Shown here piece after piece: positions 1 to 64,000 of a stretch of 64,000 bases of DNA. The DNA comes from Candidatus Woesearchaeota archaeon (GTDB lineage: Archaea; Nanobdellota; Nanobdellia; Woesearchaeales; JAFGLG01), in NCBI GenBank assembly GCA_016928155.1, contig JAFGLG010000009.1:123688-187687 (forward strand), in the 5' to 3' direction. Position 1 is the first letter of the stretch. Every line of letters begins with the position of its first letter. The notes below the pieces were generated by a model. That model did no database searches, had not been told where the DNA came from, and was given only the letters and a program-made list of their open reading frames with translations. The position numbers and the translations under genes are program-made.

Positions 1-1
1 C

Positions 2-235
2 AGAGAAACCTTAGAATTAAGCGGATTGTCAGAAGAAATTTTAGTGACACAAAAAGATGATGAATACATAATTAATTTCTTTACAAAAGAAAGGTCAAAG
101 ATAGCAGAAAAAACAGGGAACAAATATCTCATACAACTTAATGAACAGATAGATTACCAAGACGGCGGATTCATAACATTGTCAGAGAGAGAGATTAAGC
201 AAGGCGAGGTAAGAAATGCAACAATATATTATTAA
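2..235 (+). CDS. C-terminal fragment of an ABBA-type (LynF/TruF/PatF-like) prenyltransferase paralogue, cut by the window edge
   Basis: The reading frame is open from the left edge to a TAA at 233-235, so this is the 3' end of a longer gene; the first possible start inside the window is a TTG at 26. The last 70 residues align by eye with the C-terminus of the broken gene at 2457-3253: both have an acidic strand followed by 'I(A/L)xKxGN', then an amphipathic stretch ending in R-x-x-x-YY (RNATIYY here, NREYAVYY there). LynF/TruF/PatF peptide prenyltransferases, as I remember them, also end in a Tyr-rich strand. The gene converges on the FAD/toroid gene and their stop codons overlap. The family assignment is borrowed from the better preserved paralogue. 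Whether this copy is intact cannot be seen. Confidence 0.5.
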   Translation, partial: RETLELSGLSEEILVTQKDDEYIINFFTKERSKIAEKTGNKYLIQLNEQIDYQDGGFITLSEREIKQGEVRNATIYY

Positions 236-2358
236 TATTTCATACCTTCTAATTTCTTCAGAGCAAGCTCGGCCCAAGCAGAAGTGATCCTGCCCTTGTC
301 CACACAATCATAAAAGCACTTATCATGCCCATCATCAAACCAATAATAAAGAACAGGCTCACCTTTCCAACCATCAGCCCCCTTCTTCGAAATAAGCCAC
401 CCCTTTGCCCTTTCCTGACTTGCCTCGCCCACACCTAAGCAATTCAATGCCAAGACCGCAGCGGAGGTATCAATAACTGAGCCATTCCAGCTGCCATCAT
501 CCTCCTGGGTATTAAGAATAAACTTTCCGGCCTTATCAACACTATCATGGAACCCCAAATCATGGAGCAACCTGACAGCATAAAAAGTGGTGATCATAAG
601 AGAAGGAAACCATTTGCCTCTCCAAAATCCCTTAGACTCCTGAGAGGATGCCACAAAAGCTGCACAAGCCTTAATCTCTGATGAAAAATTATCAGGGGAT
701 ATCTTGTTAAGAAGATAGCCAATATGCGCAGTTGCATCAATTGAAGGACCTTTCCAGTAAGGCGCCCTGCCTTTCTGTGTGGTAAGAAAAGCTCCGTGCT
801 CAACATTGTAAAATAATTCCTTAAGCCTCTGTAAGCTGTACTTCAAAAAAGCCTTATCTTCACCGAACTCATACAAGCCTTCAATAACCAAAGCACTATC
901 CTCGGCAGTGACACCAACTCCATGCTGGTACTCCCACAAACCATCTTTAGAGATATATATCAAATAATCTCTAAGAGAAGCATCATGATTGGCCTTAAGA
1001 ATGAGCCCATAAAAAGCTATGTCGCCTTCCTCCTTTGTGCAACGATAGACCGGCTTGTCTGCCATATCAAACACAGAAGCTCTCACCAGATAATCTGACC
1101 TAAACTTGGAGCATACATCTTCCCTCTCAAGATACCTCCTGACACCCCTGCCAGATATCTTACCAGCATTGAGGGCTGCCCTCATGCCATAAGGCATCAT
1201 GGAATCAACATCAATGTATTCCCCAGAAATGAAAATCCTTTCAGAAGGCCTCTTCACCTTACCTATATCCTCTTTCATCCTCAAAAAACTCTCATCAATC
1301 ACGGGGCCCACAAAAGGCCAATAATGCACATCAGAAAAAACCAGCACTTCTCTCCCTACAGGACCTATATTCAACTTGGAAAGGCAATCCGACGATGTCT
1401 CTGTCAGCTTATCCTCAGATAAACATCTCACACCCTCACATTTCTCACCAGCAAAATACACAAGAAACAAAGTATGGTCAGCTTTCCTCTGCTGCATCAC
1501 AGTACTTGAAGCAAGATCAGGGGTGACAATGTAAGAAAAATCCTTGAAATCCACGTCCTTAAAACAAAGAGCGACAACAATGCCTGAGCCATATCCCAAT
1601 GATGCAAGCAGTGAATCAGGAGGTTTATATCCCACCAGATCTGCTGCAATAGGGGCAGGAACTGTGATTATGACCGCCTTTGCGAAAATGGATCTCACTA
1701 AACCATCGTTATCAAAAATCACCTGGACATTGCCCCCAAATTCCTGGACCAAAAGGACATCAGCTGAAAAATGAATCCTATCCTTCAATACATCCATAAA
1801 ACCATCAATCACTATTGAATTCCCAGCCACACAGTAAGGTGATGAGAAATTGACAAAGGCATCACCCTGCCTGATAGGCAGATATTCTCTGATATCACCT
1901 GGGTGGATGACCTGAAAAAAGGAATTCAAAATCTTGTACAAATTATTAGGAAGATTGCCTGCAGATATCTTGCCAGACCTGAAATCATCAATTATTCTCA
2001 TATCCTCTGGATCTAAACCAATACCCCTTAAACAACCCAAGACAGAATCACTGAAAAAAACAGACCCTTTATGCAATATTCCAATATCCTTTGAGGATGG
2101 CAACACCTTACATTTCATATCAAAAGGCACCCACCTCTTATCAAAAGCAAAAACAGAACCCAAATCATAATAAATCCCATGCTGTGAGCGAGTCAATATC
2201 CTGCCACCTGGGACCAGGGCCTTCTCAAGAACAAGAATCTCTTTGTCCTTCAACTCAAAAGCGGCATTCAAACCAGAAAGACCTGCGCCGATAATAACCA
2301 CATCATAGACCCTGCCTGGATCAATCTGACTTGAACATAGAGCATTATTGATTTTCAT
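232..2358 (-). CDS. FAD-dependent amine-oxidase/phytoene-desaturase-like oxidoreductase fused to an alpha/alpha-toroid (terpenoid cyclase-like) domain
   Basis: Two domains in 708 residues. The first ~410 form an FAD oxidoreductase of the amine oxidase/carotenoid desaturase type: a Rossmann dinucleotide motif GAGLSGLNAAFEL near residue 24, an acidic ribose-binding residue in VLEK, an arginine-rich PGGR segment, and a late FAD-contact motif GEY..D...PYGMRAALNAG near 376-396. Residues ~420-708 look like an alpha/alpha toroid of the prenyltransferase/squalene-cyclase repeat class, with repeated [G/F]W...D.[TS]A..... helices and a QW-type QEDDGSW; I see no canonical DxDD acid motif. ATG 2358 is preferred to the upstream TTG at 2382: an AATAAATATT box (2381-2390) lies ~27 nt before it and GGGGG directly precedes it. 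It is flanked by two prenyltransferase-like genes, hinting at isoprenoid or prenylated-product chemistry; substrate unknown. Confidence 0.75.
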   Translation of the reverse strand: MKINNALCSSQIDPGRVYDVVIIGAGLSGLNAAFELKDKEILVLEKALVPGGRILTRSQHGIYYDLGSVFAFDKRWVPFDMKCKVLPSSKDIGILHKGSVFFSDSVLGCLRGIGLDPEDMRIIDDFRSGKISAGNLPNNLYKILNSFFQVIHPGDIREYLPIRQGDAFVNFSSPYCVAGNSIVIDGFMDVLKDRIHFSADVLLVQEFGGNVQVIFDNDGLVRSIFAKAVIITVPAPIAADLVGYKPPDSLLASLGYGSGIVVALCFKDVDFKDFSYIVTPDLASSTVMQQRKADHTLFLVYFAGEKCEGVRCLSEDKLTETSSDCLSKLNIGPVGREVLVFSDVHYWPFVGPVIDESFLRMKEDIGKVKRPSERIFISGEYIDVDSMMPYGMRAALNAGKISGRGVRRYLEREDVCSKFRSDYLVRASVFDMADKPVYRCTKEEGDIAFYGLILKANHDASLRDYLIYISKDGLWEYQHGVGVTAEDSALVIEGLYEFGEDKAFLKYSLQRLKELFYNVEHGAFLTTQKGRAPYWKGPSIDATAHIGYLLNKISPDNFSSEIKACAAFVASSQESKGFWRGKWFPSLMITTFYAVRLLHDLGFHDSVDKAGKFILNTQEDDGSWNGSVIDTSAAVLALNCLGVGEASQERAKGWLISKKGADGWKGEPVLYYWFDDGHDKCFYDCVDKGRITSAWAELALKKLEGMKY

Positions 2359-2427
2359 CCCCCAACCATAAGTATAAATCAATATTTATTAAGATTACTG
2401 GCTTATATCATTCCAAATCCAATAACC

Positions 2428-2435
2428 TATATAAA
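2428..2435 (+). promoter_or_regulatory. TATA box of the prenyltransferase-like pseudogene
   Basis: TATATAAA is centred 25-26 nt before the ATG at 2457, the spacing expected for a leaderless archaeal transcript. The promoter looks intact although the coding region is broken. Confidence 0.6.
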
Positions 2436-2456
2436 GGCCAGAAGAGTGACAATATC

Positions 2457-3253
2457 ATGGATGAGTGGCAAGAAAAAATTGAATTCCACAAGAAGATCTT
2501 CAAGATAGAGCCAAATAAAATACTGGAACAATTTGAAGACCTGATGAGATCATCAAAAGCTCTTAATTTAGAATGCTCATACAAGATTGGGGAAAAAATC
2601 CATGCAACAAGGCTCATTGCATTATGTCAAGATGTCAACAGACAAAACCCCCAAGTAATATTTGATACATATTTCAACTACATAAACAAATTATCGGAAT
2701 CCGGAGCAAAAATCAACCTTAGCCTTATAAAGGGCATATTTGGAAAAATATCGACCTAAACAAGATACATAAGGTTTTCTTAGGAATAGATTTAAAAGAA
2801 GAACTAAAAGAAAGCAGAGTGTAACTATATTTCAAGATATACAATTGGCCAGAAAAAATAAGCAAATTAATTGAAATATCACAATTCCGGGAAGTTTACA
2901 CACATAAAGAGCTATTATTTGGGATAGATTTCAAATTTGACGGCACAACAAAACTAAAAGTATATCCTGATCTAAGCAATGAAGTGATACTAAACATAGT
3001 CAGAAACAGGATAGGCCGAATACCAGAAGAGATAGAAAGCCTGATGAATCAGAAAATGCATATAACCCCAAGAGATGGAGATATGATACTGGCTTTTAAG
3101 ACAGACAATACCCTTGAATTAGCAAAAAAATTAGGGAATCAAAAACTCATGGAAATGCAAGAAAAAAACTGTTCAAAATATAAACAAGTGATAATCGGAT
3201 TCAAATTGAAAGAAATAAAAGAAAAAAACAGAGAATATGCTGTGTATTATTGA
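2457..3253 (+). pseudogene. Broken LynF/TruF/PatF-like ABBA prenyltransferase homologue
   Basis: Frame 3 reads 100 residues from ATG 2457 (FHKKIFKIEP..., LECSYKI, INLSLIKGIFGKI) to a TAA at 2757. The same protein continues in frame 2 from about 2750 (DLNKIHKVFLGIDLKEEL) to a TAA at 2822, then on to 3253 (LYFKIYNWPEKI, FGIDFKFDGTTKLKVYP, terminal NREYAVYY). The joined ~265-residue product follows the order of motifs I recall for cyanobactin prenyltransferases PatF/TruF/LynF: a 'Q.AF..EP' start, 'EaSCKI', 'GVKINYSLL..FLG', 'GIDLR..L..SSLK..IRIKDYPEKL', 'GFDFYF.GRSEIEIY'. One missing base near 2750-2753 and one AAA(Lys)-to-TAA change at 2822 would explain both lesions. Sequencing error could cause one of them. 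The family is recognised from memory, not by search. Confidence 0.6.
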
Positions 3254-3270
3254 TCAAACTTCATATCTAA

Positions 3271-6200
3271 TCACAAAAACTCCTTCATGACCTCATCAAC
3301 CTCATCCCTTGACCAACCCCTGCTGATCAGGACAGCCCTGATATGGTCGGGGTTGAAGCCTTTGGTGTAGAGATCAAGGACAGATGAGCGCGCAGCACCC
3401 ATATCCTTAGGATGACCGAAGAGACCATGCTTATCAAGCTCAGAATCGATGCTCTGATGCATGCCTTTCATTGCTTCATCAATCATCTCAGGCTTCCAGC
3501 CGCAGTTGATCAAAGCTGTCCTGAGCTGCTGCTCAGTAAAACCATTCTCCCATAAGGACTCATAGACCTGAGGCAGGCCTTCCTTCAATGCTCCGGATGA
3601 GGAAGGCTTTGAAAGCCGGGCAAATGCGATATCAGCATAAAGCCTGTCCATCACCTCTGAAAAAGCCTTGACAATGGTTTCTCTCGGATAACCCATCCTC
3701 AAAAGCACAGGTATTATCATCTTCTCAGTGTCACCCTTATGCCAGTTGGCCCTGAAAAACTTCTGCAGAGTGTGAGCAAGCTCCAGCTCATCATCAGTGG
3801 CCTTGAAACCATGCTCCTTGACCCCTCTTTCCAGATCCGATATCATCATGAAGACATAATCCACTTCCTGAGGGCTCCAGCCATGCATGACAACAGCCTT
3901 CCTTATCATGTCCTCCTTGAATCCAGAAGAGAGCTGCTGATATATGTAATTGAAGAGCAAAGTCACTTCCCTCCTGACACCTGCCAGAGTCACGGCAGCA
4001 CTGCCTGCTCCGGGCTTTGCAGCTGCCAGAGAAGCCGGCGCTTTATGGAAAATCTTCTCCCTCTCAAGATAGACCCCCACTCCTGCGCCAAGCAGAACAA
4101 TTATCAGTATCAATATTATTATCGGCCAGAACCAGCTGAATCCTGAAGGAGCCTCGACAACCTGGCAAGGCCTGCAAGGACCGCCACAATCAACACCAGA
4201 CTCTCCCTGATTCTGGATACCATCAGAGCATGAGACCTTCGGAGCACAAGCAGCACATGGGCCGCCACAATCAATGCCTGACTCACCCTGATTCCTGATC
4301 CCATCATAGCATGTAGCTGCAGGAGCAGGCAAATCAGAACATGGCTGGCATGGACCGCCACAATCAATGCCTGACTCACCCTGATTCCTGACCCCATCAT
4401 AGCAGGATGGGGCTACAGACGGAGCCTTCGGAGCACAAGCAGCACATGGGCCGCCACAATCAATGCCTGCTTCCAACTGGTTCTGGATACCATCAGAGCA
4501 TGTCGGCCTGACAAAAGCGCTTCCGCCGCCTTTCAGGACAAGAGGAGAACCCCCCTTCATTACCAATGGAGAACCACCAGTAGACTGCTGGCAATCCGGA
4601 TCATCTGAATCTATGTATCCATCAAAGTCATCATCAATCCCATTAGTGCATTTCTCAGTGACTGAATTGTCGAACACCAAAAGGAATGCAGACAATGAAT
4701 TTACATTGACAGCGAACTGGCCTGAAGAAACAAGAGTCGTGGGCGTCTTCCTTGAGGCATAATCCACAGTACCATTATAATCAAACTGCCAGATCTTATA
4801 CTTAGATGAATCCGGGTATGAATCATTATAGAAGCCTAGTGTGAATGGCTTCGTGAATATGGACTCATTCTCCACAGAGAACTCAGCTGCATCAACCGAG
4901 GAATATCTCAATCCAGGCCCAAGCAGCATGGAACTGTTGGCAAAAGAGGAAGCAGCCATATCATTCACAGTTATATTGGGAGTCATGGAAGATGCGACAT
5001 TCTTCATGTACAGGTATGACCGTCCATCAGCGCTCACAATCCTGAGATTGTAATTGCCGCTGGCAGGCACAAAGAACTCATTCTTACCTGAGACTGCAGT
5101 AAAAGGCGAGCTTGGAAGCTCTGCGTCTGTAGTCAGGTTAAGGACATGGACAGTGGCAGTCTGATCGGTGTTTATTATTATGCTTGAAGCGCCGCAATCC
5201 GAGACTGAAAATGATGCAGTATCAGTGACCCTGTTGCCCTGAGAATCATTGGCCCAGAAAACAACATTATAACTGCCGACAGGCAAAATAGGTATGCCTG
5301 ACACAAGGGTATCATAATAAGCATACTCATCAACAATAACACCCAGCGGAACAGGCCTTGGAGTGAAGAATGAACTGTCCAAGTAGGCTTTGAGAGTCCC
5401 TGAAGATGTTGATATGTTCGCATGCAAAGAGATATCGTACAGTGTCCTAAGACTTGCCACCAATGTGAGATTGTCACCGAGACAGATGCTGGAATGGACT
5501 GTGCTGAAATCATAAAGCGCGAGAGGCGAGGTGCTGTAGATGAATGAAAGATTCCTCGTGTCAGTGCTGAAATTGACATACCCGACTGTCTCATGGCCGA
5601 AGTCAGTCACATTGACCGGATAAGATCTCAGTCTCGTGGCATTTGTGTGCACTATCGGCAGTATGGCATGACCATCTGAATCAGTCACACCGACAGAGGA
5701 AGCAAGCGCAACATTCCTATCAGGCACAGGGCCTGAAGTGCTGTTAATCAGCCTGAACGGATAATACCTTGTTACAGTCGATGTGGCAGGCCAGCGCAGC
5801 AGGCTGTTAATCAACATGCCACCATAGAGCGTTATGTCAGAGTTCTCAGCAACAAACAATGACAATCTTGAGTCTGATGCATTGAAGACAGACACACCGG
5901 ACATGTTGAGCAGGTTGAAATAAGAATCCTGCGATGACATATATGAATCTGAGGTCAGGCGCACATTATTCAGAGTGGAAGAGGCCATCGAAGCCCTTGA
6001 ACCTGCAAAGCCGATGTAATTATTCGGAGCAGTCACATTGATGAAGAAAATATTAGCACCCGCCTGGGCCTGTATGAGTGCAGATTGTATGGCCTTATCC
6101 ACACAGATGACAGTCCTGTCTATGTTCCATACACCAGCAGGATTATTGCAGTTCAGATCGCCCTGCTCGAAAACCAGCGGTGTCGAGTTCAGGAAAGTGA

Positions 6201-9200
6201 ACTGGCCCAGATAGATCGAGGATACATTCACCCTGAATGCATCTGCTATCGAATCATTTGTAGTGACAATGACAGGCCTGATATAACCATCTGAGTCAGT
6301 CACCCCTGTCTTCATGACAGACGATGAGTTATAGACCTTCATGGTGACCCCCGGCAGAGGATTCTGCCTGCCCGGTGTCATGAGCCTGATCGGATATGCC
6401 CTTTCCACAGATGAATTAGGCCTGAAACTGACTGAACCGAAAGCCAATGAACCCTTCAGGAAAACCCTTGCCCCATCCATGACACTGAAGCTGCCAAGCG
6501 TGCTCTGCTCATAGGATTCGACTGATGATGAAGAGTGCATATTGACATGGCTGAAAACTGAACCACCCATATAGACCACAGATGAGCCATATGACCTGAG
6601 AGCATCAAGCGAAGAGCCGACAACATAAGTCCTGGAATCCATGAATGAATGGAGATTCACATGTGACACATCAGACCCGCGGATATCCAGCCGGACATTG
6701 CTGCCAGGAGAGTATATATCCTGTATCGTGAAAGTGACATTGCTTCCGGATGATATATTATCAAAGAGCAGGTCCTTCCTCTTCTCGGAATACACAGTCA
6801 GGTCAGCAAGGGTGGAATTCACCACATAATTATTAGAGGCCTGCCTAGCAACCAGCTCAAGCTCCCTGAATGTCGTATTACTGAGATAAGCATGGAAATG
6901 ATCATTGGTGAGGTTCCTGTCAACGTCAGTGAAATCATTGAAATCCATCAACCCGAAATAATAATTGTTCCCGTTCTCCAGGATCAGCCTGTTGAAGCTG
7001 ACATTATCCAGCCTCAGTGTCCCTGAATCAGACACCCTGAAATTCACATTACCTATATCTGTATCGGACAGATTAGCAGACAGGCTTGATGAGGATGAGC
7101 CTATCTCATCAGTGACCACGGAATTATGGAAATCCTCAAGCACGATGTTGTTGTTGCCATTGGAGTCTATCGTAAGATTCCCTATTGTCGAGTTGACGGC
7201 GATGAGCGTGGCATTATCAGCCAAGAGGACATCTGTGAAATTAGACCTGATGAATCTGGCATAAGCGCTCCCGACAATCTCCACATCAACTGTTATGTCC
7301 TCATCGACACAGAGAGCCAGGGTGTCTATCACCCAAGGATCAGAAGACGGAGAGCATGGACCTATGCCGAACATGCCGGTGACCCACGGCGTGCCATTCA
7401 CAAAGAGGTCAGCAGGCAGTATCTTCACCCTATAGCTGAATGACGGCTCAACTGATGAAGTGTCCCAAACATAGGTGTACTGGCCGGATGACGGCTGACC
7501 TGTTATGGCTGTAATGTTAGTCCATGTAATATTATCTGCCGAATAGAACAGATAGAAACTAGCCGCATCTGCATCAGGATCAGTATAATTCCATCTTATC
7601 GTAACATTGTCCGAATAAATCCGGCCTACAACAGGAAGATCCACACCCGTGATATTCGGGGGCAAGTTATTCGCGTTGACCTGCATCACAATATTTGTCC
7701 TTGTGATGTTATCTGTGACAAGCACATAAGCAGTCCTCGGATAGGAATCAGGATAAGAGCAGGCAATGGCAATATCGGCATTGTCTGAACCGGTCGGGAT
7801 CAATGCAGTGTCCCACTCAGGCAGGCCATGGACATCACAGTCATACCTGTACCATATATCATCAGAATCAGCATCCCAGACAGTCAGGTTCAGCCAGACA
7901 TCCTCCCCTGGCAATGCAGGCCTGGCATTTGTGACACTGCTCTCAATGTAAGGCGGGGCGTTGCCCACAGGCATCAAAGTCGAATTCTCATATGTAAGAT
8001 CCTGATTTGAATAATTATCTGCGGGAGAGACAGCGCATTTCAGGGTATCATCCTTCCTGAAGATGAAACTGTTCCTGTTAGCTGCAGTCAGGGGAAAGTT
8101 GAAAATGGTGCGGTTTGTCTGGCCAGCCATCAACTGGTAGCTGCCGGCTGTCCTATTCAGCTTATACCACATGAATAAGGCGGCGGATTCATCCTCAAGA
8201 TCCCCGTCAGGATCAACATAATCATACTTGCACTCGAAAACTGACACTGAAGACATCTCAGAGACGACAGTGTCCTGGCCATAATTGGCAAATGAAGTGC
8301 GCCTGATATCCCCGGTAGAGACCTCATAATCATTGTCTAGGTCTGCATATAACGGCTCACCGTCATCAAACACACTGTCCTTGTCCTTATCAAAATACCT
8401 GTCAAGCTGATGGAAAGCCAAAAGCAGACCAGCTCCCGGGGTGCCTGAGACAATATTGTCTCCGCCGAACACAATTGACCCGGCACCATATTCCGGATCA
8501 GGATCATAAAGCCTGATATCCCCTGCTGAGACATCGCCTGACTCATCAAGGTCATTATATATCGGCTCATGATCTGAATAAGTCGCATTGATATACGGAT
8601 CTATGGAATTGACAAAACCGACAGTATAAGCAAATGACTTCAGAGACGAGCTTACATTTATTATGCAACTCAGAGGGAAAACCTCCTCCCCGGCATCATA
8701 CCTGAAGTTACCATTTGTATCAGAGACGATGCAGTCTCCAGGGGTGTACACGCCGGTCTTGCTGCTAGGATAATATTTCTGATCAGTCGACTCAAATTTG
8801 ACCAGAACTACACCGATATCTGAATCCGGAGGATCATAAACACCATTGGAATTTGAGTCAATCACAATCAGCTCCCCGCCTGTGTAGTTGCCGCTTGAAT
8901 CCCCATCGACATACCTCTCAACTGAGAAGCCGCGCAACGGGAATCCTATATCAGTCCTGAAATCAGAATCAGGGAAGAGCTCTTCCTGGCTCTCATAAGT
9001 GGCAGGTCCGATCCTGACATTGGCCGCGTCGGGCGCATGGTTTATCGAGATGTTCTTCGACATCACATCACAGACACCTGAAACACTGCACAGGCCGAAA
9101 TAGACTGTAACATCATCAAATTTGGCGAAATTCGAAGAAGTGCAGTCAGGCCTTGATGCGTTTGTCGTGCCTGAAGGCGATGGGGCATAGCAGAACATAT

Positions 9201-12200
9201 GATTCTGGCCGCAGCCATCATCAAGCGTGATATTGGGGCTATCACATACATACATCACGAACCTTGTAGCATAGTTCGCAGACCATTCAAGAGAGAAGTT
9301 CAGGACCTCGCCGGTATTGAACAGAGTATTGTTGTCATACATGCCAAATCCTGACAGAGTCCTAACCGATGTGTTTGTGATCCCAAAATGATTGGCCGGG
9401 ACCGGGACAGCATTCGGCACTGAATCCTCCCATGTGGTGTTGAACCCGTCATAAGCAGAGACATTGCAAGTCCAATTCCACCCCAATGTGAGCCATGATG
9501 AGGTCAGCTTCTGGGCAGCCGGGGGATACTTGGTGCCGTTCAGATACCATGTGAAGTTTATCTGGAGAGGATCGCTGTCTGCATCAACAGCTGTGTAATT
9601 GCAGATGTAATAATCTGTGTGATTATCCAGCCAGACATCCAATACAGGCAATGCATTCTGGATCACTTCAACTGATGAATTATAGAATATGGAAGACTTC
9701 AAACCATAAACATCCTTAGGCTTCACACCGCAGAAAACAGCATCATACCTGCTGAACTTCTGCGTCTGCTGATTGCTGAGTGTCGAGGCATTATAAGGCA
9801 GCTTATTGAAGACACCATTATTATCATATGATATGAACCACCCGAATTCTGTCTGATGATCATCCACATCCTGGAAAATGGTATCAGAGCTGTTATAATC
9901 ATAGCTGCAGTTCAAGGTGGTCCCGGCATCAAAGTAGTAAGGATCAACGACCGATGAATCCAGAGCAGTCATGTTGAATGGATTTGACTTAGGCTCATGA
10001 TTCACATAGAAAACATCATCATAATTGCCTGAGCATTCATTATCCTCATCACAGAGCATCATATAATATCCCTGGGACCCATTGTCAGATGATCTTGTGG
10101 TATAATTGAAACTTATTGGATATGCAGAAGCAAGGCTTCCCTGATAGATAGTGCGATCTATGCAGCCTGTCGGCTGGATAAATGGGGAATCACAGACAAT
10201 CAGCCTGACCTCAGAGCCATCATCCTGCCAAAAGACATCGAAAGGCAATACAGAACCCTCATTCCAGGGATTATAGAATGTTGAAGGCTCATAAACAAAT
10301 GTGATGCTGGGTGTTGTCGTCGCCGGAGGCACATCAGAGATGTTGAGAGTGCCAGATGATGCACTGTGGCCATAAACCCATTCATCATGGGGTGTCACAG
10401 AACAATACCACTGGTCGCCTATCTCTATATTGCCATTTGTCATGATGCTGTAATTCCTGGACAGATTCGTGTTGTCATAGCTGAAATACAAGCCGAATGC
10501 GGTGTCAGAAGCACGCTTCACGAACCAGTCAATCCTGAACTTCGAGATATTGCTGTCCGGATCTGCTCCAGTATAGCTGCAGTTAAGGTTATCAGACTCC
10601 AGATACAGCAAGTCCCCATTCATGTCTGTTATGCTGACAGATGTCGTGTTCGGCCTCTGATTATAAAAAACACTCCCCCCAACCCATGTGAGACCAGAAC
10701 ACTCATAGCTTTCATCACAGACAATAACAGTATAATTCTCTGAACCGGCTGAACCGAAAGGAACAGTGTAAGTCGCTGTAATCGGATCAGCAGAATCCAG
10801 GGCATGAGACTCATGGAAAGTTCTGGCCTTGCATCCAGAAGCGAAAGCGCCCTGACTGTCGCATATATACAAATAGACAGCATCGTTATCCTCATCTATC
10901 CAGTCCACTGTAAAGGTTATGTTCTCATATTCGCTGGTCATTGATGCATCTGACGACGTGTCTGTAACCTTATGAACCCTGGGCTTGCCATAATCATTGG
11001 CCACAAGATGAGCGGCAGATGAATTAACTGGGGTCCCGGAAGACCATGCATCTGAAGGAGTTGCTTCACATACCCAGTAATCACCATACAAGGTGTTGCC
11101 ATGCGACAGGTATTGGGTATTGGCAGTATTGTAGAGCACATAACCACCAGCACCCCTCTTCAGATACCATCTGTAGGTGATGCCCAATTTTGTTGAAGCA
11201 TTATCATCCTGGTCAGCCAGTGTGACGCTGCAGTTCAGGTTGTCAGATTCATTGGCTCCTGACGGCAAGATCTCAATTGACTGGACCTGCGGCTGATGAT
11301 TCACAGTGAAGTTGCCCATTGATTCTCCTGGCAGTGTCTCAAAATTAGAGCAGAGCCAGTTGCCACCAACCTTGCCACCTGTGTCATCACAGATCATGAT
11401 CCAATAATGCATAGTACCATTGTCAGATGGCTGGACTGTATATTCAAGCTCGAGAGTCCTGTCAGATGTCCAAGCCTGATAGACATACTGTGAACCTGGG
11501 TACAGGCAACCGGTCTTGTCGATGGTCGAGTTAGAGCAGATATATACCTGGACCTGCTCATTCGGGTCAGCATCATCTTCCCACTCGATGCTGAAAGTGA
11601 CCTTGTCGCCCACATTAGTCCTGCCGACAGAATCATCAGAGTAAGAGACAATGTAAGGGGCTAATCCTCCCTGGCCATCATCTGTGGTGATAGTGACCCA
11701 TGGAGTTGAGTACTGGTCACCATAGACATGATCATCGAAAGGAGTGATGCGGCACTGCCACTGGTCGCCGGGTAGGGTGTTACCGTGCGCAACATAAACA
11801 TGACTCGGAGCCTGATACGGATATTCCTGGCCATTCCTTATTACATACCATAAGATGTCAGATGTGACATTGTTCGGCCATTCTGCATCAGTCACATTCT
11901 GCACTTCACAGAAGAGATTCGAGTAATCAGGATAAGTCGAAGGCCTTGAGATATAGGTTATGTTCAATGAAGGATGAGTGTAAGTCGATCCATCCTGCGC
12001 GATGTACAATGTCCTCTTGCTCCCCAGTATCATCCTCGGCAGATAAACATAATAGATGCCCCTATCTGTCGTCAAAGTCAGTATCTGGGGCTTGGTTGTG
12101 TTGGCTGTCACAGAGACAGAAAGGTTGCCATCATCATTCTTCTGGTTCAGGTCATAGAAGAACAATGTATCATCCATATAACCAAGACTGTCCGATGAGC

Positions 12201-14178
12201 CTCCCCTTGACCAGTTTATATACAACCTGCCTCCTGATGATAATATTCCTGTGGTCTCATCTGTTGACATGAAAATCAAGTCCTGAGCAAGCAATGGCTG
12301 GACCTGCCTGTAGAACGGATAAGGCATGATCCTCAGGCTCCCGACTGTAGGCTTCATGTTGATGCTGAAATTGTCATGCCATGGAACAGAGCACTGGCCG
12401 CTGGAATCACAGATCGCAGCCCAATACTCTATAGGTGACCCCGGGTCTGAAATATTCATGTGCGGCTCATCCCCAACAACAGTGTAAGTGCAGGAAACCG
12501 GGGTGGATCCTGAAAATGGGGATTCGCAATAAGCGTGGCCGAACTGGCACCCTGAGTGGGTATAATTCTGCCGGAATTCCTTATCGCAGATGACAAGCCT
12601 TGCATCCTGATTATCAGAATCTGACCAGTAAGCAGTGAACTCAGCCTTCTGCCCCACATTAATCCTTGCACTGTCAGAGCCATCAGAGTTGTCCACGAGG
12701 TTCCAGAGATCAGGCCTGTGATTACCTCCCACAACAAAGACAGAAGACCATGCATTCTTGGAATCATCATGGAAATGATGCTCATCCCAGACTGACACCC
12801 TACAACGGATCCTGAAGCTGATATTAAACTCAGAATCATCCAAGACATTAAAGGGTGAAGTAAAATTCCTTACCAGTACATCATTCTCATCCTTAATCTC
12901 CCACCAATAACCGCCAAGTGTATGTACAACCGGGCCACCCTCATCATCGCCATCCTTGTCATAGAATGTGTAATTGCAGTAAAGATCTGTGTATGTGTCT
13001 GCATCCTCAGGGGTAATGTGTACATCCTGCGCTTCAGGTGCGTGATTCACAACATACTGATCATTGGATGTCGTCATGCTATTATATATCTGCGACCAGG
13101 TGCCGAAATAATAATCCCTGAACCTCACATAATAAGTGTTGAGGGGATCATCATCCTCCTGAGCAGTGTAGAGACAATAGCCACACCCATAAGGACAGAG
13201 GAACTGCATATAATCATAGCTGCTATAAGGAGGACCGAGTTCGCAAATCATGCCTGAGTCATCCTTTATAGTGCACAGGCATCCTGATTGGTCAAGCTCA
13301 TTGCACCCTGCACAGTTGGATTCCTTGCAGAAGTAGACCTCTGCATATGAATAAGAAGTCCAGGAAGCCTGGAACCTTATCTCATCTGAGACATTCGTAT
13401 AAGGAGCGCCAGTATCATTATCAAAAGATGAGAGTGTTATCCCAGTCACAGGGGTATAACCATAGCAATCTCCTCTCCAGCCGACCTTATCATTCGGGTT
13501 ATCACAGCAGACAGTTATGTTCATGACATTGGGCGCTGTAAGATTAGTCGGCGTGCCATTTATCACACTGCCTGTCTTCAGATATTCACCTGCATCATCA
13601 CCGCAGCATTCCAAATCAGTGCCTGTATCATACTCACCAAAGATGTGATTCTCAGAGCCATTGACCCAGGCTCCCGCATAGTCACAATAATTCACACCTT
13701 CGCAAAAGTTAGCACTGTTATCACAATCATACCAATCATTCACAGAACAGGAAACCCTCTCTCCTGAAAATGTGTATGATAAACCGCTCGTGTAACATAC
13801 ATCATTATGGACACAGTCGCTCTGATTATCACAGCAGGCATCATCAGAAGGATCATCACCCTGCACCCTGATCCCCGGGTAGTCATTCTCTGCAACACAA
13901 TGGCCGAATGTCTTCCAGATATATGCTTCCTTATTGCCGGAACTGAAATTCCCGCAGCATCCTGGCTGGCCACCGGAGCCGACTTCCCAGTCAAATTCAT
14001 AATATGGGTCAATGACGCCTCCATCCCAATACCAGTCATGATTCTCACAGAATTCCTCATTGCCATCTTCTGGAGTCAGCATTTCATATTCTTGAGCAAA
14101 AACTAAAGGTATTATCAGAAGAATAATCAGTAATGCATACCACAATTCAACCTTCCTGCCGGTGTTTGCCTTTCTCAT
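3271..14178 (-). CDS. Giant 3635-residue modular surface protein, C-terminally membrane anchored with a cytoplasmic helical-repeat domain
   Basis: A signal peptide ends near VFA|Q (residue 28). Then follow: a Cys-rich segment to ~240; many Ig/PKD-like beta modules to ~1740, recognised by repeated 'VNH.P' joints and 'F..EW.DD.....VYIC' cores with paired cysteines; calcium-loop segments at ~1746-1960 (YVDGDSSGNY, DLDESGDVSAGDI, DKDKDSVFDDGE); a long parallel-beta-helix-like stretch (~2290-2820) rich in N-S/T-x; four copies of a ~30-residue C.DG..N..E.G.DCGGPC repeat (~3223-3343); one membrane helix (~3346-3368); and ~265 cytoplasmic residues with repeated 'GW....V...M' helical hairpins. Dozens of N-glycosylation sequons fit an exported protein. 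It overlaps the AbrB-like gene by ATGA, so the two are translated together. Function is inferred as adhesion or S-layer-like contact, with the inner domain possibly binding cytosolic partners. Confidence 0.85.
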   Translation of the reverse strand: MRKANTGRKVELWYALLIILLIIPLVFAQEYEMLTPEDGNEEFCENHDWYWDGGVIDPYYEFDWEVGSGGQPGCCGNFSSGNKEAYIWKTFGHCVAENDYPGIRVQGDDPSDDACCDNQSDCVHNDVCYTSGLSYTFSGERVSCSVNDWYDCDNSANFCEGVNYCDYAGAWVNGSENHIFGEYDTGTDLECCGDDAGEYLKTGSVINGTPTNLTAPNVMNITVCCDNPNDKVGWRGDCYGYTPVTGITLSSFDNDTGAPYTNVSDEIRFQASWTSYSYAEVYFCKESNCAGCNELDQSGCLCTIKDDSGMICELGPPYSSYDYMQFLCPYGCGYCLYTAQEDDDPLNTYYVRFRDYYFGTWSQIYNSMTTSNDQYVVNHAPEAQDVHITPEDADTYTDLYCNYTFYDKDGDDEGGPVVHTLGGYWWEIKDENDVLVRNFTSPFNVLDDSEFNISFRIRCRVSVWDEHHFHDDSKNAWSSVFVVGGNHRPDLWNLVDNSDGSDSARINVGQKAEFTAYWSDSDNQDARLVICDKEFRQNYTHSGCQFGHAYCESPFSGSTPVSCTYTVVGDEPHMNISDPGSPIEYWAAICDSSGQCSVPWHDNFSINMKPTVGSLRIMPYPFYRQVQPLLAQDLIFMSTDETTGILSSGGRLYINWSRGGSSDSLGYMDDTLFFYDLNQKNDDGNLSVSVTANTTKPQILTLTTDRGIYYVYLPRMILGSKRTLYIAQDGSTYTHPSLNITYISRPSTYPDYSNLFCEVQNVTDAEWPNNVTSDILWYVIRNGQEYPYQAPSHVYVAHGNTLPGDQWQCRITPFDDHVYGDQYSTPWVTITTDDGQGGLAPYIVSYSDDSVGRTNVGDKVTFSIEWEDDADPNEQVQVYICSNSTIDKTGCLYPGSQYVYQAWTSDRTLELEYTVQPSDNGTMHYWIMICDDTGGKVGGNWLCSNFETLPGESMGNFTVNHQPQVQSIEILPSGANESDNLNCSVTLADQDDNASTKLGITYRWYLKRGAGGYVLYNTANTQYLSHGNTLYGDYWVCEATPSDAWSSGTPVNSSAAHLVANDYGKPRVHKVTDTSSDASMTSEYENITFTVDWIDEDNDAVYLYICDSQGAFASGCKARTFHESHALDSADPITATYTVPFGSAGSENYTVIVCDESYECSGLTWVGGSVFYNQRPNTTSVSITDMNGDLLYLESDNLNCSYTGADPDSNISKFRIDWFVKRASDTAFGLYFSYDNTNLSRNYSIMTNGNIEIGDQWYCSVTPHDEWVYGHSASSGTLNISDVPPATTTPSITFVYEPSTFYNPWNEGSVLPFDVFWQDDGSEVRLIVCDSPFIQPTGCIDRTIYQGSLASAYPISFNYTTRSSDNGSQGYYMMLCDEDNECSGNYDDVFYVNHEPKSNPFNMTALDSSVVDPYYFDAGTTLNCSYDYNSSDTIFQDVDDHQTEFGWFISYDNNGVFNKLPYNASTLSNQQTQKFSRYDAVFCGVKPKDVYGLKSSIFYNSSVEVIQNALPVLDVWLDNHTDYYICNYTAVDADSDPLQINFTWYLNGTKYPPAAQKLTSSWLTLGWNWTCNVSAYDGFNTTWEDSVPNAVPVPANHFGITNTSVRTLSGFGMYDNNTLFNTGEVLNFSLEWSANYATRFVMYVCDSPNITLDDGCGQNHMFCYAPSPSGTTNASRPDCTSSNFAKFDDVTVYFGLCSVSGVCDVMSKNISINHAPDAANVRIGPATYESQEELFPDSDFRTDIGFPLRGFSVERYVDGDSSGNYTGGELIVIDSNSNGVYDPPDSDIGVVLVKFESTDQKYYPSSKTGVYTPGDCIVSDTNGNFRYDAGEEVFPLSCIINVSSSLKSFAYTVGFVNSIDPYINATYSDHEPIYNDLDESGDVSAGDIRLYDPDPEYGAGSIVFGGDNIVSGTPGAGLLLAFHQLDRYFDKDKDSVFDDGEPLYADLDNDYEVSTGDIRRTSFANYGQDTVVSEMSSVSVFECKYDYVDPDGDLEDESAALFMWYKLNRTAGSYQLMAGQTNRTIFNFPLTAANRNSFIFRKDDTLKCAVSPADNYSNQDLTYENSTLMPVGNAPPYIESSVTNARPALPGEDVWLNLTVWDADSDDIWYRYDCDVHGLPEWDTALIPTGSDNADIAIACSYPDSYPRTAYVLVTDNITRTNIVMQVNANNLPPNITGVDLPVVGRIYSDNVTIRWNYTDPDADAASFYLFYSADNITWTNITAITGQPSSGQYTYVWDTSSVEPSFSYRVKILPADLFVNGTPWVTGMFGIGPCSPSSDPWVIDTLALCVDEDITVDVEIVGSAYARFIRSNFTDVLLADNATLIAVNSTIGNLTIDSNGNNNIVLEDFHNSVVTDEIGSSSSSLSANLSDTDIGNVNFRVSDSGTLRLDNVSFNRLILENGNNYYFGLMDFNDFTDVDRNLTNDHFHAYLSNTTFRELELVARQASNNYVVNSTLADLTVYSEKRKDLLFDNISSGSNVTFTIQDIYSPGSNVRLDIRGSDVSHVNLHSFMDSRTYVVGSSLDALRSYGSSVVYMGGSVFSHVNMHSSSSVESYEQSTLGSFSVMDGARVFLKGSLAFGSVSFRPNSSVERAYPIRLMTPGRQNPLPGVTMKVYNSSSVMKTGVTDSDGYIRPVIVTTNDSIADAFRVNVSSIYLGQFTFLNSTPLVFEQGDLNCNNPAGVWNIDRTVICVDKAIQSALIQAQAGANIFFINVTAPNNYIGFAGSRASMASSTLNNVRLTSDSYMSSQDSYFNLLNMSGVSVFNASDSRLSLFVAENSDITLYGGMLINSLLRWPATSTVTRYYPFRLINSTSGPVPDRNVALASSVGVTDSDGHAILPIVHTNATRLRSYPVNVTDFGHETVGYVNFSTDTRNLSFIYSTSPLALYDFSTVHSSICLGDNLTLVASLRTLYDISLHANISTSSGTLKAYLDSSFFTPRPVPLGVIVDEYAYYDTLVSGIPILPVGSYNVVFWANDSQGNRVTDTASFSVSDCGASSIIINTDQTATVHVLNLTTDAELPSSPFTAVSGKNEFFVPASGNYNLRIVSADGRSYLYMKNVASSMTPNITVNDMAASSFANSSMLLGPGLRYSSVDAAEFSVENESIFTKPFTLGFYNDSYPDSSKYKIWQFDYNGTVDYASRKTPTTLVSSGQFAVNVNSLSAFLLVFDNSVTEKCTNGIDDDFDGYIDSDDPDCQQSTGGSPLVMKGGSPLVLKGGGSAFVRPTCSDGIQNQLEAGIDCGGPCAACAPKAPSVAPSCYDGVRNQGESGIDCGGPCQPCSDLPAPAATCYDGIRNQGESGIDCGGPCAACAPKVSCSDGIQNQGESGVDCGGPCRPCQVVEAPSGFSWFWPIIILILIIVLLGAGVGVYLEREKIFHKAPASLAAAKPGAGSAAVTLAGVRREVTLLFNYIYQQLSSGFKEDMIRKAVVMHGWSPQEVDYVFMMISDLERGVKEHGFKATDDELELAHTLQKFFRANWHKGDTEKMIIPVLLRMGYPRETIVKAFSEVMDRLYADIAFARLSKPSSSGALKEGLPQVYESLWENGFTEQQLRTALINCGWKPEMIDEAMKGMHQSIDSELDKHGLFGHPKDMGAARSSVLDLYTKGFNPDHIRAVLISRGWSRDEVDEVMKEFL

Positions 14179-14465
14179 ATCACATCAAGGTTCCCTTTCT
14201 TCCTTCTCCTGTAGCTCTGCACAGAGGCCTCCAGATTCTTCTTGCTCATCCTGATCCTGTCAGCTTTCTCGAAAAGCTCTGGCACTATCTTCTCATCTGA
14301 CTCGAGATCATGCGGACTTATCTTCTTCAGGAGAATTCCCTCATCTGAAATCGAATAAACATAGAAACCTGTACCTTCGTCTATATCAAGCTCAGACCGT
14401 ATGTCTTTCGGGATGACGATCTGACCCCTTGCGTCTGCCTGCACTATCTTTGGGTATCGCTTCAA
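14175..14465 (-). CDS. AbrB/SpoVT (swapped-hairpin) family transcriptional regulator
   Basis: 96 residues. The N-terminal ~50 carry the AbrB/MazE-like signature 'V.ADARGQIVIPKDIRSELDID.GTGFYVY', a DNA-binding swapped-hairpin beta barrel; the rest is a charged helical tail. Translation appears to start at TTG 14465, behind an AATAGGGG Shine-Dalgarno-like run; there is no better ATG. Its TGA overlaps the ATG of the giant surface-protein gene, so it is the first gene of a two-gene operon. The upstream region holds a cluster of CTGA-N3-TCAG palindromes, and autoregulation of the operon is the simplest inference. It could also be an orphan antitoxin-like AbrB, but no toxin is adjacent. Confidence 0.8.
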   Translation of the reverse strand: MKRYPKIVQADARGQIVIPKDIRSELDIDEGTGFYVYSISDEGILLKKISPHDLESDEKIVPELFEKADRIRMSKKNLEASVQSYRRRKKGNLDVI

Positions 14466-14500
14466 AAAAAACCCCTATTACCTCTTTTCCTTAACTTTTA

Positions 14501-14723
14501 CTGATATTCAGATAAAAATATTGAATATTTGATATAATGTCTTATTTTAATCCGAATATTTGGATTTTAAATGATTTTTATCTGAATGTTGACTATTTTT
14601 TCTGAATTTAGGAAAACTTCTATTTAAAGCTATTTATTTTAAGCATGAGAAGGGCTTGTATTTATATTTTTCTGAAAATCAGATTAATTATCTGATAAAA
14701 ATACATATTATCTGAAAATCAGA
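14501..14723. promoter_or_regulatory. Operator array of CTGA-N3-TCAG palindromes between divergent regulators
   Basis: The 328-bp AT-rich gap contains TCTGA-AAA-TCAGA twice (14671-14683 and 14711-14723, exactly 40 bp apart), CTGA-TAT-TCAG at 14501-14511, and half sites TCTGAAT at 14581 and 14601 and TCTGATA at 14691. A separate 18-bp near-palindrome, AATCC-GAATATTT-GGATT, lies at 14549-14566. The sites sit between the AbrB-type gene and the membrane HTH gene, so either regulator could be the ligand. No other gene is seen in the gap. Confidence 0.65.
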
Positions 14724-14762
14724 ATTATGGTGATTTCAATCAGGACTGAAGCCAAGAATAAC

Positions 14763-14772
14763 TATATATAAA
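14763..14772 (+). promoter_or_regulatory. TATA box of the membrane-bound HTH gene
   Basis: TATATATAAA is centred ~27 nt before the ATG at 14794, implying a leaderless transcript. It lies 40 bp after the last TCTGAAAATCAGA palindrome. Confidence 0.65.
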
Positions 14773-14793
14773 CAACAGATAATTACAATTGAT

Positions 14794-15429
14794 ATGGCAA
14801 AAGAGACATTCATGCTGGTGTCGCTGCAGGAAGCGAAAGCCAAGAAACTCGCACAAGTGCTGAGCAATGAGACATCGAGACAGATACTTGACTTACTGGC
14901 CAAAGGGGACAAGACAGAGAGCCAGATAGCGAAAGAGCTCGACCTCCCGATATCGACAGTGCACTACAATATGAAGCATCTGATGCAGGCAAGGCTAGTG
15001 AAGGCTGATGAATTCCACTATTCTGAGAAAGGCAAGGAGGTGCTCCACTATTCTTTGACAAACCAGTTTGTCGTGATTGCGCCGACATCAGAAGAGGGCA
15101 TGCTTGACAGACTAAAGAGGATACTGCCTGTGTTCGGCTTTGTAATAGTCGGGGCCGGGATTGTAGGATTGCTTTCAAGGATGTTCACCGGATTCGGGGC
15201 ATCCAATACAAAGATGCAGACAGCATCACTTGGGGTGATGGCAGAAAGAAGCGCAGATGCTGTGGCCCCGCTTGCAGCTGAAGCAGGAGACATGGCAGCA
15301 GCCGGAGCCAATGCAGCATCTGGTGTGCCTGCAGAAATCAACATCATCATCTGGTTCCTAGCAGGATCATTCTTTGCACTGATAACCTACCTCATATGGG
15401 AATATGTATACACCAGGGTGAGAAAATGA
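14794..15429 (+). CDS. Membrane-anchored ArsR-like winged-helix transcriptional regulator
   Basis: Residues ~15-85 form a winged helix of the ArsR class: 'AQVLSNETSRQILDLLAKGDKTESQIAKELDLPISTVHYNMKHL' (shown here in abbreviated form as LSNETSRQIL...ISTVHYNMKHL), followed by a beta wing. Two hydrophobic helices follow (FGFVIVGAGIVGLL near 112-125, and IIWFLAGSFFALITYLIW near 188-205), separated by a low-complexity Ala-rich loop. This is a one-component regulator tethered to the membrane, probably sensing envelope state. Its stop overlaps the start of the next lipoprotein gene (ATGA), and two more lipoprotein genes follow, so they may be its targets. The ligand is not predictable. Confidence 0.75.
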   Translation: MAKETFMLVSLQEAKAKKLAQVLSNETSRQILDLLAKGDKTESQIAKELDLPISTVHYNMKHLMQARLVKADEFHYSEKGKEVLHYSLTNQFVVIAPTSEEGMLDRLKRILPVFGFVIVGAGIVGLLSRMFTGFGASNTKMQTASLGVMAERSADAVAPLAAEAGDMAAAGANAASGVPAEINIIIWFLAGSFFALITYLIWEYVYTRVRK

Positions 15430-15935
15430 GAAAAGAGGCAATAATTCTTACAGCAATATTCACAGCATCCCTGCTGATATTGGGAGGGTGCCAGAACATG
15501 CCATCAGACAAGGCAGTCCCGCCAAAAGACTTCTGCAGAGAAGATGCAGACTGCATATGCCAAGGCATAGACCTTGAAACAAATGACTGCTTCCTCGGGA
15601 ACAGGGAGTATCACCAGACTGACAAGGTGGACAAAGAAAGGGACTGCGCAGACTTCTGCACAGGATTCGCGAACAACCTCCAGATAAAATGCCTTGCAAA
15701 CAAGTGCCAGCAAATAGTGAAAGAGGAGTTCAGGGAGAAGACAAAAAGGTGTGCAGAAGATGCAGACTGCGTGCCTTCAGAATGCTGCCATGCGACAGAA
15801 TGCGTACACAAGGATTTCGCGCCAGACTGCTCAGGCATAATGTGCACAATGAACTGCGAACCAGGCACAATGGACTGCGGTGGCAGATGCGTGTGCGAAG
15901 CAGGAAGATGCACGGCGCAGATACCAGAGCAATAG
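15426..15935 (+). CDS. Cys-rich lipoprotein
   Basis: ATG 15426 overlaps the preceding stop codon. The 169-residue product starts MRKEAIIL with a lipobox LILGG|C near residue 20, so it should be lipid-anchored outside the cell. About 20 cysteines follow in patterns such as C-x2-DADC-x-C and DADC-x4-CC, ending in MDCGGRCVCEAGRC, suggesting a disulfide-stabilised fold. I recognise no enzyme motif. The first 21 nt are identical to the start of the gene at 15967, indicating that signal regions were copied between neighbours. Confidence 0.7.
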   Translation: MRKEAIILTAIFTASLLILGGCQNMPSDKAVPPKDFCREDADCICQGIDLETNDCFLGNREYHQTDKVDKERDCADFCTGFANNLQIKCLANKCQQIVKEEFREKTKRCAEDADCVPSECCHATECVHKDFAPDCSGIMCTMNCEPGTMDCGGRCVCEAGRCTAQIPEQ

Positions 15936-15936
15936 C

Positions 15937-15947
15937 TTTTTAAATTA
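15937..15947 (+). promoter_or_regulatory. TATA-like box for the alpha/beta hydrolase gene
   Basis: TTTTTAAATTA is centred 25 nt before ATG 15967 and directly follows the TAG of the preceding gene. The hydrolase can therefore be transcribed independently of the upstream pair. Confidence 0.5.
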
Positions 15948-15966
15948 TTATGTCTTTTCGGCATAG

Positions 15967-16716
15967 ATGAGAAAAGAGGCAATAATCATCATATTCTTCT
16001 TAATGATATCCCTGAGCGGGTGCGCTGAAGTCCGGGATGACCAAGCAGATGAAATCCTGCAAGACATGACAAAGGAACAGATGAGACCTGATGAGACAGC
16101 ACATCGCGCAGAACTAACAGCAGAAGACGGGACAAGACTGGCTGCATCATACTATGACAGGCCAAGCACAAAAGGCATAATCCTGCTGCACATGCTCAAT
16201 GGGAACAGGAATGACTGGCATGAATTCGCAAAATACATGAAAGATTATCAGGTGATAGCACCGGACTTCAGAGGGCATGGAGAGAGCGAAGGAAACCTGA
16301 GAGAGTTCTCGGAAAATGATTACAGCAACATGGTGCTTGATGCGAAGGCTGCAGGGGAGTATCTCAAATCAAGAGGGGTTGAAGAGCTATATTCCATAGG
16401 AGCATCCATAGGTGCAAATATCGCACTGCAGTACGGAATACAGGAAGACCTTGTGAAAAAAGTTGTGATGCTGAGCCCCGGACTTGACTACAAAGGGGTC
16501 ACCAGCGAAAACATAAATGATTTTGACAGACCAGCATACATCATAACGAGCAGTGAAGACACATACTCAGCAGAGAGCTCAAAAGAATTATACGGCCTGG
16601 CAACAGACCCGAAGAAGCTCGAGATATACTCAGACATAGGGCATGGGACAACGATGCTCGAAAAGAGACCAGAACTCATGCAGGAAATCAAAGCATGGAT
16701 AGAAAAAGGTGGATAA
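15967..16716 (+). CDS. Lipid-anchored alpha/beta hydrolase
   Basis: 249 residues with a lipobox LSG|C near residue 18. The mature part has alpha/beta-hydrolase order: a first strand and oxyanion region 'GIILLHMLNGNRNDW', 'VIAPDFRGHGESEG', the nucleophile elbow SIGASIGAN (G-x-S-x-G near residue 142), a late Asp in SSEDTYS, and the catalytic His in 'DIGHGTTML'. The full Ser-Asp-His triad therefore appears present. It resembles the serine aminopeptidase/dienelactone hydrolase group; substrate unknown. As a lipoprotein it should act at the outer face of the membrane. Confidence 0.8.
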   Translation: MRKEAIIIIFFLMISLSGCAEVRDDQADEILQDMTKEQMRPDETAHRAELTAEDGTRLAASYYDRPSTKGIILLHMLNGNRNDWHEFAKYMKDYQVIAPDFRGHGESEGNLREFSENDYSNMVLDAKAAGEYLKSRGVEELYSIGASIGANIALQYGIQEDLVKKVVMLSPGLDYKGVTSENINDFDRPAYIITSSEDTYSAESSKELYGLATDPKKLEIYSDIGHGTTMLEKRPELMQEIKAWIEKGG

Positions 16717-16717
16717 G

Positions 16718-17011
16718 ATGAAAAGAATAATGATCATATGCCTGATCGGAACCCTGTTAATGACAATGGGTTGCACACCAAAATACAGCCAGCCATTGGA
16801 AGACATGACATTCTGCACAACAACAGACGAATGCACAACAGTCATACCCAGGGGGTGCTGCCAGTGTCCTGTGGCTATCAACTCCAGGTATTTAAACCAG
16901 ATAGACCAGACCATTGAAAACTGCGATGCAGTGAGATGCGCGGCATGCCCGGATTTCGTAGTCGAATGCGTGAGCGGGAAATGCGCATTGAGGACATACC
17001 GAGAGAGATGA
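16718..17011 (+). CDS. Small Cys-rich lipoprotein
   Basis: 97 residues from ATG 16718, preceded by AAAGGTGG with about 6 nt spacing; a GTG at 16709 is a less likely start inside that ribosome site. The lipobox is LMTMG|C. Ten cysteines follow (C-x6-C, GCCQC, C-x4-RCAAC, ECV..GKC), again suggesting a disulfide-rich extracellular module. It follows the hydrolase gene immediately and ends 1 nt short of the convergent kinase gene. Family not recognised. Confidence 0.65.
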   Translation: MKRIMIICLIGTLLMTMGCTPKYSQPLEDMTFCTTTDECTTVIPRGCCQCPVAINSRYLNQIDQTIENCDAVRCAACPDFVVECVSGKCALRTYRER

Positions 17012-17012
17012 A

Positions 17013-18272
17013 TCAAGCCACTTTCAAAATATGATATGGCAGGGGACAATGTTTCACTGTCCTATTGAGACCAGGCAACCTCTTATTGTCTTTCGGCAAG
17101 ACAAGAATGAAATGCTGATTAGCACCATACACATGAGGTGCATACAGCTTCCCCCCTAATTGCTCAACAAACCTCCTGACACCAAACAAACCAAAACCTG
17201 TACCTTTGGAAGATCTGCCTGTCTCAACACGCTCATCACCTATCCCTGTAAGACCCTGGATCATACAAAGAGATGCCAGATCACCAGCAGAGATCAGATA
17301 CATATGCAAAGGATTATCAAGATAATTGACAAGATTCTGCCTTAAATTCTGATCAATACCGACAATATCCCTGCCCTCCTTAATCATCAAGCCAACCTTC
17401 CTCATGATAGAATCAAGAGAAACACCCCCACCAGAATCAGCCACAGAGAGATAATAAGCATCCCTTATCTCACGTGTCTCAATTGACATCATCGGAACAT
17501 ATGGCATGGCATCTGATCCATGCCTCCAGAAATCATCATTAAATTTCTTTGCAGCATTATTAGTCAGGTTGTATAAAATGCTAAGAAACATGCTTTGAGA
17601 ACCACAAGGGAGATATTTCAATTTATCATCAATAATAATCTTGCCGCCCCCTGGAATATCATCAGGACCAACAATAGGCACAAGACCAAAATTATGGAAG
17701 AGACGCCCTTGCGCCAAAGAAGATACATCAGTGGAGATGGCCCCGATATCAATATCATTCTCTGAAACCGGAGCAACAGCATGATGCATGAGCAATTCAA
17801 CAGCAAAATATGCCGGGAACTTGACAACACGACTGACAATAGGCTCATCAAACATCCTAGCAAAACCATCCATAAATCCTTTATCGGCAGAGTAAATACC
17901 TGCAACAAGCTCTCCTAGATTTGAGAATACATGGGCTAAATCATGATCAAACTGAACCCTGTAATCAGAGAGGGGGGTATCTTCGTAAACAGGATCAAGA
18001 TCCCAACTAAGCGAACCTGGAACAATCTCTTCAACCCTACCAGCTATACCAGCGCATTTTAAGATAACAACAGAATATTTCAAGAGCTTTTGTGCAATAT
18101 TTGGACTAAAAAAACCAAACTTAGCAGAATCTGAAATGTCTTCAGCGTTGGCAATCATATTGTATCTTCCCATATCTGAAGCAAAAACTGAAGGGATATC
18201 AGGAGTGAAAGAATTAATCCGATCATATGATTCCTGCACACGCTGATTCAAGATGCTGTCAGATAAGCTCAT
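17013..18272 (-). CDS. Soluble GHKL histidine-kinase-like ATPase
   Basis: 419 residues without membrane helices. The C-terminal half has Bergerat-fold motifs in order: N box NLTNNAAKKF (~235), G1 box VADSGGGVS (~280), and a glycine-rich lid 'KGTGFGLFGVRRFVEQLGGKL' region (~358). Upstream, 'FDHDLAHVFSNLGELVAG' (~110) could be an H-box dimerisation helix with a phosphoacceptor His. No sensor or receiver domain is visible and no response regulator is adjacent, so this is an orphan kinase or an ATPase with another output. Start ATG 18272 has a TTTAAATATT box 27 nt upstream. Confidence 0.75.
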   Translation of the reverse strand: MSLSDSILNQRVQESYDRINSFTPDIPSVFASDMGRYNMIANAEDISDSAKFGFFSPNIAQKLLKYSVVILKCAGIAGRVEEIVPGSLSWDLDPVYEDTPLSDYRVQFDHDLAHVFSNLGELVAGIYSADKGFMDGFARMFDEPIVSRVVKFPAYFAVELLMHHAVAPVSENDIDIGAISTDVSSLAQGRLFHNFGLVPIVGPDDIPGGGKIIIDDKLKYLPCGSQSMFLSILYNLTNNAAKKFNDDFWRHGSDAMPYVPMMSIETREIRDAYYLSVADSGGGVSLDSIMRKVGLMIKEGRDIVGIDQNLRQNLVNYLDNPLHMYLISAGDLASLCMIQGLTGIGDERVETGRSSKGTGFGLFGVRRFVEQLGGKLYAPHVYGANQHFILVLPKDNKRLPGLNRTVKHCPLPYHILKVA

Positions 18273-18294
18273 TCGGATATCTTAACATGACTTC

Positions 18295-18329
18295 TTTAAA
18301 TATTTTATTATTATTACTATCTAATAGTA
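18295..18329 (-). promoter_or_regulatory. Kinase promoter: TATA box with adjoining perfect palindrome
   Basis: TTTAAATATT (18295-18304) is centred 27 nt before the kinase start. Just upstream of it on the minus strand lies the perfect 15-bp palindrome TACTAT-CTA-ATAGTA (18315-18329), well placed for a regulator to meet TBP/TFB. Confidence 0.5.
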
Positions 18330-18434
18330 GTATAAAAAAGAATATAATAAAATTAATCATGTATGAAAATTAATGGGGACAATGAGGCTGTTTAAGAGAT
18401 TAATAAACCAGAAACCCTGTATTTGTGTTGAATT

Positions 18435-18550
18435 CTGCCTGGCCTGATAATCACAAAGAAAATTTGACAGTCCTGACTTTGTTTATCAAATTCGCTGCGC
18501 GAATTTGGGCTTTATCCAGTCAAATTTTCCAGCCAGTAAACAAGAAAGGC
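18435..18550. repeat. Nested inverted-repeat (hairpin) region in a gene-free stretch
   Basis: Between the divergent-side promoter of the kinase (18272) and the Cys-rich gene (ending 18578) there is no gene. The stretch has GAAAATTTGAC (18458-18468) matched exactly by GTCAAATTTTC (18519-18529), an inner stem CAAATTCGC/GCGAATTTG with a 3-nt loop (18487-18507), and outer CTGCCT/AGGCAG arms. It could fold as a ~110-nt rod. No target-site duplication is obvious. It may be a small RNA, a terminator for the minus-strand gene region, or a decayed element. Confidence 0.5.
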
Positions 18551-18577
18551 AGAGAAGCATGCGCTTGATGTCAGCGT

Positions 18578-19111
18578 TTATTTACAATCTTCTGGACAAT
18601 TACAATCATTTTCTAAGTAAACACCCCCATCACAGTTTCCATCCCCACATTTAAAACAAGCCATTCTTGATGCACCTATCGTACTCGGTGTCACAGAACA
18701 ATCTTTTTCATAATGGGCAATTTTTATTGCTTTTAATCCGGGGCAACATGATTCAGAATTATCCAAATCCACTGTCTGATAATCCCTGATACACGGTTTT
18801 TCTTCACCAGTACAATCTTCTGGGCAGTTACACTTATTCTCTTCATGTTCAGTATTGCAAACACCATTACCACAAGGTGCGCAAATTGATAATCCACCTA
18901 TGGAAATAGGTCCGGGACACTCACCTTGATATCCTCCCTGCCCATTGATTGGTTTTAGGCCATTACAGCAAATTTCATTTGGGATGGGGATTGTGTTACC
19001 CTCTGAGGAACATGATTTTACTGATGGCTTGTTTCTAATAACAAAAGCCCCGATTGAGATAATGCTAATCATTAATAAAATGAAGATAAATGTGATTGTT
19101 TTTTTGCTCAT
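18578..19111 (-). CDS. Membrane-anchored Cys-rich protein with an internal duplication
   Basis: 177 residues with one N-terminal hydrophobic helix (residues ~5-25; no lipobox cysteine at its end). The rest is two copies of a ~70-residue module: CCNGLKPI...CAPCGNGVCNTEHEENKCNCPEDC and CCPGLKAI...CFKCGDGNC...ENDCNCPEDC. The 'CGNGxCxxxExxxxCxxDC' pattern is a common extracellular Cys-rich motif in archaeal surface proteins. Promoter: a TTATTTATATC box about 10-15 nt upstream is unusually close. Function unknown. Confidence 0.7.
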   Translation of the reverse strand: MSKKTITFIFILLMISIISIGAFVIRNKPSVKSCSSEGNTIPIPNEICCNGLKPINGQGGYQGECPGPISIGGLSICAPCGNGVCNTEHEENKCNCPEDCTGEEKPCIRDYQTVDLDNSESCCPGLKAIKIAHYEKDCSVTPSTIGASRMACFKCGDGNCDGGVYLENDCNCPEDCK

Positions 19112-19137
19112 ATAGATATAAATAAGTGGATTCTTTA

Positions 19138-19210
19138 TAAAATTTACTTACAGCTGGTTTGTAATTGCACATAATCCAGATTCATCATCACAGAGAAGGT
19201 GTAAATTTTA
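19138..19210. repeat. Ten-bp inverted repeat between divergent genes
   Basis: TAAAATTTAC (19138-19147) and GTAAATTTTA (19201-19210) are exact inverted copies 53 bp apart in the divergent promoter region of the Cys-rich gene and the membrane protein at 19271. They may be operator arms or part of a transcript hairpin. Confidence 0.4.
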
Positions 19211-19270
19211 ACCCATCCTGAAGCTTACTTTCTGATATAAATAGAGGCATCACATTTGTGATTTTTGGTG

Positions 19271-20404
19271 ATGCAAATGAAAGCCATAAATTGGACAATA
19301 ATCTTGATATTTTTGGCCAGCTGTGTGACAGCCTCAATGCCATATCCAGCCCAAGGATTTGGAGTGAGCGAATATTATTCAGTATATTTTGACGGAGAGG
19401 GAGAAGCCACAGTAGGAGCAAAACTGCAAGTAACTGATTATGATGGAAAGCTTGAGAAGATAACAATAGAGGTGCCAGGACAATCAAGGATGATACATAC
19501 ACTCCAAAGAGTCGGCGCGGGATATTCCAAGATAGAATACAACAAAGAGACCCTATCAAAATCAGTGAAGTACACACTCTATCTTGAAGATGAACTGGAA
19601 GAAGGAGAGATGGGAGATATAATACTCTACTATAAAGCAACAGGATATGCAGATGAGAAGTTAGGGGTGTTCGGGTTTGACTTCGAAAGCATCAAATGGA
19701 AGTATGACACAGATTATGCAAGAGTGGCTGTGAATGTCGGGCCAGATTTGTATCTCAAAGGAGGGGAGAGCAGGATAGACTATCGGCAGAACCTTGTCTC
19801 ATTCGAAGCAGCATCAACAAAGATGGATTCTGCTGCGATAGAAGGATTCGGCAATTCAATAACATACCAAAGCGGGTATGTAAAGGAAGCAAGAGGACTT
19901 GATCCATGGGAGAGCTTCCATGTAGAAGGGGAATACTCAAAGAGCCGGTTCTCAATCCACAAAGGAAAGATAATATTAGGCCTTCTAGGAACATGCATAG
20001 TAGTGTGGCTGCTTGTGCTGATTATTGGAAAGATAAAATTAAGAAAGCCAAGGAGCAAGACTGTCAGAGTGATAGGAGCTGGGGCAGCATCTGCGTTTTT
20101 ATTCACAATCAGCTGGAGCCTGATGTACTACTCGATCAGGTGGATGGACAGGATGATGAGAAGCAGGCAAGAAGAGCTCATCATGCCACTGATTGCTGTG
20201 ATGGCAGCAGGGCTGATGCTTGCAATAGTGTTCGGACCACCAATCTATATCGGACTGAGATATGGATTTGGGAGTGGATTGATGACATTCATCTCATTCA
20301 TTGCAGCATTATTCCTGATAATAATATTTCTGGTTGTCTTCATTAATGGAAGCAGCCATATAGGGCCGATGCATGCAGTTGCTGAAATAGCAATGAGTGT
20401 CTAG
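19271..20404 (+). CDS. Exported/membrane protein with N-terminal ectodomain and four C-terminal membrane helices
   Basis: ATG 19271 (or 19277) follows GATATAAATA at 19234 by ~30 nt. The 377-residue product has a signal sequence, a ~200-residue beta-rich ectodomain (GEATVGAKLQVTDYDGKL..ITIEVPG), and four hydrophobic helices: IILGLLGTCIVVWLLVLII, VIGAGAASAFLFTISWSL, LIMPLIAVMAAGLMLAIV and MTFISFIAALFLIIIFLVV. The layout resembles DUF2207/DUF4349-like or oligosaccharide-related archaeal membrane proteins, but I cannot name the family. It ends in TAG, next to a pair of GACGCGACTAAAC-type motifs. Confidence 0.6.
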   Translation: MQMKAINWTIILIFLASCVTASMPYPAQGFGVSEYYSVYFDGEGEATVGAKLQVTDYDGKLEKITIEVPGQSRMIHTLQRVGAGYSKIEYNKETLSKSVKYTLYLEDELEEGEMGDIILYYKATGYADEKLGVFGFDFESIKWKYDTDYARVAVNVGPDLYLKGGESRIDYRQNLVSFEAASTKMDSAAIEGFGNSITYQSGYVKEARGLDPWESFHVEGEYSKSRFSIHKGKIILGLLGTCIVVWLLVLIIGKIKLRKPRSKTVRVIGAGAASAFLFTISWSLMYYSIRWMDRMMRSRQEELIMPLIAVMAAGLMLAIVFGPPIYIGLRYGFGSGLMTFISFIAALFLIIIFLVVFINGSSHIGPMHAVAEIAMSV

Positions 20405-20453
20405 ACGCGACTAAACGGCAGCAGAGAAGGTGAGGGATTAGTCGATTAGACGC
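20402..20453. repeat. Two GTCG/CGAC-type motifs between convergent genes
   Basis: TAGACGCGACTAAACGG (20403-20419) and ATTAGTCGATTAGACG (20438-20453) are inverted relatives of each other and of the repeat cluster at 25441-25683, which contains TAGACGCGATTAGTCG. They lie in the 49-bp gap between convergent stop codons. Confidence 0.5.
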
Positions 20454-20651
20454 TCATTCGCTATGATCACAGAAACCAGAATCATCTGCATCAATAAACC
20501 TGTTGCATGAACCAGGAGCAGGATCAAGAGCCATACCAAAAGGACAGGATGATTGCGGCTCTGGAGCTGAGGGCCCGGTGACTTCTGCAGCAGTGCAGCC
20601 TGCCAATAATATCATGCAAACAATAAGAATGGGCGCGACTAAACGGATCAT
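20454..20651 (-). CDS. Small lipoprotein with a C-terminal DADDSGFCD motif
   Basis: ATG 20651 is chosen because AGGAGGT lies 6 nt upstream and the lipobox LLAG|C then falls at residue ~18. The 65-residue product ends in CPFGMALDPAPGSCNRFIDADDSGFCDHS. This C-x-G-x3-D-x2-PG-x-C-x3-D-x-D-x2-G-x-CD pattern is known at the ends of ferredoxin-like and FMN-binding membrane redox proteins. It overlaps the DUF4405-like gene by ATGA, so the three small genes here form one unit, probably a membrane redox component. Confidence 0.7.
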   Translation of the reverse strand: MIRLVAPILIVCMILLAGCTAAEVTGPSAPEPQSSCPFGMALDPAPGSCNRFIDADDSGFCDHSE

Positions 20652-20902
20652 TGAGACCTCCTGAAGAATGATCTTGTCATTGCAGCAATCCATCCCCAAT
20701 GGAGGATCAGATGGACAAGGACAAGAAGACCCATGACAACACCAGACAAATCATGAACAGGGTTGATAATCCTGAAATCAACCCAGCCAAAGATGATGCC
20801 AAACTTCACAGCCAAGAACTTTATGAGACCTGTGAAGAAAACCAGGAAAAAAGAAATTGCCAGCAGGAGATCTACAAAGTAATTGAGCTTAGCCCTATTC
20901 AT
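20648..20902 (-). CDS. DUF4405-like small membrane protein (cytochrome b-type helices)
   Basis: 84 residues with two or three membrane helices. 'NPVHDLSGVVMGLLVLVHLILHWGWI' spans residues ~47-72 and contains three histidines (HDLSG, VH, LHW) on helix faces, as in DUF4405/cytochrome b561-like proteins where His pairs can ligate heme. The start overlaps the preceding gene by 4 nt and the stop overlaps the next start. Together with the lipoprotein carrying the Cys/Asp motif this suggests a minimal membrane electron-transfer module. Confidence 0.65.
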   Translation of the reverse strand: MNRAKLNYFVDLLLAISFFLVFFTGLIKFLAVKFGIIFGWVDFRIINPVHDLSGVVMGLLVLVHLILHWGWIAAMTRSFFRRSQ

Positions 20903-21180
20903 CTTTTCATCAACTCTTTCATCATCCCAGGGATGTCCTTCTTTGAGATATCATCAGTCTTCTTTGCCACAGCAAACAATGGAAGACCCAGGACCATGAT
21001 GATCGCAAGAAAAAGGCCCATGCCGAACTGGAAATCAATGCCCTTGTAGATGCCGAAGATGATAATAACTGCAAAAAGGAAAGAGACAAGAACAACATTC
21101 CTTATGATGCGCTCATAATGGTCATACCTTATCCAAAGATCAAACAATCTCAACACAAAAACCTTATCCTGCTTGTTCAT
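20899..21180 (-). CDS. Small two-helix membrane protein
   Basis: ATG 21180 has GAAGGGTGA 6 nt upstream, better than the GTG at 21189. The 93-residue product has two central hydrophobic helices (VVLVSFLFAVIIIFGIY and MGLFLAIIMVLGLPLFAVA) between charged ends. It is the first gene of the three-gene unit with the DUF4405-like protein. Family not recognised. Confidence 0.6.
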   Translation of the reverse strand: MNKQDKVFVLRLFDLWIRYDHYERIIRNVVLVSFLFAVIIIFGIYKGIDFQFGMGLFLAIIMVLGLPLFAVAKKTDDISKKDIPGMMKELMKR

Positions 21181-21259
21181 GCATATCACCCTTCTTTCAA
21201 TGCCAAAACATCATTCCCAAAATATTATTTTAAAATAATATTATCAATCACTTTGCCAA

Positions 21260-21778
21260 TCACTTCGATAGCTTCTCAAAGAGATGCACAAAGACATCCT
21301 TCGGGACATCAAGGCCGGCTGCAACAAAAGCTTCAGCCAAGGCCTTAGGCCTCTTATCATCATACTCATCATATCTGCCTGGAAGCCTGAAATTATACAG
21401 ATTCGAGATGGTGTGCTCATTCATGTGACCCTCATTGATCTTCAGGGACACAGGCTTTGAGTTCTCCCTGATCATCCTGGCATCCTTGTCATAATGATAG
21501 CCATCCAGATGGACTTTCTCATCAATCATGAAGCCATGCTGGGAAAGCTCAAAAAGAACAAGGTCACCCACTATCTTATCATAATCATTCTCAGAAATAT
21601 ATGCCTGGATATCCTTGTTTATGAAGCTCGAGAAATCCTTCTTTGCCTTGGGAAGCTCAACAGTCCTGCCAAGATACTTGAGTGTCTTCTGCCGGGCAGT
21701 CTTCCGCTTCTTGTCCCATGTATTGGAGACAAGATAAGAATACCGCACCCCCTTTATCTTCTTCAATCTCACAAACAT
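21260..21778 (-). CDS. Conserved hypothetical protein with an IS1634-transposase-like N-terminus
   Basis: 172 residues. The first ~45 (MFVRLKKIKGVRYSYLV...KTARQKTLKYLGR) resemble the N-terminal segment of IS1634/IS4-group transposases and of a family of stand-alone archaeal hypothetical proteins. No DDE catalytic region follows; the length fits the stand-alone family, so I do not call it a truncated transposase. A CTTTTTAAAAGG box is centred 26 nt before ATG 21778. Function unknown. Confidence 0.55.
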   Translation of the reverse strand: MFVRLKKIKGVRYSYLVSNTWDKKRKTARQKTLKYLGRTVELPKAKKDFSSFINKDIQAYISENDYDKIVGDLVLFELSQHGFMIDEKVHLDGYHYDKDARMIRENSKPVSLKINEGHMNEHTISNLYNFRLPGRYDEYDDKRPKALAEAFVAAGLDVPKDVFVHLFEKLSK

Positions 21779-21846
21779 TTTCTGGCTTAGGCACCAGTCC
21801 TTTTAAAAAGGTTATTGTTTTGGAGAATATAAAAGAAAATGAAAAA

Positions 21847-22947
21847 TCAAAATTTGAAGCGCTTCTCAAGCCTTATTGCAGAGTTGATGTCCCCAGAATC
21901 TAAGTCCTGGGAAAGCTCTAATCTAACCTGGAGATCATCCCTGGTGTAACCGCCGATGAGACCGGCAGATCTTGTGTGCGAATCAGGATCCCTGACATCT
22001 GAGTATGAAGCGCCAAGCCAGAATCTGCCGCGGACAAACTTCAACACTTCTCCGCTGACATCTCTTGTGCCTTCGGATGGGCTGATATATCTAAATCTCA
22101 AACAGAGATCCTTACCTCTCTGATCCATCTCCGGCACAATGTACCTGAATGGGTTAGATGCGATGAACTCAGCATCATTGCCCATGAGATCATCATCCAA
22201 CATCCCTATTGAATCCCCGAGCGTAAGGGCATCAACACCAGTTGAATCCAAGGAAGCATCCACACCATAAATCCTCAGATCAGAACACCGGCCTCTTGTA
22301 AAGAATGCCTTGAAGACAGGTCCATGGTCGTTCGGCATGGAAACAACGTAAGTGTCTGAGCTGTTGCGATGCGCATAACCCAAGAAAACAGGATCGAAGA
22401 AGATGAATGCATCACCCCTGAACTCATCCTTGCCACCCTGCCTGTTGATGAGTGCATCAAAGCCATAAACACCATCCCTGAACTGCACACCACCAAAAGC
22501 TGCATCGGAATCAGGCAAATCTGCGTGACCTGCAACAATGGTGAGCTGCCTGATAGGTGAGTAGAGCAGCTTGAATACTGGGCTTGAATCCCCCGCTGTA
22601 TCAGAGGCAACAGCCTTTAGTGTAAGGTCATTCAGTTTCAGATCCAAAGCACCTGTTGAGGTGTCTGAATCTGTGTGATGCTCTGCACCTATCTTGAAAC
22701 CATCTGCAGTGTAAAGCAAGGTGGTTGCGGACTCCAGATTCAAAGGAGTATCAACCACAGTCTCCCAGACCCTGAACTCATCTGCATGAGCTGAAGGCAC
22801 AAGATCTGCCCTTAGAAGCTGGCCAGCAAAAGGAATGGCAAATGTAGCAGCTAAGGCAAGTGATGCGGCCTTCCTAGCCAGACCATAATAAGCATCCTTA
22901 ACATTGTGATATAATCCACTTAGCTGGTTTTGGGTTTTGTTGACCAT
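21847..22947 (-). CDS. Exported beta-rich protein, outer-membrane-porin-like
   Basis: From ATG 22947 (366 residues) the product has a long N-region, a hydrophobic stretch (AASLALAATFAIPFAG) and a cleavage site SAHA|DE near 55. The mature part consists of alternating-hydrophobicity strands joined by polar turns (TLLYTADGFKIGAEH, LDLKLNDLTLKAVA, RFWLGASYSDVRD, LQVRLELSQDLDSG) and ends IRLEKRFKF, with a terminal Phe like bacterial outer-membrane beta barrels. DPANN archaea are not known to have such an outer membrane. A surface beta propeller or fibre is an alternative. A second start at 22995 would add 16 residues but would lie upstream of the TATA element. Confidence 0.6.
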   Translation of the reverse strand: MVNKTQNQLSGLYHNVKDAYYGLARKAASLALAATFAIPFAGQLLRADLVPSAHADEFRVWETVVDTPLNLESATTLLYTADGFKIGAEHHTDSDTSTGALDLKLNDLTLKAVASDTAGDSSPVFKLLYSPIRQLTIVAGHADLPDSDAAFGGVQFRDGVYGFDALINRQGGKDEFRGDAFIFFDPVFLGYAHRNSSDTYVVSMPNDHGPVFKAFFTRGRCSDLRIYGVDASLDSTGVDALTLGDSIGMLDDDLMGNDAEFIASNPFRYIVPEMDQRGKDLCLRFRYISPSEGTRDVSGEVLKFVRGRFWLGASYSDVRDPDSHTRSAGLIGGYTRDDLQVRLELSQDLDSGDINSAIRLEKRFKF

Positions 22948-22971
22948 TGTAGAGTAGTTAATAATTTGGGG

Positions 22972-22985
22972 AATATTTAAATATT
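22972..22985. promoter_or_regulatory. Shared palindromic TATA element for two divergent genes
   Basis: AATATTTAAATATT is a perfect 14-bp palindrome centred at 22978.5, about 32 nt from both divergent ATGs (22947 on minus, 23011 on plus). No other TATA-like box lies between them. One element may therefore serve both promoters. Confidence 0.55.
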
Positions 22986-23010
22986 TGTTCTCCAATTATA
23001 GATACCAAAA

Positions 23011-23727
23011 ATGGATGTTTCAATATTTGAAGAAATAGGATTCACAAATGCAGAGACCAAAGTATATCTGGCGCTGCTGGAACTAGGGAACACAACAGCG
23101 GGCCCTGTACTGAAAAAAACAGGATTACAAAATTCAGTAGTGCATCTAACATTGAAGAAACTTGTGGGAAAAGGGTATGTCAGCTTTGTGCTCAAAGGCA
23201 AGAGAAGATATTATCAGGCAGCGGATCCTAAACACATACTGACATCAATAAAGGAAAGAGAGAGAAAATTCCAATCAATATTGCCTGAATTGGAATTAAA
23301 AAGAGAAATGAGCACAAATCTGCCAGAAGCAGAAGTATATGAAGGCCTGGCAGGATTCAAGAACATGATATATGATGCGGTGGGATCCTTGAAGAAAGGG
23401 GATGAATGGCTGTTCTTCAGCTTCTATTCTGAGGACCAAAAATATGATATTGTACATGAATTCTACAAGAACCTAGATGAAGCAAGACTACAGAAAGGAG
23501 CAATAGTCAAGGGGCTTCTACCAAAACACATACAAATAAGAGAGCGAGGGGCAAAGGTCAAACTTAAGATTGCGGATTTCCCGATATTGACCAATATCAC
23601 AATACTCAAAGACAGGGTGCTGTTCACGCCGTTCGGGGAGAAGCCTATAAGCTTCATGATCAAATCAGGAGAACTGTCAAATATGTTCATAAATTATTTT
23701 TATGAAATATGGAACAAGGTGGATTGA
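23011..23727 (+). CDS. TrmB-family transcriptional regulator
   Basis: 238 residues. Residues ~1-70 form the TrmB winged helix (FEEIGFTNAETKVYLALLELG, then HLTLKKLVGKGYVSFVLKGKRRYYQAADP). The C-terminal part (~95-235) matches the TrmB effector-binding half (EVYEGLAGFKNMIYDAVGSLKKGDEWLFF..). TrmB proteins usually regulate sugar transport or metabolism, but shorter paralogues exist. It shares a promoter region with the beta-barrel-like gene, a likely target. The next gene (NUDIX) starts 1 nt after its stop. Confidence 0.85.
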   Translation: MDVSIFEEIGFTNAETKVYLALLELGNTTAGPVLKKTGLQNSVVHLTLKKLVGKGYVSFVLKGKRRYYQAADPKHILTSIKERERKFQSILPELELKREMSTNLPEAEVYEGLAGFKNMIYDAVGSLKKGDEWLFFSFYSEDQKYDIVHEFYKNLDEARLQKGAIVKGLLPKHIQIRERGAKVKLKIADFPILTNITILKDRVLFTPFGEKPISFMIKSGELSNMFINYFYEIWNKVD

Positions 23728-23728
23728 G

Positions 23729-24166
23729 ATGAAAAAAATGGAGAGACCGGGAGTCGGACTGGGAGTGGTCATTGAAAAAGAGGGCAAGATAGTCCTTGGC
23801 AAAAGAACTAACACCCATGGAGATGAGATGTGGTGCTGCCCAGGGGGACATCTGGAGCTCAATGAGAGATTCGAGGAATGCGCAAAACGGGAAGCAAAAG
23901 AAGAGACAGACATGGATATCGGAGAGGCAGAATGCTTCGGGATCACAAATGACCTAGTCAAGGAATGGGGCACACATTATATCACAATATGCATGAAAGC
24001 AACACAATTCAAAGGCAAGCCAAAGGTGATGGAGCCTGATAAATTCATTGAGGTTGGCTGGTATCCATTGGACAATCTGCCGAAGCCTCTCTTCCCTCCA
24101 ACAAGGAAGATGATCGGATTATTCAAATCAGGAGGAGTCTTCAACAAAGATGAGCAAGAAGCATAA
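23729..24166 (+). CDS. NUDIX hydrolase
   Basis: 145 residues from ATG 23729, directly after the TrmB stop. The NUDIX box GGHLELNERFEECAKREAKEET (G-x5-E-x7-R-E-x2-E-E) is complete, with conserved acidic metal ligands. It resembles MutT/ADP-ribose-type short NUDIX enzymes cleaving nucleoside diphosphate-X compounds; substrate undetermined. It overlaps the next gene by 17 bp, so co-translation is likely. Confidence 0.85.
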   Translation: MKKMERPGVGLGVVIEKEGKIVLGKRTNTHGDEMWCCPGGHLELNERFEECAKREAKEETDMDIGEAECFGITNDLVKEWGTHYITICMKATQFKGKPKVMEPDKFIEVGWYPLDNLPKPLFPPTRKMIGLFKSGGVFNKDEQEA

Positions 24167-24698
24167 AGTCATCACAGTCACAGGGACGCCAGGGACAGGC
24201 AAGACAACCATAGCCAAGAGGCTCGCAAAGATGTCAGGATCCAGGTATGTTGATGTAAATCAGATAATCAGAAAAGAGAGACTGAGCGAAGGCTTTGATC
24301 GCAAAAGGAGATGCAAGATAATAGATGCAAAGAGACTGAATAAGGCGCTGATCAAGGCAATCAGGGAATCAGAAAAAGGGTTAGTCATTGATTCTCATCT
24401 TTCACATTACCTCCCAAAGAAATATGTGGATCTTTGCATTGTCACGAGATGTGATATAAAAACCTTGAACAGAAGACTGAAGAAAAGGGGATACACCAAG
24501 GCCAAGATCAGAGAGAACCTGAATGCAGAGATATTTGACACAATATGGCTTGAAGCAAGACAGGTTAGGCACCATGTAATCAGTGCTTATACAAGCAATA
24601 GGTGGGTTATATCTCACTTTCTATCAGATTTTGACAAATTTATTAAAGGGAAAGGCAGCTTAAAAAAGGAATATAAAAAGGGAAAAATAGGGGTGTAA
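24150..24698 (+). CDS. Adenylate kinase AK6/Fap7 family NTPase
   Basis: 182 residues with Walker A GTPGTGKTTIAKRLA near residue 11, 'VIDSHLSHYLP' (NMP-binding/Walker B area, ~78), 'CIVTRCDIKTLNRRLKKRGY' and 'KIRENLNAEIFD', the pattern of archaeal/eukaryal AK6 (Fap7). These small kinases act in 40S/30S subunit maturation and have NMP kinase and ATPase activity. The end carries an extra basic tail. Confidence 0.85.
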   Translation: MSKKHKVITVTGTPGTGKTTIAKRLAKMSGSRYVDVNQIIRKERLSEGFDRKRRCKIIDAKRLNKALIKAIRESEKGLVIDSHLSHYLPKKYVDLCIVTRCDIKTLNRRLKKRGYTKAKIRENLNAEIFDTIWLEARQVRHHVISAYTSNRWVISHFLSDFDKFIKGKGSLKKEYKKGKIGV

Positions 24699-24699
24699 A

Positions 24700-25437
24700 A
24701 TGGGTTTATTTGACCTATTCAGAAAAAAAGAGACAGCAGAAATCGTCAATAAGGATGATATGCACTATGCATTCACAAAAGTCAAATATGATGTCTCTAA
24801 TATAAATAATTGGCTAAATTATCTTCATTCTGAAAATAAAGATGCAAAAAACACTTTACATGAGCTAAAGCAAGGACATTTCATCTCTAAAACAGACATA
24901 GAGCATTTGAAAGGATGGATTGATCATTTCAACCAATTTAATGGCCAGATGATTGGTTATATAAAGGAATTAAACCATAATTTAGGGGAGCTTAACTCTC
25001 ACTTTTCACATATTTCTACTGAAATTGAGGCTCTAAAAGCACAAAAAGGAGTTCCTGAGCATGAGAAAGAGGCTATAAAACATGAATTAAAGGCACATAT
25101 TACAGAATTCTTAGAGCAGGAACTCTCTAAAAGGCCCATAGAGAAGGCCCCGGAACCTATATCCCCACCTGTCAAAACAGCTCCTGAAGGGGTATTAGAC
25201 GAGTTTAGACGGGATCTGAGCATATCTGAGAAGACCATACTTCTTGAGCTCTGCAAGACAGAAAAAGGCCTTACCTATAAGGATCTGGCTATTCTGACCA
25301 ATAAGAGCCCAAATACTGTCAAAAACCAGATAAACAGCATAAAGAACAAAGGATTCCCCCTAAAAGAGCATATAAGCCTTAAAGGAAAGGTATTTTACCT
25401 TGAAGAGCGCTTAAAGAAGATACTTCTAAACAGCTAA
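24700..25437 (+). CDS. Coiled-coil protein with C-terminal helix-turn-helix; possible site-specific DNA-binding protein
   Basis: 245 residues. The N-terminus MGLFDLFRKKE is a short amphipathic segment that could touch membrane. Residues ~20-150 are helical with heptad-like spacing; a Pro-rich linker follows (KAPEPISPPVKTAPE); residues ~170-240 form a winged/HTH domain (SISEKTILLELCKTEKGLTYKDLAILTNKSPNTVKNQINSIK, abbreviated: LTYKDLAILTNKSPNTVKNQ) with a terminal beta wing. Codon and base usage is more T-rich than its neighbours. It ends 3 bp before a dense cluster of GTCGAC-centred palindromes, so a protein-site pair (segregation or autoregulation) is a reasonable inference, unproven. Confidence 0.6.
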   Translation: MGLFDLFRKKETAEIVNKDDMHYAFTKVKYDVSNINNWLNYLHSENKDAKNTLHELKQGHFISKTDIEHLKGWIDHFNQFNGQMIGYIKELNHNLGELNSHFSHISTEIEALKAQKGVPEHEKEAIKHELKAHITEFLEQELSKRPIEKAPEPISPPVKTAPEGVLDEFRRDLSISEKTILLELCKTEKGLTYKDLAILTNKSPNTVKNQINSIKNKGFPLKEHISLKGKVFYLEERLKKILLNS

Positions 25438-25440
25438 TCG

Positions 25441-25683
25441 CGTTTAGTCGACTAGTTTGGCGTTTAAACGCGTCTAAACGGCTTTAACCTATTAATATTT
25501 AGTTCTCAAGACATATGGAGCAACTTTATAAAATATAATTGTTTAGTCGACTAAACGGGTTTAGTCGTATCAATAGGCTTTATAGGCTCTATAATGGCTT
25601 AATTATTGAGACAAGACTGAGACAAGTATAGTCGACTATGGTCGACTAGTCGACTAAATTAGACGCGATTAGTCGTTTAGACG
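25441..25683. repeat. Cluster of GTTTAGTCGAC-type palindromes (candidate centromere, operator or origin-associated site)
   Basis: In 243 bp: TAGTCGACTA (25445-25454), CGTTTAAACG (25461-25470), GCGTCTAAACG (25470-25480), the perfect 16-mer GTTTAGTCGACTAAAC (25541-25556), GGTTTAGTCGT (25558-25568), ATAGTCGACTAT (25628-25639), GTCGAC (25641-25646), TAGTCGACTA (25647-25656) and TTAGACGCGATTAGTCG with GTTTAGACG (25659-25683). They are variants of one site around GTCGAC. No coding potential is evident. Confidence 0.7.
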
Positions 25684-25761
25684 GGCTGTTTTGATGGTTT
25701 TTATTATTTCTAGGATATATGGATTGGAGAATATATTAGATCTGCCACTTTAAATCTTTTC

Positions 25762-26251
25762 CATATAGAAGAATATTTATTATCCATATTTCTTAATTTC
25801 AATATAGTAAATAATATTGATCAAAAAAGTATGGATTTGAACAAAAAAGCAAGGTTTCTTGATGAAATTTTGAAGATATTATTTTCCATAATGTAAATAA
25901 TATAGGTTGAGTGGATTATGCTAAATAATTAATTTCTATATAGATAATAACAAAAATCACACTAATTTCCAACCTAGAGATATACTCAGTTTAAAGGATC
26001 AGAAAAGACAAAGAGTGAGGAGTTATGGATAGCTTAGAGATATTCCTGATATTCTCATGAAATCCCATCTAAGGCCTTTATGTGGTGTATGAACAAGGCT
26101 AACTAGGCAAATTTGATCTAGAAATATATTATTTTCAATATTATAAACAATAAAAGTGAGGTCTAGATATATGAAAATAATTAAGATGAATATCAAACAA
26201 AGGACATGAAAAATCAATAAAATAGTTAAATTTCAATATAGAAATTATAAA
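25762..26251. repeat. AT-rich gene-free stretch with recurring TTTC-ATATAG-AA motifs
   Basis: Downstream of the palindrome cluster the DNA stays non-coding to 26352. A degenerate motif recurs: TTTTCCATATAGAA (25768), TTTCAATATAGTAAATAAT (25797), TTTTCCATAATGTAAATAAT (25882), TTTCTATATAGATAATAA (25933), TTTTCAATATTATAAACAAT (26132) and TTTCAATATAGAAATTA (26231). The last two are followed by AAAAGTGAG. A 64-codon minus ORF here (26023-26217) looks spurious. The stretch could be an unwinding element, a set of binding sites or an RNA region; I see no known RNA. Confidence 0.45.
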
Positions 26252-26352
26252 AAGTGAGAGTTAAATGAATAATATGACTCACAATTGACGCAAAAATGAG
26301 GGAAAATAGGGTCGAGATAGGAAAATGAGGATAGAAGAGCTGAGAAGGTGGA

Positions 26353-26799
26353 TCACTTATGATAAGGGTGGTTATTGATGATTGTGAGGGCGCGGTATAG
26401 TTGTTCAGCGAGAATTAGGCGGCTCAAATCATGAGAAAAGGTCAATTTTGACAGTGAAAAGGCGAAATGTGAGAGTTCCCTGACTTTTGTGTCCCATCCA
26501 TAAGGGCCTCCGATGAGAAAAGATGAATCAGGGTGGGTCTTCAGAAGGTCTGCCAGCTGATCAGAGGTCAATTCTTTGCCTTTTGGATCCATGCAAACAA
26601 CGTAATTTGAGGTCTTTTCAATATATCTAGATGCGGATTCAGCTTCTGAAGCCTGAATCTTCATGGGATTCTTGTCCTTTGCTTCTTTAAGCTCTATTGA
26701 ACTCACTTTTGAGAATCTTGATATGCGTTTCAGATAATCCTGATAAAGAATCCTGAGATTCTGATTCTTAATCTTGCCAAAAGCAACAATCTCAATCAT
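26353..26799 (-). CDS. rlmH: 23S rRNA (pseudouridine-N3)-methyltransferase RlmH
   Basis: 148 residues, the usual length for this SPOUT methyltransferase. The diagnostic features are MIEIVAFGKIK at the start, 'MDPKGKELTSDQLADLL' (CLDerGk-type), 'SFLIGGPYGWD' (AdoMet knot loop) and the C-terminal 'RLILAEQLYRALTIINNHPYHK' (Y-H-K end, ~130-148). It methylates pseudouridine 1915 of 23S rRNA in bacteria; archaeal homologues occur. It lies 17 nt downstream of the histone gene on the same strand. Confidence 0.93.
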   Translation of the reverse strand: MIEIVAFGKIKNQNLRILYQDYLKRISRFSKVSSIELKEAKDKNPMKIQASEAESASRYIEKTSNYVVCMDPKGKELTSDQLADLLKTHPDSSFLIGGPYGWDTKVRELSHFAFSLSKLTFSHDLSRLILAEQLYRALTIINNHPYHK

Positions 26800-26813
26800 A
26801 AAAAAGAAAAAGT
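26800..26813 (-). terminator. T-rich terminator-like run after the histone gene
   Basis: On the minus strand the sequence reads CTTTTTCTTTTTTA right after the histone stop, typical of archaeal intrinsic termination. Because RlmH starts inside it, it may only attenuate. Confidence 0.4.
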
Positions 26814-26816
26814 GAG

Positions 26817-27032
26817 TTATTGGCTCTTAGAAGCAAGCTTGATATCCTCTGCTTTAACTGTCTTCCTGCCGCTGTGGCGGGCAAATTCCACGCTTGCTTT
26901 AGCAATCTTTGAAGCGAAGTCTTCAACAACTTCCTTTAAAACTTCTTTTGCCTTGTCAGAAACTCTCTCTGCACCGACGTTCTTCAATATGTGCTCCATA
27001 GCCGCTAAGGGTAATAATTTTTTTGATACCAT
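26817..27032 (-). CDS. Archaeal histone (HMfB type)
   Basis: 71 residues, one histone fold: '[26 protein letters not shown]' (alpha1-L1-alpha2), '[29 protein letters not shown]' with the conserved RKTV loop L2. It wraps or bridges DNA as dimers and longer filaments. ATG 27032 is preceded by AGGAGGA at good spacing. A T-rich run lies just past its stop (26800-26813 on this strand), but RlmH follows closely, so partial readthrough is likely. Confidence 0.95.
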
Positions 27033-27176
27033 TTTAATCCTCCTAAATTTGCCTGTTTTTAAGCAAAAAAACCTAAAATCATTAATAAATGTTACTATTG
27101 CTCATGGTGCCTAATCGGCCCGGTCAGATTTAAATAGTGATTATCTCAATACATATCACTTAAGACAATCACTTAA

Positions 27177-27202
27177 TACAGGAAGCATTTTACAGGAAGC
27201 AT
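27177..27202 (+). repeat. Direct repeat TACAGGAAGCAT in the RIO1 leader
   Basis: The 12-mer TACAGGAAGCAT occurs at 27177-27188 and 27191-27202. It lies in the predicted ~80-nt leader downstream of the TATA-like AGATTTAAATAG (27127). No function assigned. Confidence 0.4.
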
Positions 27203-27232
27203 ACACGAGAGATCAACAGGTATCAAAAGACC

Positions 27233-27919
27233 ATGGGAAAAGAGAAATTCAAGACTTACGGGAATGTATTTGATGAATTCACAAACAGGAACCTGTTCAA
27301 GCTGCTCTCGCAGGGGCACTTCGAAGGCATGGAGAGCCCTGTAGCGACAGGGAAAGAGAGCAATGTCTTCACAGCAAAAAAAGGTGATGAAAAGGTCATA
27401 GTGAAGATATACCGCCTTGAGAACTGCGATTTCAACAAGATGTTCGATTACATCAAATATGACCTAAGATACCAGAACATAAAGAAACAGAAAAGGACTG
27501 TCATTTTCTCTTGGGCGCAACGAGAGTTCCGCAACCTGCACAAGGCACGGGAAGCTAATCTGGATGTGCCACTCCCCATAACGAGCATGCACAACATAAT
27601 CGTGATGAGCATGATAGGCGAACCTGCGCCGAAACTGAAAGACAGGGTGCCGAAGCAGGCAAAAAAATTCCTCAAACTGATCATCGAACAGATGAAGAGG
27701 CTGCACAGAGCAGGCCTGGTGCATGGAGACCTGTCTGAATTCAACATCCTGAACCACAATGAGAAGCCATATCTCATAGATTTCTCCCAGTCGACCACAA
27801 CAAAAAGCATCAATGCAGAAGAGCTTCTCGAAAGGGACTGCAAGAACATGACACGCTATTTCAAGAAGATCGGCGTCGAGATCGACTGGGAAAAGATAAA
27901 GGAAGAAGTGAAGAAATGA
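27233..27919 (+). CDS. RIO1-family serine/threonine protein kinase
   Basis: 228 residues. 'GKESNVFTAKKGDEKVIVKIYR' contains the ATP-binding lysine (VKIYR). The catalytic loop is 'LVHGDLSEFNIL' (Asp/Asn) and the metal-binding segment 'LIDFSQST' (D in DFSQ), the RIO1 signature. RIO kinases help mature the small ribosomal subunit, which fits with the Fap7-like kinase 3 kb upstream. A TATA-like AGATTTAAATAG at 27127 predicts an unusually long leader. Confidence 0.93.
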   Translation: MGKEKFKTYGNVFDEFTNRNLFKLLSQGHFEGMESPVATGKESNVFTAKKGDEKVIVKIYRLENCDFNKMFDYIKYDLRYQNIKKQKRTVIFSWAQREFRNLHKAREANLDVPLPITSMHNIIVMSMIGEPAPKLKDRVPKQAKKFLKLIIEQMKRLHRAGLVHGDLSEFNILNHNEKPYLIDFSQSTTTKSINAEELLERDCKNMTRYFKKIGVEIDWEKIKEEVKK

Positions 27920-27933
27920 ATTAATTGACTTTT

Positions 27934-28458
27934 CTAAACATCCCTGTCCTTATACTCGAACAACTCCACGCCTGCTTCCCGGAGGATTGACTTAGACTGG
28001 TCATCCATGGCATAAGAGCCGCTGTAAAAAACCTTCACAACACCTGCATTGATCAGATGCTTTGCACAGTAGATGCAAGGGCACAGAGAAGTGTATAAAG
28101 TCGATCCCTTGACAGGCATCCCATTGTAAGCTGCCTGCAATATGGCGTTCTCCTCAGCATGGACACAGGTGCATTCGCCCAAGCCAGAACCGCTTGGCAC
28201 ATCAGGATTCGCACATCTCCTGCAGCCGCCTTCATCACAGTTCGTGGTGCCTCTGGGAGTCCCGTTATAACCTGTTGATATTATCATCTTATCCCTCACA
28301 AGGACTGCACCGACCTGCCTCCTGAGACAATTAGACCTTGTCGCAACAAGCTTTGCAATCTTTATAAAATACTCATCCCAAGTCGGCCTGACAAGCTTCT
28401 TCGTCTTATTCTCTGACAAATGCTCTTTCACACAAGCCTCTTTCCTGATAATCTCCAT
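27934..28458 (-). CDS. Deoxycytidylate (dCMP) deaminase
   Basis: 174 residues. It has the cytidine-deaminase zinc motif HAEENAI (His ligand and catalytic Glu, ~110) and 'SLCPCIYCAKHLI' (PCxxC, ~138), plus a Cys-rich insert 'CDEGGCRRC' typical of dCMP deaminases (second zinc). It makes dUMP from dCMP, the substrate of the ThyX enzyme encoded at 33988. Start ATG 28458 has AAGGTGGA 7 nt upstream and directly abuts the stop of the kinase-like gene. Confidence 0.9.
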   Translation of the reverse strand: MEIIRKEACVKEHLSENKTKKLVRPTWDEYFIKIAKLVATRSNCLRRQVGAVLVRDKMIISTGYNGTPRGTTNCDEGGCRRCANPDVPSGSGLGECTCVHAEENAILQAAYNGMPVKGSTLYTSLCPCIYCAKHLINAGVVKVFYSGSYAMDDQSKSILREAGVELFEYKDRDV

Positions 28459-29028
28459 CTAATCCACCTTCTTCATCTTATTTATCTTATCCAATATACT
28501 ATCGAGCCTTATCCTGACATCACCCAATGCCTCGGTATTCTCAATCTCAAAGTCACGCAAGGCAAAGCAATTATCAAGCTGCTGAAAATTTGAGTTAGAT
28601 GTGTTCTCCTTAGCTTCCATGTCAAGCAGATCCTGAGGAGTCTTCAGATGCTCTGCACGCCCATTTGCCTTAAGACGCGCAAGCCTCACATCTGGGGGGG
28701 CAGAGACACCTATCAGAAAAAAATCCCTGCTCTTGCGGAGCTCCTCAATCTCTATCGGATTCCTTATAGAATCAATGGCAAAATCCTTACCTTCCTGCTG
28801 ACCCATAAAAGCAACGGCAAGCCTGCCCAGAACCCCGGGACCATGCTTCTCCCTCAGCTCATTCCCCTTATCAATAAGATTCTGGCGAGTCATATCCTTA
28901 CCCTGTTTCCTGAGCTCATCCCTCAAGATATCGGAAAGAGAGAAGAAAGCAAAACCATTCTGCTTAAGCATCCCGCCAACAGTGCTCTTCCCAGAGCCAT
29001 TCCTTCCAGTAAGACCTATTATCATCAT
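28459..29028 (-). CDS. P-loop nucleotide kinase-like protein (UPF0200/dephospho-CoA-kinase-like)
   Basis: 189 residues. Walker A GLTGRNGSGKST lies at residue 5; 'FFSLSDILRDELRKQGKDMTRQNLIDKGNELREKHGPGVL' (quoted in part: SLSDILRDELRKQ, GNELREKHGPGVL) matches the substrate-lid pattern of archaeal UPF0200 and phage dNMP kinases; 'FAIDSIRNPIEIEELR' is the Walker B/DGIR-like segment. Adjacency to dCMP deaminase suggests a role in (d)NMP phosphorylation. ATG 29028 has AAAGGGGGTT before it and ATTTTATATAATC 26 nt further up. Confidence 0.75.
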   Translation of the reverse strand: MMIIGLTGRNGSGKSTVGGMLKQNGFAFFSLSDILRDELRKQGKDMTRQNLIDKGNELREKHGPGVLGRLAVAFMGQQEGKDFAIDSIRNPIEIEELRKSRDFFLIGVSAPPDVRLARLKANGRAEHLKTPQDLLDMEAKENTSNSNFQQLDNCFALRDFEIENTEALGDVRIRLDSILDKINKMKKVD

Positions 29029-29133
29029 AACCCCCTTTACAGACTTTTTGGCAGATTATATAAAATTTGTGAAAGGGCATCAGGCAATCCCCAAATTAAT
29101 TTCCATATGATAATATTTTTTGGAACCTAAATC

Positions 29134-29204
29134 TATATAAACCAATCCTGAAAAATTCACTACATATAGTATTTCAATCTATTTATAGGCACTAGATGTT
29201 GTGT
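29134..29204 (+). promoter_or_regulatory. nrdR-nrdJ promoter with two NrdR-box-like palindromes
   Basis: TATATAAA (29134-29141) predicts a start near 29163-29168. TCACTACATATAGTAT (29157-29172) and GCACTAGATGTTGTGT (29189-29204) both fit the bacterial NrdR-box consensus acaCwAtATaTwGtgt with few changes. Their centres are 32 bp apart, i.e. three helical turns, the tandem spacing known in bacteria. Box 1 overlaps the predicted transcription start. A further palindrome, AACTAT-N6-ATAGTT, lies at 29210-29227. Confidence 0.7.
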
Positions 29205-29313
29205 TCTGCAACTATCGTGCAATAGTTAAACAGTTGAACAAGATAGTGTGATGAATGATGAAACAGCAAAAAACCACAACCACAGAACCACGTCTTCTCC
29301 ATGAAGGTCAAAA

Positions 29314-29757
29314 ATGAAATGCCCATACTGCAAGAACGAGGAAACAAAAGTCCTGGATTCCAGAGACACAGAAGGCAGCGTGACAAAGAGGAGAAGGGAA
29401 TGCCTCAGATGCCAAAAAAGATTCACCACATTCGAAAGGGTCGAAGACATAAATATCGTGATTGTCAAGAAAGACAGCAGAAGAGAGAAATTTGACATAG
29501 AAAAGCTCAAGAGAGGACTGCTGAAAGCGTGCGAGAAAAGACCTGTCCCCACAGAAAAGATCGATGAACTCGCAGAGCAGATAGAATCAGAGATAAGGAA
29601 ACTTGACACAAAAGAGGTCCAGAGCAAGAAAATAGGCGAAATAGCGATGAAGAAGCTCAAGAAGCTTGACAAGATCGCATATATCAGGTTTGCATCAGTA
29701 TATCGCGAGTTTGAGGATATCAGCTCATTCGAGAAAGAGCTCAAGATGCTGAAATAG
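29314..29757 (+). CDS. nrdR: Transcriptional repressor NrdR
   Basis: 147 residues, full length for NrdR. The N-terminal zinc ribbon has MKCPYC...LRCQKRFTTFE (Cys pairs at 3/6 and ~31/34), followed by an ATP-cone (FDIEKLKRGLLKACEKRPV.. IGEIAMKKLKKLDKIAYIRFASVYREF, ~50-140). NrdR senses ATP/dATP and represses ribonucleotide reductase genes. It is mainly bacterial, so its presence in an archaeon suggests transfer. It lies directly upstream of nrdJ and behind two NrdR-box-like sites. Confidence 0.95.
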   Translation: MKCPYCKNEETKVLDSRDTEGSVTKRRRECLRCQKRFTTFERVEDINIVIVKKDSRREKFDIEKLKRGLLKACEKRPVPTEKIDELAEQIESEIRKLDTKEVQSKKIGEIAMKKLKKLDKIAYIRFASVYREFEDISSFEKELKMLK

Positions 29758-29789
29758 ACACAAAATCTGCGGGAAAAAGGAGGTATAAA

Positions 29790-32009
29790 ATGAAGACGTT
29801 GTCAATCGGGAAAATCAAGAAAAGGGACGGAAGGACAGTCGAATTCGATCCGGCCAGGATCTCCAAAGCGATATTCAAGGCGGCACAGTCTGTAGGCGGG
29901 CAGGATGAGAAGACTGCAAATGATCTTGCCGAAAAGGTCGTTGATGCACTTGAAGAAAAATTTGACAACAGGACAATACCGACAGTCGAGGAAGTCCAGG
30001 ACGCAGTAGAGAAAACACTAATAGAATCAGGGCATGCAAGGACAGCAAAAGCCTACATATTATACAGGGCAAAGAAATCAGAAGAGAGAGGGAGGCGCGC
30101 AATCCTCCTCGGCGGCATAGAGAAGGCAGACACGAACCTCAGCTTCACAGAGAACGCGCTCCATGTCCTTGAGAAAAGATACCTGCTGAAAGACGAAGAA
30201 GGCAACCTCAAAGAGACACCTGAAGAGCTTGTCAGGAGGGTCGCGAGGAATATCGCGACAGCAGACAAGAACTACGGGCAGGACCCAAAGCAGAGCGAAG
30301 AGAAATTCTACAGCATGATGGCAAACCTTGAATTCCTGCCAAACACACCCACACTCATGAATGCAGGGACAGAGATACAGCAACTGAGCGCGTGCTTCGT
30401 GCTACCTGTGGATGACTCCATGGAAGGCATATTCAAATCACTCACAGATGCAGCAATAATACACAAGAGCGGAGGAGGGACAGGATTCTCATTCTCAAAA
30501 CTTCGCCCGAAGAATGACCTTGTGAAAAGCACAGCAGGGGTCGCATCCGGGCCTGTAAGCTTCATGAAGATATTCGACGTATCCACAGAAGTCATAAAGC
30601 AAGGCGGAAAAAGGAGAGGGGCCAACATGGCAATACTCAGGGTGGACCACCCTGACATCATAGAATTCATCAACTGCAAAAACGACATGAAAAGCTACAC
30701 AAACTTCAACATATCAGTGGCTGCAACAGACAAATTCATGGAAGCGGTGATGAAAGACGACTACTATGACCTGCTCAACCCGAGGAACAGGGAACCGGTC
30801 GGAAGGTACAAGGCAAGGAACATCTTCAACATGATAGTCCAGAACGCCTGGAAAAACGGGGATCCCGGGATGATATTCTTAGATGAGATAAACAGGACCC
30901 ACCCAGCAAAGAACCTCGGAGAGATAGAGAGCACAAACCCCTGCGGCGAACAGCCCCTCCTCCCATACGAATCATGCAACCTGGGCTCGATAAACCTGCA
31001 AAGGTTCCTGACAGAAGACGGAAAAAACATAGAGTGGGAGAAGCTCGGAGAATGCGTTGACAGCTGCATCCACTTCCTGGACAATGTCATAGACATGAAC
31101 AAGCTTCCGGTAGAAGAGATCAATGCGGCAAACAAGAGAACAAGGAAGATAGGCCTTGGAGTGATGGGATTCGCAGACCTGCTCTACGAGCTCGGCATAC
31201 CATATGACTCAGATGAAGGGCTCAGGATGGCAGAGAAGCTCATGGGATTCGTGAAAGAAAGAAGCTACATGATGAGCCAGAAGCTTGCAGAGAAACGGGG
31301 GACATATGAAGCCTGGAAAGGAAGCGACCATGAAAAGGAGGGAAGGAAAATGAGGAACGCATGCTGCCTGACAATAGCACCTACAGGCACAATAGGCATG
31401 CTTGCTGAGTCATCAGGAGGATGCGAACCCAACTTCGCCATATCATACATAAAGTATGTGATGGACGGCACAGAACTCGTATACACAAACAAGATATTCG
31501 AGAGAATTATCAAAAAAAGAGGCCTCGACTCCCCTGAACTCATGAGGAAAATCGCAAAAGCAGGCACAATACAGGGATTCAAGGAGCTGCCGGAAGACAT
31601 GAGAAAAGTCTTTGTCACAGCGCAGGACATAACACCTGAATGGCACATAAGGATGCAGGCTGCATTCCAGAAACATGTGGATGCATCAATATCCAAGACA
31701 ATAAACTTCCCGAGCAATGCGACAATCGAGGATGTGGAGAAGAGCTATCTCCTGGCATACAGGCTCAAATGCAAGGGCATAACAATCTACAGGGACAAAA
31801 GCAGGGAGAATCAAGTCCTGAACATAGGCGAAGTCAACAAGAAATCCACAGAGATGGAGAAAGCATATGCAGAGAAGAAACAGCAAGAGGCCATGAGCAA
31901 AGCAGAACTCCTGGACAAAGGCATCTGCCCGGAATGCAATACCAAGCTGTCACGGGAAGAAGGATGCGCAAAATGCCACTCCTGCGGATTTTCGGTATGC
32001 TCTGTCTGA
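29790..32009 (+). CDS. nrdJ: Adenosylcobalamin-dependent (class II) ribonucleotide reductase
   Basis: 739 residues. An N-terminal ATP-cone (1-95) gives allosteric control. The catalytic barrel shows SACFVLPVDDS (~200), 'HKSGGGTGFSFSKLRP', NPCGEQPLLPYESCNLGSIN with the N-x-C-x-E catalytic triad (~383), and 'PTGTIGMLAESSGGCEP' (~530). A C-terminal zinc/redox tail has CPECNTKL...CAKCHSCGFSVC (~712-735). It reduces NTPs or NDPs to deoxy forms using a B12-derived radical, without oxygen. A strong AAGGAGGTATAAA ribosome site precedes ATG 29790. The cobalamin adenosyltransferase gene follows. Confidence 0.95.
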   Translation: MKTLSIGKIKKRDGRTVEFDPARISKAIFKAAQSVGGQDEKTANDLAEKVVDALEEKFDNRTIPTVEEVQDAVEKTLIESGHARTAKAYILYRAKKSEERGRRAILLGGIEKADTNLSFTENALHVLEKRYLLKDEEGNLKETPEELVRRVARNIATADKNYGQDPKQSEEKFYSMMANLEFLPNTPTLMNAGTEIQQLSACFVLPVDDSMEGIFKSLTDAAIIHKSGGGTGFSFSKLRPKNDLVKSTAGVASGPVSFMKIFDVSTEVIKQGGKRRGANMAILRVDHPDIIEFINCKNDMKSYTNFNISVAATDKFMEAVMKDDYYDLLNPRNREPVGRYKARNIFNMIVQNAWKNGDPGMIFLDEINRTHPAKNLGEIESTNPCGEQPLLPYESCNLGSINLQRFLTEDGKNIEWEKLGECVDSCIHFLDNVIDMNKLPVEEINAANKRTRKIGLGVMGFADLLYELGIPYDSDEGLRMAEKLMGFVKERSYMMSQKLAEKRGTYEAWKGSDHEKEGRKMRNACCLTIAPTGTIGMLAESSGGCEPNFAISYIKYVMDGTELVYTNKIFERIIKKRGLDSPELMRKIAKAGTIQGFKELPEDMRKVFVTAQDITPEWHIRMQAAFQKHVDASISKTINFPSNATIEDVEKSYLLAYRLKCKGITIYRDKSRENQVLNIGEVNKKSTEMEKAYAEKKQQEAMSKAELLDKGICPECNTKLSREEGCAKCHSCGFSVCSV

Positions 32010-32028
32010 TCAGCCAGGTCTGACCAAG

Positions 32029-32649
32029 ATGTACAAGAAAAAACTCGGGCTTGTGCATGTATACACAGGCAATGGAAAAGGGAAGACGACAATGGCGATG
32101 GGCATAGCACTGCGCTCAGCAGGCCAGAACCTCAATGTCCATGTGATCCAATTCCTGAAAGGAGGCTATTATACAGGAGAGTTCCTCGCCATATCAAACT
32201 ATATACCACAGATAACATTCGAGCAGTACGGAAAACCATGCATAAAAGAGAAGAAACAGCTGAAACTCGGCGGGTTCGAAGGCATACCCAAAGTGGAGTT
32301 CTACAGGGAAGATGTCGAATGCGGAGAATGCAGGTGGTGCTTCCTGCAGGATGAGGAGGAGAAAAGACTCGCACTGAAAGCATTTGAAAGGGCGAAAGAA
32401 GTGATAAAGGACCCGAACAAGAATGTAGTGATACTGGATGAGATAATAGTCTGCCTTGCGAGGAACATATTCACATCAGAAGAACTGCTCAATCTCATAA
32501 AAAGCAAGCATGAACACTGTGAACTCGTGCTGACAGGCAGATATGCACCAAAAGAGATCATAGAGCAGGCTGACCTGGCGTCAGAGATGAAACTGCTGAA
32601 GCATCCATTCATGAAGGGTATACCTGCAAGGAAAGGGATAGAATACTGA
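32029..32649 (+). CDS. cobA: Cob(I)alamin adenosyltransferase (CobA/BtuR/CobO type)
   Basis: 206 residues. The P-loop is GNGKGKTT near residue 14, followed by 'VIQFLKGGYYTGE'; 'VVILDEI' and 'LVLTGRYAPKEIIEQADLASEM' are the family's later signatures. It transfers adenosyl from ATP to cob(I)alamin to make AdoCbl. Placed 19 nt after nrdJ, it supplies the cofactor of the reductase. No corrin-ring synthesis genes are in the window, so salvage is likely. An extra Cys cluster (CGECRWC, ~105-111) is unusual and could bind metal or redox partners. Confidence 0.92.
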   Translation: MYKKKLGLVHVYTGNGKGKTTMAMGIALRSAGQNLNVHVIQFLKGGYYTGEFLAISNYIPQITFEQYGKPCIKEKKQLKLGGFEGIPKVEFYREDVECGECRWCFLQDEEEKRLALKAFERAKEVIKDPNKNVVILDEIIVCLARNIFTSEELLNLIKSKHEHCELVLTGRYAPKEIIEQADLASEMKLLKHPFMKGIPARKGIEY

Positions 32650-32672
32650 ATGGACGCAAGAAGACACAGACC

Positions 32673-33731
32673 CTAATTCTTCAGCAGACCATCGAAAAGC
32701 CTGCTTATCCGAGCATCATAATCAGCGACTGCAAAAAAAGCCCCCACAGCCAGATCATACCGGCTCTGAGAAGAAAAAATCTTATCAGACAGAAGATAAT
32801 GATGCAACTCTGCAGAAAGCACGACAGCCCTCCTGTGATTTGAAGCAGCAGACCTTATCATGGCCACTGTGCCAACATCCACCAATTTCTGCGCCTCGCT
32901 GCGACTGCTGACACAGTAAGGCATCACATGGGGGAGGTCAGCGCAGAGCATATCCACAACCTCACCATGAGAACCCATAAGAGAAAGCAAGACAGACGGA
33001 TGGAGCCTGACAAGGCCTTGAGACACATCACCAAGACCAAACAGAGACCTTAAATCAACAGCCCGCCCCCCTTCCAGACAACCCTGGCCATCACTGTCAA
33101 TGAGCTTGACACTGTTCCTCTTCAGGTCATCTACATGCTCTGGGGAAACAGAAGATGAATTCAGCGAAAAGATGACAGAAGATACAGGAACATCCCCGCC
33201 TGCCACAGGCTGCGATTCAATATATCTGGCGATACACCTATCATATCCTGATGTCGACTTGAAAACTGCAGAAGCCATAAGAAGCCTGTCATCAAGACTC
33301 AGGGATGCAACACCTGTCTTATACTTGCCCTTCTCAAGCATCATCAGCAAAGGACCATACTGCCCCGGGTCAGCAACAGAAGCACATGAACCGAACATCT
33401 TCCCTGACAGGCGCAACAAGGCATGCGGGTATATGCTGATGTCCTGAAGAGAACCTGGATGACCCGGCAGATCAGCAACAACGAGATCAAAACCACCATC
33501 ATAAAGCCTGGATATCATCCCATAGAGATCTGAATGGATAACCCCCGGCCTGAGATCCTGAGAGCTGAAAAAGGATGCATCCCTATCCTTAAAATAGGCT
33601 GAATTTGAGTCAGAAGCATAAACCTTCAAATCAGGATTAAGAGAAAACAGCGCGGAACTGAAATCAGCCAAGCCGCGAGTATCATTCATGCAGACCAATA
33701 CATTCCTGACAGGCACAAAATCCATGTTCAT
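32673..33731 (-). CDS. Tandem IMP-cyclohydrolase-like (PurH N-terminal domain) protein
   Basis: 352 residues that I read as two PurH-N (MGS-like/IMPCH) halves. Half 1: VRNVLVCMNDTRGLADFSSAL, 'FDLVVADLP', 'ALLRLSGKMFGSCASVADPGQY', ending 'ASAVFKSTSGYDRCIARYI'. Half 2: 'SSVIFSLNSSSVSPEHVDDL', 'VRLHPSVLLSLM', 'DVGTVAMIRSAASNHRRAVVL', ending 'AVGAFFAVADYDARISRLF'. PurH has V.DIGG..(M/L)(I/L)RAAAKNH and KAF..TA.YD..I..Y(L). The catalytic-type Lys of AAKNH is present in half 1 (SGKMF) but Ser in half 2; the DxG is clear only in half 2. The role in purine synthesis is therefore uncertain. A 34-codon leader ORF overlaps its start. Confidence 0.55.
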   Translation of the reverse strand: MNMDFVPVRNVLVCMNDTRGLADFSSALFSLNPDLKVYASDSNSAYFKDRDASFFSSQDLRPGVIHSDLYGMISRLYDGGFDLVVADLPGHPGSLQDISIYPHALLRLSGKMFGSCASVADPGQYGPLLMMLEKGKYKTGVASLSLDDRLLMASAVFKSTSGYDRCIARYIESQPVAGGDVPVSSVIFSLNSSSVSPEHVDDLKRNSVKLIDSDGQGCLEGGRAVDLRSLFGLGDVSQGLVRLHPSVLLSLMGSHGEVVDMLCADLPHVMPYCVSSRSEAQKLVDVGTVAMIRSAASNHRRAVVLSAELHHYLLSDKIFSSQSRYDLAVGAFFAVADYDARISRLFDGLLKN

Positions 33732-33832
33732 ACCCCCAAATAAAAAGAGGGGAGGGCAATATTTGGAGAGGCGACAAAGCCAAGGTCACAGACTGAGGAG
33801 GAAACAAGCTTCGCAATGCTCAATACTGACAT
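33728..33832 (-). CDS. 34-codon leader ORF translationally coupled to the IMPCH-like gene
   Basis: ATG 33832 is preceded by a GGGGGT ribosome-site-like run at 33833-33838; the ORF encodes MSVLSIAKLVSSS... and ends in LGV at a TGA that overlaps the ATG of the next gene (ATGA, 33728-33731). The downstream gene's own GGGGGT lies inside this ORF. Start signal plus overlap suggests real translation, perhaps as a coupling or attenuating leader peptide. Too short for family assignment. Confidence 0.45.
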   Translation of the reverse strand: MSVLSIAKLVSSSVCDLGFVASPNIALPSFYLGV

Positions 33833-33987
33833 ACCCCCAAAAGGGATCATATTACCAACACTAAAATGCATAATGCTCACAACCCACCCCCCAAGACAAA
33901 AGTGGGATGATTTGCAGTATAAAAAACTTTACCATGCAAACCATATAAATTTAAAACAAGAACTTATAGTAACATATTAGTGAAGAA

Positions 33988-35607
33988 TCATCTCTGGTCC
34001 TGGGCAAGCCTGACCTCTTTGCCATACTTCCTCTTAGCCTCTTCCAAAACCTTTTCTGTCTGAAGCTCAGCACCGATCCTCTCAAGAGCATAATCCTTCT
34101 TATCGACACGCAGATATTTCGCCAACAAAGGGAACCTCTTCTCGATCTCCTCATGGCATCTAATGGCAATGCGCCTGTATGAAATATGACCCTGCTGAGA
34201 AGACCTTATCCTGATGAAATGCTCAAGCTCTCTCAAGTTCCATGTAAAAAGAACCCTCTTCCTGAAAGCAAAAGGAACAACATACTGGGCCTCGTGAGGA
34301 TGCTTCTCCCTGATCCTCCCAAAAAGGGATCTGGACCTCTCCATCAGATCCCTGAAACGCCCCTCCTCCCCGATCTCAGAAATCTCTGACGGGACATCAT
34401 AACCAAGGTCAGCATTGAATAACTGGCTTGTCTGAGTGCACATCCTGTGACGCTGGATGTCCCTGAAAGCACCGTAATCGACCACGATATCCATAGTAAA
34501 ATAAGCATGCTCAAGAGCCCTCAAGGGATAATCAAAGAACTGCATCCTGGACATGTATTCGTCTAAAATCCTCTCTTTTGCAGCCTGATCAAGCTTATCA
34601 ACATACTTCCTTATCTGACGATAAGAAAGATTAGTGTATTCATACAAGATCGCGGTTATTATCCTCATGTCTGGATCAGGATCGCACCCGACAATATCAA
34701 CATCAGACCCGACAACAGGACTCGTGCCTTCAAAAATATCATCAGACAAGGACATCATTGACCTGTTTGTCTCATCGATATACTTGTTGAAGAGAGCAAA
34801 CTCCAGAAGAGTGGGACATATCTTCCTGCCTTCCTCAAGCATCCTCCTGCCTATATCCCTTATCTCAGACAAGGGATGAGAAAGAAATTTTGTTATCGCC
34901 CTTGAAGCCACACGGGCATTGAAGCTCATACCCAGCATGCTATAAGAAGAAGCCGGCAGGATGTACCGCAGGATATCACAGACCTTTGCCTTGACAGAAG
35001 CCTCATAAGGCCTGTCCTTCATATCATCAGGCTTGGGATTCTTCCTCTTGATATGCTCAGTCATGACCGGTATCAATTCCTGATAGAAAGCAAACAGAGA
35101 CCCCATCAAATCCAAAAAATCCTGCCTAAACTCAGAATCCATGATGACCGGATCCTTGTAGAAATGATTGAAATCAAAGATCTGATACCTTGAAGATTTC
35201 TCAGTATACCGGCCAAGCCTGTTATCCTCAAGCACCTTAGTCGCTATGATAGAGACATTCTCGACCGCAAACTTCAGGTCAGCGTGCTCAGCAACAGAGC
35301 TATGACCATAACCGACAACCCATTTATCATGGAACTTCTGCGCCTTCTCTTTCGCCCCTTCAATACCTTTTGCATCATCAGAGTAAATGTCCTTGACCTC
35401 GTGCACATCAAGGTCCCCTGAACCTATCAAATTTATCAGATTCCTCCTGAAAGAAAGAGGGCTCCTTGAGACATAAGCAAAGAGAACAGCAATGACCTCT
35501 TCAGGCAGGTTCTTGATGCAATAAATATCCTTATCAATATTAGTGACGTGCTTGGACAGAAGGGACTTCTCCTCTCCAGAGAAGGTCTCTGCATTAGAAG
35601 GGATCAT
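33988..35607 (-). CDS. thyX: Two-domain (tandem) flavin-dependent thymidylate synthase ThyX-family protein
   Basis: 539 residues, about twice a ThyX subunit (~220-250). Half 1 has '[23 protein letters not shown]' (GH.S..EH, ~95-115) and [13 protein letters not shown] (~131), where usual ThyX has RHR-x7-S-xRY; the RHR is replaced but S..RY remains. Half 2 has [31 protein letters not shown] with the RHR (~386) but no following SxRY, and '[24 protein letters not shown]' (R.S..Q.H...R) as in ThyX. Motifs are split between halves, suggesting a pseudodimer. It should methylate dUMP with methylene-THF and FAD. The start overlaps glyA by 4 nt, with AGGGGGT inside glyA. Confidence 0.8.
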
Positions 35608-36848
35608 AAGACCAACCCCCTGTATATCGGGAACTCATTGCAGAGAAGCAAAACATCCTCCCTTATCTTCAGCAGAGACGCCTCATCATTGTGGCCATCA
35701 AGAGCATCACAGATCAGACCTGCCACAAGCTCCATCTGCTTCTGCTTCATGCCTCTTGAAGTCAGGGTCGGTGTGCCGAGACGGATGCCAGAAGGATCAA
35801 AAGGAGTCCTTGGATCAAAAGGGATAGTGTTCTTATTCACATAGATACCTGCCTTATCAAGGGCTGACTCAGCAACCTTGCCAGGAATGCCCTTATTAGT
35901 TAAATTAGCAAGCAAAAGATGGGTGTCTGTACCGCCAGACACAAGCCTGATACCTCTCTTGACCAAGGAACCAGCAAGAGCCTGTGCATTAGAGACAATC
36001 TGCTCAGCATAATCCCTGAACTCAGGCTTCAATGCCTCGCCGAAAGCGACAGCTTTAGCAGCAGTGACATGATCATGAGGACCACCCTGCAGACCAGGGA
36101 AGACAGCCTTATCAACAGCCTTAGCAAACTCTTCCCTGCACAGGATCATAGCACCCCTGGGACCCCTCAAGGTCTTATGGGTGGTGGTGGTGACAATATC
36201 AGCAAAAGGGACAGGATTCGGATGAGCCTTACCGGCGACAAGACCAGCAAAATGAGACATGTCGACCATCAGATAAGCGCCAGAGCTATCAGCTATCTCC
36301 CTGAATCTCTTGAAATCTATCCTCCTCGGATATGCTGTGAAGCCTGCCACAATCAACTTAGGCTTCTCCTTGACAGCCTGCTGCCCAATAACATCATAAT
36401 CAAGCATTTCAGTATCCTTAGAAACTTCATAAGGGACAACATTATAGAGCCTGCCAGAGAAATTGACCTTATGGCCGTGAGTCAGATGGCCGCCATGATC
36501 CAGCTTCAAACCCATCAGCTTGTCACCTGTCTCCATCATGGCATTGTATGCTGCCTGATTGGCAGGAGAACCGCTCAAAGGCTGGACATTGACATGCTCT
36601 GCACCGAAAAGCCTCTTCGCACGCTCAATGGCCAACAGCTCAATCTCATCGACAAACTCATTGCCACCATAATAGCGCTTCTTGGGATAACCCTCAGAAT
36701 ACTTATTCGTAAAAACAGAACCGAGAGCCTCAAGGACAGGGATAGAAACAATGTTCTCAGAAGGGATCATCTCCAGACCATTCTGCTGCCTGGCAAGCTC
36801 CTTCTGAATCGAATCAAAAACAAGTGAATCAGCAGATCTCAATAACAT
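35604..36848 (-). CDS. glyA: Serine hydroxymethyltransferase
   Basis: 414 residues, full length. Features: '[30 protein letters not shown]' (quoted in parts: [14 protein letters not shown]), [12 protein letters not shown], '[16 protein letters not shown]', '[11 protein letters not shown]', and the PLP-lysine motif [13 protein letters not shown] (~221). It converts serine and (tetrahydro)folate to glycine and methylene-folate. It overlaps thyX by ATGA, so the one-carbon unit is made and used by one operon. A GGGGGT run precedes ATG 36848. Confidence 0.95.
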
Positions 36849-36975
36849 AAATACCCCCTTTTAGCACTTCTCCTCATCAAGGGTCGGTTTATAAAGATTT
36901 CTGTGAAAAATCTGCACTCATTTATAAGCGCAAAACAAGCGCAAAAATTCCATATTGCAAAAAAGTTCCATCAGG

Positions 36976-37037
36976 TATAAAAATAATATAATGAGATATA
37001 AAAACAATATAATAAGGCATATAATAAGGTATAAAAA
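36976..37037 (+). promoter_or_regulatory. Tandem TATA-like boxes before folC
   Basis: TATAAAAA occurs at 36976-36983, 36997-37004 and 37030-37037, and TATAATAA at 37020-37027, each mostly in the context AAGGTATAAAAA. The last is centred 26 nt before ATG 37060. The array looks like a duplicated core promoter. Confidence 0.55.
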
Positions 37038-37059
37038 GAACATAAGAAGAGAGACTAAT

Positions 37060-38202
37060 ATGGGATTAGAATATCTATGGAGCCTTGAAAAATTCGGGAT
37101 CAAACTGGGTCTTGAGAATATGAAGAAAGCACTTTCTGAGATAAAAAATCCGGAGAAGAAACTCAAAGTGCTGCATGTGGGAGGCACAAACGGCAAAGGG
37201 AGCGTTTGCGCCATGCTGAACTCCATCCTCACAGAGGCCGGATACAAAGTCGGGATGTACACAAGCCCGCATCTTGTAAGGGTGAATGAACGGATAAGGA
37301 TAGGAAGTGAAGAGATAAGCGACAAAGAGCTTGAAGAATACATCAACAGGCTCCGGAGGATAAAGACAGAGCTGACATTCTTCGAATTCCTGACACTCGC
37401 TGCAATACAGTACTTCACAGACAAGGAAGTTGATTATGCAATCATTGAAGTCGGAATGGGCGGAAGGCTTGATGCAACAAATGTATTCGACAGCAAACTG
37501 ACAATAATCACGAGCCTCAGCCTTGACCATACAGACCATCTGGGGATGACACTTGATGATATAACAAGAGAAAAAGCAGGGATCCTCAGAAAAGACACCC
37601 CCTTATTCACAGCAAACTTCAACAGGAACAATGAGACACTGATCCATGAATGCAAAAAAAGGGGGGCGCCGCTGATAATCTGCGGATTGACAGAAACAAA
37701 GACAAACATGAAAGGGGATTTCCAAAAAGAGAATGCAGCGATAGCAGAAGAAGCAAGCAGATATCTCGGAATCAAAGAATTGCATATCAAGAAAGGACTG
37801 ATGGATGTCGACTGGAAAGGCCGGGCATATCATCTGAAGAAAAACATCATATTCGACTGCGCCCATAATTCAGACGGCATAAAGGCCATCAGCGAATACA
37901 TAAAAGGGATCAAACATGAAAAGCTCAACATAATATTCGGATGCTCAAAAGACAAAGACTATGAAACGATGCTGAAAAACCTGCCGAGATATGATGAAAT
38001 AATCCTGACCAAGTCAGACTACAAGCCGTTAGAGCTGGAAAATTACAGCATAAAAGCAAAGAAATTCGAGGAACCGACCAAAGCCTATGGATATGGGATC
38101 AGCATCACTGGAAAGAAAGACATACTCCTGATAACAGGAAGCTGCTACCTGGTGGGAAACATATTAGAGAAAATCAGTAAGACTTCAGCATCATCCTTAT
38201 AG
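37060..38202 (+). CDS. folC: Folylpolyglutamate/dihydrofolate synthase-like Mur ligase
   Basis: ATG 37060 gives 380 residues. 'KVLHVGGTNGKGSVCAML' is the P-loop (~41), followed by 'YTSPHLVRVNERIRI', 'VDYAIIEVGMGGRLDATNVF' and 'SLSLDHTDHLG', and a C-terminal domain with 'DCAHNSDGIKA', all FolC signatures. It adds glutamate to folates, retaining the one-carbon carrier used by GlyA and ThyX. It is divergent from glyA. Its 3' end overlaps a convergent small membrane-protein gene by 29 bp. Confidence 0.92.
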   Translation: MGLEYLWSLEKFGIKLGLENMKKALSEIKNPEKKLKVLHVGGTNGKGSVCAMLNSILTEAGYKVGMYTSPHLVRVNERIRIGSEEISDKELEEYINRLRRIKTELTFFEFLTLAAIQYFTDKEVDYAIIEVGMGGRLDATNVFDSKLTIITSLSLDHTDHLGMTLDDITREKAGILRKDTPLFTANFNRNNETLIHECKKRGAPLIICGLTETKTNMKGDFQKENAAIAEEASRYLGIKELHIKKGLMDVDWKGRAYHLKKNIIFDCAHNSDGIKAISEYIKGIKHEKLNIIFGCSKDKDYETMLKNLPRYDEIILTKSDYKPLELENYSIKAKKFEEPTKAYGYGISITGKKDILLITGSCYLVGNILEKISKTSASSL

Positions 38203-38485
38203 AGAACCATATAAGGACCAAAAGAAGGACAGATATGAAGCTGACATAATACTTCAATGGGATGGTCTTGTGATGGACCTCAGCATGCCCATCTTCAGCA
38301 TCCTCAGGGGCTTCTGACCCTGATGGCCCGTCGACAACTGCATCATGCTCATCCAGCGGCTGTAAATCCTGACCAGAATTATTGGGAACAGCCCCTTCGA
38401 TCTCAAAATCAAGAGATTCAGCAAACACAGATGAAGAAACCAATACAAGCAACAAAGCAAACAAAAAAAATCTCATCTCAATCAT
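38174..38485 (-). CDS. Small membrane protein with signal sequence and C-terminal helix
   Basis: 103 residues (possibly starting at the second ATG, 38476). It has an N-terminal signal (FFLFALLLVLVSSSVFA), a 45-residue acidic external loop (DEHDAVVDG..SEAPEDAEDGHAEVHH), and a C-terminal helix (YYVSFISVLLLVLIWFSI) with a short basic end. The start overlaps the PCNA stop, so it is translated from the PCNA transcript. His and Asp/Glu in the loop might bind metal. Family not recognised. Confidence 0.55.
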   Translation of the reverse strand: MIEMRFFLFALLLVLVSSSVFAESLDFEIEGAVPNNSGQDLQPLDEHDAVVDGPSGSEAPEDAEDGHAEVHHKTIPLKYYVSFISVLLLVLIWFSIRMMLKSY

Positions 38486-39224
38486 TCTCTACCCTTGGAG
38501 CTAAGATAAAAGCGAGATGGACCCTGTCAATGGCGCTATACTCTATCCTGAGAGGATAATCTGAATTGAACTGGACCTTGACCTTATCCGCCAATTTGGA
38601 GCCAGCCATCATCTTCTTGAGATATTCGATAGAATACTTGGCCTTCAAAGTGGAGCCTGTCTCATTCAGGATCTTAGTATCATCATCAGGAGGTATCTCT
38701 ATCTTGGCCTTGGAGAGATCACCTTCTGCAGAAACAACAAACTTCCCAGGCTCGCAGATGAACTGCACAGACTCAGCAACGACATCGACATCCTCGATAG
38801 CAGCATTCAGGTTATCACTTGAGGTCATGATAGATATCGGGAATTTCAGGTCAGGCACTTTCTGCTCGCGCTCATCGAGCTCAATTATCGGAATGCTGAA
38901 AGTCCTGGTGGCCTTCCCTTTCAAGATTATCTTGAGCTTGTTGTTATCCTCCATCTCCAGAGAAAGCATGTCACTGGGACCGCATCTCTTAAGGATGGAC
39001 TTGAGATTAGAAAGATTGATGCCGAGCTCAACATCGCCAGACACGGCATACTCAGTGAATGTTGAAGAAAACAGCTTGAAAATCACCATGGCAACATTGG
39101 CAGGATCCATGGCAACAAGCTCAATGGCCTGCGGTGTGATCTTGAAACGCGCCTCATTCACCAGATCTGATATGATCGAGATGCTATCCTTAAGATATTT
39201 AGGTTCAGCCAATGTCAATTTCAT
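38478..39224 (-). CDS. pcn: DNA polymerase sliding clamp PCNA
   Basis: 248 residues, typical length. Two repeats: MKLTLAEPKYLKDSISIISDLV... 'AIELVAMDPANVAMVIFKL' with the clamp motif (D.S.VAMV-like, ~40), the interdomain connector 'FSIPIIELDEREQKVPDLKFP' (~108-128), and C-terminal 'VHLAFILAPRVEND' (LAP-hinge). It tethers PolD, FEN1 and other factors to DNA. A GGGGGG run precedes ATG 39224. PolD large subunit in this window ends in a PIP-like motif that could bind it. Confidence 0.96.
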   Translation of the reverse strand: MKLTLAEPKYLKDSISIISDLVNEARFKITPQAIELVAMDPANVAMVIFKLFSSTFTEYAVSGDVELGINLSNLKSILKRCGPSDMLSLEMEDNNKLKIILKGKATRTFSIPIIELDEREQKVPDLKFPISIMTSSDNLNAAIEDVDVVAESVQFICEPGKFVVSAEGDLSKAKIEIPPDDDTKILNETGSTLKAKYSIEYLKKMMAGSKLADKVKVQFNSDYPLRIEYSAIDRVHLAFILAPRVEND

Positions 39225-39424
39225 AATAATCCCCCCTACCGATACTCTGGCTTGGTCCTATTTAAATATTTTTATGCTGGAAAGGTCAAACTGCATATAA
39301 ATAGACAATAAACAAAATAAAAAAGAGACAAAATGGAAAAGAAACAATGCGGAGTGCAGATAAAGATAATCCCGACTCGCAAGCTCATCGAGATTATCAA
39401 ACCTGCACTTTTTAAAGAAAAATA

Positions 39425-39561
39425 TGCGGAGTGCAGGGTTTGAACCTGCGTAGGCACTAAGCCAACAGATGGCTCACCCGGGCTGCTTCATAGTATCGCC
39501 ATCAGCGAACCTCAGCACCCTGTCTTGAGTCTGCCCCGTTTGACCACTCCGGCAACTCCGC
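39425..39561 (-). tRNA. tRNA-Leu(CAA) with a 53-nt intron at position 37/38
   Basis: The minus strand reads GCGGAGT...ACTCCGC (acceptor), D arm GCCGGAGTGGTCAAACGGGGC, anticodon stem GCAGA/TCTGT with loop CTCAAGA (anticodon CAA), a type II variable arm GGCTTAGTGCC and T arm GCAGG-TTCAAAC-CCTGC; discriminator A, no encoded CCA. Exon 1 is 39561-39524, intron 39523-39471, exon 2 39470-39425 (84 nt mature). The junctions form a textbook bulge-helix-bulge: CTCA pairs with TGAG, with 3-nt bulges AG^A and CC^A. Confidence 0.95.
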
Positions 39562-39580
39562 AAATGATATCTCAGTTGAC

Positions 39581-39627
39581 ATACGGAAGCACGCTTCCGG
39601 ATATCTGAAAATCAAAGATTTCCGTAT
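39581..39627 (-). repeat. Hairpins upstream of tRNA-Leu
   Basis: CGGAAGC-AC-GCTTCCG (39584-39599) is a perfect stem with a 2-nt loop, and ATACGGAA (39581-39588) also pairs with TTCCGTAT (39620-39627). The stretch includes TCTGAAAATCA (39604-39614), the same core as the operators at 14671. It lies 20-66 nt upstream of the tRNA, so it may be part of a leader or the promoter region. No gene is evident to 39725. Confidence 0.4.
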
Positions 39628-39725
39628 ATACCATTCCAGTTGGATTTTGTTACGCTCCAATCCCATGGACATCGCATACAAACAGCTAATCCTTTTTAAA
39701 AGGGAAGAGAAATAGTATTTAAAAG

Positions 39726-40121
39726 TTAAGGTTTTGTAAGGTTATCAAGCTTGCTTTCGATGTAATTGAGCTCTTTCTCAAGCCGATCAATCTCACTGGC
39801 TATATAAGGGTCTGGGGCTGATCTAGGCTCTGTCTTGAGCTTCACAGCCGGCTTTGCAGCAGAGGAAGCAGAATAGGACTTCGGATGAGAAGCTCTCAGG
39901 TTGGTCTTGGGAAGCTCCCTCTCAAGGCCTTTCATAAGCTTGGCTATCTCACGCATCACATGCCTCAGCTCAACAACCGCCTCAATCTTCTGGATCCTCA
40001 AAGCCTTGAAACGCTCATAAGAATGAAGGGCCTCAACAAGAGACTTCGATGCCTCAAGCAAGGTCCGCCTAACAAGAATAGGTTCATTAATCCTTATATG
40101 AAAAACACCATCAGTCTGCAT
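39726..40121 (-). CDS. Helical protein of the YVRVE coiled-coil cluster
   Basis: ATG 40121 lies just after the stop of the preceding gene (stop 40123); a TTG at 40142 is less likely. The 131-residue product begins 'VFHIRINEPILVRRTLLEASKSLVEAL', which recalls the 'PVYVRVEEYRDVLDAM' start of its two upstream neighbours. A helical hairpin follows, then a Ser/Ala/Pro linker and a final helix 'IDRLEKELNYIESKLDNLTK'. It is the last gene of a three-gene operon. Function unknown. Confidence 0.6.
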   Translation of the reverse strand: MQTDGVFHIRINEPILVRRTLLEASKSLVEALHSYERFKALRIQKIEAVVELRHVMREIAKLMKGLERELPKTNLRASHPKSYSASSAAKPAVKLKTEPRSAPDPYIASEIDRLEKELNYIESKLDNLTKP

Positions 40122-40122
40122 C

Positions 40123-40347
40123 TTAAACAGTCTCTGGCTCAAACAATGACTTATCTATGTAGACAACCTTCTTGTCAACATCATCCAACGCATTCTTCCA
40201 ATAGGCAAGCTCATTATCCTCTTTGTTCTTGAGCTCATTCAGCTTCGCAAGCGTAGCCTTTGCCTTGTTTATCTTGGCCTTGATGATGTTCATGGCATCC
40301 AAGACATCACGATATTCCTCAACCCTAACATAAACCGGAGCATTCAT
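40123..40347 (-). CDS. Small coiled-coil protein, paralogue of the preceding gene's C-terminus
   Basis: ATG 40347 has AAAGGTGAT 5 nt upstream and follows the previous stop by 4 nt. The 74-residue product 'APVYVRVEEYRDVLDAMNII...LAKLNELKNKED...KKVVYIDKSLFEPE' is collinear with the last ~75 residues of the 235-residue protein encoded just upstream. It looks like one helical hairpin ending in a beta strand. Such pairs are, as I recall, conserved in Woesearchaeota/Pacearchaeota but uncharacterised. Confidence 0.65.
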   Translation of the reverse strand: MNAPVYVRVEEYRDVLDAMNIIKAKINKAKATLAKLNELKNKEDNELAYWKNALDDVDKKVVYIDKSLFEPETV

Positions 40348-40351
40348 AATA

Positions 40352-41059
40352 TCACCTTTCAAACAGAGTATTATCAACAAAGACAAGCTTCCTCTGTATA
40401 TCCTCTAACTCATCTTTCCAGACAAGGAACTGCCTGTCTTTCTCATTCTTCAACTCATTCAACCTTATCATGACAGCCTCAGACTGCTTCACATCATTCT
40501 CTATGACGACAAGATCCTCAAGAATCTTCCTGAAAGCCTCGACCCTGACATAAACAGGACCGGAGATCTCTTTCCTCTGCTTGTCCGGCTTGCTTTCAGG
40601 CAAAGAAAGCTCAGGAAGAGCAGAATCCTTCAATGACTCTGGGATCGGCATCTTCTTCTGAGGCTTATGGAGATCAGAGAAATCATGCTTGATCCCCTGC
40701 AAAACAGGAGATACTTCAGAAGAAAAATCAGGCATGGCCCCTGTAGCATGAACAGGCGGCGCCATCCCCATCCTTGGTGCAGGAGGGACAAATGCCTTTG
40801 GAGGGGGAGGGACTGTTGACTGAGGAACAGCTGATCTTGGAGGGGAAAAAACAGGCTGCGGAACAGGCTGCTGCTGAAATTCTGATTTTGGAGGAAGAGG
40901 GGGCATAGGCATCTGATGCATCTGGCTCACCACAGATGGCTTAGGCGGGTTCAGCATATGAGAATCATAACCGCGAGAATCATATGAATGCGGATCAGGC
41001 ATATCAGGCATAGAAGCATCTGTATCACTCTTTTTTTTAGCAAAAGACAACAAGCCCAT
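40352..41059 (-). CDS. Coiled-coil protein with amphipathic N-terminus and Pro-rich linker
   Basis: 235 residues. N-terminal MGLLSFAKKKSD is a short hydrophobic/basic segment like MGLFDLFRKKE of the protein at 24700. Residues ~20-125 are a Pro/Met-rich disordered linker, and ~160-235 the conserved 'GPVYVRVEAFRKILEDLVVI...RLNELKNEKD...RKLVFVDNTLFER' hairpin shared with the next gene. This layout suits a membrane-tethered scaffold that pairs with its small paralogue. GGGGGATTTAAAAA precedes ATG 41059. Confidence 0.65.
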   Translation of the reverse strand: MGLLSFAKKKSDTDASMPDMPDPHSYDSRGYDSHMLNPPKPSVVSQMHQMPMPPLPPKSEFQQQPVPQPVFSPPRSAVPQSTVPPPPKAFVPPAPRMGMAPPVHATGAMPDFSSEVSPVLQGIKHDFSDLHKPQKKMPIPESLKDSALPELSLPESKPDKQRKEISGPVYVRVEAFRKILEDLVVIENDVKQSEAVMIRLNELKNEKDRQFLVWKDELEDIQRKLVFVDNTLFER

Positions 41060-41177
41060 TTTTTAAATCCCCCATAATGATTAATCCCCCACTCCTATTA
41101 AAAGGTTTATGAGTATTGAAAAGTAATGACAAATAAGAAGATAAGTTAATTAATGGCAATAATATGGACAAACAACC

Positions 41178-41780
41178 ATGATGAAAAAGAACATCCAAAA
41201 AATCGGGGATGAATACAAAAATCAGTGGAAATATTTCAAAGAACACAGAAAAATCTGTTATCCTGTCATCACACTATTCGGGGCAATCACAATATTGGGC
41301 CTTGGATATGACAGAATCCTGATAGGGATCCAGGAACAGATCGTGAGCGAAATAATCAGCATGGTCACAGGGAAGACAATGATCGGGACAATAATCATGA
41401 TAATAAGACAGAACCTGATCAGCAACATCCTCGCATTCCTCCTTGGATTCACCATCATATACCCGCTGATTGTGCTGACTACCAATTCATACCTCATAGG
41501 AGCAATAACGTCGAGAAAAATTGAGGAACTTGGATTCTGGGTCGCACTCAGACTCCTGCCGCACGGCATATTCGAAGTGCCTGCATTCATACTCGCCATA
41601 ACTGCAGGACTAAGTGTCGGCCTTTCTGTGTTCAAGGCAGACAAGCATCCATACAGAAAGGAGTTCATCAGCGGCCTGAAATTCTTCCTGCTTGTGATAA
41701 TCCCGTTGCTCATAATCGCAGGGATAATAGAAGGGATTCTTGTGTTCGAGACAGGAAGCACATTGACCACAATCGCATGA
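41178..41780 (+). CDS. SpoIIM/DUF95-family membrane protein
   Basis: 200 residues with five or six helices. 'NLISNILAFLLGFTIIYPLIVLTTNSYLIGAI' and 'LLPHGIFEVPAFILAITAGL' carry the family's N-x2-N...G...P...N-x2-LG and PHG-x-EI/VPA motifs, as in SpoIIM-like proteins. They are poorly characterised; in bacteria SpoIIM works with a hydrolase complex in engulfment. A second member lies at 54366. Confidence 0.8.
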   Translation: MMKKNIQKIGDEYKNQWKYFKEHRKICYPVITLFGAITILGLGYDRILIGIQEQIVSEIISMVTGKTMIGTIIMIIRQNLISNILAFLLGFTIIYPLIVLTTNSYLIGAITSRKIEELGFWVALRLLPHGIFEVPAFILAITAGLSVGLSVFKADKHPYRKEFISGLKFFLLVIIPLLIIAGIIEGILVFETGSTLTTIA

Positions 41781-41819
41781 TATGCGACACTTCTGAAAAT
41801 ACAACACAATTTCTCTGAT

Positions 41820-41833
41820 CTGATTTAAATCAG
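41820..41833 (+). promoter_or_regulatory. Palindromic promoter CTGATTTAAATCAG
   Basis: A perfect 14-bp palindrome centred on TTTAAA, 27 nt before ATG 41854, so the TATA element itself is embedded in CTGA/TCAG half-sites like those of the 14.5-kb operator array (spacing 6 instead of 3). Confidence 0.5.
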
Positions 41834-41853
41834 GAAAAGCATACAACAAAATC

Positions 41854-43125
41854 ATGGAGGATCATAGTATAATCATAGTCCTGATTACAGCATTCATAGC
41901 ATTATCAATAATCCCGCAAACAGGGGCGCAGCTCTCAATCAGACTCCTGAAGACAGAATATTACACACAATACCAGTATGAAGACCTCTTCAGGATAGAC
42001 AACAGAGGCAATGTCACAAATGCCACAGTCTGCTATTCGATAATCGGGGATGGCCCGATAAACCGGAATGAAACACAGAAAGGACAGTTCACAATCGAGG
42101 TCAACAAATACAAGACAAAAGGGACAGGAGAAGCCCACTTCAGATACCCCGGCCAATACAATGTCACTGCTGATATAACCGGAACAAACATATCACTGGC
42201 ACAGGAGATAAATGTGACTGACATAACAAAAGAGAACTGCAACATAAGCCTAAGCATAATACCTGACCAGACCTTTTTCCTGAATGAGAAGATCAGCTAC
42301 AAATTCGGGCTTGGATCAGGCAACCTGACAGAATTCCCTTACATAATAGAATACTGGATCGATGATCATTTCAACAAGACCTACAAGAAGAAGCTGAATA
42401 CGACAAACACAAACAAAAAAAGCTATCAGCCAAAGGAAAGAGAGAAGATATTCATGATAAAAGCACGACTATATGTCTTATGCAACAATACAGGAAAAGA
42501 ACATGATGAAAAAATCATAGGCTACACGCAAAACATCCCGCAAGAACAATGCCCAAAATGCGAAAAATGCCCTGCATGCACAACAGAAGAGAAAGCACAG
42601 CAAACAAATGCAAACAAGATATGGTTCAACTACACAACAGCAGATGAGCACAAGGAAGATATCAAAACCAATGTAACCATAAACAACAACAAGGAAGACC
42701 ACATCTTTGAGGTGTGGAGCTATGTATACAGAGGAAGCAAAGTCTATTCAGGTGAAAAAGAGGACAACAAGGTGAGCATCCTTGTCGAAAAGGGCACAAA
42801 GAAGACAATACAGCTCGAAAACAGGTTCACAGGAGAAGCAGGAGATTACAAGATAAAAGTGCAGATAAAAAGGGATGACAGGAAGACGAGCGATGACTAT
42901 ACAAAGGAGATCAAGATAATGCAAGACAAAGAAACCCAAAACAAAGAAACCCAGAAATGCCTTACACAAAGACAAGAACCATACCCGACCAAATACTGCA
43001 TAAACAGGGAAGATATCACAGTCTACAAGGCAAAGAATGCCAGAGACAACATCGCACAATTCATGATAGCATTCCTGGCAATACTCAGCATATCAGTGAT
43101 CATCTCAAAAGACCTAATGAATTAA
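41854..43125 (+). CDS. Surface protein with signal peptide, two beta regions and C-terminal anchor
   Basis: 423 residues. Signal sequence to ~27 (IIPQTGA|Q), a first Ig-like region with many N-x-S/T sites, a Cys cluster CPKCEKCPAC (~230), a second Ig-like region (~250-365), a Cys pair, and a C-terminal helix 'NIAQFMIAFLAILSISVIIS' with a short tail. Layout fits an anchored, glycosylated cell-surface protein. It is convergent with the Mre11-like gene, with 26 bp overlap. Family unrecognised beyond this. Confidence 0.65.
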   Translation: MEDHSIIIVLITAFIALSIIPQTGAQLSIRLLKTEYYTQYQYEDLFRIDNRGNVTNATVCYSIIGDGPINRNETQKGQFTIEVNKYKTKGTGEAHFRYPGQYNVTADITGTNISLAQEINVTDITKENCNISLSIIPDQTFFLNEKISYKFGLGSGNLTEFPYIIEYWIDDHFNKTYKKKLNTTNTNKKSYQPKEREKIFMIKARLYVLCNNTGKEHDEKIIGYTQNIPQEQCPKCEKCPACTTEEKAQQTNANKIWFNYTTADEHKEDIKTNVTINNNKEDHIFEVWSYVYRGSKVYSGEKEDNKVSILVEKGTKKTIQLENRFTGEAGDYKIKVQIKRDDRKTSDDYTKEIKIMQDKETQNKETQKCLTQRQEPYPTKYCINREDITVYKAKNARDNIAQFMIAFLAILSISVIISKDLMN

Positions 43126-44332
43126 GAAATCCCCTAGTCTCCTTGTCGATCCTTTCCTCAAAATCAGAAGCCTTCTCGCCATCAAGCCTCTCAGCAGAAA
43201 GGATAGAAAGCATCCTCCTGGAGAAATCAGTTTCGGGCCCGGACAGATCCATTGGGAAACTGCCCGAATGCTCCCTGAGGACATCATCCTCTATCTGCTC
43301 AACAGATGAGGCCTTGGTCCTTATCTCCTCAAACTGAGGAGAAGAGAGAGCAGAAGTGCTGCGCATTACAAAATAAGCCCCACCAGCATAAAGAGAATCA
43401 GCAAATTCCTTAATCCTTATATCAGATATCCTGCCAGAAGACAATCTACCATTGAACTTGAGCAGAAAAATCCTGTCCCTGCAATCAAGAGGGATGCTGC
43501 CTGAAAGCAAGAGATTGACCTGCTCAGGATTCTTCCTGTCACAATCAAAACTCAGGAGAGATGACTCGTGGAGCTCGACAGGGATCCTTGTGAGCTTCAG
43601 GCCCTGCTCAACCTTCTCGATGATATTGAAACTGCCGTGGCCCAGATTCTCCATCTCCCTGAAATTACAGGGAAACAAAGGACCGGGAAAAGCGATCAGG
43701 CCATAACCAGGCTCTTGCTTCTGGAAAACATAATGGACATGACCGGCGGCATAATAATTGAATCGCTTCGGCAGGAAAGAGAGAGGCATTGAATCCATCA
43801 TCGCCAGATCCTGAGGCATGTACTCATTGATCGCAGAATGGAACATGAATATCTTGAAGCCATCCTCGCTCTCGAGATGGTCCCTTGCAAGAAGCCCATA
43901 ATAAGACTTCTCGAGAGTTCCGGCCTTGCCGAGCATGCCTGTGATCTTTGCACCGGTCTTCAGATCAATGGTGAAATCAAGCTTGAGCCTTTTGCCCTCA
44001 TCCACTGAGCCTTTCAAAACATTCATCCAAAGGCCTGCTTCCTCAAGAACATCAAGCATGGTCTTGCCAGAAACAGAAAAATCATGAGAGCCCGCGATGA
44101 TATAAACCGGAATGCCCTTGTCCTTCAGCTGCCTGAGCTTGATGGTGACATCCTTCAGCAGATCCAGACCAGGCATAGCAGTATTGAAGATGTCCCCTGA
44201 GATGAGGACAAAATCAACTGCCTCCACAATGCAATAATCCACTGCATAGATGAAAGACTGCAAACCAAGAGCCTTCATCTTGGGATCCCTCCAAGAGCCT
44301 ATGTGGATATCAGCCAAATGCGCGAATTTCAT
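43100..44332 (-). CDS. Mre11-like DNA repair exonuclease (calcineurin-type phosphoesterase)
   Basis: 410 residues. Phosphoesterase motifs in order: 'HLADIHIGS' (D-x-H), 'LISGDIFN' (GD), 'IIAGSHDF' (G-[NS]-HD; Ser replaces the usual Asn), 'FHSAI' (H) and 'YYAAGHVHY' (GHxH), covering the metal site to ~205. A capping domain and variable C-terminal region follow. Mre11 nucleases process DNA ends with Rad50. Here no Rad50 is adjacent; a coiled-coil protein and a HerA-like ATPase are encoded next in the same direction. TATA-like CATATAAATA lies ~28 nt before ATG 44332. Confidence 0.85.
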   Translation of the reverse strand: MKFAHLADIHIGSWRDPKMKALGLQSFIYAVDYCIVEAVDFVLISGDIFNTAMPGLDLLKDVTIKLRQLKDKGIPVYIIAGSHDFSVSGKTMLDVLEEAGLWMNVLKGSVDEGKRLKLDFTIDLKTGAKITGMLGKAGTLEKSYYGLLARDHLESEDGFKIFMFHSAINEYMPQDLAMMDSMPLSFLPKRFNYYAAGHVHYVFQKQEPGYGLIAFPGPLFPCNFREMENLGHGSFNIIEKVEQGLKLTRIPVELHESSLLSFDCDRKNPEQVNLLLSGSIPLDCRDRIFLLKFNGRLSSGRISDIRIKEFADSLYAGGAYFVMRSTSALSSPQFEEIRTKASSVEQIEDDVLREHSGSFPMDLSGPETDFSRRMLSILSAERLDGEKASDFEERIDKETRGFLNSLGLLR

Positions 44333-44423
44333 GCTTATAAGACGTACAAAGCAGCATATAAATAGATTTATGGCATGGAGTAAATTATAATATTGAAGCT
44401 AAAGATGGAATGAAGTTTGATAA

Positions 44424-44433
44424 TATATATAAA
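44424..44433 (+). promoter_or_regulatory. TATA box of the amber-interrupted gene
   Basis: TATATATAAA is centred ~27 nt before ATG 44455. It supports 44455, upstream of the in-frame TAG, as the true start, rather than the later ATG 44602. Confidence 0.6.
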
Positions 44434-44454
44434 CAAGGCTCCATCCCACCCCGC

Positions 44455-45009
44455 ATGGCAGGGACTGATACGATCAGGATATACAAGCCTGATGAGGCAT
44501 GCGCTTATCTCAAGAAAGCATAGGGAGAGGATTTTGCCAGCACAGAATTCTATAAAAAAATCACACAACTGCCTTTAAACGGGACACCCCCGAGCATAGA
44601 TATGCTTGTCACAGAAAAGGAAAATGAGATCGGGCTGGGAGGATTTTTGCATGACCTGATTGTGAATGCGGGGACAGGAGCATCAACAGCAATACCGATC
44701 GGGTATGCACCAGTACAGATCCAAACAGGAGAAACACCGCTCCGCAGATATGCATTCAGTGCGGCCTATACAGCACATGCAGTCCTTGCACACGCAAGCA
44801 AAAAGGCAATGCCTGTAACAATCATCTATCAGTCAGCAGACCTTTATCCAAGAAGTGCCACAGTCAAAGAACCTGAAGAAGAATTCCATAAGAATCCTGA
44901 AAAATCCACAGAACCAATGATCCTCAGAGATGTCAGGGCAGAGAATGCATCTGAATTTGCAGGATTATGCATAGAAATCATTTCTGGACTGCAAATGTAT
45001 GTAAATTGA
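44455..45009 (+). pseudogene. Unrecognised gene interrupted by an in-frame TAG at codon 23
   Basis: From ATG 44455 the frame reads MAGTDTIRIYKPDEACAYLKKA, then TAG (44521-44523), then continues open as GEDFASTEFYKKITQLPLNG... for 161 more codons to a TGA at 45007. A strong TATA box fits this start. TAG is an ordinary stop for other genes here (ends of 15935, 20404, 29757), and no pyrrolysine genes are in view, so a nonsense mutation is the simplest explanation; AAG, CAG or GAG would restore it. The downstream ORF could still be translated from ATG 44602. No family is recognised ('GLGGFLHDLIVNAGTGAST', 'LRRYAFSAAYTAHAVLAHASKK'). It overlaps the convergent coiled-coil gene by 32 bp. Confidence 0.55.
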
Positions 45010-46384
45010 GATATCTTGAAAGCACCAGATGACCTTTAATTGTCAAATCTGCCAATTCTTTGCTTAACCTGCCTGTAAGCTCCTCATCATTGATCGGAGC
45101 AGAGATAATATGACGCATCCCGACAATGAGTGTGTTCAGCTTATCAAGCTGCTCACCAACCTGATCCAGCAAAGAAAACAAAGTGACTATCCTCTGACCG
45201 TATGACCTAATATTCTCAAACTTGGTGTTGAGCAGACCAAAGAACTTACCAAGATTGACAACAGTGATATTCTGGGTGGCATCTGTGACTATCAAAGAAG
45301 ACAAACCTTTAAGCTCAAGAGATGCATTGAAAGAGGATCTCAACAAACCCTCCATGTCTTCGAACAACACATGAAAATCCTCGATCCTGGAGTTCAGCTT
45401 CCTGATATCATTATCATCAGAGACAAAAGTCTGAGTAAGCTTGATTTGAATATCATCCAGTGCACCAACAAACCGCTTCTCATAATCAAGATCAGAGCGA
45501 TGAAGACCGATCATCGCATTGAAAAGACCTAGCCTGTGATCCAATATGCTGATGCGCTGATTGGCCAGATCCCTGACAAGCTGCCTCTCATCCACAAGCA
45601 TATGGTCGTCTTCTGCAATATATGCATTCAGCCTTGACACATCATCAGAGATCCTCTTCATGAGGACAAGCATCCTTGACCTGGAATCCACGCATGAAAC
45701 AAGGGACGAACTGAGGCTTGAAAACCCTTCCTTGAAAAGATCCACATTCGACTGCAACTGGGCCATGTTCTCTGCAAAAACATTCAGTAATGACACAATT
45801 GACTGCCCATTAGGAAGCTTCTGAGAGTTAGACTTATACCGGTTAATCAAGGGATCCCTCAAAAAAACATCAGCTGCTCCTGCCAGATCATTCATGCGAA
45901 CCTCGACAAGAGACTTCTGAGACTGGACATCACCGCTGGAAAAAGAAGAAAAAATCGCAGCTACCTTAGACTTCACCTCAAGCACAGAGCGCCTTGTGGC
46001 AAAAGGCCTTGTTGCACCTATCCTGAATGAAGACAGAGCAGTGATCCGCGCCATCAAAGATGACAAGATATTATTCAATGATGAGGTAACCTGAGACCAT
46101 CGGGAATAATAGGACCTGAATACATTGGCAGACTGCAGGAAAAAATCAAAAGATGACTTCAGCTCTTCGCAATCCTTGAGTAAAGCACCTATCAGGTTCT
46201 CCTTTGTCGAATCCTCAACAGCCTTGTTTATGCTCTCGAGCTTCTTCAGACGGGCGATTATCTGAGCATCTATCCTATGGCTGACAGCATCCCGCAAAAC
46301 ACTTATCCTGTCAATCTCATCATCCAGATACCTCTTATAAGAACCAGCATCCTTCTTTTCCAACAGACCCAGATGAGCTTCCAT
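44978..46384 (-). CDS. Large helical/coiled-coil protein between HerA- and Mre11-like genes
   Basis: 468 residues, almost entirely helical with heptad-like leucine spacing (KRYLDDEIDRISVLRDAVSHRID, 'IIARLKKLESINKAVED', 'LNTKFENIRSYGQRIVTLFSLLDQVGEQLDKLNTL'). No Walker motifs are visible, so it is not a Rad50. AGGTGAT precedes ATG 46384. It follows the HerA-like gene by 64 nt on the same strand and leads toward the Mre11-like gene. A structural partner of one of these is possible; nothing in the sequence proves it. Confidence 0.6.
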   Translation of the reverse strand: MEAHLGLLEKKDAGSYKRYLDDEIDRISVLRDAVSHRIDAQIIARLKKLESINKAVEDSTKENLIGALLKDCEELKSSFDFFLQSANVFRSYYSRWSQVTSSLNNILSSLMARITALSSFRIGATRPFATRRSVLEVKSKVAAIFSSFSSGDVQSQKSLVEVRMNDLAGAADVFLRDPLINRYKSNSQKLPNGQSIVSLLNVFAENMAQLQSNVDLFKEGFSSLSSSLVSCVDSRSRMLVLMKRISDDVSRLNAYIAEDDHMLVDERQLVRDLANQRISILDHRLGLFNAMIGLHRSDLDYEKRFVGALDDIQIKLTQTFVSDDNDIRKLNSRIEDFHVLFEDMEGLLRSSFNASLELKGLSSLIVTDATQNITVVNLGKFFGLLNTKFENIRSYGQRIVTLFSLLDQVGEQLDKLNTLIVGMRHIISAPINDEELTGRLSKELADLTIKGHLVLSRYLNLHTFAVQK

Positions 46385-46448
46385 AAACCCTTATCACCTC
46401 TTTTAAAGAACAAAAGAAGCATTGTTTTTTAATGTTGTGATGCAGAAC

Positions 46449-47996
46449 CTAAAACGGAGGCTTGATATCGGGCTTTTCCCGGGCTTTTGCAAAATCCCTG
46501 AAATCAGGAATCTTGATTGGCATTGCGAACCTTGCAAAATTAGAGCTGACAATGGCCTCGCCGATATCCAAGGAAGCGATGTTGCGCGAATCAGTGCTCA
46601 GATCCTGGCTTGCACTGTCTATTATCGCCTGGCGCTCAGGAGCCATCTCCAGACCCAAGATTATCTTTGTATTCATATTGGCCAGGATCTCTCTCGGGAT
46701 CAGGGAAGGGAGCTGGGTGATCGCAGTGAGACCCACCTTGAATTTCCTTCCTTCTCTTGCAATAGTAGAAAAAATGTTGGAGCCACGCTCAAGAACATCT
46801 TTGCCAAGAACCCTAGGGGCCTCTTCAAGGACAACTGAGATTACAGGTTTCGAGTCAAGCTCTCCTGTGACCTTGAAATGCTTATATCTGGAGAAAACCT
46901 CGGATGCCACCAAAGAACCGATAAGAAGCTCAACAGACCCAGAAAAACTGGAAGTGTCAATTATGACCGTGTTTGATGAAGAGAGCTCCTTTATCATATC
47001 AGGGACAGTAGACTCGCCGGCATTGAAATCAAAGACAGGACCTGAAAAGAACCTGCCTTCGCTGTAAGAGATGTCCAGCAATGAAATGATGATCCTCTTG
47101 ACCACAGCAAGAGTTGCTTCCATGAAGCTCCCTTCGACAGGCTTCTCGAGCAGTATGGCTTCAATCCACTTCCTGCCATAGACCTTGTAATACATATTCA
47201 GGGCCTGATGCTGGGGATCAGACAAGAAAACAACACCATTAAGATGATGGGGCTTCAGCTTCTCGACATTTATCTTAAGAGTCCTTGCGCCAGGAGGAGG
47301 ATTCCTTGCGGTGTAATAAATTACCTTACTGGATTGGGGGTGGTCCTTCAGGCCAAACCTTGTCCTGCCATAATACTCATCGTGAGGATCAAGGACGAGG
47401 ATGCCGCAGTAATCCTTATCGACTGCATCCCACAGGATGCAGCTTGTCAGATTAGACTTGCCCCTGCCGGTGGTAGCTGGTATGAGGACATGATGCGAGA
47501 AAATCTTATCCCCCGGAAGAAAAATATCGACGTCAAGAGTCTTGGAGCCAGACCTCAGCTTGCCGAGGAATATCGAGTTCTCCGGCTTGGTCAAGAAAGT
47601 GAAATCGCCAGGAGATATGGCACGCACACCTGAAAAAAAATCAGGAAGGACCTTGACAAGCCTGGCCTTGGAACTGGTGATCGACACAACAGGCTTGGCA
47701 AGAGCAAGAAGATAATTCCTCAATGACGGATCCATAAAATCAAGATCTGCGCCTTCATCCAATTTAAGGCCAGAGATTAGCTCAAGATTCTGCTGGGATA
47801 TCTGGCTCCCGTAAAGAAGATCATAAACCTGCAGGATAATCTTAGAGCCAGCAGAACCTGCAGAACCGGCAGAGTCAGCAGAACCTGCAGAATCAACAAC
47901 AAGAAGCTCGCCAAGCTCAAGAGACTGATCAGATTTCTGACGCAGGACAATCTTCCCAAACTCCCCTGACAATACCTGGCCTTTCATCATATCCAT
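46449..47996 (-). CDS. HerA/VirB4-like FtsK-HerA superfamily ATPase
   Basis: About 515 residues from ATG 47996 (GGGAG upstream; a start at 48017 is also possible). N-terminal beta barrel '[13 protein letters not shown]', then Walker A '[15 protein letters not shown]' (~172), Walker B '[13 protein letters not shown]' (~197), and late '[30 protein letters not shown]' (arginine-finger region) as in HerA. HerA pumps DNA with NurA during end resection with Mre11-Rad50; no NurA is in view. Residues ~43-60 are the low-complexity [17 protein letters not shown], encoded by short GC-rich repeats. Confidence 0.85.
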
Positions 47997-48007
47997 CCTA
48001 TCTCCCA

Positions 48008-48071
48008 CATTCTTCATATTTCATATCCTTCATATTCCCTATCCTTCACATCCCATATCCTTCATGTCCCA
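48008..48071. repeat. Four tandem 16-bp repeats before the HerA-like gene
   Basis: Units start at 48008, 48024, 48040 and 48056, consensus TATCCTTCATATCCCA with 1-4 changes per copy. They lie directly before the chosen start of the HerA-like gene; on that strand each copy contains GAAGGATATG. They could alter spacing, expression or start choice if copy number varies. From here to the TBP gene no other gene is seen. Confidence 0.6.
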
Positions 48072-48429
48072 CATCTTCTGATCTGAACAAGATGATCTGA
48101 ACCAGAAGGTATATTAGATTTTGGTTTTGGCTGGGGGAGGGGGGAAAAGAGAGAAACAATTTTTATTTTCAATATTGAATAATATTTTACGGAAAATCTC
48201 TGGAAATTTAGCCACAAAATTAATTAATTTCATATATGGATAAGAATTTGTGAAAAAAACTTAAAATGCAAAATATCGTTTATATAGGCTTTGAGAAGGC
48301 AAATTTCCAAGAGAAATCATGGGGGCATATCATTTAAAAAATATAGTTTCAGACAATCCTGTTTAAAAATAAAAGTATTTAAATATTAAGGCTTTTTTAA
48401 ATGGTTTATAAATCATTTATAATGATTTC

Positions 48430-48490
48430 ATTGGTTAAAGGGTTTTCAGTCGGGGGGTGGCATCTTAACCAATCAAAATAGAATATAATA
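48430..48490 (+). promoter_or_regulatory. tbp promoter with a flanking inverted repeat
   Basis: AATATAATA (48482-48490) is the likely TATA box. Just upstream, ATTGGTTAA (48430-48438) and TTAACCAAT (48465-48473) form a 9-bp inverted repeat around a GGGGGG run. A GGGGTG ribosome site precedes ATG 48527. TBP autoregulation or a hairpin in an antisense transcript is possible. The remainder of 48072-48526 is AT-rich, without visible genes. Confidence 0.45.
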
Positions 48491-48526
48491 GAACACAAAA
48501 TAAAACAATCAACGCGGGGTGTTTTT

Positions 48527-49072
48527 ATGAGTGAAGAAAAAAATGACATAAAAGTCGTGAACATTGTCGTGTCAACTTCTCTTGAACATGATATACCATT
48601 GGAAAAGATGGCAGCAACACTGTCGAACACAGAATACAATCCTGAGCAGTTCCCCGGACTTGTGATAAGGATAAAGGAACCGAAGACATCAGCACTGATC
48701 TTCAGCTCAGGAAAAATCGTGTGCACTGGGGCGCGATCAATGGAGAAAGTCGAGGAGAGCATCAAGAAGATAATCAAGAGCCTTGAGAAGATCGATGTCA
48801 AGATCACAATCACGCCAAAGATAAACATACAGAACATAGTGGCATCGGGAAGCGTTGGAATGGACCTCAACCTGAACAAGCTGGCGATGAAACTCGAGAA
48901 CACCGAGTATGAACCTGAGCAGTTCCCGGGACTTGTCTACAAGCTCGCAGAAGCAAAGGCGACATTCCTCCTGTTCTCAAACGGGAAGGTAGTATGCACA
49001 GGGACAAAAAGCGAAGCAGAGGTCCATGAGGCACTGAAAAAGCTGAAAGAGAATCTCAAAGCCATAAAATAA
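48527..49072 (+). CDS. tbp: TATA-box-binding protein (TBP)
   Basis: 181 residues in two direct repeats (~8-90 and ~98-178). Each has 'NTEY.PEQFPGLV' and a second-half strand, SALIFSSGKIVCTGARS or ATFLLFSNGKVVCTGTKS, with the Phe residues that kink DNA. It is the general transcription factor that recognises the TATA boxes seen throughout this window. It lies upstream of mcm on the same strand, separated by ~100 bp with a second promoter. Confidence 0.97.
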   Translation: MSEEKNDIKVVNIVVSTSLEHDIPLEKMAATLSNTEYNPEQFPGLVIRIKEPKTSALIFSSGKIVCTGARSMEKVEESIKKIIKSLEKIDVKITITPKINIQNIVASGSVGMDLNLNKLAMKLENTEYEPEQFPGLVYKLAEAKATFLLFSNGKVVCTGTKSEAEVHEALKKLKENLKAIK

Positions 49073-49169
49073 AGTCGCCAGAAACTTATTTTGCCTTTTT
49101 ATACCTTAAATACAGACAAACAGCTAATTAGGAAAGCAAAAAAAGAGAAACATAAAAAACGGTGGGAAG

Positions 49170-51191
49170 TTGGATCCGACAGAACAAGTCAAGAAATTCG
49201 AGGAATTCCTGGAGCAGAACTACCTCGCCAAACTTCTTGAGAATGCCAGGAAAGGGCTGAACTCACTCACAATCGACTTCGGAGAGCTCTCGAAATTCGA
49301 CCCTGAGCTGGCAGACGAACTGCTTGATTATCCTGAAGATGTCATAAAGGCGGCAGAGATAGCAGTCATGAACTTCGACCTTCCTGAAGAGATAAAGAAA
49401 TTCAGGATCAGAGTCTCAAACCTCTCCTCGGCACAGGACATCATGATAAAGGACATAAGGAGCAAGCATATAAACAAAGTATTCAAGATAATCGGCGTGG
49501 TCAGGCAGAAATCAGATGTCAGACCCCAAGTAACAACAGCAAAATTCGAATGCCCGAGCTGCGGAAATGTGATAAGCGTGCTCCAGCTCGAAACATCATT
49601 CAAGGAGCCGACCAGATGCAGCTGCGGAAGAAAAGGAAAATTCATACTCGCTGAGAAAGACCTTGTGGATGCACAGGGGATCGTGCTTGAAGAGGCCCCG
49701 GAAATGCTCGAGGGAGGAGCACAGCCCAAGAGGATGAATGTCATACTCAAAGACGACCTGGTGAGCCCGATATCAGACAGGAAAACAAACCCAGGCAACA
49801 AGATAATAATAAACGGCATAGTCAAAGAGGTGCCGATAATACTGAGGACCGGCGGGACAAGCACAAGATTCGACCTCATGATAGAAGGAAACTACATCGA
49901 GCCGGTGGACGAGGACTTCAGCGACATCCAGATAAGCGAAGAGGAACAGAAAGAGATAAACGACCTCGCACAGGACAAGAACATATTCAAAAGGCTCGCA
50001 CAAAGCATAGCGCCTTCGATATACGGCCATGAAAAAGTGAAAGAAGCGCTCATACTCCAGCTTTTCGGCGGAGTGAAGAAGACAAGGCCAGACGGGATGG
50101 TAACAAGGGGGGACATGCACACGCTACTTGTGGGAGATCCCGGAGCAGGAAAATCACAGCTGCTGAAACTCGTGTCAGCAATAGCACCAAAAGCAAGATG
50201 GGTGACAGGCAAAGGGGCGACAGGAGCAGGCCTCACAGCAGCAGTTGTCAAAGACGAATTCCTGAAAGGATGGAGCCTGGAAGCAGGAGCTCTTGTCCTG
50301 GCAAACAGGGGATTCTGCATGATAGACGAGCTGGACAAGATGGGGAAAGAGGACAGGAGCGCGATGCACGAAGCCTTGGAGCAGCAGACAGTCACAATCT
50401 CAAAGGCTAACATCCAGGCAACACTAAGGGCAGAGACATCAGTCCTTGCAGCCGCAAACCCAAAATTCGGAAGATTCGACCCTTATGGAAACATAGCAGA
50501 CCAGATAGACCTGCCGATGACACTTGTCAACAGGTTTGACCTCATCTTCCCTATAAGGGATATCCCTGATAAAGAAAGGGATGAGGTAATGGCAAAATTC
50601 ATACTCATGCTGCACCAGGCAAAAATCACAAAAGAGCCGGAGATATCACCCCACCTTCTCAGAAAATACATCTCATATGCAAGACAGACATGCCGGCCTG
50701 AGCTGACTGATGTGGCACTTGAGGAAATCAAGGAATATTATGTGAAGATGAGAAGCTCTGGGATAGAGGAAGGGAGAGTCACAGCAATACCAATCTCTGC
50801 AAGACAGCTGGAAGCCCTGGTTAGACTTGCCGAAGCGAGCGCAAAGACAAGGCTGTCTGACAAGGTCACCAAAAAGGACTCAAAGAAAGCGATTGAGCTG
50901 GTACACTACTGCCTCAGCCAAATAGGCATAGACCCGGAAACAGGCAAGATAGACATCGACAGGATATCAACAGGTGTGACAGCATCGCAAAGAAGCAAGA
51001 TCATCACAATCAAAGACATCATCTCTGAACTTGAAGCCAAGCTCGGAAAGAACAACATACACATGGAAGCAATAGTCAAGGAAGCAGGAGAGAAAGGCAT
51101 AGATGAAGAGACAGTCGAAGAAGTCATCGAGAAGCTCAAAAGAAGCGGGGACATATTCGAGCCACGAAGAGGATTCATACAGAAGATCTGA
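49170..51191 (+). CDS. mcm: Replicative helicase MCM
   Basis: 673 residues. Start is TTG 49170, eight nt after GGTGGG; the MCM A-domain begins immediately (EQVKKFEEFLEQNY) and no ATG fits. The zinc motif is CPSCG...CSCG (~127-155), the N-terminal hairpin region follows, then Walker A GDPGAGKSQLLK (~322), Walker B 'CMIDELDKM' (~383), sensor 1 'VLAAANPKFGRFDPY' and arginine finger 'LVNRFDLIF', and a C-terminal winged helix. It unwinds DNA at the fork as a hexamer. The RPA-like gene follows 11 nt later. Confidence 0.97.
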   Translation: MDPTEQVKKFEEFLEQNYLAKLLENARKGLNSLTIDFGELSKFDPELADELLDYPEDVIKAAEIAVMNFDLPEEIKKFRIRVSNLSSAQDIMIKDIRSKHINKVFKIIGVVRQKSDVRPQVTTAKFECPSCGNVISVLQLETSFKEPTRCSCGRKGKFILAEKDLVDAQGIVLEEAPEMLEGGAQPKRMNVILKDDLVSPISDRKTNPGNKIIINGIVKEVPIILRTGGTSTRFDLMIEGNYIEPVDEDFSDIQISEEEQKEINDLAQDKNIFKRLAQSIAPSIYGHEKVKEALILQLFGGVKKTRPDGMVTRGDMHTLLVGDPGAGKSQLLKLVSAIAPKARWVTGKGATGAGLTAAVVKDEFLKGWSLEAGALVLANRGFCMIDELDKMGKEDRSAMHEALEQQTVTISKANIQATLRAETSVLAAANPKFGRFDPYGNIADQIDLPMTLVNRFDLIFPIRDIPDKERDEVMAKFILMLHQAKITKEPEISPHLLRKYISYARQTCRPELTDVALEEIKEYYVKMRSSGIEEGRVTAIPISARQLEALVRLAEASAKTRLSDKVTKKDSKKAIELVHYCLSQIGIDPETGKIDIDRISTGVTASQRSKIITIKDIISELEAKLGKNNIHMEAIVKEAGEKGIDEETVEEVIEKLKRSGDIFEPRRGFIQKI

Positions 51192-51202
51192 GATGGATAA
51201 AA

Positions 51203-51877
51203 ATGGAAAAGCAGTTCACAAGACAAACAGCATACAAGCTAAAGATAAACAGCATACTCGCCGGGGCATACATAAAAGGGGAAGGGTGGGAACCCAACTA
51301 TGTGGCTGCATATGGAAAAAAAGCATCAAGGGCCAGTGTGATGGGAGTCGTGGTGTCAAAGCCAGAGACAGATGACAAGTACAGGAGCATAATAATAGAT
51401 GACGGCACAGGAAGGATCAGCATAAGAAGCTTCAATGAGAAATGGAACCCGGACAGCTATGAAATCGGAGATATCATAAATGTCATCGGAAGACCGAGAG
51501 AGTACGGAAATGAAAGATACATCGCGGAAGAGAGCACAAAGAAAATGAAAAAAGACATGGTGGACATAAGGAACGCAGAGATAAAGATCTTTGAGGCAAA
51601 AAAATACTGGTTCATGGAACAAGCAGATGAAAAAGCAGAAAAAGAGGCGATAAAAGAAGAGCAGATAGAAACACATACAGAGGAAACAGAGACAAACCCC
51701 CAAAGCCCAAAAGTAGAAGATATAATTAAAACCATACGGTCACTCGACCAGGGCGACGGGGTGGCATACGAAAGGATAATGCAAAAACATGAGAACACAG
51801 AAGAACTTCTGCAGAGACTGCTAGAGAACGGAGAGATATTCGAGATACAACCAGGAAAAGTCAAAGTCTTAGAATGA
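51203..51877 (+). CDS. RPA-like single-stranded-DNA-binding protein (RPA32/RPA2 type)
   Basis: 224 residues. One OB fold (~10-125): 'RQTAYKLKINSILAGAY', 'ASVMGVVVSKPETDD', 'SIIIDDGTGRISIRSFNEKW', 'GDIINVIGRPREYGNERYI', matching RPA32-like proteins. An acidic linker follows, then a C-terminal winged helix (~170-222; 'EDIIKTIRSLDQGDGVAYERIMQK..NTEELLQRLLENGEIFEI'). It binds ssDNA at forks. It sits between mcm and the pyrophosphatase gene with very short gaps, so these are co-transcribed. Confidence 0.9.
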   Translation: MEKQFTRQTAYKLKINSILAGAYIKGEGWEPNYVAAYGKKASRASVMGVVVSKPETDDKYRSIIIDDGTGRISIRSFNEKWNPDSYEIGDIINVIGRPREYGNERYIAEESTKKMKKDMVDIRNAEIKIFEAKKYWFMEQADEKAEKEAIKEEQIETHTEETETNPQSPKVEDIIKTIRSLDQGDGVAYERIMQKHENTEELLQRLLENGEIFEIQPGKVKVLE

Positions 51878-51887
51878 GGTGGTTATA

Positions 51888-53843
51888 TTGATAGAATATG
51901 TTATCGGAATAAGCGTACTATCACTGATAGTGTCTCTTGGGCTGGCGATGAGCATAAAGAGAAAGGATGCCGGCACAAAAGAGATGCAGCACATAAGCAA
52001 AGCCATCCACGAAGGCGCGATGGCATTCCTCAACAAGGAATACAGGGTGCTCCTTGTCTTCCTGATAATCGTGACCGCAGTATTATGGTTCCTGCTGGAC
52101 CCGAAACTCGCAATAGCTTTCATAGCAGGGGCAATACTGTCAGCACTGGCAGGAAATCTCGGCATGAGAATAGCGACAATGGCCAACACGAGGACAGCAT
52201 TCGCAGTAAAGAACAGCATGAAAGAAGGCCTGAAAGTCGCATTCAGGAGCGGGGCTGTCATGGGCCTGTCAGTGGTGGGATTCGGCCTTCTCGGTGTCAC
52301 AATACTATACCTGGTCTTCAAGGACCCGCAGATAATCTACGGATTCGGCTTCGGGGCATCATCAATCGCACTATTCGCAAGAGTCGGCGGCGGCATCTAC
52401 ACAAAAGCAGCTGATGTCGGAGCAGACCTAGTGGGCAAAGTAGAGAAAGGAATACCAGAAGACGACCCCAGAAACCCGGCAGTCATCGCAGACAATGTAG
52501 GCGACAATGTAGGGGATGTAGCAGGGATGGGAGCAGACCTATTCGAGAGCTATGTGGACTCAATCATCGCAGCAATGGTGCTGGGAGTCGCATTCTCCGC
52601 ATTCCAGGGAGCACTGCTGCCATTGGTGCTGGCAGGGGCAGGAATACTCGCATCAATAATAGGCATATTCTTTGTCGGACTGGGCAACATCAAACCGCAT
52701 GTCTCGATGAACCTGGGCATGTTCATATCATCAGGACTCATGATCGTCTTCTCATATTTCATAGTCAAGACCATGACCGGACAGCTGAATCTCTTCTGGA
52801 CAATACTATGCGGGCTCATATCAGGCATAATAATAGCACTCTCGACAGAATATTATACCTCAAATGACAAAAAACCAGCACAGAGAATCGCAGAGGCATC
52901 AAAGACAGGAGCTGCAACAAACATAATAAGCGGGCTGGCAAACGGCATGATGAGCACAATCATACCGGTGCTCTCGATATGCTCAGCAATATACCTCTCT
53001 TATCATTTCGGCGGGATATATGGGATCGCCATTGCAGCTGTCGGAATGCTGAGCACATTAGGCATGACCTTGGCAAGCGACAGCTATGGTCCTGTAGCAG
53101 ACAATGCAGCCGGCATAGCAGAGATGGCAAAAATGGGGGGAGAGGCCAGGAAAAGAGCAGAATCCCTTGATGCAGTCGGGAACACGACAGCAGCCATCGG
53201 CAAGGGATTCGCCATAGGATCAGCAGCCCTGACAGCACTGGCACTTTTCGTCAGCTTCTCAGAAATAACAAAAATAACAACAATAAACCTGAACACGCCG
53301 ACAGTCATCATCGGTCTCTTCATAGGAGCGCTGCTGCCCTTCATCTTCTCTGCCATGACAATGAGCGCAGTCGGAAAAGCAGCATACAAGATGGTCAATG
53401 AAGTGAGAAGGCAGTTCAAGACCATAAAGGGCATCATGACAGGAAAAGGGAAGCCTGACTACAAAAGATGCGTCGACATAAGCACAGGATCAGCCCTGAA
53501 AGAAATGATCCTCCCGAGCATGATAACAATACTGGCACCTATCCTGGTTGGACTGACACTCGGAGTGGAAGCCCTGGGAGGCATGCTTGCCGGAGCAATA
53601 GCGACAGGATTCCTGCTTGCAGTATTCATGGCAAACTCAGGAGGGTCCTGGGACAATGCCAAGAAATACATAGAAGCAGGACACTTCGGCGGAAAGGGCA
53701 GCGACACGCACAAGGCAGCTGTTGTGGGCGATACAGTGGGGGATCCTTTCAAGGATACGAGCGGGCCTTCGCTCAACATACTCATCAAACTGATGAGCAT
53801 TGTTGCAGTTGTCTTTGCCCCATTGTTCCTGGCAATGGCTTAA
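51888..53843 (+). CDS. hppA: Membrane-bound ion-pumping pyrophosphatase (V-type PPase)
   Basis: About 651 residues with ~16 helices. Signatures: '[35 protein letters not shown]' (quoted in parts: [24 protein letters not shown]; PPi and Mg sites), '[14 protein letters not shown]'-like VADNAAG, and '[18 protein letters not shown]' at the end. It couples PPi hydrolysis to H+ or Na+ export. The GNTTAA stretch (~433) has Ala where K+-independent enzymes have Lys, indicating a K+-dependent member. TTG 51888, six nt after GAGGTGG, is preferred over the GTG at 51879 that overlaps that site. Confidence 0.93.
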
Positions 53844-53856
53844 TTTTTTATTTTTT
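53844..53856 (+). terminator. T-rich terminator after the mcm-rpa-hppA unit
   Basis: TTTTTTATTTTTT directly follows the TAA of the pyrophosphatase gene, the usual form of archaeal intrinsic terminators. Confidence 0.6.
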
Positions 53857-53863
53857 CATTAAA

Positions 53864-53873
53864 TTTAAATATT
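53864..53873 (+). promoter_or_regulatory. TATA box of the Cys-rich lipoprotein gene
   Basis: TTTAAATATT is centred 26 nt before ATG 53894, indicating a leaderless transcript independent of hppA. Confidence 0.6.
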
Positions 53874-53893
53874 CCAATCTAAATCTATCCAAT

Positions 53894-54340
53894 ATGAGAA
53901 TCATAATACCACTGATCTTGCTTCTTGGCATCATCATATCAGCCTGTGCGCCAGTACCTGTGATACCCCGAAACGATACAAACCCGGTGCCTGACGCAGA
54001 GATATACTGGGTTGAAATCGACAGGCCATGCTCAACAATCCCGGAGACGACTATAAGCGGAAAGGCACAGTTCTGTGAAAGCTTCTGCGTGGCAAGCCTA
54101 CAGAACAGGTATGCAGAATACAAATGCAAGGATGCAAATCCAGGCATGGACATGATAAACTGCGGGTGCTACAAAGAAGATGACTATCTGCTCTCATGGA
54201 AGCTCACATATGAATGCGAAAGCGAAGAGACAGATACAGAGAAATGCCAAAACCAGTGCACATCAATGGGGCTTGCATACAAAAACAACCTCTGCGATGA
54301 GAACAGGATAAGATGTGAGTGCACATATAGACAGTCATAA
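53894..54340 (+). CDS. Cys-rich lipoprotein
   Basis: 148 residues from ATG 53894 with a lipobox IISA|C near residue 17. The mature part has about 12 cysteines (RPCSTI, QFCESFCVASL, YKCKD, NCGCYKEDD, YECES, KCQNQCTSMG, NLCDENRIRCECTY). Pattern is like the other lipoproteins at 15.4-17 kb but not an obvious copy. Function unknown. A longer frame upstream of the ATG is a shadow of hppA. Confidence 0.65.
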   Translation: MRIIIPLILLLGIIISACAPVPVIPRNDTNPVPDAEIYWVEIDRPCSTIPETTISGKAQFCESFCVASLQNRYAEYKCKDANPGMDMINCGCYKEDDYLLSWKLTYECESEETDTEKCQNQCTSMGLAYKNNLCDENRIRCECTYRQS

Positions 54341-54365
54341 AAATAACCATAGATAATCGGTTGGC

Positions 54366-55217
54366 TCAATATAGAATAGGCGTGACCCAGACCTCGAGCA
54401 CAGCAGCAACAAGCAGGAGCAACAGGGAGATAATCAAAAGATCGGATGTATCAAGCACAATCTTCTCAAATCTCTTGGTGCCAAAATCATGATTGATGAC
54501 AGCAACAGAGATAATACCCCCGGCAAGGGCACCTACAAAATACGCAAGTATCTCAGGAATACCATGGACCGCATATCTCAGCACCGCAAAAGAGAAAACG
54601 TGAAAATAACCTGTGACCTTCTCCAGACCGATCTTGTGAGCCATATCGGCCAGGCCGAGCCTCATCACATTGCCCATGGCAGCACCGATGACAGTGGCGT
54701 TCCATGTCAAGATAAAAATCGCCCCGGCGCCATATAGGAAAGAGAAAAGCATAGAAAATGTCAAGACCTTCACATTATTAAAAAATACGACAGTGAAAGT
54801 CCTGTAATTACCGACAGCATGCCCCTGGACAGCAGTGTTTATCTGATTTATGGTATCTGTCTGCACAGAGAATACACTCTGCGCCAAGCCGGACGGCAAG
54901 ACCACATACCACACAGATGCTGCAAGGGTTATGCCGAAGAACAGCATCATGAAAAAATAGAGGGCTTTTGAATGCTGCTTGAGTATCTGCGTCTCATCAC
55001 CAAGCTCTATATCCTTCTGCTCCTCATACTTCAGTGTGTTGTACATCAGCGGGATCGCAGCAGTGACAGTGAAGAAGACAGATATCAAAGATGCATGCTG
55101 CTTGAAAATCCAGAGAGAGAGGAAAAGGGCAACAGAATAATACACAACACCCAGAAAAAAAATACGCTTAGGACTGTTCTCAGCTGAAAATGGGCTGGCA
55201 AAAGATTCGAGGACCAT
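54366..55217 (-). CDS. SpoIIM/DUF95-family membrane protein (second copy)
   Basis: 283 residues, about seven helices. 'FFNNVKVLTFSMLFSFLYGAGAIFILTWNATVIGAAMGN' (N-N...G-x-G...W-N-x3-G) and 'RYAVHGIPEILAYFVGALAGGIISVAV' (HGIPEI..Y) are the SpoIIM-family signatures, clearer than in the protein at 41178. Two helices plus an acidic loop precede them. It is divergent from aIF2-beta, with AAATATTTATATATAAAT 26 nt before ATG 55217. Confidence 0.85.
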   Translation of the reverse strand: MVLESFASPFSAENSPKRIFFLGVVYYSVALFLSLWIFKQHASLISVFFTVTAAIPLMYNTLKYEEQKDIELGDETQILKQHSKALYFFMMLFFGITLAASVWYVVLPSGLAQSVFSVQTDTINQINTAVQGHAVGNYRTFTVVFFNNVKVLTFSMLFSFLYGAGAIFILTWNATVIGAAMGNVMRLGLADMAHKIGLEKVTGYFHVFSFAVLRYAVHGIPEILAYFVGALAGGIISVAVINHDFGTKRFEKIVLDTSDLLIISLLLLLVAAVLEVWVTPILY

Positions 55218-55303
55218 GTATAAGCCTTTTAAATATTTATATATAAATCTTTACATTGAAAATTTCGGTTAATTATATAAATAGATTGAATTTCCGGATA
55301 GGG

Positions 55304-55711
55304 ATGGATTATGAAAAGCTTCTTGATAGGGCCATAGAAAACCTCCCAAAGGAGATGGACAAGGGTGAAAGATTTGAAATCCCGAATGTAATGGGCCATA
55401 TCCAAGGCAATAAGACAATAATCAGCAATTTCAACCAGATAGCAGATGCGCTGAACAGAAAACCAGAACATGTCCTGAAATTCGTACTAAAAGAACTGGG
55501 AACGCCCGGTGACATCAGGAAAAATGAGGTGGTGTTCGGAAGCAAGGTATCAGCCAACAGGATCAATGAAAAAATAAAACAATATGCCTATGAGTTTGTG
55601 TTCTGCGCAGAATGCAAAAAGCCAGATACTATCCTCAAGAAAGAGGGGGGCATAACCTTCCTCAAATGCCAGGCATGCGGTTACAAACATGTCGTGAAAG
55701 CCAGCTTCTGA
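55304..55711 (+). CDS. Translation initiation factor aIF2 subunit beta
   Basis: 135 residues from ATG 55304, whose TATATAAA box (55274-55281) is centred 26 nt upstream; the longer frame from 55256 starts upstream of the promoter. The core 'ERFEIPNVMGHIQGNKTIISNFNQIADALNR' (quoted in parts: PNVMGHIQGNKTIISNF) and the C-terminal zinc ribbon CAEC...LKCQACG (~113-130) are diagnostic. It forms the aIF2 heterotrimer that delivers Met-tRNAi. The stop lies 10 nt before a hairpin insertion element. Confidence 0.95.
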   Translation: MDYEKLLDRAIENLPKEMDKGERFEIPNVMGHIQGNKTIISNFNQIADALNRKPEHVLKFVLKELGTPGDIRKNEVVFGSKVSANRINEKIKQYAYEFVFCAECKKPDTILKKEGGITFLKCQACGYKHVVKASF

Positions 55712-55721
55712 TCAGATATTT

Positions 55722-55904
55722 CTTGATACGGCTCTGCCCGGAATGTAGGTTAGTGGCATCAAGTCAAAGTCCTAATGAGTGATTTTCTGGCTGACAAAGG
55801 GGAAGCTCCCTACGGGAAATGTCAGCTTTGGATTGGTTTTAACAGAGACTTTGAAGCCACTAACCCGAGCGTTAGCAAGATTCCGGGCAGAGCGCCCTTG
55901 ATAC
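55722..55904. mobile_element. MITE-like 167-bp hairpin element with 8-bp target duplication
   Basis: CTTGATAC occurs at 55722-55729 and again at 55897-55904, exactly flanking a segment (55730-55896) that starts GGCTCTGCCCGGAAT and ends with its inverted copy ATTCCGGGCAGAGC-GCC. Inside, GGTTAGTGGC/GCCACTAACC, TCAAAGTC/GACTTTGA and GCTGACA/TGTCAGC pair in nested order, so the whole element can fold into a rod. An 8-bp duplication and GGCTCT ends would suit ISL3- or IS6-type transposases (from memory). No transposase is in the window. A structured RNA gene remains an alternative. Confidence 0.65.
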
Positions 55905-56002
55905 ACATGTTTTATATCCAAAAGTCTTATCCTCTATCAGTCTTATGCGTTCTTATTTTTTTATGAACCTTAACATCATATTGACCCTTACCTGTCTGAC
56001 AC

Positions 56003-56696
56003 ACTGACCCCTTGATAGGTGATGGAAAATCTTGGGATAGAAAAATTTCAGATAAAAATCCAGAATCCGAGTCAAAAACAACGTTCTTATCCATTATTAT
56101 TTATTATCATATAAATATAATTTTTTATTTATGATTTCTTGTTTATCTGATTTTTTATAGTTTTTTTTTCTTTATTTATTATTTACTATATAGAAAACAA
56201 GATATAATAATATAATATAATAATATAATATAATAAAATAAATAATATAATAATATAATAAAAAACAAACAAGCAAACAAAAAAACAAACAAAAAAAGAA
56301 AATTTTGAGTATTGAGTGTTGGGGGACGTTGCGGAATAACAGCAAACAAGAGATTCTACAAATATCTATCCTGCTATTAAACAATGATTAGATCCATTAT
56401 GAATATATATAATATATTATATATTATAATAAAAGTATAATAGAATAAATAAAATATAATAATATAAAACAGATTTTTAAAACAGATTCCACATGTATAG
56501 ATATAGTGCTTAGAACTGATTAATTCTAACCAATCATTTCTTACATATCAAACATTTGCCGATTATCCCATTATATCTCATCCACAAACAACCTCCTGTA
56601 ATATATGGTGCGGATTTGACAAAAATCTAAACCTGACAAAATACCACTCAAAACACCAGATAAAAAACATATTCCAATGGAAATGAAGGGGTCAGT
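56003..56696. other. oriC: Candidate chromosomal replication origin with inverted ORB-like sites
   Basis: TTCCA-N9-AAGGGGTCAGT occurs on the plus strand at 56672-56696 and on the minus strand at 56027-56003. The shared 11-mer and identical spacing match the layout of archaeal origin recognition boxes (TTCCAGTGGAAACGAA-GGGG); the right copy also has ATGGAAATG in the middle. Between them lie ~640 bp of extreme A+T, including repeated TAATATAATA (56200-56265) and ATATATAATATATTATATATTATAAT-like DNA near 56405, suited to unwinding. The Orc1/Cdc6 gene begins 136 bp downstream. No gene is seen in 55905-56831. Confidence 0.8.
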
Positions 56697-56807
56697 CCCC
56701 CCCTTAAAAACCAAGCACCATAATATATGAAAAAGTCTTAAAACTATCAATAATAATATCTCAGGCTGTTATGGGGAAAAGCAAACACCCAAACAAAAGA
56801 TTTATAT

Positions 56808-56835
56808 ACCTTTGTTTCGAGTGGAAATAAAATGA
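56808..56835 (+). promoter_or_regulatory. cdc6 promoter with an ORB-like half at the start codon
   Basis: TTTATATA (56811-56818) is the likely TATA box, and TTTCGAGTGGAAATAAAATG across the start codon resembles the dyad part of an ORB without its G-run. Initiator binding here could autorepress the gene. Confidence 0.4.
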
Positions 56836-58049
56836 AGCAAAAAGGGTTGGGGGGATTTTTTGAATCATTTCTGGAAAAAGAGCCATTATTCAAAGATAAA
56901 AAGATACTCCAAGCATCATACACACCAGAGACAGTGCCCCACAGAGAGCAGCAGATAGAACAGATAGCAAATGTCCTGGCACCAAGCCTGAGATTAGAGA
57001 AGCCATCCAACCTATTCATCTACGGGAAGACCGGAACAGGGAAGACACTCTCAACAAAATACACCCTCAACAAGCTCCTTGAAGTGGCAAAAAAACAGAA
57101 CATCCCACTACGCGTATCATACATAAACTGCAAACTAAAGAAGGTCGCTGACACAGAATACCGCCTTGTCGCGCAATTAATCAAAGATCTCGGGAGAGAG
57201 ATACCCCCCACAGGGTTGCCGACAGATGAGGTGTACAAGATATTCTTCAATATACTGGACTCAAAAAAACAGCTTCTCATAATAATACTCGATGAGATAG
57301 ACCAGCTGGTCAAGAAGGCAGGCGACGAAATATTATATAATTTCACAAGAGTCAACCCTGAGCTGGAAAACTCGCAAATAACGATTGTCGGCATATCCAA
57401 TGACCTCATGTTCACCGACACGCTCGATCCAAGAGTAAAAAGCTCATTGTCAGAAGAAGAACAGGATTTCCCACCCTACAACGCGATGCAGCTCCAGGAT
57501 ATACTGTACCAGAGATCAAGGCAGGCATTCAAGGAAAGCACAATAAGCTCAGGAGTGGTCGAGAAGTGCGCCGCTTACGCAGCAAGAGAGCACGGGGATG
57601 CCAGGAGAGCCCTCGAGCTCCTCAGGGTCGCAGGAGAGATATGCGAGAGAAAAGGCCACACAAAGGTCCAGATAGAGCATATAGACGAAGCAGAAGACAA
57701 GATAGAACGGGACAGGATAGTGGAGATAATAAAGACGCAGCCGAAGCAGTTCCAGGTTACCCTCTATTCGATATTCCACATATCACTCAATAAGAACGGA
57801 CAGATATTCACAGGAGACATATACGAAATTTACAAGAGGATATGCAACCAACTCGGCCTAAGACCCCTAACACAGAGGAGACTGTCAGACATAATCGCAG
57901 AACTCGACATGCTCGGGATAATCAACGCAAAAGTAATTTCTAAGGGAAGATACGGAAGGACAAGAGAGATCACACTCGCAACACCAGACGAAGCAAACCA
58001 GAAATTCAGAGAAATTCTAGAGAAAGAACTCGGCCTGATAAGATATTAA
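56832..58049 (+). CDS. cdc6: Orc1/Cdc6 replication initiator
   Basis: 405 residues. AAA+ motifs: 'LFIYGKTGTGKTLSTKY' (Walker A, ~65), 'LLIIILDEIDQLVKK' (Walker B, ~153), 'IVGISNDL' (sensor 1), 'LDPRVKSSL' (arginine finger), and 'EHGDARRALELLRVAGEI' (sensor 2); a C-terminal winged helix (~310-400) binds origin DNA. It recognises ORB sites and loads MCM. Its position beside two inverted ORB-like sites supports the origin call. The polB gene follows after 6 nt. Confidence 0.97.
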   Translation: MKQKGLGGFFESFLEKEPLFKDKKILQASYTPETVPHREQQIEQIANVLAPSLRLEKPSNLFIYGKTGTGKTLSTKYTLNKLLEVAKKQNIPLRVSYINCKLKKVADTEYRLVAQLIKDLGREIPPTGLPTDEVYKIFFNILDSKKQLLIIILDEIDQLVKKAGDEILYNFTRVNPELENSQITIVGISNDLMFTDTLDPRVKSSLSEEEQDFPPYNAMQLQDILYQRSRQAFKESTISSGVVEKCAAYAAREHGDARRALELLRVAGEICERKGHTKVQIEHIDEAEDKIERDRIVEIIKTQPKQFQVTLYSIFHISLNKNGQIFTGDIYEIYKRICNQLGLRPLTQRRLSDIIAELDMLGIINAKVISKGRYGRTREITLATPDEANQKFREILEKELGLIRY

Positions 58050-58055
58050 GGCAAA

Positions 58056-59609
58056 ATGGAACCGAAAAAAGAGATAATAAGATATTTTTTGGAAAAAGGG
58101 ATACTCATCAGCAAAGAGCTAGCCCAGAAGCTAAGCCAAGAAGACCTCAAGACCCTCAAGGAAAAAATAAACGGAAAAAACATGCTCCTTCTGGACAATG
58201 AGGTCATGGAGATGCTCAAAAGGGATCCGGGCGCTGAGATGGACTGGCAAGGAGTCGAAAAACTCAAGGCCGGCCTGGAGAAGAAGAAAAACCTCGGCGC
58301 ATACAAGGAGGCGCTCAGCTCAATAAAGACAGCTGAAAAGAACCCGGAGAACTCCCAAGGCGTCGAGATAACCGTGTCTCACCAGACTGTCCCAAGAAAG
58401 ATCGAGGTGCAGGATTTTGTAAAGCACCTAAACAACAGATATGAGGCAATCAGGAACCTGCTGTTAGGCAGGCAAGAGCTCAAGAACTCAACATCAATAA
58501 ACAAGCTGTTCATGAAAAAAGAGAAGGACACAGTCTCAATCATCGGCCTTGTCACAGAAAAAAGACTCTCCAAGAACGGCAATTGGATGTTCACAATCGA
58601 AGACCCGACAGGCACAATAAAAACAATAATAAACAAGAACAAGCCAGAGCAATTCGAGACAGCGACGAACACCTGCCTTGATGAGGTGGTGGGTGTCGTG
58701 GGCGTATTCTCAAAAGACATCATATTCGGCAACAGCATCTTCTACCCTGATGTCCCCCTGACAAAGGAGCTCAAGAAGAGCCCCGACCAGACATATGCCA
58801 TATTCATCAGCGACCTACACTTCGGCCTAAACGTGTTCCTCCAAGAGAACCTCGAAAGGTTCATCAAATGGATCAGGGGGGAAATCGGGAATGACGGGCA
58901 GAAAGCCATCTCATCCAAAATAAAATATCTTTTCATAATCGGGGACCTGGTGGAAGGTGTCGGCATCTACCCCGGGCAGGAGAATGACCTGAAAATAAAG
59001 GACATCTATGCGCAATATGAAGCCCTTTCAGTGTTCCTCAAGCAGATACCAAGCAGCATCAGCATCATCATATGCCCGGGAAACCACGACGCAATGAGAA
59101 TAGCAGAACCACAACCCCCACTCTACATGGATTTCGCCAAACCACTCTACGAAATGAAAAATGTGCATATGGTGTCAAACCCGAGCTGCATAAACATCCA
59201 CAAGAGCAAAGGATTCCCGGGCTTCGATGTCCTGATGTACCACGGATTCAGCTTCACATACTACGGCGACAATGTGGAATCAATAAGGCTGCAGGGCGGG
59301 ATGGAAAGACCGGATCTCATAATGAGATTCCTCCTCCAGAGGAGGCACCTTGCGCCCACCCACACATCGACACTCTACATACCAGACACAGGCAAAGACC
59401 CACTTGTCATAGACAAGGTGCCGGACTTCTTCGTGTCAGGGCACATACACAGGACAGCGGTCGCCAATTACCGCAATGTGACGATAATAAACAGCTCGTG
59501 CTGGGTATCACAGACAGACTACCAAGAAAAGGTAGGACTGAAGCCCCAGCCGGCAAGAGTCCCTATCGTGGACCTGCAGACGCGGGAGGCGAAGATACTG
59601 AAATTCTAA
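58056..59609 (+). CDS. polB: DNA polymerase D small subunit DP1 (3'-5' exonuclease)
   Basis: 517 residues. N-terminal helical part, OB fold (~160-245: 'VSIIGLVTEKRLSKNGNWMFTIEDPTG'), then the Mre11-like phosphoesterase: 'FISDLHFG' (~251), 'IIGDLVEG', 'ICPGNHDA' (~341), 'LMYHGFSF' and 'FVSGHIHRT' (~460), retaining all metal ligands, so proofreading activity is expected. It pairs with DP2, whose gene begins 1 nt after its stop. Confidence 0.96.
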   Translation: MEPKKEIIRYFLEKGILISKELAQKLSQEDLKTLKEKINGKNMLLLDNEVMEMLKRDPGAEMDWQGVEKLKAGLEKKKNLGAYKEALSSIKTAEKNPENSQGVEITVSHQTVPRKIEVQDFVKHLNNRYEAIRNLLLGRQELKNSTSINKLFMKKEKDTVSIIGLVTEKRLSKNGNWMFTIEDPTGTIKTIINKNKPEQFETATNTCLDEVVGVVGVFSKDIIFGNSIFYPDVPLTKELKKSPDQTYAIFISDLHFGLNVFLQENLERFIKWIRGEIGNDGQKAISSKIKYLFIIGDLVEGVGIYPGQENDLKIKDIYAQYEALSVFLKQIPSSISIIICPGNHDAMRIAEPQPPLYMDFAKPLYEMKNVHMVSNPSCINIHKSKGFPGFDVLMYHGFSFTYYGDNVESIRLQGGMERPDLIMRFLLQRRHLAPTHTSTLYIPDTGKDPLVIDKVPDFFVSGHIHRTAVANYRNVTIINSSCWVSQTDYQEKVGLKPQPARVPIVDLQTREAKILKF

Positions 59610-59610
59610 A

Positions 59611-62600
59611 ATGCAAGCCAGCCAACAAGTCCAGCAATACTTCGACAAGCTCAATGACGAACTAAGAAGATCGTATGAGTTCGCCCAGGAAGCGAGGTCC
59701 AAGGGATATGATCCTGAAGACAAAGTAAACATACCGCTCGCCAAGGATATAGCAGAAAGAGTGGAAGGCCTCATAAGCGCAGTGTGCCAGCAGATACTCG
59801 GCTCAGGTGTGGCGCAGAGGATAAGACAGCTGGAAGAGAAATTCGGATCATTGGACTGGAGAGTCGCCATGATCGTGGCAGAGGAGGTCGCAAAGCAGAA
59901 ATATTTCAAGGCATCATCACAAAAAGAAGCGATTGAAGTCGGGATACGGGTGGGGCTGGCCTACATAACCCTTGGCGTGATCGCCGCACCGCTCGAAGGA
60001 TTCATAGAGCTCAGAGAAAAGTCAAGACGGGACGGGAAGAAATACCTGTCATTATTCTTCGCAGGGCCGATAAGAGCAGCAGGAGGCACAGCAGGAGCAG
60101 TATCTGTCATAATCGCCGATTATGTGAGAAAAAGGATGGGTTATGAAAGGTACGATCCTGAAGAGCCAGAGATAAAGAGAAGCGTGATGGAGATACTGGA
60201 TTACCATGAAAGAATCACAAACCTACAATATTTTCCATCCGAGAAGGAAGTCGAGTTCATCGTCAGGAACCTGGGTGTAGAGATAAACGGCGACCCGACC
60301 GAAGAACTGGAAGTGTCAAACTACAAAGACCTGCCGAGAATAGAGACAAACAGGCTCAGAGGCGGGATGTGCCTTGTCCTCGCAGAGGGGATAGCGCAGA
60401 AATCACCGAAGCTATGGAAAAGGCTGAAAGAATGGGGCAAGGAATACGGTCTAGAATGGGATTTCCTCGAAGGTTTCCTAGAGCTCCAGAAAACAATGAA
60501 AGCAAAAGGCGTAGTGCGGGAAAAACAGGAAAAAGGGATAACCCCAAACTACACTTACATTAAGGACCTCGTGGCAGGCAGGCCTGTGCTCAGCTATCCT
60601 CTCCAGAAAGGGGGTTTCAGGCTCAGATACGGGAGATCAAGGACAAGCGGGTTTGCAGCAGACTGCCTCCATCCGGCGACAATGGTGCTGCTCAACAATT
60701 ACATAGCCACAGGCACACAGCTGAAAGTGGAAAGGCCGGGCAAAGCAACAGTCATAAGCCCATGCGACACGATAGAAGGGCCGATAATCCGCCTAGACAA
60801 CGGCTCTGTGGTCCTTGTCGAAAGCGAATCACAGGCGAGACAACTGCGTGACCAGGTCTCAGAGATAATATTTCTCGGCGACATACTAGTCAACTATGGG
60901 GATTTTTCAGAGAACAACCATGTCCTCGTGCCGGCCGGATACTGTGAAGAATGGCACATAAGAGAGATGGAAAGGGCGACAGTGAACATGTTCGGAAGCC
61001 TGGACATAGAAAAGCTGGCAGAATACCTCGACATGAACCACGGCACCCTGACCAGCATAATGAAGAACACAAAACACAGGATAGACTTCAACACAGCCCA
61101 TCATATATCAAGCAAACTCGGGGTGCCATTGCATCCGAGATTCACATACCACTGGAAGGAGCTGAAGAAAGAAGACCTTGCAGAGCTGATCTCCTGGCTG
61201 GACCACGGCAGGACAGAGATACAAAACAACCAGATAGAGAAAATCATCCTCCAGAAATCAGAAAGCAAAAGGCACCTGGAGAAGATAGGCATACCCCATA
61301 TGCTCGTCAACAATGAATTCATCGTCATAGAGAAAGACGACGCAAAGGCACTGCTCCACTCATTGGGATTCACGCGGGGAAAACCGGGAGCTGCCACGGA
61401 TGAAACAAGCGAGGATGTCCTCAGCACAATAAACAAAATCTCCAAAATGAAAATAATGGACAAATCAGGAACATTCATCGGCTCCAGGATGGGGAGGCCT
61501 GAGAAGGCGAAAATGCGAAAACTCAAAGGGAGCCCCCATGTGCTCTTCCCTGTCGGCGAAGAAGGCGGGAGGATGAGATCTTTCCAGGCTGCGATGGCAG
61601 CAGGACGGATCACAGCAGACTTCCCGATATTCCTCTGCGAGAAATGCGAAAAAGAGACAATATTCTCAGTGTGCGAGGACTGCGGCGCGAAGACCAAAAA
61701 GAAGCACCTATGCAATGTCTGCGGGCCCCAAGACGAGAAGCAGTGCAAAAAACACGGCGACAATACAAGCCATGTGACAAAATCCATAGACATAAAGGCA
61801 TACTTCGACAAATTCCTGAAACAGATAAAGACAAAAAATTACCCTGATATGATAAAAGGGGTCAAGGGAACGAGCAACAGGGACCATGTGCCAGAGCACC
61901 CGATAAAAGGCATACTCAGAGCAGAGAACAGGATATATGTCAACAAGGACGGCACAACAAGATATGACATGATAGAGATGCCCATAACCCATTTCAAACC
62001 CAGGGAAATCAGGGCGCCAATAGAGAAACTGAAGCAACTGGGCTACACAAGAGATATAAACGGAAAAGAGCTCACAGACAAGAACCAGATAATTGAGCTG
62101 CTCCCCCAGGACATAATACTCCCATCATGCGACACAAGCCCAGATGACAAAGCGGATGATACACTCCTCAATGTCTGCAATTATATCGACGACCTGCTCG
62201 AGAAGCTCTACCGCCTGCCAAGATTCTATAACCTGAACAGCAAGCATGACCTGATCGGGCACCTGATTGTCGGCCTAGCGCCCCACACATCAGCCGGGAT
62301 ACTCGGCAGGATCATAGGATTCTCAAATACACAGGGCATGTTCTGCCACCCCATGATGCATGCAGCAATGAGAAGAAACTGCGACGGGGACGAGGCCTGC
62401 GTCATGATGCTCATGGATTCCCTGCTGAATTTCTCAAGAAGCTTCCTCCCTGACAAGAGGGGGTCGAGGACAATGGATGCACCGCTCGTACTGACAAGCA
62501 CGCTCATACCATCTGAGATAGATGATGAAGTGCATGGAATGGATGTCGCTTATGAATACCCTCTCGAGCTCTATCATGCAGCACTGGAATACAAGTATCC

Positions 62601-63132
62601 ATGGGAAGTCAAGATAGATCAGATAAAGCACAGGCTGGGGACAGAAAAGCAGTATGAAAAGATGGGTTTCACCCATGACACAACAGACTTCAATCTCGGG
62701 GTTCGAGTCAGCTCATACAAGACAATCCCGACCATGGAAGACAAGATGAAAGGCCAGATGGAGCTGGCTGAGAAGATAAGGGCAGTGAACGTCGGTGATG
62801 TCGCGCGGCTTGTGATAGAGAAGCATTTCCTCAAAGACATAAAAGGGAATCTCAGGAAATTCTCAACACAGAAATTCAGATGCGGCAAATGCAATGAAAA
62901 ATTCAGGAGACCGCCCCTTTCAGGGAAATGCACCAACTGCGGCGGCGACATAATATTCACAATCTCTGAAGGATCAATAATCAAATATCTTGAACCGAGC
63001 CTGAGCCTGGCTTCAAAGTACAATGTACCCATATATCTCAAGCAGACACTAGACCTGCTCCAAAGAAGAGTGGACGGGGTCTTCGGCAAGGAAAAGGAAA
63101 AGCAGCAAGGGCTCGGCAGATGGTTCGGATAA
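59611..63132 (+). CDS. polC: DNA polymerase D large subunit DP2
   Basis: 1173 residues, normal length, no intein. 'FFAGPIRAAGGTAGAVSVIIADYVR' (~150), 'KGGFRLRYGRSRTSGFAA' (~338), 'RIGRPEKAKMRKLKGSPHVLFP'-like SRMGRPEKA (~630), zinc ribbon CEKCEKETIFSVCEDCG (~676), and the catalytic 'MRRNCDGDEACVMMLMD' with paired Asp (~923) belong to the double-psi-barrel polymerase. A second zinc module CGKCNEK...GKCTNCGG lies at ~1090-1110. The C-terminal QGLGRWFG resembles a PCNA-interacting (PIP) motif. It is the euryarchaeal/DPANN replicase. Confidence 0.97.
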   Translation: MQASQQVQQYFDKLNDELRRSYEFAQEARSKGYDPEDKVNIPLAKDIAERVEGLISAVCQQILGSGVAQRIRQLEEKFGSLDWRVAMIVAEEVAKQKYFKASSQKEAIEVGIRVGLAYITLGVIAAPLEGFIELREKSRRDGKKYLSLFFAGPIRAAGGTAGAVSVIIADYVRKRMGYERYDPEEPEIKRSVMEILDYHERITNLQYFPSEKEVEFIVRNLGVEINGDPTEELEVSNYKDLPRIETNRLRGGMCLVLAEGIAQKSPKLWKRLKEWGKEYGLEWDFLEGFLELQKTMKAKGVVREKQEKGITPNYTYIKDLVAGRPVLSYPLQKGGFRLRYGRSRTSGFAADCLHPATMVLLNNYIATGTQLKVERPGKATVISPCDTIEGPIIRLDNGSVVLVESESQARQLRDQVSEIIFLGDILVNYGDFSENNHVLVPAGYCEEWHIREMERATVNMFGSLDIEKLAEYLDMNHGTLTSIMKNTKHRIDFNTAHHISSKLGVPLHPRFTYHWKELKKEDLAELISWLDHGRTEIQNNQIEKIILQKSESKRHLEKIGIPHMLVNNEFIVIEKDDAKALLHSLGFTRGKPGAATDETSEDVLSTINKISKMKIMDKSGTFIGSRMGRPEKAKMRKLKGSPHVLFPVGEEGGRMRSFQAAMAAGRITADFPIFLCEKCEKETIFSVCEDCGAKTKKKHLCNVCGPQDEKQCKKHGDNTSHVTKSIDIKAYFDKFLKQIKTKNYPDMIKGVKGTSNRDHVPEHPIKGILRAENRIYVNKDGTTRYDMIEMPITHFKPREIRAPIEKLKQLGYTRDINGKELTDKNQIIELLPQDIILPSCDTSPDDKADDTLLNVCNYIDDLLEKLYRLPRFYNLNSKHDLIGHLIVGLAPHTSAGILGRIIGFSNTQGMFCHPMMHAAMRRNCDGDEACVMMLMDSLLNFSRSFLPDKRGSRTMDAPLVLTSTLIPSEIDDEVHGMDVAYEYPLELYHAALEYKYPWEVKIDQIKHRLGTEKQYEKMGFTHDTTDFNLGVRVSSYKTIPTMEDKMKGQMELAEKIRAVNVGDVARLVIEKHFLKDIKGNLRKFSTQKFRCGKCNEKFRRPPLSGKCTNCGGDIIFTISEGSIIKYLEPSLSLASKYNVPIYLKQTLDLLQRRVDGVFGKEKEKQQGLGRWFG

Positions 63133-63311
63133 GAAAGCCCGCCAAGACCAAATACTATCCCTATAAAATATAATAAACTCTCAAATGTTATAAACTCTCT
63201 ATACAACATAATAATCTACCAAACATAATGATTCACCCAACATAATGATCCACTTCAACCCGCGCATAATCTCCTAATTAATTTCAATATACTTAATATA
63301 TCCTGAGCATA

Positions 63312-63342
63312 CCGTGATCAATCACGGCAGGGGACTATCCCC
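63312..63342 (+). repeat. Two tandem perfect hairpins downstream of polC
   Basis: CCGTGATCAATCACGG (63312-63327) and GGGGA-CTA-TCCCC (63330-63342) lie 2 nt apart, 180 bp after the polC stop. They may protect a 3' end or belong to a small RNA. The remainder of 63133-63680 is AT-rich with short direct repeats (ATAAACTCTC, ACATAATGATYCAC) and no visible gene. Confidence 0.45.
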
Positions 63343-63684
63343 AAATCATGATACAGCATATAATACCCGGATCATAATACAAAAACAATATGACAAAATA
63401 CAACAATATGGTGATATGGCTCCAATAAGTATCCCAGATGATAACCCAACACCCTGATCCTTACAAAATAAATACAAAAATACAAAAGAAATTATTACAA
63501 AATATCAAAAAATGAAATAATGATTAATTCAAAGCGATTTTTGTCTTTCTTTTTGCTTAATAATCAGATAAATTACCTCTATTGATTATTTTGGCATATA
63601 ATATTGTCTTTTTTATTTTTCGGGGTTGTAATATGCTATTTAACCAATTTTTTGCTACTGGAGAATAGGTACGTTAACGAAACA

Positions 63685-63712
63685 TTTATATAGGGGCACA
63701 CCCTCTCTCATA
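63685..63712 (+). promoter_or_regulatory. Promoter of the right-edge TrmB-like gene
   Basis: ACATTTATATAGGGG (63686-63700) is the best TATA-like box before the gene at 63839. It predicts a start near 63718 and so a ~120-nt leader, unlike the leaderless genes elsewhere in the window. Confidence 0.4.
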
Positions 63713-63838
63713 GTCAATTCCAGTGAGAAAAGTATATCCATAACAAAGAGGTCTTAGGTCATTTTTGCAATAAAAAAGGGATTTCCTGATTGATTATAGA
63801 GGGGATAGACTCTCCAATAACTTGTGCGGGCTGATAAA

Positions 63839-64000
63839 ATGATTGTGCAGAAAGAATTTTTGAACAAACTCAAAGATTTTGGCTTAAATTCATACGAAAG
63901 CAAACTGTGGACAGCGTTGTTGTCGAGGGGTGTGTCGACTGCTGGTGAGCTTTCTGATATCGCTAATGTTCCCAGGTCAAGGAGCTATGATGTTCTTGAA
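63839..64000 (+). CDS. TrmB-family regulator, N-terminal part, cut by the window edge
   Basis: ATG 63839 opens a frame that runs off the right end. The 54 visible residues 'FLNKLKDFGLNSYESKLWTALLSRG' and 'STAGELSDIANVPRSRSYDVLE' match the first helices of the TrmB winged helix (L...GL...E...Y.ALL..G..TA.ELS..A.VPRSR.YDVLE), closer to the classical TrmB consensus than the gene at 23011. Codons are more T-rich than in the polD genes. The effector domain lies outside the window. Confidence 0.8.
   Translation, partial: MIVQKEFLNKLKDFGLNSYESKLWTALLSRGVSTAGELSDIANVPRSRSYDVLE

Follow-up and report, generated by a model that had tools for sequence, protein, structure and literature searches.

Evidence for recent inactivation of a duplicate ABBA-barrel peptide prenyltransferase gene in a Woesearchaeales archaeon

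The window analysed here, a 64-kb stretch of DNA from a Woesearchaeales archaeon (genome G000), very probably carries at positions 2457-3253 the remains of a peptide prenyltransferase gene of the ABBA (alpha-beta-beta-alpha) barrel type (PF19156, cyanobactin-PT-like), a second copy that was inactivated recently. The relic is not an orphan, since the window opens inside an intact paralog that was absent from the preliminary description of this DNA, and with this sister copy lying about 2.2 kb away a prenyltransferase is probably still made in the archaeon. Taken alone, the relic is an unremarkable pseudogene of recent date; it matters because it leads to an intact archaeal enzyme, to the family and to a link with the His-Xaa-Ser (Hxs) radical SAM system. 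Peptide-prenylating enzymes have so far been known mainly from bacteria, and the present candidate resides in a small-genome archaeon of the Woesearchaeales. ABBA-type prenyltransferases were described from bacteria and fungi (PMC7253389), and our literature search found no report of an archaeal peptide prenyltransferase.

The relic and its intact paralog

The features at the start of the window are listed with window positions and strand.

1..235 (+): 3' end of the intact ABBA paralog, comprising its final 77 complete codons plus the stop, and locally 33% identical to the relic (E=1.2e-27); whole gene at G000:C9:123143-123922
232..2382 (-): 716 aa fusion between the ABBA genes, with an N-terminal FAD amine-oxidase-like part (PF01593, E=7.7e-13) and a C-terminal squalene-hopene-cyclase-like alpha/alpha toroid (PF13243, E=4.2e-9)
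2427..2435 (+): TATA-box-like CTATATAAA, 22-30 nt 5' of the ATG at 2457, a spacing that, judged from the sequence, suits leaderless archaeal transcripts
2457..3253 (+): inactivated ABBA peptide-prenyltransferase-like gene (relic), by matches to PF19156, TIGR04445 and the PDB sequences FjoF, PagF and LimF
2744..2748 (+): A5 run with a frame change of -1, as the loss of a single base would cause; the stop of the +0 frame follows at 2757-2759, and the next family motif, NIDL..LGIDL, lies in the -1 frame
2822..2824 (+): in-frame TAA replacing, according to the alignments, the Lys of the SRxK motif; this Lys is invariant in 10 of 10 aligned relatives and equals K119 of the intact copy

Re-reading of the sequence reproduced the coordinates 2457-3253, the frameshift and the TAA at 2822 of the preliminary description. 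The +0 frame is open for 100 aa from the ATG at 2457 to the TAA at 2757-2759 and reads MDEWQEKIEFHKKIF...INLSLIKGIFGK. The net -1 shift is located at or beside the A5 run, and the -1 frame, which runs from about 2744 as far as the stop at 3253, reads NIDLNKIHKVFLGIDLKEELKESRV, the TAA at 2822-2824, then LYFKIYNWPEKI...GIDFKFDGTTKLKVYP...REYAVYY and the terminal stop. The open stretch after the TAA measures 142 codons, against a maximum of 141 when this sequence was resampled 2000 times with a first-order Markov model. The family motifs named in the preliminary description are present as ECSYK, GIDLK..LKESR, WPEKI, GIDFKFDG..KVYP and the YY end, and they align with solved members and intact relatives. 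Given the TATA-like box at leaderless spacing, the relic promoter may survive. The predicted product is a 100-residue stub comprising about two of the ten strands, and because the SRxK, GxDF and C-terminal motifs are missing it should be inactive.

The joined translation of the relic (frames merged, X at the stop) passed the PF19156 (DUF5838) profile with E=1.9e-20 and 73.9 bits (gathering cut-off 28.8) and matched TIGR04445 with E=2.3e-22 and 79.8 bits, not reaching the curated cut-off of 140. Among PDB sequences FjoF (8.8e-21) and Fl3F (1.1e-20) were the top matches over nearly the full length, followed by KgpF, PagF (8.2e-17), SmiF, DciF, LimF (about 3.5e-15) and PirF, whose matches mostly covered the N-terminal two thirds. 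The strong profile and PDB matches exclude a chance resemblance to the ABBA family and bear out the identification of an ABBA prenyltransferase relic. The intact paralog likewise scored 69 bits against TIGR04445 (cut-off 140). Since both G000 copies fall below this cut-off, they are to be placed in the wider PF19156 / ABBA F-type family and not in the certified LynF/TruF/PatF subfamily; the original assignment to the LynF/TruF/PatF type thus stands for the family and lapses for the curated subfamily (79.8 and 69 bits versus 140).

A search of the genome with the joined relic protein matched an uninterrupted second copy at G000:C9:123158-123892. The gene has 259 codons (259 aa) and starts 545 nt before the window. 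FjoF and Fl3F are the top sequence matches of both G000 copies, at full length and with E values from 1e-20 to 5e-23. The AlphaFold model of the intact paralog, computed with a seven-sequence alignment (pLDDT 87.4, pTM 0.85), displays ten strands in five beta pairs (hairpins) with helices between them, which is the ABBA layout. Foldseek matched the model to KgpF (1.2e-15), LimF (1.8e-15) and PagF (4.7e-13), and the VIA ranking placed KgpF, DciF, PagF, LimF, PirF and PatF first, with Z from 25.9 (KgpF) to 22.3 and superpositions on the peptide prenyltransferases of rmsd 2.5-3.0 over 253-259 residues; other ABBA enzymes followed at Z 14.9 and below. The ten-strand barrel expected in the preliminary description is therefore seen in the model of the intact paralog, with which the relic aligns end to end.

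All ten sequences compared share eight residues of the intact copy (E40, K44, R54, D108, R110, K119, Y169 and E246); the relic has Lys at the position of R110 and the stop at that of K119. The conserved charged and Tyr barrel columns of the intact copy are presumably diphosphate-binding or catalytic residues. In addition, a polyprenyl diphosphate synthase is encoded in the G000 genome.

Age of the loss and origin of the gene

In a tree of eleven sequences the relic and the intact copy are sisters (support 90/87) with about 30% identity. The terminal branch of the relic (1.27) is not longer than that of the intact copy (1.63), which points to a recent loss, the function probably persisting next door. 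In a gene of this kind about 5.6% of single substitutions create a stop, hence a single stop plus a single indel are compatible with a brief period since the loss. Of 23 near-invariant columns the relic keeps 19, and the four departures are F76Y, R110K, K119stop and N254E in the numbering of the intact copy. Recent decay and sequencing errors had been offered side by side in the preliminary description; recent decay is the more probable of the two.

That both lesions are sequencing or assembly errors, so that the archaeon in fact has an undamaged gene here and two working prenyltransferases, we consider improbable. The frameshift is a single-base change inside the A5 run, and single-base changes in homopolymers are a common type of long-read error; the second lesion, by contrast, is a substitution and not a homopolymer indel. 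Retention of most conserved residues, the modest branch length and the TATA box still in place would also be expected of a working gene, yet an otherwise invariant Arg is altered in the relic as well (R110K). Moreover, two errors would have to fall within 0.8 kb of a window in which 16 ORFs of at least 400 codons are unbroken over 36.4 kb, and this argues against a high base-error rate. The lesions were read from the assembly, and G000 is the sole member of its family among the genomes compared, which leaves some probability of an error at one or both positions. Programmed -1 frameshifting to a full-length product was rejected as a very remote prospect: the shift does have the -1 direction and lies on an A-rich run, but no canonical slippery site (X XXY YYZ) occurs in the required register, the downstream RNA folding is unremarkable (z -1.39), the other intact archaeal copies detected all lack a frameshift, and a shifted product would itself run into the TAA at 2822, which belongs to the -1 frame, and end at about residue 122.

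The archaeal host named in the preliminary description agrees with the gene content, since DP1, DP2 and PCNA are encoded in the same 64-kb window and mark the contig as archaeal. The family is carried by 5 of 352 Woesearchaeales genomes, namely G000, which holds the window, and G048, G220, G426 and G493. The G426 copy passes TIGR04445 with 146.5 bits (cut-off 140), and the G493 copy scores 113.9 bits against PF19156 (cut-off 28.8). A weak match in G088 (E 9.9e-4), short and C-terminal only, was not accepted as a family member. The two ABBA genes of G000 have a GC content of 0.32 and 0.36, versus 0.47 in the two large genes flanking the block, and the low GC together with the rarity in the order fits an acquisition from outside. 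In the tree the archaeal copies and FjoF cluster (98/95) apart from the cyanobacterial and acidobacterial sequences, with thin bacterial sampling, as a narrow-pattern contig scan yielded only three loci. The viral contigs searched contained no relative, and the plasmid search gave no match to FjoF and none to the 716 aa fusion.

In the scenario we propose, the archaeon probably obtained an AT-rich member of this family from an outside source, and an ancient duplication followed. The copy at C9:123143-123922 would have stayed intact, and the copy at window positions 2457-3253 would have gone out of frame and acquired a stop codon in place of the conserved barrel-strand Lys.

The surroundings of the block hold further genes. 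Very large, probably secreted or surface proteins flank the ABBA/oxidase block (3635 aa, window 3271-14178, minus strand; 3053 aa, L006:5376-14537, minus strand), and large surface-type proteins are also found close to the ABBA genes in G220 and G493. A small MazE-type protein (window 14175-14465, minus strand) is encoded directly upstream of the 3635 aa gene with a 4-base overlap, and a 539 aa protein (window 33988-35607, minus strand) has two stretches matching ThyX (Thy1), perhaps as a tandem-domain form.

Genomic context and possible substrates

In four of the five Woesearchaeales carriers the ABBA genes share a contig with Hxs-type components, and two further loci, both outside the window, are needed below.

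L037:6764-10128: His-Xaa-Ser cluster of G000, with a prepilin-peptidase-like protein (by eye), HxsD, HxsD-like NF038315, HxsB and an HxsA3-like repeat protein ending SDSHGNGGWF
L024:6713-9730 (G493:C27): 1005 aa fusion with UPF0004 and Radical_SAM domains and an ABBA prenyltransferase C-terminus

HxsB above the curated cut-off was found in five of five ABBA carriers versus 49 of the 352 genomes of the order (P=4.4e-5; P=3.1e-4 when two carriers of the same genus count once), a test with five carriers in which phylogeny is handled at the genus level only. With these 49 genomes, the Hxs system is not rare in Woesearchaeales. On shared contigs, HxsB and the ABBA gene are about 2, 5, 12 and 25 kb apart in four genomes; in G426 the ABBA gene lies on a 3.7 kb contig and HxsB on a different one. 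The G000 set is located at about 94.8-98.1 kb of C9, 25 kb from the ABBA pair, and its HxsB (443.8 bits, cut-off 370), HxsD (50.2, cut-off 50) and HxsD-like NF038315 (55, cut-off 41) all passed; a 116 aa HxsA-like protein (L037:9778-10128) scored 34.8 bits against NF038309 (HxsA3), below the cut-off of 65. HxsB is also encoded on the ABBA contigs of G493 (455.8 bits), G220 (462) and G048 (443; cut-off 370 throughout), each of which carries in addition an HxsD or HxsD-like protein and a prepilin-peptidase-like protein, the latter call being Pfam-tested in G493 and made by eye in the other genomes. HxsD exceeds its cut-off in G220, too, and the ABBA contigs of G220 and G048 also encode a His-Xaa-Ser repeat protein together with an HxsC4-like radical SAM protein. 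In G220 the ABBA gene is divergently oriented to a gene whose 661 aa product has a radical SAM domain and, at the C-terminus, a flavodoxin-fold domain (L025:7121-9106, G220:C7). Outside the archaea, an Acidobacteriaceae ABBA gene is found near a candidate Nif11-type precursor (29.7, below the cut-off of 32.3) and an NHLP export ABC transporter above its cut-off; judged by these neighbours, that locus is a RiPP setting, too.

From this linkage, there is close to an even chance that the substrate of the enzyme is a peptide, with an Hxs product as the likeliest candidate. The intact enzyme would be expected to hold an allylic diphosphate within the ten-strand barrel via the conserved Arg, Lys and Tyr residues and then to pass the prenyl group to a peptide side chain. 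In the mechanism described for the family, the barrel-bound allylic diphosphate ionises and the cation is attacked by the peptide side chain (PMC13290415). More tentatively, some Woesearchaeales might combine the ABBA prenyltransferase with the Hxs radical SAM system to make prenylated peptides or surface proteins in a RiPP-like DPANN pathway, this locus being one where one of two copies has just been lost. If true, such a pathway would have the prenyltransferase and radical SAM modules joined in one polypeptide in G493. To our knowledge, a prenyltransferase is no described part of the Hxs system, and our literature search returned no report of one within it.

The gene between the two copies suggests a different route, in which the intact enzyme and its neighbour would prenylate, oxidise and cyclise in a meroterpenoid-type pathway independent of Hxs. 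This is unlikely in our view, and so is the narrower idea that the FAD/cyclase-like protein works after the prenyltransferase. The intervening gene does join an FAD oxidase-like to a C-terminal squalene-hopene-cyclase-like domain, the latter matching the PDB chains 8pak/8paj (squalene-hopene-cyclase-like, about 360 residues), and a precedent exists in NctPC, where an ABBA prenyltransferase and a one-domain terpene cyclase are naturally fused and carry out Trp geranylgeranylation and then cyclisation (PMC13290415). However, the fusion gene and the intact ABBA gene are convergent, their 3' ends overlapping by 4 bases, and do not form a single operon; a full-length homologue of the fusion was not found among 117 relatives, where matches were confined to the Rossmann part; and the acidic motif is only partly kept (SIDA versus the cyclase DxDD, by eye).

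It is more doubtful still that the enzyme prenylates a small molecule instead of a peptide. The ABBA fold is common to small-molecule prenyltransferases (Z 13-15), but both sequence and structure are far closer to the peptide prenyltransferases (Z 22-26 versus 15 and below), and the neighbours of the ABBA genes in the relatives are peptide-modifying radical SAM enzymes.

Comparison with known prenyltransferase systems

The best full-length matches of the G000 copies, FjoF and Fl3F (PDB 9vtb, 9vta; LynF/TruF/PatF-like), nevertheless share only about 30% identity with them. No usable description of FjoF, Fl3F, SmiF, DciF or DUF5838 was found in the literature search. With KgpF, PagF, LimF, PirF and PatF, the G000 enzyme shares the ten-strand barrel (Z 22-26) and the ECSxK, R, GIDLR, SRxK, GxDF..DG and YY columns. 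In contrast to these common features, the cyanobactin prenyltransferases are only 15-23% identical to the G000 copies, which stay below the TIGR04445 cut-off, are hosted by an archaeon and have an Hxs context in a genome with no YcaO match. YcaO cyclodehydratases are part of patellamide-type cyanobactin pathways, not of all cyanobactin pathways. A search for YcaO (PF02624) gave no match in the G000 genome and detected its positive controls; a patellamide-type pathway is thus unlikely, and a cluster of this type was rejected. Hence the cyanobactin setting in which these enzymes are mainly known does not carry over to this archaeon, and the family is linked to a His-Xaa-Ser radical SAM system instead.

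ABBA prenyltransferases outside cyanobactin pathways include the MppC-type lanthipeptide enzymes and NctPC (PMC12715784, PMC13290415). They resemble the G000 case in lying outside these pathways, and a cyclase-like domain is encoded beside the G000 copies; in NctPC the cyclase is fused to the prenyltransferase, whereas the cyclase-like domain of G000 has an FAD oxidase-like domain as its fusion partner.

The Hxs radical SAM system (TIGR03976, TIGR03978) goes back to Haft and Basu, as cited in PMC9062424. The archaeal loci share with it HxsB and HxsD above the curated cut-offs (G000 and G220) as well as the HxsC4-like and His-Xaa-Ser repeat proteins of the relatives. They differ in the presence of a prenyltransferase and in their DPANN archaeal hosts. 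An intact, well-folding archaeal ABBA member that recurs near an Hxs-type system provides the latter with a concrete, assayable candidate modification and would extend peptide prenylation to DPANN archaea.
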